Below are positions 1-24,372 of a DNA stretch of 24,372 nt, piece by piece. The number at the start of each line of letters is the position of its first letter. Position 1 is the stretch's first letter. The notes beneath the pieces were generated by a model, which worked only from the letters and a program-made list of their open reading frames with translations, was not told the origin of the DNA and made no database searches. The stretch covers positions 1 through 24,372 of the IMG/VR virus record IMGVR_UViG_3300045974_000269. One strand, given 5' to 3'. The position numbers were made by a program, and so were the translations under genes. Source of the DNA: a virus.

Positions 1-469
1 CGGCCCCGGCCCCCGCCGCCGTCCCGGCCTCGACGAGCCCGGCCGCGTCCGCGCCGGCCACCGACCCCGTGCCGGCGACCGTCGCCGTGTCAACGAAGGC
101 GCTCGAGGAGGTGGCGACGTCCGTCCCCGCCACCGCGCCGGCCCCGGCGGCCGTCCCAGCCTCGACGAGCGCCAGCCCGTCGCCGGCGGCTACGGCCCCG
201 GCGGCCGCCACCGTCGCGACCTCGAGCCGGGCCGCCCCGTCGCTCGAGGCGGCCGCCCCGGCCCCGCCAGCCGTGCCGACTTCCACCTGGCCGACGCCGT
301 CGGCCCCCGCGGCCGCGCCAGCGCCGGCGGCCGTGCCCGTTTCGCCCCGCGTGACGACCTCGAGCCCCGTCGCCGAACCTGTACCCGCCGCCGTCCCGAC
401 GTCCGTCCCTTGGGTAGCCTCGAGCGAAGCGACCGCGCCGTCCCCCGCGACCGTGGCCGTTTCGGTGTA
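1..469 (-). repeat. C-terminal array of at least eight ~20-residue coding repeats
   Basis: Residues 849-1004 of the appendage protein consist of back-to-back units, 19-24 residues each, beginning V/L/T-E/D-x-G/A-T and continuing A-G-x-G-A-x-A. The last unit is cut by the window edge, so the true copy number is unknown. At DNA level this appears as GC-rich, imperfect ~60-bp repetition. The units differ at many codons, so they are old or diversified copies rather than a recent slippage product. Confidence 0.85.
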
Positions 470-3013
470 GGCCACGGCAGGGAACCCGCCGGCAATGCTC
501 ACCGAATGGAAATCGCAAGGTGCAGCGTCGGAGAGGATAAACGCCGACACGCCCCGATCGTTCCGGTTCGACGCCGCGAGCCCGTAAGTATTGTAAGGAT
601 CCTGCGACCCGTTGACCCCGTCGGAATGGACAGTCCACCCCGTTCCGTTCCAGTAAGCCGAACGAAGCTGCACGCCCGCCCCGCCCTGCACCGAGATATT
701 CCAGATCGCCCAAAACCGCGCGTCATCCGAACACGCCTGCAGCGCCCCGACTCCGAACTGGTGCGCCGTCCCGTTGAGCGCAGGCATGGACCCTTGTGGG
801 GACATTAGCTGCGCCAGCGTGCCCGATGGATTGAGCCGGCAGAGTTGGAGGCCGCGCGTTGGGTCTAGGTAGAAGATCGAGAGGTAATTCGCCGTCGCGG
901 AGATCGACAGAAGTTGAGGCGCGGAGGTCGCGTCACTCGATACGATCGTCGTGTCGGATCCGACCGTCCACGTCTGATTTCCCGTGCTCGTCGCCTTCGC
1001 GTACCGGATCCCGTAGGGATTGACGCTGGCCTGCTCTGCCATCGTCGGGCCGTACACGATCCAGAAATCGGGACCATCCCCGATCTGCCGGAAGTGCACC
1101 GTTAACTCATGGGTTAGATCGAGCCCCGTCGGGACGTGGTAGTAGACGACCGTCGCCGCGTTGCTCGTGCCGGCGAGGTTGTAGAAGGCCGTCGCCGCAG
1201 ACGGCGTCGTGCTCGACGCGACGCACATCTGGACCCGGAACCGATAGGTCGTGATGGGGTCGTCCTGCACCAAGACCGCGACGCACTCTGTCCCTGCGCC
1301 GTTCTTGATTGCAAGGACGTTGCACCGAACGTCATTGTTGGTGTTATACGCGCCCGGAATCGCGAAGTGGGTTTCTTCCGCGAACCCCGAGATCGCACTT
1401 CCGGTGTAGGAGATGGCGCATCGGACATAGACGAGCGTCCCCGACGACCCGTCCGTAAACAGCATGTGGATCTTGCCGTCGCTCGACTGATCGACGGACT
1501 GTAGGGCCGCCCCGCCGAGCGTGAACCCACCTGGCGAGCCCGTGGGATCGACAAAGGACCATGACGCCCCGTTGTCCCCCGACTTGAGCCCGTACGGCTT
1601 GCGGTCGCCCGCCGAGTAGGCAAAAGCGATCAACTCCCCCGATCCGCTCGCCCCTCGATCTCGCACGCAAACGACGTTTGCGTTGCTCCATGGCAGTTGG
1701 AATGACCCGGTGCCGTGCGCGTACCCGGTGCCGACCGTCGTCGTCGTCCCGGGCGCGAAATCGGCATAGGCCAGAGCGAAATCGGTGGAATCGGTCGAAG
1801 CGTGATCGGCCGCCGACGTCGCCCCCGCGCCGGCGACGGTCCCCGCCTCGACGGCGTCAACGTGATCGCTCGTCGCCTGCGAGCCAGCGCCCGCGACTGT
1901 CCCGGTTTCGACGTAGGTCTGCCCGCCCGAGAAGGTGTCAGATCCGGCGACCGCCCCCGCGCCGGCGACGGCCCCCGCTTCGACGCCGTCAACGTGATCG
2001 CTCGTCGCCTGCGAGCCAGCGCCCGCGACCGTCCCGTTTTCGGCGAAGGTCGAGCCCCCGCCGCCCGCGCTGGCAATCTCGATCGCACCGACGCAGGTGT
2101 ACGCCTCGTTGCTCGTCGCGCCGATGTTGTAGGACTGAGCGAGGAGGGCGGAGGTGGTGTGGACGATGAGGCAGGAAGAGGTGTTGCCGAACACGGTATC
2201 CGTCGCGCTGGCGTCGGTGGCGACCGTGATGCCCGTGGTGTAGGGCGTCAGGCCCGCGCCCGTGTTCCCGTCCACCGTTACCGCAAGGAGTACGGCCCCC
2301 GCGGACGCGGAGATAGCGATATTCCCAGCCCGAGCCGTGTCGGTATTCGGAGAACCTGTCGCCCCCGCCACGTTGCCGACCGTGCCGCCCGTGTACGAGT
2401 AGACGGCAAGCGTCGCGGCGTGGCTCTGCACCGCGCTGAACGTGACCGTTACCGTCGCGCCGGACAGCGCGCCGGCGCTTGGGGCGGTCCAGATCCGAAG
2501 CCCGGCCCAGGTTGCGTAGGTGCCCGTGAAGGGCACATCGACCTGCGACGTCCACGTGAGCCCGCCGCCCGCGATGGAAAACGGCGTGACTCCGCTTCCC
2601 GTCCCACCGTAGGCTGCCACCGCCACAAGCAGGCTCGCGCCGCCCGTGTTGAACGCAGCCGTTGCGATGGTTCCAGAGGTATCGCCCGCCCCTTGGGTCG
2701 TGACCTTGGGGAAGCCGGCCTCGAGCGTCGGAGTTGCCCCCGCCACAACATCCGTCGCCGCGGCCGCGCCCTCGCCGGCCGCGGTGCCCGTTTCGACGTA
2801 GGAGAAGCTTCCGCCGTCGGTCGCGGCCACCTGGCCGTCGGCGAAGACCTGTCCGGTTTCCGCGCCGTTCGAGTCTGGATCGTACCCGGCGATCAGCCGG
2901 GAAGGCAGATCGACGTCAGGATAGACGAGCCGCGTCCCCCTCGCCTGCTCGGATTCACCCGCCGCCGGCGCAAGGGGGCCGAAGCGCCCCGACCGGCGAT
3001 AGTAGGAGGACAC
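1..3013 (-). CDS. Large repeat-bearing tail appendage protein, 3' end outside window
   Basis: I translated this by hand: the frame is open for 1004 codons from a GTG at 3013 (just after the TAA of the upstream gene) to the left edge, with no stop, so the C-terminus is missing. Residues 1-70 form an N-terminal segment. A ~20-residue repeat of the form V-E-x-G-T-x-A-G-x-G-x-x-A-x-x-D occurs once near residue 72, four times at 323-408, and at least eight times from 849 to the edge. Residues about 100-315 look like an all-beta domain (alternating small and hydrophobic residues). Residues about 410-840 look like a sialidase-type propeller: SGDNGASW at 478-485 fits the Asp-box S-x-D-x-G-x-x-W, and SDGKIHMLF resembles a propeller strand. 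Its place at the end of the virion genes suggests a tail spike or fibre-like adhesin that binds host glycans; that role is inferred. GTG is chosen because no earlier Met and no nearer alternative exists. Confidence 0.85.
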   Translation of the reverse strand, partial: MSSYYRRSGRFGPLAPAAGESEQARGTRLVYPDVDLPSRLIAGYDPDSNGAETGQVFADGQVAATDGGSFSYVETGTAAGEGAAAATDVVAGATPTLEAGFPKVTTQGAGDTSGTIATAAFNTGGASLLVAVAAYGGTGSGVTPFSIAGGGLTWTSQVDVPFTGTYATWAGLRIWTAPSAGALSGATVTVTFSAVQSHAATLAVYSYTGGTVGNVAGATGSPNTDTARAGNIAISASAGAVLLAVTVDGNTGAGLTPYTTGITVATDASATDTVFGNTSSCLIVHTTSALLAQSYNIGATSNEAYTCVGAIEIASAGGGGSTFAENGTVAGAGSQATSDHVDGVEAGAVAGAGAVAGSDTFSGGQTYVETGTVAGAGSQATSDHVDAVEAGTVAGAGATSAADHASTDSTDFALAYADFAPGTTTTVGTGYAHGTGSFQLPWSNANVVCVRDRGASGSGELIAFAYSAGDRKPYGLKSGDNGASWSFVDPTGSPGGFTLGGAALQSVDQSSDGKIHMLFTDGSSGTLVYVRCAISYTGSAISGFAEETHFAIPGAYNTNNDVRCNVLAIKNGAGTECVAVLVQDDPITTYRFRVQMCVASSTTPSAATAFYNLAGTSNAATVVYYHVPTGLDLTHELTVHFRQIGDGPDFWIVYGPTMAEQASVNPYGIRYAKATSTGNQTWTVGSDTTIVSSDATSAPQLLSISATANYLSIFYLDPTRGLQLCRLNPSGTLAQLMSPQGSMPALNGTAHQFGVGALQACSDDARFWAIWNISVQGGAGVQLRSAYWNGTGWTVHSDGVNGSQDPYNTYGLAASNRNDRGVSAFILSDAAPCDFHSVSIAGGFPAVAYTETATVAGDGAVASLEATQGTDVGTAAGTGSATGLEVVTRGETGTAAGAGAAAGADGVGQVEVGTAGGAGAAASSDGAARLEVATVAAAGAVAAGDGLALVEAGTAAGAGAVAGTDVATSSSAFVDTATVAGTGSVAGADAAGLVEAGTAAGAGA
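1790..2047 (-). repeat. Internal four-unit repeat block with 132-bp duplication
   Basis: Residues 323-408 hold four units of the same repeat. Units 1+2 and 3+4 form a duplicated pair: plus-strand bases 1855-1897 and 1987-2029 are identical over 43 bp, at an offset of 132 bp (44 codons, two repeat units). The similarity extends on both sides with scattered changes. This is a clear recent in-frame duplication within the appendage gene. Confidence 0.85.
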
Positions 3014-3028
3014 CCCGCGCCCCCGGGT

Positions 3029-3481
3029 TTACTCGCACCAGACGATGTAGCCGTTCAGCACCGAACCCGCGGCCGCTCCTTCATTCCAGATCACGAGGTA
3101 ATCCGTCGCGGTCGCCGACCGGACGAAGACCCCCGGATCGGGGAACGTCCAGACCATGCCGGCCCCGATCGTCGCCGGGAGCGTGTACCGCATGAGTCTT
3201 GACGCGGCCGTAACCGTTGGGGCCGTCGTCCATGCCGTATCGACGAGGGACGTCCCCGCGGCCGCGATCGGCAGATCGGCCTGCCCCACCGACGTTGACG
3301 TGCTCGCCGCGTACCCCCCGGCCGTGTTTCGGAGGAGAGAGATATTCGACGCCGTCGCCGCGTTGCAGGCCAGCCCCAACTCGAGCACCCGCGAAGTGCG
3401 CGTCGGCGCGCGGAACGCGGCATAGGCCGCGCTCGCCGCCGCCGCGACCGACTGGAATCCGATCCGGTATGTCGTCGCCAT
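3029..3481 (-). CDS. Putative virion decoration/tail accessory protein
   Basis: 150-aa protein starting at an ATG at 3481, 3 bp after the stop of the preceding gene, and ending in TAA 15 bp before the appendage gene. It starts MATTYRIGFQSVAAAASAAY and is rich in Ala, Thr, Ser and Gly with short alternating hydrophobic stretches, which suggests a beta-rich virion protein. No catalytic motif, signal peptide or membrane span is visible. I do not recognise a family. The position, between another small structural-looking gene and a large appendage, supports a minor tail or head-decoration role by context only. Confidence 0.75.
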   Translation of the reverse strand: MATTYRIGFQSVAAAASAAYAAFRAPTRTSRVLELGLACNAATASNISLLRNTAGGYAASTSTSVGQADLPIAAAGTSLVDTAWTTAPTVTAASRLMRYTLPATIGAGMVWTFPDPGVFVRSATATDYLVIWNEGAAAGSVLNGYIVWCE

Positions 3482-3484
3482 GGC

Positions 3485-3889
3485 TTAGGCGATCGACAGG
3501 CTGGTGATCTGCTCCGTCAGCGTGTCGGCCGTGGTGAGTGTCCGAGTCGCCGACAGCGCGCCCCAACAGATCACCTTGCCCGACGTGCCCGACGCGGACG
3601 TGCAAAGAAACCAATGCGTCGCGCCGGACAGCGTGACGCCCGTCCCCCAGGTAACGGCCGACGACATGGACGCCACCCCGCCGGTGTTCGACCAGTTGGC
3701 CGAGGTGACAAGCTTTCGCCCGCCACCGCCCACGGCCGCCTCCCCCGCCGCCAGCGTCGCCAGCGTCGAAGTTGCCGTCGGCGCGGAGTTGGTGAGCCCG
3801 ATCCACGTCTGGTCCGTCGCGATCAGCGCGGTGCCCTCCGTGATCAGACCGAGAAGGTATCCGCTTCCTTCCTGCGTGAAGTTTGCCAT
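3485..3889 (-). CDS. Putative minor structural protein
   Basis: 134-aa protein from an ATG at 3889, preceded by a purine-rich AAGGGCAAGG segment suitable as ribosome binding site. The N-terminal part (FTQEGSGYLLGLI, then TWIGLTN) resembles small proteins often encoded near phage tail fibre genes. The middle is Thr/Ala/Gly rich and the C-terminal half has regular Thr/Ser/Leu alternation typical of beta-sheet virion proteins. No enzyme motif is present. A 29-bp gap separates it from the lysis enzyme upstream, so it may be translated independently. Function unknown; virion component is inferred from context. Confidence 0.75.
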   Translation of the reverse strand: MANFTQEGSGYLLGLITEGTALIATDQTWIGLTNSAPTATSTLATLAAGEAAVGGGGRKLVTSANWSNTGGVASMSSAVTWGTGVTLSGATHWFLCTSASGTSGKVICWGALSATRTLTTADTLTEQITSLSIA

Positions 3890-3918
3890 GACCTTGCCCT
3901 TTCAGTTGCAGCCGCGCG

Positions 3919-4290
3919 TCACTCGACGACGCGGAGAAGATGATCCTTTGACGCGAAGACCTGCTCGCGCACCGCGCGCGGCAGAACGATGCACCCTTCC
4001 GAAGCCGTGAATTCGCCGGGATGCCCGACGGCATCCCCGTGGCAGAGAAAGCCCGAGCGCCCGAACGTGTCCGTTCCCTGACACGGGATCAGCCGAAGGC
4101 AAAACGGCCCCCGCTTCGGAGAGTCGAAAGCCGACGCGACGATCCAATCCCCTCGAGGGATCGGGCCGAAGTTGGCGCGCACCTGGTCCGCGGGCTTATT
4201 GAGCGATGCGCCGTGACCGGAATAGCCCTTCGCGACGAGCCGATCGCCCTCGAATAGCTCGCCCGTGGACTGTCGATACACCCAGGTCAC
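3919..4290 (-). CDS. Tlde1/DUF2778-like peptidoglycan enzyme, probable endolysin
   Basis: 123-aa protein starting at a GTG that overlaps the previous stop (GTGA). It shows the hallmarks of the Tlde1/DUF2778 group, which have an L,D-transpeptidase-like fold: an N-terminal YSGHG...N segment (residues 23-31), FGPIPRGDW (41-49), and a catalytic block FLCHGDAVGHPGEFTASEGC (81-100), with His84, Ser97 and Cys100 matching the H-x...S-x-G-C arrangement. Family members cut or exchange peptidoglycan peptide bonds; Tlde1 is best known as a bacterial toxin effector. Here there is no signal peptide, and the gene directly follows three small membrane proteins, so it fits an endolysin that needs a holin for export. 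The enzyme assignment is good; the lysis role is inferred from position. Confidence 0.75.
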   Translation of the reverse strand: MTWVYRQSTGELFEGDRLVAKGYSGHGASLNKPADQVRANFGPIPRGDWIVASAFDSPKRGPFCLRLIPCQGTDTFGRSGFLCHGDAVGHPGEFTASEGCIVLPRAVREQVFASKDHLLRVVE

Positions 4291-4583
4291 GCCGGCCCCT
4301 CGAGCCGCACCACCCGGGCCTCGAGCGCGGCGTGCCGCAACTCGAGCGCGTGCAGCGCCGCGTTGACGGTAAAGGCGGCCCGCTTCGCGTCATCGGCCGT
4401 CCGTTCCGCCGTTTCGTACCGGGCAAGCATCGTGGCAACGAGACTAGTCGTATGCCGCGCCACTATTGCCTCGACCTTCCCCTGGAAACTCCCCGCGATC
4501 AGCCACAGCACCCCCGCGTTAAGCATCGACGCGGCCGCGGCCACGCCCAGCGCCAGCGGCAAGTGCACATCGTCCCCTATCAT
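4287..4583 (-). CDS. Membrane-anchored coiled-coil protein, lysis cassette candidate
   Basis: 98-aa protein from an ATG at 4583 that overlaps the previous stop (ATGA). Residues about 8-32 form one strongly hydrophobic span (LALGVAAAASMLNAGVLWLI), followed by a long charged, Ala-rich helix with heptad-like Leu/Ala spacing up to the C-terminus (residues 35-98). One N-terminal anchor plus a periplasmic or cytoplasmic coiled coil suits an i-spanin or a holin accessory protein. It overlaps the endolysin start, so the two are co-translated. Sequence alone cannot say which face of the membrane the helix occupies. Confidence 0.75.
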   Translation of the reverse strand: MIGDDVHLPLALGVAAAASMLNAGVLWLIAGSFQGKVEAIVARHTTSLVATMLARYETAERTADDAKRAAFTVNAALHALELRHAALEARVVRLEGPA

Positions 4584-4909
4584 CGTCCCGCGCCCTTCGT
4601 AGAGGGCGCGCACGCCCGATCCACCACCACCGCACGAAGCTGCCCCAGAATGTCCTGCTCGTCGTCCACCGCCCTTTTGAGGTCGCGGATCGCCCCGCTC
4701 GCGTCGCGGATCGTGGCAACCAACTCCGCGTGCTCCGCGCCCCGCTGCACCCGATCGGCCGAAAGCGTGGAGTCGAGCAACCGGAAGACGGCGAAGACGA
4801 CCGCGCCGGCGAAGCCGAGCCGCACGAGCCCGTCACCCTTGCGCCGCCCGGCCGTGATCGCACCAATCACGGCCGGGATCAGAGCCCAGCCCGTCGGTCC
4901 CCGTCCCAC
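4580..4909 (-). CDS. Small membrane protein, putative holin or antiholin
   Basis: 109-aa protein from a GTG at 4909, 10 bp after the preceding stop; the start sits inside GGCCAGGTG. There are two hydrophobic stretches: about residues 8-21 (WALIPAVIGAITAG) and about 30-46 (LVRLGFAGAVVFAVFRLL), separated by a basic turn (RRKGDG). The C-terminal half is a charged amphipathic helix. Two membrane spans with a basic loop and location immediately upstream of another membrane protein and the peptidoglycan enzyme fit a class II-like holin. No family is recognised with certainty. Confidence 0.7.
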   Translation of the reverse strand: MGRGPTGWALIPAVIGAITAGRRKGDGLVRLGFAGAVVFAVFRLLDSTLSADRVQRGAEHAELVATIRDASGAIRDLKRAVDDEQDILGQLRAVVVDRACAPSTKGAGR

Positions 4910-4919
4910 CTGGCCGCCC

Positions 4920-5114
4920 CTACTTCGCCAGGAAGTAGAACGCCACCGCGAGCGCCAGGATGGACCCGACGCCGATCGCGACCGGCACCCACCCCGGGAG
5001 CCCGGGCTTTCCCGGCACGTACGCCTTCCGCGCCGCGTCCGCGATCCGGATGCTTTCCGCCCTCTCCTCCTCTGTCATCTCACCGCCGCCGCCGCCTTCG
5101 TTGCTTCGCGCCAT
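4920..5114 (-). CDS. Small single-span membrane protein
   Basis: 64-aa protein from an ATG at 5114 with a good GGAAAGGGG ribosome binding site. The N-terminal half is hydrophilic (MARSNEGGGGGEMTEEER) and the C-terminus ends in one hydrophobic span (about residues 43-63, WVPVAIGVGSILALAVAFYF) followed by AK. This C-tail-anchored layout is seen in some small phage holins and accessory lysis proteins. It is the first of three successive membrane proteins before the Tlde1-like enzyme. A longer reading frame extends upstream but overlaps better-supported genes, so the ATG with the ribosome site was chosen. Confidence 0.7.
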   Translation of the reverse strand: MARSNEGGGGGEMTEEERAESIRIADAARKAYVPGKPGLPGWVPVAIGVGSILALAVAFYFLAK

Positions 5115-5128
5115 GATCTGCCCCTTTC

Positions 5129-5404
5129 CTAGAAGACTTCGATTCCCGTTGCGCCCATGAGAGTCGTCCGCGCCGCTCGAGCGTTCAGATAGCCCGTCAC
5201 CGCATCGGTGATTTGCGCCCGCATCGCCACGATCATTTCCGCGCCCGTCATGGTCGCGAGGACGACGACGCCCACCGTTGCGAAAGGCTTTTCGCTTTCC
5301 ACCGCGGCCGATACCTGCACGACGATGCTGCCGGGAGCCGCAGCCGCGAGATTTGGCGCGGCATAGTTGTCCACTCCGACCACCGTCCAACGAATGTTCG
5401 CCAT
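5129..5404 (-). CDS. Hypothetical small phage protein
   Basis: 91-aa protein from an ATG at 5404, preceded by AAGGGGGAACC as a plausible ribosome binding site, ending 14 bp before the next gene's ATG. It starts MANIRWTVVGVDNYAAPNL and contains a moderately hydrophobic centre (VGVVVLATMTGAEMIVAM) that is not a convincing membrane span. I do not recognise it. Sitting between a fibre-like protein and the lysis cassette, it could be either a virion component or a lysis accessory; the sequence does not decide. Confidence 0.65.
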   Translation of the reverse strand: MANIRWTVVGVDNYAAPNLAAAAPGSIVVQVSAAVESEKPFATVGVVVLATMTGAEMIVAMRAQITDAVTGYLNARAARTTLMGATGIEVF

Positions 5405-5413
5405 GGTTCCCCC

Positions 5414-5911
5414 TTAGTAGACGTCGAACGAAAGCCCCACGTCGGCCGACGTGACGGTTTGCCCTAGACTGTCGGTGACGACGCAGCGAAAGATCGCGTT
5501 CCACGTCCCGACGATTGCGATCGAGCGACGAAAAGTGCACGTCGCGCTGGTGCCGCCCGACATTGTGAAGCTGGTGTCCCCGCTTGCGTACCCCCACGCA
5601 TAGGAGTACGGCCCGACCCCGCCCGAAGGCGTCGCCGTGATCGAAGGGGTGCACGCCCCCGTGCCGCTACCTCGAGCGAAGTAACCGTCGGAAACGGACC
5701 CACTCAGAGCAACGGTCAGCGTCGCCGCCCGGTACGCGTTCCAGAAATTCGACAGGGAGATCGACCCCGCGACCATGACGTTTGGCGCATAGTCGAAGGA
5801 TCGGACGTAGGCCCCGCCCTTGTAGTATTCGGTAAGGCTGATCGGATTCGCGCCGCCGAACTCCGCTTGGATTTGCGCCAGCGTGATCGTGGTTCCATTA
5901 GGGAGCGCCAT
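5414..5911 (-). CDS. Fibre-head protein with Ig/PKD-like domain
   Basis: 165-aa protein from an ATG at 5911, overlapping the end of the S74 gene by 14 bp. Residues 1-60 have the pattern common at the ends of phage tail fibre proteins: TITLAQIQAEFGG, NPISLTEYYKGG, then SISLSNFWNAY, a repeat-like motif also seen in tail adhesins. Residues about 66-165 look like a PKD/Ig-like fold: TPSITATPSGGVGPYSYAW followed by Cys-containing strands (TCTFRRS, FRCVVTDSLG). Such domains typically bind carbohydrate on the cell surface or decorate the virion. It follows the tail hub gene and probably belongs to the host-recognition tip. Confidence 0.8.
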   Translation of the reverse strand: MALPNGTTITLAQIQAEFGGANPISLTEYYKGGAYVRSFDYAPNVMVAGSISLSNFWNAYRAATLTVALSGSVSDGYFARGSGTGACTPSITATPSGGVGPYSYAWGYASGDTSFTMSGGTSATCTFRRSIAIVGTWNAIFRCVVTDSLGQTVTSADVGLSFDVY

Positions 5912-8723
5912 TCACGCCCCCCTCGAGCTTCCGCACGCGCGCTGTCAACTCTTTGATCGCCTCGATCAGCACCCCGACGAGGTTCCCGTACGCGACACCA
6001 AGCGTCCCGTTCGCCGCCTCGTGGACGACTTCCGGGCACACCTGGCGGATCTCCTGCGCGATCACCCCGACCTGCCGCCCCGCGTCCGGTTGATCGATCC
6101 GCTCGAAGGTGACGCCGCGCATCCGGCCGACGAGCCCCAGCGCGTCGAAGACGGGCCGGACGTCGCGCTTTAGCCGAGCGTCGGAGTAGGCCACGACGTT
6201 GCCGACCGACGTGAACGTCCCGCCGGCGTCGAAGGTTGCCCGCGGGTTAGCGAACGACCCGACGAAGAAGTACCCCAGCGCGTCGGCACTCCCGTACGCC
6301 CCGAAGTATCCAAGATCGGTCGCCGCGCTCCCCTTGAAGTTTAGGCCGGTCGCCCATCCCCCCGCGTCGCCCTTGCATTGAATCGTGCCGCTCGCCGGAT
6401 CCATCGTGACGGGGCGCGACCCCTGCGCGTGAACGATCCCGTTCGCATAGAGCACACCACTAGCGATCAGGGAGCCACCCAGACTGGTCAGCCGCGCCGA
6501 AAAATCGGAGGTGTCCGCGTTCGACTCGTGAAAATCTAGGTACTGCCCGATCTCCATTACGCCATCCGACCCGACAACGGGGACGTTGTTCCACCTGGCC
6601 CCGGAAGCCGACTTCCTGATCGAAATGGCCGGGGCCGTGCCGCCCGACGACATGACAGGATCGGTTCCCGTGACTCCCGTCACCGTGCCGCCGCCCGCCG
6701 GAGTGTCCCATCTCCCGTCCCCGCGAAGGAACGTCGCCGACGACGGCGTGCCCGTGATCGCCGTTACCGTCGGAGCGGCAAGGGAGGTCATTACTCCCTT
6801 TGCCGACGAGCGGAAATTGTCCATGTACGTGAAAAAGGCGGCGCGTTTCTCGAAGTAATTAGACAGGAGCCAACGATAAAGCTGGGGAGGGGTCACGACA
6901 TAGGCGGGCCTCGTGAAGCTGCCACCGAACTGCGCCGACGTCGTAATCAGGACCGTGTCCGATGCTAGCCACGCCGCGATCTTCGTTTCGTTTCGGGTGC
7001 CCGGCCGAAGCCACGCGATGTCGAAACCGTAGGGATCGACGTCACAATAGAGCCTCCAATACCCCGTGTAATCACTCCAAGCGTATGACCAATCAAGCCA
7101 CGGGGTCGCGGCACCGGAAGGTTGCCACAAGGATGCGGTATAGGTTTCGCAATCCGCCACCATTTGCGCGAGCAGGTTCAGAACCGACGCCTTCTCACTC
7201 CGGGAGATGATCCCGTCATCCGCCATATCCAAAAGCGTGCTATTCGCCGCGCTCGCGTTGGGTGGCACCAGCGGGTTATTTTGCAGGCCGTCGGACGTCG
7301 GGGGGAGCGTGTCGATCGCCACCGACACCCCGGAGAACCACTCGACCCCCTCGAAGCGCAGGCCGTCCTCCGCTTCCTCGACCGCCGTGACGCGCACGAG
7401 CCGGTCAAGACCCATGGCCGCGTGCGTAAGCTGCACGAGGTCGCCGGGCTCGACGAACAGGAAACGCCAGGACGCCCGCCAGGAGAACGTCGATCGGTTG
7501 TGGATCGAGCGCTGCGCGCGGATCTGCGACAGCGTCCGCGCGTGCTTCGCCGTCGGGACGCAGGGGATACTCACGGCGTCCGCGCGCCGCACCCCGATCG
7601 TCTGCGATCTGGCCGCGTCCATTGCCTCGATCGTCGTCGTCGATCCGTCGCCGGCATACGCCGGCGTGAACTCGATCGGGACCACCGTCGCGACGTCCGA
7701 TTCTGGCGACCGGCGCACCTCGATCGCGTCCGCGTCCGAGCCCGCGTCCTCGAGTACGAAATCGTCGTCGGTGAACGGCGTCGCCGTCGCCGCAGGGGAG
7801 TACGTCCCCACGACCGACTCCCCCATCGGGATCAGCCGAAGCGCCGTTCCCGTCCAGTAGGCCGACGCGTCGGCCGCGTCCAGCACTTCTTCGATCGCGG
7901 CCGCCGCCGGGGCAGACTCGACGAAGGCTCGAGCCACGTAAAAATTCCGCTGCGCCGCGTACCTGTCGAGAGAACTTGCCGCCAGCCCGTCGGTGCCGAC
8001 CGCCGTTTCGACGAGCGACGTCCCGAGCCCCAGCCCGACCGTCCCGTCCTCGACGATCTCCCGAATCACCGCACCTGGCGCGGCCCCGTAGAATTGCGTC
8101 GTTGACGGCAGGGAATCGATCGTCGCCGTCGCCAGCCGGCCGCGAAGCATGGCGCGGAGCGTCGGATACTTGCCGTCCGGGCACACGAGTTGACCCGACC
8201 GAAGCGCCACGAAGTGCCCCAGCCGGACCCGCTGCGCCGCCGTCCCGCCGGCCACCGTCGCCCACTCCGTAGCCGTGCCCGCGTTCCCCAGCGTCAACTC
8301 CGGGGGGTGCGCGACGTACGTCCCGCGGATACCATGCCCGGCCGCCCATTCCGGCGTGACCGTCGCCGGCCACGTCCCGCCGGGAATGAAGTTGAGCCCG
8401 TCCCGCGAGAACCAATGCCATGAGTCAATGACGCCCTGCGCGAAGACGTACTCGACCGGCGCGACCTGCAACTCTGTCCACAGGCCAGGATCGGACGTGC
8501 TCACGGCCCCAAAATCGTCGAGCTTCAGATCATAAGCGAACTCGTGGGACACCTTGCCGGCGTACACCAGTTGACCCTCGACCACCGCCGATCCGTAGAC
8601 CACCGCGATCGGCCGCCCGTACCCCGGCGCGCCCGACGCCCCCGAGCCGTAAACCGGGCCGCTCCGGTTCGGAAGCTTCCGATCCTCCCGCCCACCGCCG
8701 CCATTGTCTAGCTTCCACGTCAT
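5898..8723 (-). CDS. Tail hub/fibre protein with C-terminal S74 chaperone domain
   Basis: 941-aa protein; the start is the ATG at 8723 two bases after the upstream stop. The frame stays open further upstream, but that part overlaps the DUF2163-like gene and is meaningless translation. The N-terminal half (VYGSAVVEGQLVYAGKVSHE and onward) resembles phage tail-tip hub proteins of the gpJ-like kind. A helical segment near residues 480-600 contains DDGIISRSEKASVLNLLAQ, a motif frequent in tail-tip proteins. The C-terminus is a Peptidase S74 intramolecular chaperone: SDARLK at 847-852 supplies the Ser/Lys pair (Ser847, Lys852), followed by GVIAQE and a final coiled coil. These domains trimerise a fibre and then cut themselves off in front of the serine. 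So hub and fibre shaft appear fused in one chain. Confidence 0.85.
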   Translation of the reverse strand: MTWKLDNGGGGREDRKLPNRSGPVYGSGASGAPGYGRPIAVVYGSAVVEGQLVYAGKVSHEFAYDLKLDDFGAVSTSDPGLWTELQVAPVEYVFAQGVIDSWHWFSRDGLNFIPGGTWPATVTPEWAAGHGIRGTYVAHPPELTLGNAGTATEWATVAGGTAAQRVRLGHFVALRSGQLVCPDGKYPTLRAMLRGRLATATIDSLPSTTQFYGAAPGAVIREIVEDGTVGLGLGTSLVETAVGTDGLAASSLDRYAAQRNFYVARAFVESAPAAAAIEEVLDAADASAYWTGTALRLIPMGESVVGTYSPAATATPFTDDDFVLEDAGSDADAIEVRRSPESDVATVVPIEFTPAYAGDGSTTTIEAMDAARSQTIGVRRADAVSIPCVPTAKHARTLSQIRAQRSIHNRSTFSWRASWRFLFVEPGDLVQLTHAAMGLDRLVRVTAVEEAEDGLRFEGVEWFSGVSVAIDTLPPTSDGLQNNPLVPPNASAANSTLLDMADDGIISRSEKASVLNLLAQMVADCETYTASLWQPSGAATPWLDWSYAWSDYTGYWRLYCDVDPYGFDIAWLRPGTRNETKIAAWLASDTVLITTSAQFGGSFTRPAYVVTPPQLYRWLLSNYFEKRAAFFTYMDNFRSSAKGVMTSLAAPTVTAITGTPSSATFLRGDGRWDTPAGGGTVTGVTGTDPVMSSGGTAPAISIRKSASGARWNNVPVVGSDGVMEIGQYLDFHESNADTSDFSARLTSLGGSLIASGVLYANGIVHAQGSRPVTMDPASGTIQCKGDAGGWATGLNFKGSAATDLGYFGAYGSADALGYFFVGSFANPRATFDAGGTFTSVGNVVAYSDARLKRDVRPVFDALGLVGRMRGVTFERIDQPDAGRQVGVIAQEIRQVCPEVVHEAANGTLGVAYGNLVGVLIEAIKELTARVRKLEGGVNGAP

Positions 8724-8725
8724 GA

Positions 8726-9631
8726 TCAGCCACCCACCGCAGACTCCGGGGGAAGTAGCGGCAGGCCCGAGAATCGGGCGAGGTTCGCGAAAGACGTGTC
8801 GCAGACCGCCGCGCTTTTCGCGCAGCCCTTCACCACCTTGACCGTGAGCCCCGCGCCCGGGATCGAGGGAAGCGCCGGCGCGACCGTGAGGAGGAGATCC
8901 GCCCCCGACGCGGCCACCGACACGATCGTCCGCGACAGGCCGACAAGGGACGACGACGACGGGGCCGTGATCGCGACGTACCCGAAGGCGAACCCCTGAT
9001 CCGTCAGCGTTCCGACCTTCACGACGTTTGCCGCCGAGCTTGCGAGCGTGGTCTTCGCGTCCCACGTCGTCGGCCGCGTCAGCCCGCACCCGCTCGAGTA
9101 GAGATCCCAGCCGCAAGTGACCGCCGCGACGTTCCGCGGCCAAGGCGCTTGGAGCTTCGCGAGCAGGCTTTCGATCGTGAGCCCGATCGACGTCGACCTG
9201 GCCTGGATCTCCCCGACGTATCCGCCAAACAGCAACACCGCATCGACGAGCGCCCCGGCCGTGGTGAAAAACGCCCGGTAAAGCTTCACCGACGCGCCGT
9301 CGAGCGCCCCGCCGAGCGCGGCCGCCGGCCATGCCACCGACGTCGCCCCGTAGACCGACGCCGGCCCGAAGCCGATCTCCATTTCGAGCGCGTCCGTTTC
9401 CAGCCCCAGCCGACTCCGCACCCGCTCGCGCATCGGGACGACGACGCCGGCCGAATAGACGTTGCCGCCGAAGGTGACGTCGGCCTCCCAACTCGTGAAC
9501 CGAGCCACGCCCAGCACCGGCGACGTCACTTCGTACAGATCGCCCATAACGAAAGCCGTATCGCCAGAGGGAGCCGGCGCGCCGGGCAGGGACAGAAGGT
9601 TCCGAAGCGCGGTCGAGAGTGTCCGAGCCAT
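8726..9631 (-). CDS. DUF2163 (BR0599-like) tail tip protein
   Basis: 301-aa protein from an ATG at 9631, sharing a base with the upstream stop (TGATG). Features typical of the DUF2163/BR0599 family are visible: the early FTSWEADVTFGGNVY region (residues 45-59), a central cysteine block VTCGWDLYSSGCGLT, and a C-terminal signature GCAKSAAVCDTSFANLARF followed by SGLPLLP. In gene transfer agents and related siphophages this family lies between the distal tail protein and the hub and forms part of the baseplate with an iron-sulfur or metal-like Cys set. The same order is kept here. A longer N-terminal extension is rejected because it overlaps the preceding gene. Confidence 0.85.
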   Translation of the reverse strand: MARTLSTALRNLLSLPGAPAPSGDTAFVMGDLYEVTSPVLGVARFTSWEADVTFGGNVYSAGVVVPMRERVRSRLGLETDALEMEIGFGPASVYGATSVAWPAAALGGALDGASVKLYRAFFTTAGALVDAVLLFGGYVGEIQARSTSIGLTIESLLAKLQAPWPRNVAAVTCGWDLYSSGCGLTRPTTWDAKTTLASSAANVVKVGTLTDQGFAFGYVAITAPSSSSLVGLSRTIVSVAASGADLLLTVAPALPSIPGAGLTVKVVKGCAKSAAVCDTSFANLARFSGLPLLPPESAVGG

Positions 9632-10050
9632 CAGAGCACCGTTTCCAACTCGACGTCGGCCGTGTAAAGCCCGGGCGAATCCTCGACGATCGGGCACTCG
9701 TCACTCGTGAAACGGACTCGAGGTTGCGTCGGCCCGCCCCGCCAATAGGCCCCCGCGGTATTATTCAGTAGCCACGAATCCCACTTCCCCTTGTGGGTAT
9801 TGAAAAACGCCAAAAAAAGATCCGGTTCGGTGTAGGACGCCCAATTCTGGCCGCCCGATCCCGTTTCGTTTGGTGCCATCTTCCACGAGCGAAGACGCAG
9901 CCGGAAGGACAGCGCCGTGATCGACGACGCCCGCCACGCGACCGAGATCCGCTTACCCGACACGGCCACAAGGTCGCGCGTCGCGTACGTCGGCCGGGCC
10001 GAGGTGGCGGGCTGAATCAGGGGGAGGATCGGGAAGATGTTTGACGACAC
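9631..10050 (-). CDS. Distal tail protein-like, first baseplate gene
   Basis: 139-aa protein from a GTG at 10050, one base after the tape measure stop. It starts MSSNIFPILPLIQPAT and contains a segment FLAFFNTHKGKWDSWLLNN (residues about 78-96) that matches the fold core of distal-tail or DUF2460-like proteins, where a short loop after 'F..hkG..dsw' packs on the tail tube. The end (PRVRFTSDE...YTADVELE) suits a beta-sandwich. Shorter than the ~200 aa common in DUF2460, so the family call is tentative, but position directly after the tape measure and before a DUF2163-like gene is strongly indicative. Confidence 0.7.
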   Translation of the reverse strand: MSSNIFPILPLIQPATSARPTYATRDLVAVSGKRISVAWRASSITALSFRLRLRSWKMAPNETGSGGQNWASYTEPDLFLAFFNTHKGKWDSWLLNNTAGAYWRGGPTQPRVRFTSDECPIVEDSPGLYTADVELETVL

Positions 10051-10051
10051 G

Positions 10052-12043
10052 CTAGACCCTTCCCGCTCGCCGGCCGCGATTGATCACCCGGTACAACGGC
10101 CCATCGTGCCGGGTAAGGACGCGCTCGACGTCCTGCCCGTCAAAGGCCGTGATGTTGATCGTCATCCCGACACCTGGCCCAGCCCCGTCGCCCAAGCTTC
10201 CCGCGGCCATGGCGAGCTTGTGGTTAGGAACCACCGACCCGGACAGGCCGCCGCCGAGCCGCAGCAATTCCGGCCCGGCCTCGCCGACGAGGTACGTCCC
10301 CGGGAAGACCGAGCCGCCCAATTCCTTCGCCCCGATGTTCCCCAGGAGGCCGAGCACCGCCACCAGCATCGCGCCCATGGCCGCGATGCCCAGCGCCGGC
10401 CCCACAATCGGGATCCCCGCTTGCGAGGAGGCCGCGCCCGACGCCGCGGTCGCCGCGTTCGCCGTCACCGACTTGATCGCGATATCCACCAGCGACTTGA
10501 CGACCATCGTTGCCATTTGCGCGAAGGCTTGCGCGACGGTGACGGTCCCCGTGATGATCCCGCCCACCGCGGTCCCCATCGCGTCGCCCCATTGCGCCGC
10601 GCCGTCGATCGCCTGCTGCTGCTGCTGGTTGTAATTCTTGATCGCGTGTGCCGCGTTTTTCGTGGCCTGCTCGTTGACCTGCGTCGGAGTTTTCGACACA
10701 TCCATCCCGCCGGCCTCGCCGGGATCGGTCAGCGCATCCTGCAGGCCGCGCGCCTGCGCCTCGTCGAGCTTCCGCTTATCTTCGGCCGCGGCGATCTTCT
10801 TCAGCCCGTCGAGGTACTGCGCGTCGGCAAGGTTCAGTTGCAGTTGCGCCGTGCTCGCCTCGAGCGTGCCATTCCGCAGCGCCGTCTGGATCCGCAGCCG
10901 CTCCGACTGCCACGTCGCGACCGACTTCTCGACCTCGCCGTCGGCCTCGAGCACCTTGATTTGCGCCGCCAGCGCCGCGTTGGCCGCCTCGATCCCCTGC
11001 CGCAACTTCTTCCGGCGCTCGTTGGCCTCGTTTTCGATGTTCGCTAGTACCTGGTCCTGATTCGCCTGATTCGCGGTCCCCTTCTCCTTCTCCTCGTTGA
11101 AGCGCCGTTCCGCCTCGATCCGCTTGTTGGTTTCGTCGGCCGTGATCCGATCGCCTTCGCTTCCGGCGAGAGCATAGATCCGGCGCTGGTCCGCTTCGCC
11201 GTCGGCCCGGCCCTTCGCCTGCAGCGCGTTGAACTCGCGCGCCCAAACGAGCCGCTTTTCCTCCCGCTCGATCTGGATCGGGATGATCGCCTGCTCGACC
11301 TGCGAAAGTTGCTGTCCAAGCGCCAACTGCTCGCGCTTGTGGGCGATCAACGCCTTGTCATAGCTCGCGCCGGCCTCGTCGTACTGTTGCCGGCCCTTCC
11401 AATGCTCCTCGAAGCCCGCGTCCAGCGCCGCCATTTTCCGGCGCAACTCGACCTGCTTTTCAAGCAGGGACGACCCGCCCAGGTTTTCCCGGCGCTCGTT
11501 TAGCTTGGTGTCAGCCTCAAACTGAAAGTCGGGGACGTGCTCCCGCTTCGCCCGGAGCGCGTCGACGTTTTTCCATATCTCCGCGGTCTGCTTACCCAGC
11601 GACGTCGCGAATTCGGCCGCTTCCGCCGCCGCCTTCCGCTCGCCCTCGCCGAGCGCCATGAACCCCTGCACGAGCAACTGGACGCCCGCGATAGCCAGCC
11701 CGATCCCCACGCCGCCGATCATGCCTTCGGCCGCCACCCCGATCATGCCGCGGATCGCGCCCTTCGCGCCTTCGGCCGCCGGGATCAGATCCGTGATCTC
11801 CGTCGACCAAAACTTCGCCATCCTCGACGCCTGCCGGGCTTCCTTCTGCTCCTCCCGCATCGTTTGCAGGAGGCCGCCGTGCGCCTTGTTCGCCTGATCC
11901 GCCCCGGCGCTCGAGGCCCCCATTCCAGCGCCGGCGGTCTTCCCGAAATCGGCCACCGCCGCGGACGCCGCCTTCAGTTGCGCGAGCGCCTGCCCGATCT
12001 GGATCGACAACTCAGCCTGAATCACCCCCGCGTTACCCGCCAC
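10052..12043 (-). CDS. Tape measure protein
   Basis: 663-aa protein from a GTG at 12043, overlapping the chaperone frame by 11 bp. The N-terminus (SIQIGQALAQLKAASAAVADFG) and the long charged coiled coil (about residues 150-440, rich in E, R, K, A, Q) are typical of tape measures. Two hydrophobic Gly/Ala-rich regions, near residues 95-135 and 535-570, are the usual membrane-active segments. The C-terminus has INITAFDGQDVERVLTR, a motif common at the end of siphophage tape measures. No lysozyme or peptidase domain is visible. By the common rule of about 1.5 Angstrom per residue the tail would be near 100 nm; that estimate is inferred. Confidence 0.9.
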   Translation of the reverse strand: MAGNAGVIQAELSIQIGQALAQLKAASAAVADFGKTAGAGMGASSAGADQANKAHGGLLQTMREEQKEARQASRMAKFWSTEITDLIPAAEGAKGAIRGMIGVAAEGMIGGVGIGLAIAGVQLLVQGFMALGEGERKAAAEAAEFATSLGKQTAEIWKNVDALRAKREHVPDFQFEADTKLNERRENLGGSSLLEKQVELRRKMAALDAGFEEHWKGRQQYDEAGASYDKALIAHKREQLALGQQLSQVEQAIIPIQIEREEKRLVWAREFNALQAKGRADGEADQRRIYALAGSEGDRITADETNKRIEAERRFNEEKEKGTANQANQDQVLANIENEANERRKKLRQGIEAANAALAAQIKVLEADGEVEKSVATWQSERLRIQTALRNGTLEASTAQLQLNLADAQYLDGLKKIAAAEDKRKLDEAQARGLQDALTDPGEAGGMDVSKTPTQVNEQATKNAAHAIKNYNQQQQQAIDGAAQWGDAMGTAVGGIITGTVTVAQAFAQMATMVVKSLVDIAIKSVTANAATAASGAASSQAGIPIVGPALGIAAMGAMLVAVLGLLGNIGAKELGGSVFPGTYLVGEAGPELLRLGGGLSGSVVPNHKLAMAAGSLGDGAGPGVGMTINITAFDGQDVERVLTRHDGPLYRVINRGRRAGRV

Positions 12044-12308
12044 TTGCCACCCCCAGCGACGCGGCCACAGCGCGCAACTCGTCGATCGACGTCGGCTCGA
12101 AGGCTTCGGCCGCCGGCGCGCCCGGGGCTGAAAGCCCGAGCACCTGGCCGATGCGCGCGAGCGCGAGCGACACGGGAGGGAAGATCGCCCAATGCTTATA
12201 CTGCCGGTCGATCTCCCTGATCGTCATCTCGCGCACCTCCGACAGCGGAATCCCCGAAGACAGAAAGGGGCCGTACAGGTTCCCCCACTCTACGGCCCCA
12301 GCACTTCC
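12033..12308 (-). CDS. Tail assembly chaperone C-terminal part (T), reached by -1 frameshift
   Basis: This frame lies one base back from the upstream chaperone gene and ends in TAA at 12033. It has no good start of its own, and its upstream extension is antisense-like nonsense. From the overlap it reads GGSAGAVEWGNLYGPFLSSG, then IPLSEVREMTIREIDRQYKHW, which resembles the T part of lambda-type G-T chaperones. With slippage at the G-run 12307-12311 the fusion would be 184 aa: 93 residues of G plus 91 of T. The G-T protein holds the tape measure and recruits tail tube subunits. It overlaps the tape measure start, as in other siphophages. Confidence 0.75.
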   Translation of the reverse strand, partial: GSAGAVEWGNLYGPFLSSGIPLSEVREMTIREIDRQYKHWAIFPPVSLALARIGQVLGLSAPGAPAAEAFEPTSIDELRAVAASLGVASGG

Positions 12309-12586
12309 CCCGCGGGCACCTCCCGAAGCCCGGACACCCTCGAGGCGTGCTGGAACAGGAAGGCGATCTCCGTCATGGAAAACCGATCGCGCACGGCATC
12401 GGCCGCGATCGTGAACCCGCCCCGGTTGAGTGAGTGCGCCAGGAAGCGCCGCATTGCCGCGACCTTTTCGGAATCGCTCGCCGCGGAATCCTCCCGCAGC
12501 ACTTCCTGGCACTCCTCGACGGCACCCGCCGTCGCCTCGCCGAGCGTGAATCGCTCGCCCTCGATCTCGACTTGCTTTCGCAGCAT
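12290..12586 (-). CDS. Tail assembly chaperone (G)
   Basis: 98-aa protein from an ATG at 12586 with an AGGGGG ribosome site; a longer frame exists but overlaps the tail tube gene. The sequence MLRKQVEIEGERFTLGEATA, then a helical body (VEECQEVLREDSAASDSEKV) and FSMTEIAFLFQHAS, fits the small tail chaperones that sit between the tube gene and the tape measure. Its stop (TAG at 12290) is inside the overlapping T frame. Its job is to keep the tape measure soluble and to nucleate tail tube assembly. Confidence 0.8.
   Translation of the reverse strand: MLRKQVEIEGERFTLGEATAGAVEECQEVLREDSAASDSEKVAAMRRFLAHSLNRGGFTIAADAVRDRFSMTEIAFLFQHASRVSGLREVPAGEVLGP
12305..12311 (-). promoter_or_regulatory. Candidate -1 ribosomal frameshift site
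   Basis: On the coding strand the overlap between the two chaperone frames contains GCG-GGG-GAA, giving a run of five G followed by AA. Slipping the GGG codon in the P-site back by one base keeps perfect pairing and moves the ribosome into the T frame. It is the best homopolymer slip site I see in the region shared by both frames (12293-12512). It is not a perfect X-XXY-YYZ heptamer, so the exact site is uncertain. Confidence 0.5.
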
Positions 12587-12609
12587 CGTGGCCCCCTGCC
12601 AGCCAGCGC

Positions 12610-13347
12610 TTAGTCGATCTCGAAGACGTCGAACGGCTTGCCCGTGGACGCTTCCTCGATCGCCTGCCAGGACAGCGACCCGTCGCCGATCGCGCCGAGC
12701 TTCAGACCGGGCGAGAACTTGTCGAAGACGACGGCCGGGAAGCGCCATCCGTACTTCTTCGTCCCGTTGGTGTTGTAGGCCGACAGGACGAACGTGGGCG
12801 ACTGTCCCATCGTCGCGTTGACGTAGGTCGTCGTCCTCCCGACGGCCGCGGCCGTGTAGGAGTAGGAGATCCGGACGTTGTGGCCCGCGTCCGCGCCGGC
12901 GAAGGTGTAGACCCCGGCCGCGGAGTAGGAATACTCCCCGGTGGCCGGGCCGGACGCCTTGGGGATCAGGTACAGCCCGGTCGTCACGTCGAGCACCCCC
13001 AGATCCTCGAAGAAGGTGGCCCCGTTGGCGACCGTCGCCTGAAACGGCGTCGTCGGGATCGTCGCCTGCTCCTCCATGATCCCGACCTTCGAGCCGGCCG
13101 TGGTCGTCGCGCCGCCGATCAGGGCCGCGTACGTGGCCGCGCCCCAGATCTGGAACTTCAGCGACCCCTTGATCGTCAGCTTGCCGTCGTACGCGTCGAC
13201 CGCGACCTTCTTCGGGCCGTAGACGAGCAGTTTTTCCTGGTCGAAATCGCAGGACACGTCCGAAACGATGCCCAACTGAACCGGCGTGGTGTTGGTGCCC
13301 GCGGGCTTGAAAGCCACGAGGCCGGTCGAGAACTTCACGCTTCCCAT
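12610..13347 (-). CDS. Major tail tube protein
   Basis: 245-aa protein from an ATG at 13347. It has a tail-tube-like layout: MGSVKFSTGLVAFKPAGTN, then TPVQLGIVSDVSCDFDQE, a segment KLTIKGSLKFQIWGAATYAA, and a C-terminal part ending KPFDVFEID. Alternating small/hydrophobic residues and abundant Thr, Ser and Gly are typical of the beta-sandwich tube subunits. Position upstream of the tail chaperone pair and the tape measure is decisive. The central part (about 130-180: YSYSAAGVYTFAGADAGHNV) may be an extra Ig-like insertion exposed outside the tube; this is inference. Confidence 0.85.
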   Translation of the reverse strand: MGSVKFSTGLVAFKPAGTNTTPVQLGIVSDVSCDFDQEKLLVYGPKKVAVDAYDGKLTIKGSLKFQIWGAATYAALIGGATTTAGSKVGIMEEQATIPTTPFQATVANGATFFEDLGVLDVTTGLYLIPKASGPATGEYSYSAAGVYTFAGADAGHNVRISYSYTAAAVGRTTTYVNATMGQSPTFVLSAYNTNGTKKYGWRFPAVVFDKFSPGLKLGAIGDGSLSWQAIEEASTGKPFDVFEID

Positions 13348-13350
13348 GTG

Positions 13351-13545
13351 CTACTCCTTCCCGGCCAGCCGGGCTTTGAGGTCGTCCGCAGCCATTCGGA
13401 TGCGGTTCTGCGTGTCACCGGGAAGCCCGATGTTGTGAAACCACTTCACCAGCCAGGACTCGACCACCTGGTCCGTCGCCGGGGGGGCCGCGAAGACCAC
13501 CTCGACCGCCGGATCCGTCGTCGTCGTCGCCGTTGCCTTCGCCAT
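13351..13545 (-). CDS. Small hypothetical protein before the tail tube gene
   Basis: 64-aa protein from an ATG at 13545 with an AGGGG ribosome site; a longer frame starting at 13566 overlaps the previous gene and is less likely. It begins MAKATATTTTDPAVEVVFAA and ends in a basic/acidic helix (RIRMAADDLKARLAGKE). The TTTT/ATAT-type Ala-Thr run is probably disordered. No family recognised. It sits between the putative tail terminator and tube gene, where small tail-completion or assembly factors are sometimes found. Confidence 0.65.
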   Translation of the reverse strand: MAKATATTTTDPAVEVVFAAPPATDQVVESWLVKWFHNIGLPGDTQNRIRMAADDLKARLAGKE

Positions 13546-13559
13546 TCCGTTCCCCTCCG

Positions 13560-14027
13560 TCAGCAATCGCCGAGCACAATCGCGTCCAGCGGGATCACCA
13601 CTTCGGCCTGATCCCCGCCTTCGGCCTGCCGGAACTCGATCGGGCCGGCGATCTCGACGCTCGAGACAAGGCCGCCGAGCGTGGTGTAAAAGCGATCCGT
13701 TTCCATGTACGGCCCCACATGCTGCTCGTCGGGATCGCGAGCCAGCGCCGCCTCGAAGGCGTCAACGAGCCCGTTCAAGACCGTGTCAAGCGTCGCCTCC
13801 TGGCCGGTCGCGCGCACGAGCACCCAGACCTCGACCCCGAGCCGCCAGATCGGCGGCCCGCCGGGCTCGCGCTGGCCCTCCTGGCTACCGGCGAGCACAA
13901 GGCACGCGGGCTGCGCCGACGCCGGTAGCTTCGAGAAGTGCAGCGACCGCCGCGACCATGTGACGATCCCGGGCACCTTCGCCCGGAGCCGGTCGAAAAT
14001 CGCTTGGTACACGACGTCGCGGTTCAC
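13560..14027 (-). CDS. Putative tail terminator / minor tail protein
   Basis: 155-aa protein from a GTG at 14027, overlapping the upstream stop (GTGA). The pattern is that of siphophage tail-terminator or tail-completion proteins: MNRDVVYQAIFDRLRAKVPG at the N-terminus, then CLVLAGSQEGQREPGGPP and IWRLGVEVWVLVRATGQ, a helix (LNGLVDAFEAALARDPDE), and a final beta strand pair (VEIAGPIEFRQAEGGDQAEV). It ends just upstream of the tube-gene orphan, where terminator genes usually lie. Assignment by layout and context, not by a hard motif. Confidence 0.7.
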   Translation of the reverse strand: MNRDVVYQAIFDRLRAKVPGIVTWSRRSLHFSKLPASAQPACLVLAGSQEGQREPGGPPIWRLGVEVWVLVRATGQEATLDTVLNGLVDAFEAALARDPDEQHVGPYMETDRFYTTLGGLVSSVEIAGPIEFRQAEGGDQAEVVIPLDAIVLGDC

Positions 14028-14623
14028 GGCGCGACCCCGCCGCCGGCGAGGAGGCGGCCGATCGCCTCCTGCAATTCGCCCGCGAGTTGCCCCTTCAGCT
14101 TCACCGTCGCCCGGCCCAGCGGGGCCTTGCCCTGGATCCGAATGTCGCGCCGGTAGGACTTCACCGAAACGTTAGGGTTCAGCCGGTTGGTGCCGTCGCG
14201 GTAGCGGAAGCGAATCCCCTGGCCGGCGGCCACCTTGTTGCCCGTGTAGACGTCGCGGTGCAGGAGCACCTGCGTACCTGGCGCGTCCACTCCGAACTCT
14301 TGGAAGTAGTGATACCGGGCCTTTGAACGGACGGCGACGCCGATCACCCCGAACTTCTCCCACCCGGGCCGGGCGAAGACACCGAAGGAACGCGACAGGT
14401 TCCCGCCCTTCCGGCGGCCGCGCTTCGGCCCCACCGGGGCATTGCGCCCGGCCTGCGAGGCCACCGCCGCCCCGGCCTCCTTCAGCACCTTGAGCAGAGC
14501 CGCCTTGACCGCCGGCCCCATGCCGAGCAGGCGCGCCTGCACGTCCTCGTCACCCGTCACGCGCAGCGAGAACCCGTCGGTGAGGTTGCCCGAGCCGGGC
14601 GGCTTGTAGGTAGGAAGCCCCAC
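14024..14623 (-). CDS. HK97 gp10-like head-tail adaptor
   Basis: 199-aa protein; the GTG at 14623 begins two bases after the preceding stop and gives MGLPTYKPPGSGNLTDGFSL. A longer frame to 14704 only overlaps the previous gene. The residues around LKVLKEAGAAVASQAGRNAP, GNLSRSFGVFAR, and the RYHYFQEFG stretch match the HK97-gp10-like family, whose members form the neck with a conserved 'H..E.G' core near the centre. The Lys/Arg-rich C-terminal part (SYRRDIRIQGKAPLGRATVK) is longer than in the small family members. It connects the head completion ring to the tail terminator. Confidence 0.8.
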   Translation of the reverse strand: MGLPTYKPPGSGNLTDGFSLRVTGDEDVQARLLGMGPAVKAALLKVLKEAGAAVASQAGRNAPVGPKRGRRKGGNLSRSFGVFARPGWEKFGVIGVAVRSKARYHYFQEFGVDAPGTQVLLHRDVYTGNKVAAGQGIRFRYRDGTNRLNPNVSVKSYRRDIRIQGKAPLGRATVKLKGQLAGELQEAIGRLLAGGGVAP

Positions 14624-14625
14624 GG

Positions 14626-15219
14626 TCAGCCCCGGAGCCTGTAGCGCTCGACCGTGGACGCGAACAGGGGCGTTTCCCCGCCCTTGCCCTGTTGCGCCTC
14701 CCACGTCCCGGCGTACGTCACCGAACCGTGCGGCATTGTCTCGTTACTGATCCCGATCCGCTCGCGCCCGCGGTACAGAAAGCCCACCTGATCGATGCAC
14801 GCCTGCGCCACGTCTTCGGGTGTCGTCGCCCCGTAGCCGGCGACGTAGACGATCACGCAGTTGGCGACGCCGTCCGCGAAGGTGTAGCCCACGACCTCGA
14901 GCTTGCCGGCGGCCGCGTTGGAGAGCACCCAGCCCGCCCCGCCCACCGTGGCCCGCGGGGGGATCACCACCCCGTCCACCGTGACGCTCGTCACCGACGC
15001 CACCGGGTACTGCTCGAGGAAAAGTTTGCACCCGCCCTCGCCGTCCACCGTGTCGGTGTACGTCGCGTTGATCGGGTTCCGGCCAGCCTGCGCCACGAAG
15101 GCGTGCGATACGGCCGTGATCAGCCCGCCCAGCAACGTGTCGTCGTCCTGGGGAACAGGCACCGAGCCGCGCAGGTAAGCGCGCACCGAGTCGAGGTCCG
15201 TCAGGTCGCCCGCCGCCAT
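14626..15219 (-). CDS. Head-tail connector, gp6-like
   Basis: 197-aa protein from an ATG at 15219, directly following the stop of a small orphan. The start MAAGDLTDLDSVRAYLRG, then VPQDDDTLLGGLITAVSHAF, fits the gp6-like/Phage_connect_1 head-tail connectors: an N-terminal 'l..vk.yl.i....D.ll..lI..A' helix pair followed by a beta domain (YPVASVTSVTVDGVVIPP) and a final helix bundle (VAQACIDQVGFLYRGRERIG). Such proteins form a 12- or 13-fold ring below the portal after packaging. Confidence 0.85.
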   Translation of the reverse strand: MAAGDLTDLDSVRAYLRGSVPVPQDDDTLLGGLITAVSHAFVAQAGRNPINATYTDTVDGEGGCKLFLEQYPVASVTSVTVDGVVIPPRATVGGAGWVLSNAAAGKLEVVGYTFADGVANCVIVYVAGYGATTPEDVAQACIDQVGFLYRGRERIGISNETMPHGSVTYAGTWEAQQGKGGETPLFASTVERYRLRG

Positions 15220-15414
15220 CTATCCCACCCGCGCCTTGTTGCGCGGTGCCCGCGGCACCGCCTTGTTTCCCGGAGCTTCCTCGATCGCCAGAGCGAAACC
15301 CTGCTCGACGGCGTGCGCCGCGCGCTCGCCGTCCAGCACCGATCCCGCTTCGACGTGCTCGACGTGGATCCCGTCCCACGCCACCGCGAGCCCTCGAGTT
15401 ACAGACGCACGCAT
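15220..15414 (-). CDS. Small orphan between capsid and connector genes
   Basis: 64-aa protein from an ATG at 15414, preceded by AGGTGGAAGGGTCC as ribosome site; a GTG at 15426 is possible but lacks a spaced site. The sequence MRASVTRGLAVAWDGIHVEH suggests a compact beta hairpin followed by an acidic helix and a basic tail (PRAPRNKARVG). It does not match a family I know. Small genes at this place in HK97-type phages may encode head decoration or neck components, but that is only context. Confidence 0.65.
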   Translation of the reverse strand: MRASVTRGLAVAWDGIHVEHVEAGSVLDGERAAHAVEQGFALAIEEAPGNKAVPRAPRNKARVG

Positions 15415-15437
15415 GGACCCTTCCACCTGGCCCAGCC

Positions 15438-15461
15438 GGCGACCCCCGCGAAGGGGCCGCC
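15438..15461 (-). terminator. GC-rich hairpin after the capsid gene
   Basis: Coding-strand GGCGGCCCC pairs with GGGGTCGCC across a 6-nt loop (TTCGCG): nine pairs with one G-U. It lies about 20 bp past the major capsid stop. There is no following U-tract, so it is not a standard Rho-independent terminator; it could be a processing or attenuation site that lifts capsid mRNA above downstream messages. Confidence 0.4.
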
Positions 15462-15479
15462 AGCCGTGCCGGGAAGCGC

Positions 15480-16673
15480 TTAGACCGCGAGTTGGTAGGC
15501 CGCGACCGCCGTGGTGTCGATCACGCCGCCACCGACGCGCCGCGTCCCGTAAAACATCACGTTGGGCTTGTTGGTGTACGGGTCACGCAGCCAGCGCGTG
15601 CCGACGACGTCGGCGACGACGTAGGCCCGCTTGATGTTGCCGAACACGAGCGCGTTTGCCGACGCGGCCACGGCCGGCATGTCCTCGTTTTCCGCGATCG
15701 GGTAGCCGAGAAGCTGGGCCGGCACGCCGGCGACCATCGAAGGCTCCCAGAGGTAACGATTCTGGGAATCCTTCAGCTTCCGGACGGCCGTGAAGGTGGC
15801 CGCCGCGCCCATCCACATCGCGCCGGCCCGGTAGGAGGCCAGGATCTTCGCCGGGACGTCGAGCAGGGTATCGGCGACGATCACGCCCGACGTGCCCGAC
15901 TTCACCAGCCCGATGTTGGTTCCGAAGGTCGGCGAAGCCGAGGGGGTGTAAGCCAGGATCCCCTTGGGGCTCGTGCCGGCGACGCCCGTGCCGCTCGTGA
16001 ACTCGACATTTTCGAGGATCCCGAAGGTCTTTCCGGCCTCGTCAGCGATGTGACCCTCGAGGTTGAAGAAGGCGTCGTCGAGGACGCGCTGGGAGGCGGT
16101 CACGTTCGCGTACATCTCGCCGAACACCGGCTTGAACTGCGCGAACTGGGGGGAGTTGGTGGCGGTACGCGTGCCGGTTTCCGCGACCCACCCGCCGGCG
16201 AGGCCGTGGATGTTCACCAGTTTCTCGTACTTCTCGTTGCTGACCGTGATCACGGTCGAGAGGGACCGCATCGGCGCATACTTGAGCGCGACTTCGGCCA
16301 GGGACTTGTCGAGGTCCTGCGCGGAGGCGAAGCCGCCATCCGCGTTGACGCCGAGCGACAGCGCCTTGACCTGCAGGTCGGCGAGGCCGTCGATCTCGCC
16401 CTTGCGGAGAAACCGCGAGAAGGCGCGCGCGTGCTGCACCTGGTCGGACTCCGCGGGCTGACCGCCGGTCGCGCCGAGCGCGTTCGCCTTCGTTTCCATC
16501 TCGCGGATCTGCTTCTCGAGCATGGAGATCGCGTCGTTGAGCCTGTCCACCTTCCCCGCGAGCAGGGGATCGGCGTGGCCCTTCTTCTCGATCTGCTCGA
16601 GCCTCTGATCGTTCGCCTTCTTGAACTCCTCGAAGACTCCGAGGATCTTCTCGTGCGACTCCTTCACTTCCAT
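15480..16673 (-). CDS. Major capsid protein, HK97 fold
   Basis: 397-aa protein from an ATG at 16673 with an AAAGGAAA ribosome site. Residues 1-~100 form a charged coiled coil (EVKESHEKILGVFEEFKK and onward), the delta domain that acts as internal scaffold in HK97. The mature part begins near QVKALSLGVNADGGF (101-115), the usual cleavage zone and 'GG' start of the family. Further features are the HK97 signature region VSNEKYEKLVNI, NLEGHIADEAGKTFGILE and a C-terminal strand GTRRVGGGVIDTTAV. The neighbouring protease should remove the delta domain. No separate scaffold gene is visible, in agreement with this. Confidence 0.95.
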   Translation of the reverse strand: MEVKESHEKILGVFEEFKKANDQRLEQIEKKGHADPLLAGKVDRLNDAISMLEKQIREMETKANALGATGGQPAESDQVQHARAFSRFLRKGEIDGLADLQVKALSLGVNADGGFASAQDLDKSLAEVALKYAPMRSLSTVITVSNEKYEKLVNIHGLAGGWVAETGTRTATNSPQFAQFKPVFGEMYANVTASQRVLDDAFFNLEGHIADEAGKTFGILENVEFTSGTGVAGTSPKGILAYTPSASPTFGTNIGLVKSGTSGVIVADTLLDVPAKILASYRAGAMWMGAAATFTAVRKLKDSQNRYLWEPSMVAGVPAQLLGYPIAENEDMPAVAASANALVFGNIKRAYVVADVVGTRWLRDPYTNKPNVMFYGTRRVGGGVIDTTAVAAYQLAV

Positions 16674-16688
16674 GACCGTTTCCTTTCC

Positions 16689-17357
16689 CTAGCCGCCCAA
16701 AAGGACGCGCTCGAGCTTTCGCTTTGTTTCGTAGAACTGCAGGGGGTCCACCTCGTCGCCCTCGTTGCCGGCATCCCGCAGGCCGAGCGCGCTTGATCCA
16801 CGAGCCATCAGCCGCTTGGCCTGCTCGCGCGAAAGCCCGGCATCCCGCAGGGCAGATTCCAGTTGACGGACGGTTTCGGGAGCGGACTTGACCGCCTCGA
16901 CCGAAGCTTGATCGTTGGCCGCGAAGGTGACGACCGACACTTCCCAGAGGTCAACCGCCTTGATCCGGTTGACGCCGGCGACCTTGTCGAAGACCGAGCC
17001 GCCGTCGGGAAGGGAGAACCCGATCGACAGGCCGTCCAACTCCCCTTCGCGCATCAGCGTGTGCGTGGACTTCGCCAGCCCAAGCTGCAGGAAAAGCTTG
17101 CCCTCGACGTACAGCCCGCGCGCGTCCTCGCGCATCGTCGTCCACTTGCCGATGATCGACTTGGGATCGTGCTGTAGGAGGAGCTTGGGAAGGCGGCCGC
17201 GCTGGCCCCACGACTCGAGCGTCGCCTGGAACGCGCCGGGCTCGACGACGTCCCCGTACGAATCCTTGACCCCGAACACCGAACCATGACCGGCGAAGGT
17301 TCCGTCTTCCGCCAGGGACTTGATCTCGAGCGCGCCCGAAAGGAACTTCCGAACCAT
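16689..17357 (-). CDS. Prohead protease, HK97 S78 family
   Basis: 222-aa protein from an ATG at 17357. The N-terminal domain shows the S78 protease pattern: GHGSVFGVKDSYGDVVEPGA (23-42), then LLLQHDP with His63 and DGLSIGFSLP with Ser111; these sit at the positions expected for the catalytic His and Ser in HK97 gp4, with a glutamate further on (about Glu138). The C-terminal helical segment after residue 165 is a typical targeting tail. It matures the capsid by removing the delta domain and degrades itself. Gene order portal-protease-capsid is the classical HK97 order. Confidence 0.9.
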   Translation of the reverse strand: MVRKFLSGALEIKSLAEDGTFAGHGSVFGVKDSYGDVVEPGAFQATLESWGQRGRLPKLLLQHDPKSIIGKWTTMREDARGLYVEGKLFLQLGLAKSTHTLMREGELDGLSIGFSLPDGGSVFDKVAGVNRIKAVDLWEVSVVTFAANDQASVEAVKSAPETVRQLESALRDAGLSREQAKRLMARGSSALGLRDAGNEGDEVDPLQFYETKRKLERVLLGG

Positions 17358-17409
17358 GGCCCCACGTTAAGCGGGGGCCGCGCCTCGTTTGCCTTTCGGG
17401 CGCGCCGCG

Positions 17410-18714
17410 CTACTCCGCGACCGCCGGCACCTGGCCGGGCTCCACCGGATCCGCGGGCTCCACCGCGGGCTCGAGCGGATCCGCCGGGGGCTCGACGACT
17501 TCCGGCGGCACGTCGGCCGCGTCACCCGGCCCCATGTTCAGCGGAGCCAGCGGATCGTCGAGGCCGTCGAGGGGGTTCATATCCTCTTTCTCCCGGGCCT
17601 CGTTGCGCGTCATCCATCCGGTCAGGATCCCCGACTTGTAGAATTCCGCGCGCGTCCGCGCGTCGCCGCGGAGAAGCGCCCGCACGTCGAGCTTGATGTA
17701 ATAGCCCTCCTCGATATCGCGCTCCGACAGGAGGTCGCGCATTAGCGCTTGCTCCCAGCGCTCGACCCACGGCCCCAGAGTGTGATCGACATACGCCTGC
17801 ATGAACGCTTCAGCGCTCGCGTACGTCGCCGACTTGTCGGGATGCCCGATCATCATCGGACTGATCTCGAACATCCGGGCGATCTCCGCGACTTGAAACT
17901 CGCGCGTCGCGATCGTGCCCGCGTCCACCGCGGTCATACTCATTGCTTGGAACTTCAGCCCGGCGTCGAGAACCATCAGCCCGTAAGAATTGCTCGAACC
18001 GCCGTGCTCGTCGCGGATCTTCTCCTCGACGCGCTTCACCGTTGCGGGCTGCAGCGATCCGTCGGTCGTCAGCAAGCCGGACGGCCGGATCCCGCCCTTG
18101 TGCAGCGCCGCCATGCTTTCTTCGCTCGCGATCGACAGGCCGATCGCGTCCCGCGCCAGCGCGATCACCTGCAGCGCCTCCCGCCCATCCCACGACGGGC
18201 CGGGGACGCGCATGATCGCCGACGGATCGACGAGCCTCGACAAGCCGCTGGCGAGCGCCACTTCGTACGCCACGATCTCGCCGGTCTTCGGATCGTACTT
18301 CGGCAGGATCGACGAAGGGGGGATCGGGACGATCTCCCGCACCTCGCCGCGGACCCGGTTCACGTACGAATGTGCACCCTTCGCCAGTAGCGCGTGGAAC
18401 ATCGACGTTTCCCGCCACTCAAACGACGTCATCCGGGCATTAGGCCGCCGGGAAATGACAGCGTGCAGGGGATGATCGGTCGCGACGCGCCGCACCCCCG
18501 CCTCGTCAACGTGCAGGACGCGGAGCGGTAGCCGGGCAATGCCGCCCGCGATGCGCCGGCAGCAAGCGAACACCGTGGACACCCGCAGCGCGGTATCGAC
18601 GTTGACCACCGCCCCCGACTTTGACTCCTGGCCGTAGGCCAGGATCCGCGCCAGATCGTCCGACGTCATCCTGCGTTCCGACGGCCCGCCCAGCCAACGC
18701 TCGATCAGCCCCAT
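17410..18714 (-). CDS. Portal protein, HK97 family
   Basis: 434-aa protein from an ATG at 18714, three bases after the stop of the small membrane protein. It matches the HK97-type portal: MGLIERWLGG, then VNVDTALRVSTVFACCRRIA (39-58), the FRWRETSMF-like segment SFEWRETSMFHALLAKG, and a clip/wing region FQVAEIARMFEISPMMIGHP. The C-terminal 50 residues are rich in Pro, Glu, Asp and Ala (repeated EPxDPxEP pattern) and probably disordered. It forms the dodecameric DNA channel and docks the terminase. A 52-bp gap separates it from the protease gene. Confidence 0.95.
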   Translation of the reverse strand: MGLIERWLGGPSERRMTSDDLARILAYGQESKSGAVVNVDTALRVSTVFACCRRIAGGIARLPLRVLHVDEAGVRRVATDHPLHAVISRRPNARMTSFEWRETSMFHALLAKGAHSYVNRVRGEVREIVPIPPSSILPKYDPKTGEIVAYEVALASGLSRLVDPSAIMRVPGPSWDGREALQVIALARDAIGLSIASEESMAALHKGGIRPSGLLTTDGSLQPATVKRVEEKIRDEHGGSSNSYGLMVLDAGLKFQAMSMTAVDAGTIATREFQVAEIARMFEISPMMIGHPDKSATYASAEAFMQAYVDHTLGPWVERWEQALMRDLLSERDIEEGYYIKLDVRALLRGDARTRAEFYKSGILTGWMTRNEAREKEDMNPLDGLDDPLAPLNMGPGDAADVPPEVVEPPADPLEPAVEPADPVEPGQVPAVAE

Positions 18715-18717
18715 GAC

Positions 18718-18885
18718 CTAACCCTTCCCGGGGCGCACCGCGCCCGCTAGTCCCACCGTCACGAGCAGGATGCCCGCGACGGCCCACCCAAGGGGCGGCC
18801 ACGCCAGCGCCCCACCCACCACCAGCGACGCCCCGCCGGTCACAACGAAGACCACCCGCGCCACCCCGATCGCCCCGTCGGTCAT
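18718..18885 (-). CDS. 55-aa protein with two membrane spans between terminase and portal
   Basis: Read by hand in the space between the large terminase and the portal. An ATG at 18885 overlaps the terminase stop (ATGA), and the TAG lies three bases before the portal ATG, so the frame fits exactly. It begins MTDGAIGVARVVFVVTGGAS and continues through a hydrophobic first span (about 5-28), a WPPLGW turn (residues 29-34), a second span (about 35-50, AVAGILLVTVGLAGAV) and a basic end (RPGKG). Two Gly/Val-rich spans joined by a Trp-Pro turn look like a small integral membrane hairpin. I know no family. It could anchor procapsids, tune portal assembly, or act as a pinholin-like protein. Confidence 0.75.
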   Translation of the reverse strand: MTDGAIGVARVVFVVTGGASLVVGGALAWPPLGWAVAGILLVTVGLAGAVRPGKG

Positions 18886-20561
18886 TGCGTCACCATTTCC
18901 CGTTGATCCATGTAGGACGCCACGTAACCGCCGCCGGTCCCGCCTCGAGCCCGGCCCAGCGCCATCACCGTCGCGATCACCCCGTCGATCTTTTCGGTCG
19001 AGCGCTTGCGATCCGGCTTGATGTTGCCGGCCTCGTCGAGCTTCACGACAGCGTTAGACGCGCACCAGCCGAGCACCGGGTTTCCCCCGTGCCGAAGGTT
19101 CCGCGACACCACCAGCGCCTCGAGGTCTTTGGATGGTTCCGACATTGACTTGAACCCCTGCCCAAACTCCACCATGTTGAAACCGTCCTTCGACAGATCC
19201 GTCGCCGTCGCCGTCGCGCCGTGCGCGTCATACGCGATTTCCTGTATCTCGACGCCGGCCGCCCGCAACTCGCGCAGGTCGCGCTTGATCCATTCGTAGT
19301 CAACGAGATCGCCGGGAGTAGCGACGAGGTGCCCGTCGCGAACCCAATTCGGATACTGGTTCCGCTCCGTCAGCGACCCACCTGGCGCACCCACCCGTGA
19401 CTCTGGGATGTAGAACCGCGACCACAAGCGCACCGTGCCATCGTCTTCCGGCCACGCGAGCACCAGCGCCGTGAGGTCGAGCTTGCTCGAGAGGTCGAGC
19501 GCCGCCCAGCAAGGCCGCCCCGCCATGGACGCGGGATCGGTGTACGTCGGGTCGCACTCCCGAAAGCGATCCATCGGGAGCCAGCGCGTCAAGGTGCGCG
19601 TCCAGATGTTCAAACGGTAGCGAAGGAAGGCATTGAAAAAGTGAGGTTGCTTCTTCGCCTTCTCCGCTTGCTCCGCGAATTCCGAAAGCAGGGGGGCCGT
19701 GCCGAGCCCCGGGTTTGCCTTCCACCAAGTTGCCGGATCGAAGGGATCGTCCCCCTCGTCGGCCGCCGTCACGTACGCGAAAAGCGTGTCGTCCTCGACG
19801 GTCTGATCCAGCACCTCGAGCGCATACTGGTGATGCGTCCACCCGACGGAGCCCGGCACGTACACGCCGGCCGTGGTGATCTCGAAGGTCAACGGCTGGC
19901 GACGCGCGCCGGCCGAAGTGTCGAGCACCGCGGCCAACTCGTGATCCTTCCACATATGCACTTCGTCCCGAATGTCGCCCGACAGCGAAAGCCCGTCCTG
20001 CGTTCCACCGTCCGCGGACAGGACGCCGGCGGTAGCGTTCAGCCGGTCGCACACGAGCAGGCCGCCGTGCGCGAATCCCTTGGGGACCGTGATGTATTTC
20101 CGCAACGACGGCGATTGCCGGACCATCATGCCGGCCGCCTTATGGCAGATCAGCGCTTGATCGCGCTTCGTTGCGGTGAACCGCACTTGGCCGCCCGGTT
20201 CCCCGTCCTGCACCAGCAACTTGAGCCCGACGCCGCCGGCGAGCGTGGTCTTGCCGCCCTTCCGCGGGATCTCCCAATAGACCGTGCGGAATCGCCGGAA
20301 GCCCGACTCGTGCCGCTTCCACCCGAAGATCTCGCGCACCTGGTCGGCCTGATACGGAAGCAACTCGAGCGGCTTGCCGGCCCATTGCCCTTCGTAGTGC
20401 CGGCAGAACCGCGGGAAGAATCGCGCCGCGCGCGCCGCTTCCGCCTCGTCGAAGAAGTAGCCGCGATCCCGGGCCGTCCGGTGATCGCGCTCGCGCCGTT
20501 CGATCGCCAGTTGCTCGACCTTCCCGATCGTCCGCTTCGCCGGGAGCTTCGGGACGCTCAC
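18882..20561 (-). CDS. terL: Terminase large subunit
   Basis: 559-aa protein from a GTG at 20561, overlapping the small terminase stop (GTGA). It matches the HK97-type (Terminase_1) large subunit: adenine-binding/N-terminal region with LLPYQADQVREIFGWKR, a Walker A-like loop EIPRKGGKTT (97-106), a Walker B segment LSGDIRDEVHMW (about 193-204, acidic pair DE) and a C-terminal RNase H-like nuclease with CWAALDLSSKLDLTALVLAW (Asp near 357), AYDAHGATA (Asp near 446) and EKIDGVIATVMAL (Asp near 527). It provides the ATPase motor and cuts concatemeric DNA at the packaging site. Confidence 0.95.
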   Translation of the reverse strand: MSVPKLPAKRTIGKVEQLAIERRERDHRTARDRGYFFDEAEAARAARFFPRFCRHYEGQWAGKPLELLPYQADQVREIFGWKRHESGFRRFRTVYWEIPRKGGKTTLAGGVGLKLLVQDGEPGGQVRFTATKRDQALICHKAAGMMVRQSPSLRKYITVPKGFAHGGLLVCDRLNATAGVLSADGGTQDGLSLSGDIRDEVHMWKDHELAAVLDTSAGARRQPLTFEITTAGVYVPGSVGWTHHQYALEVLDQTVEDDTLFAYVTAADEGDDPFDPATWWKANPGLGTAPLLSEFAEQAEKAKKQPHFFNAFLRYRLNIWTRTLTRWLPMDRFRECDPTYTDPASMAGRPCWAALDLSSKLDLTALVLAWPEDDGTVRLWSRFYIPESRVGAPGGSLTERNQYPNWVRDGHLVATPGDLVDYEWIKRDLRELRAAGVEIQEIAYDAHGATATATDLSKDGFNMVEFGQGFKSMSEPSKDLEALVVSRNLRHGGNPVLGWCASNAVVKLDEAGNIKPDRKRSTEKIDGVIATVMALGRARGGTGGGYVASYMDQREMVTQ

Positions 20562-21055
20562 CCCTTGCCCCCCTGCACCACCTCGAGCGGCTTGCCGAAC
20601 AGGTCTTCTTCGATCTCCTTCTCCGATTCGCCGGGCTTCGGGGGGACCGACACCCTCGAGCGCCCCGAAGGCGTAAGGCCGAACTCCGCGGCAAGGTGCC
20701 GAGCCTGCGCCCGGGCATCTTTCGCGATCACCACCGCCGGATGCGCCTTCTGCCCCTGGGGAGAATCGACGACCGTGCCCTCGCGCTGGTAGATTCTGGT
20801 AGCCTCGATCGCCAACGAGTGCGCCGTGCAGTAGTCGGCGAGCCGCCCGCCGTCGAGCTTGGAAAGGATCCCCGTGTCAACGAGCGTCGGGACCACCCGA
20901 TCCCACTCCGCGCGCGCCTCGAGATCGAGCCATTTCGGCGCGTCCGGCGTGCCGGGCGGTAGTGAAAACTCGTCGCGGGCTGCACGATCCTTGCGGAAAG
21001 TGCCCTCGAGTTGCTTCCGGGCCGTCGGTTTCGGCGCTGGTCCGCGCTTTCCCAT
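20558..21055 (-). CDS. terS: Terminase small subunit, P27 family
   Basis: 165-aa protein from an ATG at 21055 with a strong GAGGTGAA ribosome site; the longer frame into the upstream gap is rejected. It starts MGKRGPAPKPTARKQLEGTF, the typical 'GR.GRpP.P..lk.l.G' beginning of the P27 (Terminase_4) family, followed by PPGTPDAPKWLDLEARAEWD and the helical core (LSKLDGGRLADYCTAHSLAI). The last 35 residues (SGRSRVSVPPKPGESEKEIE) are charged. It binds the packaging site and loads the large subunit. Confidence 0.9.
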   Translation of the reverse strand: MGKRGPAPKPTARKQLEGTFRKDRAARDEFSLPPGTPDAPKWLDLEARAEWDRVVPTLVDTGILSKLDGGRLADYCTAHSLAIEATRIYQREGTVVDSPQGQKAHPAVVIAKDARAQARHLAAEFGLTPSGRSRVSVPPKPGESEKEIEEDLFGKPLEVVQGGKG

Positions 21056-21066
21056 GGATTCACCTC

Positions 21067-21090
21067 GAGTGCATTGCACTTTGAGTGCAT
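21067..21090. promoter_or_regulatory. Direct repeat plus inverted repeat upstream of small terminase
   Basis: Two GAGTGCAT copies 16 bp apart, with a GTGCATTGCAC inverted repeat across the first copy, lie 12-35 bp before the small terminase ATG. The 16-bp spacing is between one and two helical turns. Small terminase or HNH binding sites would be expected here; an operator is another possibility. Confidence 0.4.
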
Positions 21091-21250
21091 ACGCCCGCGG
21101 GGGGCGCGAACCGCGCGAAATTTCCAGGGGGGGGATCTCGCCCCTCGAGAGGGCCGAAATCACCAGCAATATTAGGGGGGTGGCCGATACCTGCCGGCGC
21201 ACGCCCCAAACTACCAATGAGTGTGTTCCGGGGGCCTCCCAGAGATGAGA

Positions 21251-21268
21251 CACCCCTTATGGGGGGTG
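21251..21268 (-). terminator. Short hairpin after the HNH gene
   Basis: CACCCC and GGGGTG flank a 6-nt loop, 28 bp past the HNH stop. It can form a six-pair stem on the message. It lacks a U-tract, so it is weak evidence for termination; it could instead be part of the packaging site. Confidence 0.3.
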
Positions 21269-21295
21269 CGCCTGCCCGCTTTCCGTGCAGGTCGA

Positions 21296-21640
21296 TCATG
21301 ACGCGCGCCCCGCGAGCCCGCCATCTACACGCGCCGTCTTGCTCGAGTGACACGACCAGCACAAGGCTTGAAGGTTGGTTGGATCGAGCGCTCGACGTGG
21401 CGCGATAGCGCGCGAGACAACGTGGTCAGCAACTCGAGCAGGCTTTCCGCAATGCGCGCAACGAGGGGAGCCAGCCAGGAAGGACGCACGCAGCGTGCGC
21501 CAGGGGCTCGAGTAGTAGAACGCGCCCGCCACCCGCCGATCATGCTCGAGCTTCCCCTGGTGCACGTCGCAGCGCTTACCCCTCGGCGCAACGCGCGAGC
21601 ACCCGGGAGCCGGGCAGACGTGGGGCAAGGCGTACGGCAT
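21296..21640 (-). CDS. HNH endonuclease next to terminase
   Basis: 114-aa protein from an ATG at 21640 with a GGAGGAT ribosome site. Two zinc-type clusters are visible: an N-terminal knuckle C9-x4-C14-x9-C24-x2-H27, and the HNH core with CAHCGKPARVADHVVSRA (C61, C64, D72-H73), DPTNLQALC (N89, C94) and CWSCHSSKT (C97, H98). HNH proteins encoded beside the terminase are established parts of the packaging machine in HK97-like cos phages, where they are needed together with the large subunit for cos cleavage. The gap to the terminase fits this. Confidence 0.9.
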   Translation of the reverse strand: MPYALPHVCPAPGCSRVAPRGKRCDVHQGKLEHDRRVAGAFYYSSPWRTLRASFLAGSPRCAHCGKPARVADHVVSRAIAPRRALDPTNLQALCWSCHSSKTARVDGGLAGRAS

Positions 21641-21644
21641 CGTC

Positions 21645-21938
21645 CTATCCTCCGCCACGAGCGCGCCTCTTTTGCCGCTTGCCCGCACCCAGCCACTTGA
21701 TCGCAGCAAGGCGTAAGCGCTCGCGCCCCCGCTTGTATTCGTCGCCCGTGTCGGCCTCGTACAGATGCACAACCGCTTCCATCACGTACCCGAAGGGGGA
21801 AAGGTTAGAGGCGATCGGCCCAACCATGCCCTTGCCCCTGCGCCTTCGAGTAGCGTGCCCCGGGCAGAAGCGATCACGAGGCTTCGCCAGCCGAAGGCAA
21901 TCGGGAGACTCGCAGAACCTTCCGCCCATGCCCGCCAT
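21645..21938 (-). CDS. Small protein with HNH-like zinc knuckle
   Basis: 97-aa protein from an ATG at 21938 (an alternative ATG three codons later). It has C9-x4-C14-x10-C25-x2-H28 inside GRFCESPDCLRLAKPRDRFC, almost the same knuckle as at the start of the adjacent HNH protein, followed by a basic RRRRGKG segment. After that there is a helical part (YVMEAVVHLYEADTGDEYKR) and a very basic C-terminus (KRQKRRARGGG). It ends 4 bp before the HNH start. It is likely a nucleic-acid-binding partner, possibly of the HNH or of DNA processing; no known family is recognised. Confidence 0.7.
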   Translation of the reverse strand: MAGMGGRFCESPDCLRLAKPRDRFCPGHATRRRRGKGMVGPIASNLSPFGYVMEAVVHLYEADTGDEYKRGRERLRLAAIKWLGAGKRQKRRARGGG

Positions 21939-21949
21939 CCTGCCCCCTG

Positions 21950-22201
21950 CTACTTCGACGCCCGACGCTTCGCCCGATCCAACTCCCGACGCAGCGCCCG
22001 GAGCTTGTTGCGCGCCAGCCCCAACTCCGACACGCCCATGAACTCGTGCACGCCGGCGTGCTGCCCCCAGACCCAGCGCGGCCACGCGAGCAGCACAAGC
22101 CGCGCCCACCAAGGGGGCGGCCGCTTGTACGCGTGCACCTGGTCGCCCTTGGTTCGCCCGCAGACGCACCGTTCGATCACCACCCCGACGCCGTTACTCA
22201 T
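21950..22201 (-). CDS. Small orphan with a CxC motif
   Basis: 83-aa protein from an ATG at 22201, overlapping the previous stop (ATGA). It starts MSNGVGVVIERCVCGRTKGD, where C12 and C14 could belong to a metal site with His23. A Trp-rich, moderately hydrophobic stretch (WWARLVLLAWPRWVWG, residues 31-46) may associate with a membrane. The C-terminal half is a basic amphipathic helix (RNKLRALRRELDRAKRRASK). No family recognised. Confidence 0.6.
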   Translation of the reverse strand: MSNGVGVVIERCVCGRTKGDQVHAYKRPPPWWARLVLLAWPRWVWGQHAGVHEFMGVSELGLARNKLRALRRELDRAKRRASK

Positions 22202-22617
22202 GACGCGCACCCCTTGTCACACCGACAGCGGAAACCGTCCGAAGCGATCCCGTGGCACACGATCCCGCGATGCTGATCGGGGAAGTGTCCGCACCGACAC
22301 GGCTTGCCGACTGATTCGCCGGCGAGCCTTGCGCGGACAGCCGCCGCCCGGGCTTCCCTGTCCCGCCTTGCCGACTCCCGCCTCGAGGCGGCCGATCGCA
22401 GGCACTCCGGGCGATGCGCCTTGCGCCCGCCGCAGATCGGGCACGGCGCACGCCCACCCAGCCGAACCTCGTGGACGCCCGAAGGCGGCCGTTCCTTCGC
22501 GTGCACGTCGAGCCACGCCCGCCGGGCGACGTCTTCCGCCTCGAAGCGATCGAAGATCGCCCCGTGCATGGACGCGCCGTTACCCGTCGGTCCCGCCATC
22601 CCCCCGTACACGCGCAC
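22198..22617 (-). CDS. Cys/His-rich protein with likely zinc ribbons
   Basis: 139-aa protein. The GTG at 22617 follows the RusA stop without a gap and has GGGGAGG six bases upstream, better than the ATG at 22599. Two metal-type clusters are visible: C59-x2-C62 with C72 in the middle (APCPICGGRKAHRPEC), and a dense C-terminal one with C107, C109, H111, H116, C121, H122, C131, C133 and C137 (PCRCGHFPDQH and FRCRCDKGC). An Ala/Arg helix links them. It may bind DNA or RNA. No family recognised. Confidence 0.65.
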   Translation of the reverse strand: MRVYGGMAGPTGNGASMHGAIFDRFEAEDVARRAWLDVHAKERPPSGVHEVRLGGRAPCPICGGRKAHRPECLRSAASRRESARRDREARAAAVRARLAGESVGKPCRCGHFPDQHRGIVCHGIASDGFRCRCDKGCAS

Positions 22618-23001
22618 CTAAGCCTCCCCGTGGTCTTCGTTGAGTGTGAACACGTCGATCAGCAAACGCGGCTTGACCGTGTCGAACTTCTTTCGCAGCA
22701 CCAGCAACTCGACCTGCCGGTCGTTGAGATACGCGCCCTTTGGGCCTGCCAGCGCGTCAAGGATCAACTTCGTCGGGCCGTCCAGATCCATCAGGGGATG
22801 CGCGAGGTACAAGACGACCTCGACGCCGACGGCCTCGCCGGTTGGCGCGCGGTAGCCGGCCGCGACCATGGCCGCGCGCGTCCGGTACGCAATGCGCCCC
22901 TGGAAATCGACAGCCTCGCGCGACTTGAAGATCCCGCGGCCGCCTCGATACGTCCCGTTGACCGATACGGTCCGGCCAGGAACGACGACGTGCACCCTCA
23001 C
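22618..23001 (-). CDS. rusA: RusA-type Holliday junction resolvase
   Basis: 127-aa protein from a GTG at 23001 overlapping the previous stop (GTGA); a longer frame upstream only overlaps the preceding gene. The family layout is clear: N-terminal VVPGRTVSVNGTYRGGRG (7-23) and a catalytic block MDLDGPTKLILDAL (71-84) with Asp72, Asp74 and Lys78, then GAYLNDRQVELL with Asp94. These match the E. coli RusA catalytic Asp70, Asp72, Asp91 and Lys76 with a small offset. The enzyme cuts four-way junctions; in phages it clears branches before packaging or aids recombination. Confidence 0.9.
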   Translation of the reverse strand: MRVHVVVPGRTVSVNGTYRGGRGIFKSREAVDFQGRIAYRTRAAMVAAGYRAPTGEAVGVEVVLYLAHPLMDLDGPTKLILDALAGPKGAYLNDRQVELLVLRKKFDTVKPRLLIDVFTLNEDHGEA

Positions 23002-23174
23002 GGCTTGACCCCGAAATCCGGCACGCCGGGAAGCGTCGCGAGCTTGGGCCGGGCGATCCGTACGGCCGCTTGCAGGATCCACGAGAGGGATCGATCCTGC
23101 CGCCGGGCCTCGAGCCGCACCACCTCGAGGACGTCTTCGGGCAGATAGACCGACTGTTTACGCTTGTCGATCAC
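22998..23174 (-). CDS. 58-aa ribbon-helix-helix-like protein
   Basis: Read by hand between RusA and the upstream orphan. It begins at a GTG (23174) overlapping the previous stop (GTGA), and its TGA overlaps the RusA start in the same way. The sequence MIDKRKQSVYLPEDVLEVVR, then LEARRQDRSLSWILQAAVRI, has the order expected of a MetJ/Arc-like protein: a basic beta strand (KRKQSVYL), a first helix (PEDVLEVVRLEARRQ), a turn (DRSL) and a second helix (SWILQAAVRIA). Such proteins bind DNA as dimers, often repressing their own operon. The length of 58 aa is standard. Confidence 0.75.
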   Translation of the reverse strand: MIDKRKQSVYLPEDVLEVVRLEARRQDRSLSWILQAAVRIARPKLATLPGVPDFGVKP

Positions 23175-23479
23175 GGCCGCCCCTTAGCGCCGTCGGCGAG
23201 CGCGCTTTGTATCGCCAGGGAGGCCGCCAGCGCCCGCACGATCACGCCGTGCGTCCGCACGTCGTCTTTCGAGTCGGCCATCGTGTCGAGAATGATCGAG
23301 CACTCAGCCAAGGCGGCCCGCACGGGAGCCTCGTCGCGCAGGATGATTGCCGCCTTGCCGGCCTCGAGCCAGCGCGCCCGATAGTCCGAACGCTCGCCGG
23401 CGCGCCATTCCTCGAGCAGCACAACCACCTGGCCGAGCGCCGCAATAGCCCGATCCAGCACCGCAGCGGGAAGGGGCAT
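23171..23479 (-). CDS. Hypothetical helical protein
   Basis: 102-aa protein from an ATG at 23479, which shares a base with the previous stop (TAATG). It is nearly all helix: MPLPAAVLDRAIAALGQVVV, then LLEEWRAGERSDYRARWLEA and a series of Ala/Leu-rich helices with one Cys (LAECSIILDTMADSKDDVRT). No motif, membrane span or signal is seen. It lies in the early-type block between a membrane-anchored protein and the ribbon-helix-helix gene. Function unknown. Confidence 0.65.
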   Translation of the reverse strand: MPLPAAVLDRAIAALGQVVVLLEEWRAGERSDYRARWLEAGKAAIILRDEAPVRAALAECSIILDTMADSKDDVRTHGVIVRALAASLAIQSALADGAKGRP

Positions 23480-23763
23480 TAGTGCAGCCATCCCTTCCGC
23501 GCGCCGCGCCCGACGTACTCGAGCCGCCTCGAAGGGGGGTTCGCGTCGAGCACCGAGCGGACGACGCGCTCGAAGTGCTCCCGTGGCACGCGCCGGTTCT
23601 CGTGGTCGTCCCGCTCGCGCCGGAAGGCGCGCCGTTCCGACTCGAGCGCCAGCCGCTCGCCCTCGAGCGTCACGAGATCGTCGGCCATGCCGGCCGCCGT
23701 GAAAGACGAGCCGAGCACCCAGCCCGCGCACGCCGCCAAACACACGAGAATCGCCGCCATCAT
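23479..23763 (-). CDS. N-terminally anchored coiled-coil protein
   Basis: 94-aa protein from an ATG at 23763 (ATGA overlap with the upstream gene); a second ATG follows directly. Residues 2-24 are a hydrophobic span (MAAILVCLAACAGWVLGSSF), then a charged heptad-like helix (TLEGERLALESERRAFRRER), ending in a basic tail (GRGARKGWLH). LAAC at residues 9-12 resembles a lipobox but the n-region has no positive charge, so a simple anchor is more likely. The form recalls an i-spanin, yet it sits far from the lysis genes. Function unknown. Confidence 0.65.
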   Translation of the reverse strand: MMAAILVCLAACAGWVLGSSFTAAGMADDLVTLEGERLALESERRAFRRERDDHENRRVPREHFERVVRSVLDANPPSRRLEYVGRGARKGWLH

Positions 23764-24372
23764 AGCGCCACCCCTTGCCCCTCGAGAGGGGCGACACCGT
23801 CCGTTTCTGGGAAGATTCGCCGCAACTCCTCGAGCGTCCGGCCCTCGCCGTCGCGCCATACGTCCGATCGCGGCCCGTCCTGCCACGCGTCCTGGGCCGC
23901 CGGCGAGCGCCGGGCGTCCTGCAGGGGGCCGACGAAGTAGGCCAGCCAACGAGGCTTCGAGCCCGCCTTCGTTGCCGCTTCGGCCGCGACCTCGAGCGCT
24001 CGAGCCAGCCCCAGCCGGGCGACCTCGACGTCGATCTGCTCGCGCACCGTTGCGACCCGGTCAGCGCTGGCGACGCGCATCCAATCCCGGGGCACCGCCA
24101 TCCGGTCGGAGAGCAGGTCGCGAAGCATTGCCCAAGGGGAAGCTTCTGGGGCGGCGCTGGCCGCGGGCTTGCCCGCGGGTACTACTTCCAGATTCCTAAC
24201 ATCAGGATTCCTAACATCAGCCCGGCTCGACAAGACCTTGGCTTCGCCTTGGACAAGCCTAGGCGTGTCCAAGGACATGCCTAGGTCTGTCCCTGCCGGA
24301 TCCCGCTCCACCTGGCCGGGCACCGGATCGGGAATTTCGCTAGGAGCTTCGCGGGGGTGTGGATGCTGGTGT
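23760..24372 (-). CDS. Putative replication protein, 5' end outside window
   Basis: The frame is open from the TGA at 23760 to the right edge, so the N-terminus is missing; a GTG at 24323 is possible but the frame continues upstream in phage-like Pro/Glu-rich sequence. The first part is a flexible linker that contains the DNA repeats (LVQGEAKVLSSRADVRNPDV). The C-terminal part is helical (PWAMLRDLLSDRMAVPRDWM, then LGLARALEVAAEAATKAGSK) and contains KPRWLAYFVGPLQDA, a 'W..YF..pl..A' block similar to the end of phage replication initiator or helicase-loader proteins. The replication role is inferred from this block and from the repeats; moderate confidence only. Confidence 0.6.
   Translation of the reverse strand, partial: HQHPHPREAPSEIPDPVPGQVERDPAGTDLGMSLDTPRLVQGEAKVLSSRADVRNPDVRNLEVVPAGKPAASAAPEASPWAMLRDLLSDRMAVPRDWMRVASADRVATVREQIDVEVARLGLARALEVAAEAATKAGSKPRWLAYFVGPLQDARRSPAAQDAWQDGPRSDVWRDGEGRTLEELRRIFPETDGVAPLEGQGVAL
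24191..24220. repeat. Tandem 15-bp direct repeat
   Basis: GATTCCTAACATCAG occurs twice without a gap (24191-24205 and 24206-24220). It is about 40% GC in a ~67% GC setting. Each copy is five in-frame codons (DVRNP, DVRNL) on the minus strand. Beside the 20-bp palindromes it resembles the easily opened part of a phage origin. Confidence 0.9.
24251..24292. repeat. Two 20-bp palindromic sites, iteron/operator-like
   Basis: Plus-strand 24251-24270 and 24273-24292 both follow GGACA-N-G-CCTAGG-NN-TGTCC, a palindrome with outer arms GGACA/TGTCC and a central CCTAGG. They are separated by 2 bp, giving a 22-bp period (about two helical turns). The first copy extends to a 28-bp near-perfect palindrome (24247-24274) with only one mismatched pair. 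They lie inside the coding sequence of a putative replication gene. They are strong candidates for the binding site of a dimeric protein. Confidence 0.85.

Follow-up and report, generated by a model that had tools for sequence, protein, structure and literature searches.

A putative iteron-type replication origin embedded in the initiator gene of a phage

In bacteriophage lambda the O gene contains, in its middle part, the iterons and an AT-rich tract (PMC7466680), and in pSK41 four Rep boxes are found inside the rep gene, the ori-encoded middle of the protein being a deletable linker (PMC5703833). At the basal unwinding region of bacterial oriC, DnaA boxes are followed by DnaA-trios (PMC10201434).

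The DNA analysed here (the window) is a 24,372-bp viral fragment carrying structural genes (terminase, portal, capsid and others) on the minus strand. At one end of it we found what is most probably, with a probability that we put at about 0.87, a replication origin of the iteron type that lies within the coding sequence for the phage's own initiator. This reading draws on the DNA anatomy, the excess of repeats over what the protein code demands, family conservation, specificity for one gene, the predicted fold of the N-terminal domain and the gene neighbourhood in relatives, all observed computationally. The elements of the locus are the following:

24,324–24,371, minus strand: last 16 residues of the N-terminal winged-helix domain, HQHPHPREAPSEIPDP (HMM and BLAST relatives)
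24,231–24,285, minus strand: five 11-bp iteron units, CCTAGGCATGT, CCTTGGACACG, CCTAGGCTTGT, CCAAGGCGAAG and CCAAGGTCTTG (codon resampling and unit phase)
24,215–24,228, minus strand: GC element and beginning of the unwinding repeat, GAGCCGGGCTGATG (phase of the five CCWWGG hexamers)
24,191–24,220, no strand assigned: 2 x 15-bp perfect tandem repeat, GATTCCTAACATCAG on the plus strand, putative DNA unwinding element (repeat search and stability)
23,760–24,371, minus strand: initiator gene, 3' part (203 codons and stop), the 5' part being lost at the contig end (open frame)
23,760–24,160, minus strand: C-terminal domain of the initiator, whose position makes it the probable helicase-loader-facing domain (role suggested by relatives)
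22,618–23,082, minus strand: RusA-like Holliday junction resolvase, downstream and in the same direction (Pfam RusA, 5.5e-6; PHROG 140)

A BLAST search with HQHPHPREAPSEIPDP retrieved five viral contigs in which this motif is the end of a 110-residue N-terminal domain. The domain is present at 35 loci of IMG/VR and five of GTDB, and in 190 public phage records. Among these proteins, many are annotated as 'replication initiation protein', and the relatives strongly match the PHROG replication-initiation families 16167, 1408, 2149 and 12556; the N-terminal domain and the full relatives gave nothing significant in Pfam, RepA_N (PF06970) included. Only 16 residues of the domain are encoded in the window, and they match positions 94–109 of a family HMM made from 33 relatives (E 1.4e-5, in a single-target search). 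The original prediction that the frame encodes a replication-related product was borne out by this match, since the proteins aligned are annotated as replication initiators and are encoded beside helicase loaders or helicases. The truncated window protein matched no PHROG profile, and no homologue of its C-terminal domain was detectable in phage records, the best in-family scores being not significant.

In the relatives, the initiator gene is immediately followed by a gene for a DnaC- or P-like helicase loader and/or one for a DnaB helicase; a loader gene is present there in HK639, F10, Louie and Mx8. The gene of the lambdoid phage HK639 (L342, 38,384–39,247) sits between the cII region and the P-like gene, which is the position of O in lambda; it is annotated as 'hypothetical protein', falls in phrog_17247 without assigned function, and very probably is an initiator gene. 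In the window, the genes next downstream are a short ORF and then RusA, and genes for a helicase or a loader are not seen, owing to the end of the contig.

AlphaFold gave a confident winged-helix model for the N-terminal domain (mean pLDDT 92), a C-terminal domain predicted to be helical and, between them, a linker predicted to be disordered (pLDDT below 50 for residues 114–183 of the relative L018), so that the protein appears least constrained where the origin-like DNA sits. The best solved matches of the N-terminal model were the staphylococcal RepA_N initiator N-domains 4pt7, 4pql and 5kbj (E about 0.01, TM 0.52), with other winged helices close behind, and many of its structural neighbours are repressors. 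The best explanation of these data is a tripartite initiator, with a winged-helix domain at the N terminus, then a disordered linker, the DNA of which is the putative origin, and finally a variable C-terminal domain. In Pseudomonas phage P27 (L080, 1501–2583) and in Mx8 (L091, 1471–2652), nuclease-like HNH and MUG113/T5orf172 domains interrupt the linker at the place of the relatives' iterons; P27 retains the downstream DSLIPDSLIP repeat, common to JBD44.

The original prediction described two 20-bp palindromes with a 22-bp period, the first of them embedded in a 28-bp near-palindrome. Both were recovered, at 24,251–24,270 and 24,273–24,292, as was the near-palindrome at 24,247–24,274, in which at most two base pairs are mismatched when read from the letters. 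The palindromes are thus real, but the iteron unit is not the 20-bp palindrome, as had been proposed; it is an 11-bp unit, and both palindromes belong to a longer array. In fact, five CCWWGG hexamers start at 24,236, 24,247, 24,258, 24,269 and 24,280, with a spacing of exactly 11 bp, and all of them share one phase (5 mod 11) relative to the GC element. Among 50,000 random recodings of the ORF that followed the codon usage of the phage, none had a chain of five such hexamers and one had a chain of four. No further copy of the palindrome occurs elsewhere in the 24,372 bp with three mismatches allowed (0.08 expected), and within the window none recurs at promoters, as would be the sign of an operator. 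The window iteron found no exact match in IMG/VR. At the opposite end, positions 1–500 have an unusually high GC content (81%) and are the terminus of a large ORF for an Ala/Gly-rich protein, with an 18-bp tandem repeat at 49–89.

The 2 x 15-bp repeat is perfect and, as had been noted, of much lower GC (40% vs 67.6% for the window, in which it has no other occurrence). A calculation of local melting energy, which had been proposed as a check, showed that, of all 30-bp stretches in the 24.4-kb record, the least stable one (rank 1) is in the repeat region and starts at 24,180 (nearest-neighbour mean, -1.22 vs -1.63; sd 0.11). The initiator gene of the window has, therefore, a low-stability candidate unwinding region adjacent to the array; among 60 relatives, the stability minimum of the linker is within the lowest 1% of its own locus in 35.

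The relatives carry both the protein and the DNA pattern, and repeated DNA resembling binding sites was found within the initiator gene in the window as well as in them. Immediately after the N-terminal domain come 11-bp repeats; a GC-rich element (GAGCCSGGC, ATCCTGC) follows in many relatives, and a short tandem repeat comes last. The core of the 11-bp unit varies (CCTAGG, AAGCAC, TCGCGA), the whole unit being, by group, CCWAGGACATG, CAAGCACCATG/AAGAACAGTG, TCGCGAGACNC in actinobacteriophages and CACTGAGCACT in Gsput1. The downstream repeat, with units 5–21 bp long, is likewise specific to groups: CTGATTCC, GGATCTTCG, GGACTCTC, GGGGAACA or GGGAA. The register of the units to an element downstream of them is kept, with 256/264 core motifs of the CTGATTCC group at phase 5 mod 11 to the unwinding repeat (redundant sequences included); in the CCWAGG group, 25 of the 43 units stand at phase 5 relative to the GC element, and 34 do so if a deviation of one base is allowed. 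The linkers of L008, L009 and L017 show very regular 9-bp GGATCTTCG arrays after the iterons, encoding Gly-Ser-Ser repeats and reaching about 140 bp.

To what extent the protein code could generate these repeats was evaluated by synonymous shuffling. The lag spectrum of the linkers of 57 relatives peaked at 11, 22, 33 and 44 bp, with Stouffer Z of 14.5, 12.3, 6.1 and 5.0 (next best lag, 4.7), values which assume independence and are inflated by shared ancestry. Lag 11 was retained without near-duplicates (Z 12.3, 53 relatives) and in the actinobacterial phages alone (Z 4.8), and the 11-bp period thus exceeds synonymous-codon shuffles in phages of both Pseudomonadota and Actinomycetota. At the same lag, the next ORF gave 0.1, the C-terminal domain 0.8 and lambda O -1.4; homologous control regions reached 5.8 (N-terminal domain) and 5.1. 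The N-terminal domain as a negative control is partly contaminated, because in Bernal13 (L343) a second TCGCGA array with 11-bp spacing is found in its coding part, at 35,255–35,282, about 160 bp before the linker array. The initiator gene contains the most 11-bp-periodic stretch of the genome in HK639, Bernal13 and IFTN1; in F10 this stretch is elsewhere, and in F10 and several other relatives the 11-bp signal is weak or absent. As for tandem repeats, 40 of 60 relatives have a significant one in the linker, that is, one reached by no more than 0.5% of synonymous shuffles. The period is divisible by 3 in 24 of these 40; in the other 16 it is 5, 7, 8 or 19 bp and, therefore, not imposed by the protein code.

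The specificity of the repeats for this gene was evaluated by blind scans of IMG/VR. Three CCWWGG-type units at 11 bp were found in 32 contigs, 10 of which have them in the initiator gene, 2–100 bp after the N-terminal domain; with only 10 of 32 blind matches there, CCTAGG by itself does not identify the gene in the way that the downstream repeat does. CCTAGG arrays with 11-bp spacing in which no N-terminal domain was detected (L054, L058, L064, L069 and L076; L057, L062 and L075; L055, L059 and L070) fall into three recurrent sequence contexts, e.g., TTTTCCTAGGACTCTCCTAGGAGTTGCCTAGGAG. Scans for the two commonest downstream repeats gave at least 120 loci each and, among the matches listed, the N-terminal domain was upstream on the same strand in 119/120 and 116/120, and in the same open frame as the repeat in 118/120 and 116/120. 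In four of the five loci without an upstream domain the gene is cut by the stored end, and in the fifth (L241) the domain looks degraded or frameshifted. At 80% DNA identity the loci listed fall into 22 and 64 clusters, with lag-11 Z of 7.0 and 12.3. In 21 cluster representatives, the N-terminal domain has 55% protein identity and the fourfold sites of conserved residues are saturated (27%); the 15 bp beyond the search pattern, belonging to the unwinding repeat, are 73% identical.

One could suppose that the repeats are coding repeats only, produced by slippage in a fast-evolving disordered linker and with no role as DNA. The predicted disorder would fit, and so would the 24 repeats with a period divisible by 3, such as the 9-bp GGATCTTCG array that spells Gly-Ser-Ser. 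However, periods of 5, 7, 8, 11, 19 and 22 bp are impossible to obtain from a protein code, synonymous shuffles were beaten at lags 11, 22 and 33, the DNA of the unwinding repeat is conserved where silent sites are saturated, and the phase between the iterons and the element after them is fixed, all of which makes this explanation very improbable. We consider it similarly hard to sustain that the array is an operator, to which the winged helix of the initiator, or another phage repressor, binds to control transcription. Palindromic CCTAGG and TCGCGA units are what a dimeric winged-helix repressor could recognise, and repressors are common among the structural neighbours of the N-terminal domain; on the other hand, the array occupies a mid-gene position, has no second occurrence in the window and is coupled to a repeat of low stability which, for its part, is found almost only in the initiator gene. 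Autoregulation may nevertheless accompany the origin function. Finally, that the repeats serve DNA packaging, recombination or homing (as a pac site or endonuclease target) instead of initiation is scarcely credible, since the HNH and MUG113/T5orf172 insertions of P27 and Mx8, which might suggest it, are rare exceptions, the terminase genes are located elsewhere and the neighbours in the relatives are helicase loader and helicase genes.

An origin inside the initiator gene is, therefore, the reading that we prefer, and none of the three findings that had been named as evidence against it, namely an unrelated protein, promoter copies of the palindromes, or relatives with the protein and without the DNA pattern, came out, the promoter copies having been looked for within the window. 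GC skew, a further check that had been proposed, was monotonic in the window and end-to-end in the complete genomes of HK639, IFTN1 and F10, with no turn at the Bernal13 gene; monotonic and without a turning point at the gene, it is uninformative on the origin. As regards the mechanism, we infer binding, melting, helicase recruitment and origin activity from the sequence. Each helical turn would offer one palindromic 11-bp unit to an initiator dimer, all of them on the same face of the DNA. Once assembled, this complex would put strain on the adjoining DNA; the low-stability tandem repeat next to the GC-rich element would melt first, and the C-terminal domain would then bring in a helicase loader, from the phage or its host, together with DnaB helicase.

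A broader proposal, which we offer as doubtful, is that these loci represent a widespread class of phage origins set by period and not by sequence. The initiator would polymerise on an 11-bp lattice, with one site per turn and in fixed register with the GC-rich element, and would then capture one strand of the short tandem repeat as single-stranded DNA; in this it would parallel the DnaA-box/DnaA-trio scheme, having arisen in phages with an unrelated protein. In the papers searched (incomplete coverage, with most subscription papers outside it) we found neither a report of the embedded repeats of these initiator genes nor a description of a period kept while the unit sequence changes. To our knowledge, the origins of most temperate phages are unmapped. 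The layout described here predicts the origin to the base in hundreds of phages of Pseudomonas, Escherichia, Bordetella, Vibrio, Acinetobacter, Mycobacterium, Gordonia and others, and gives a likely function to 'hypothetical' initiator genes such as those of HK639 and Charlie. One gene region would be under two codes simultaneously, and the conserved one-turn spacing, combined with a freely changing iteron sequence, offers a clean system to study the co-evolution of initiators and origins; small orthogonal replicons could also come from such origins.

When compared with known systems, the locus resembles the basal unwinding region of oriC in that a short strand-asymmetric repeat, in the region of melting, comes after the double-strand binding sites. 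This is an analogy only, as no DnaA homologue was seen in the initiator gene and the repeat units are of 5–21 bp, not trinucleotides. The four PHROG initiation families include relatives with this DNA layout; PHROG names the proteins. There is also a likeness with lambda O and ori-lambda of the lambdoid and Stx phages, where the origin is in the middle of the initiator gene, iterons are beside a low-stability stretch and, as in the relative HK639, a P-like loader gene comes next. The lambdoid-like architecture of the original prediction is supported, with two corrections: the iteron spacing differs from that of lambda, and the closest solved fold to the binding domain is that of the RepA_N plasmid initiators. 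In lambda, the iterons are 18 bp long at steps of 20, 24 and 23 bp, against 11-bp units in the window, and the O gene shows lags of 23–25 and no lag 11. No PHROG or Pfam match to O was found for the window protein, and the HK639 initiator matches phrog_277 (lambda O) over 32 C-terminal residues only (7e-4); with no homology and a different iteron length, the phage initiator is not in the lambda O family. The winged-helix N-terminal domains of the RepA_N plasmid initiators (pSK41, pTZ2162) and PLE RepA are the closest solved fold. In pSK41 the Rep boxes are inside the initiator gene and the ori-encoded central part is a linker; in the phage relatives it is the linker predicted to be disordered that carries the repeats. 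Nevertheless, the hosts differ, and we withhold assignment to RepA_N because there is no Pfam match and the fold score is moderate (TM 0.52). The simplest account, by analogy, is that the window origin would work like ori-lambda and the pSK41 ori.
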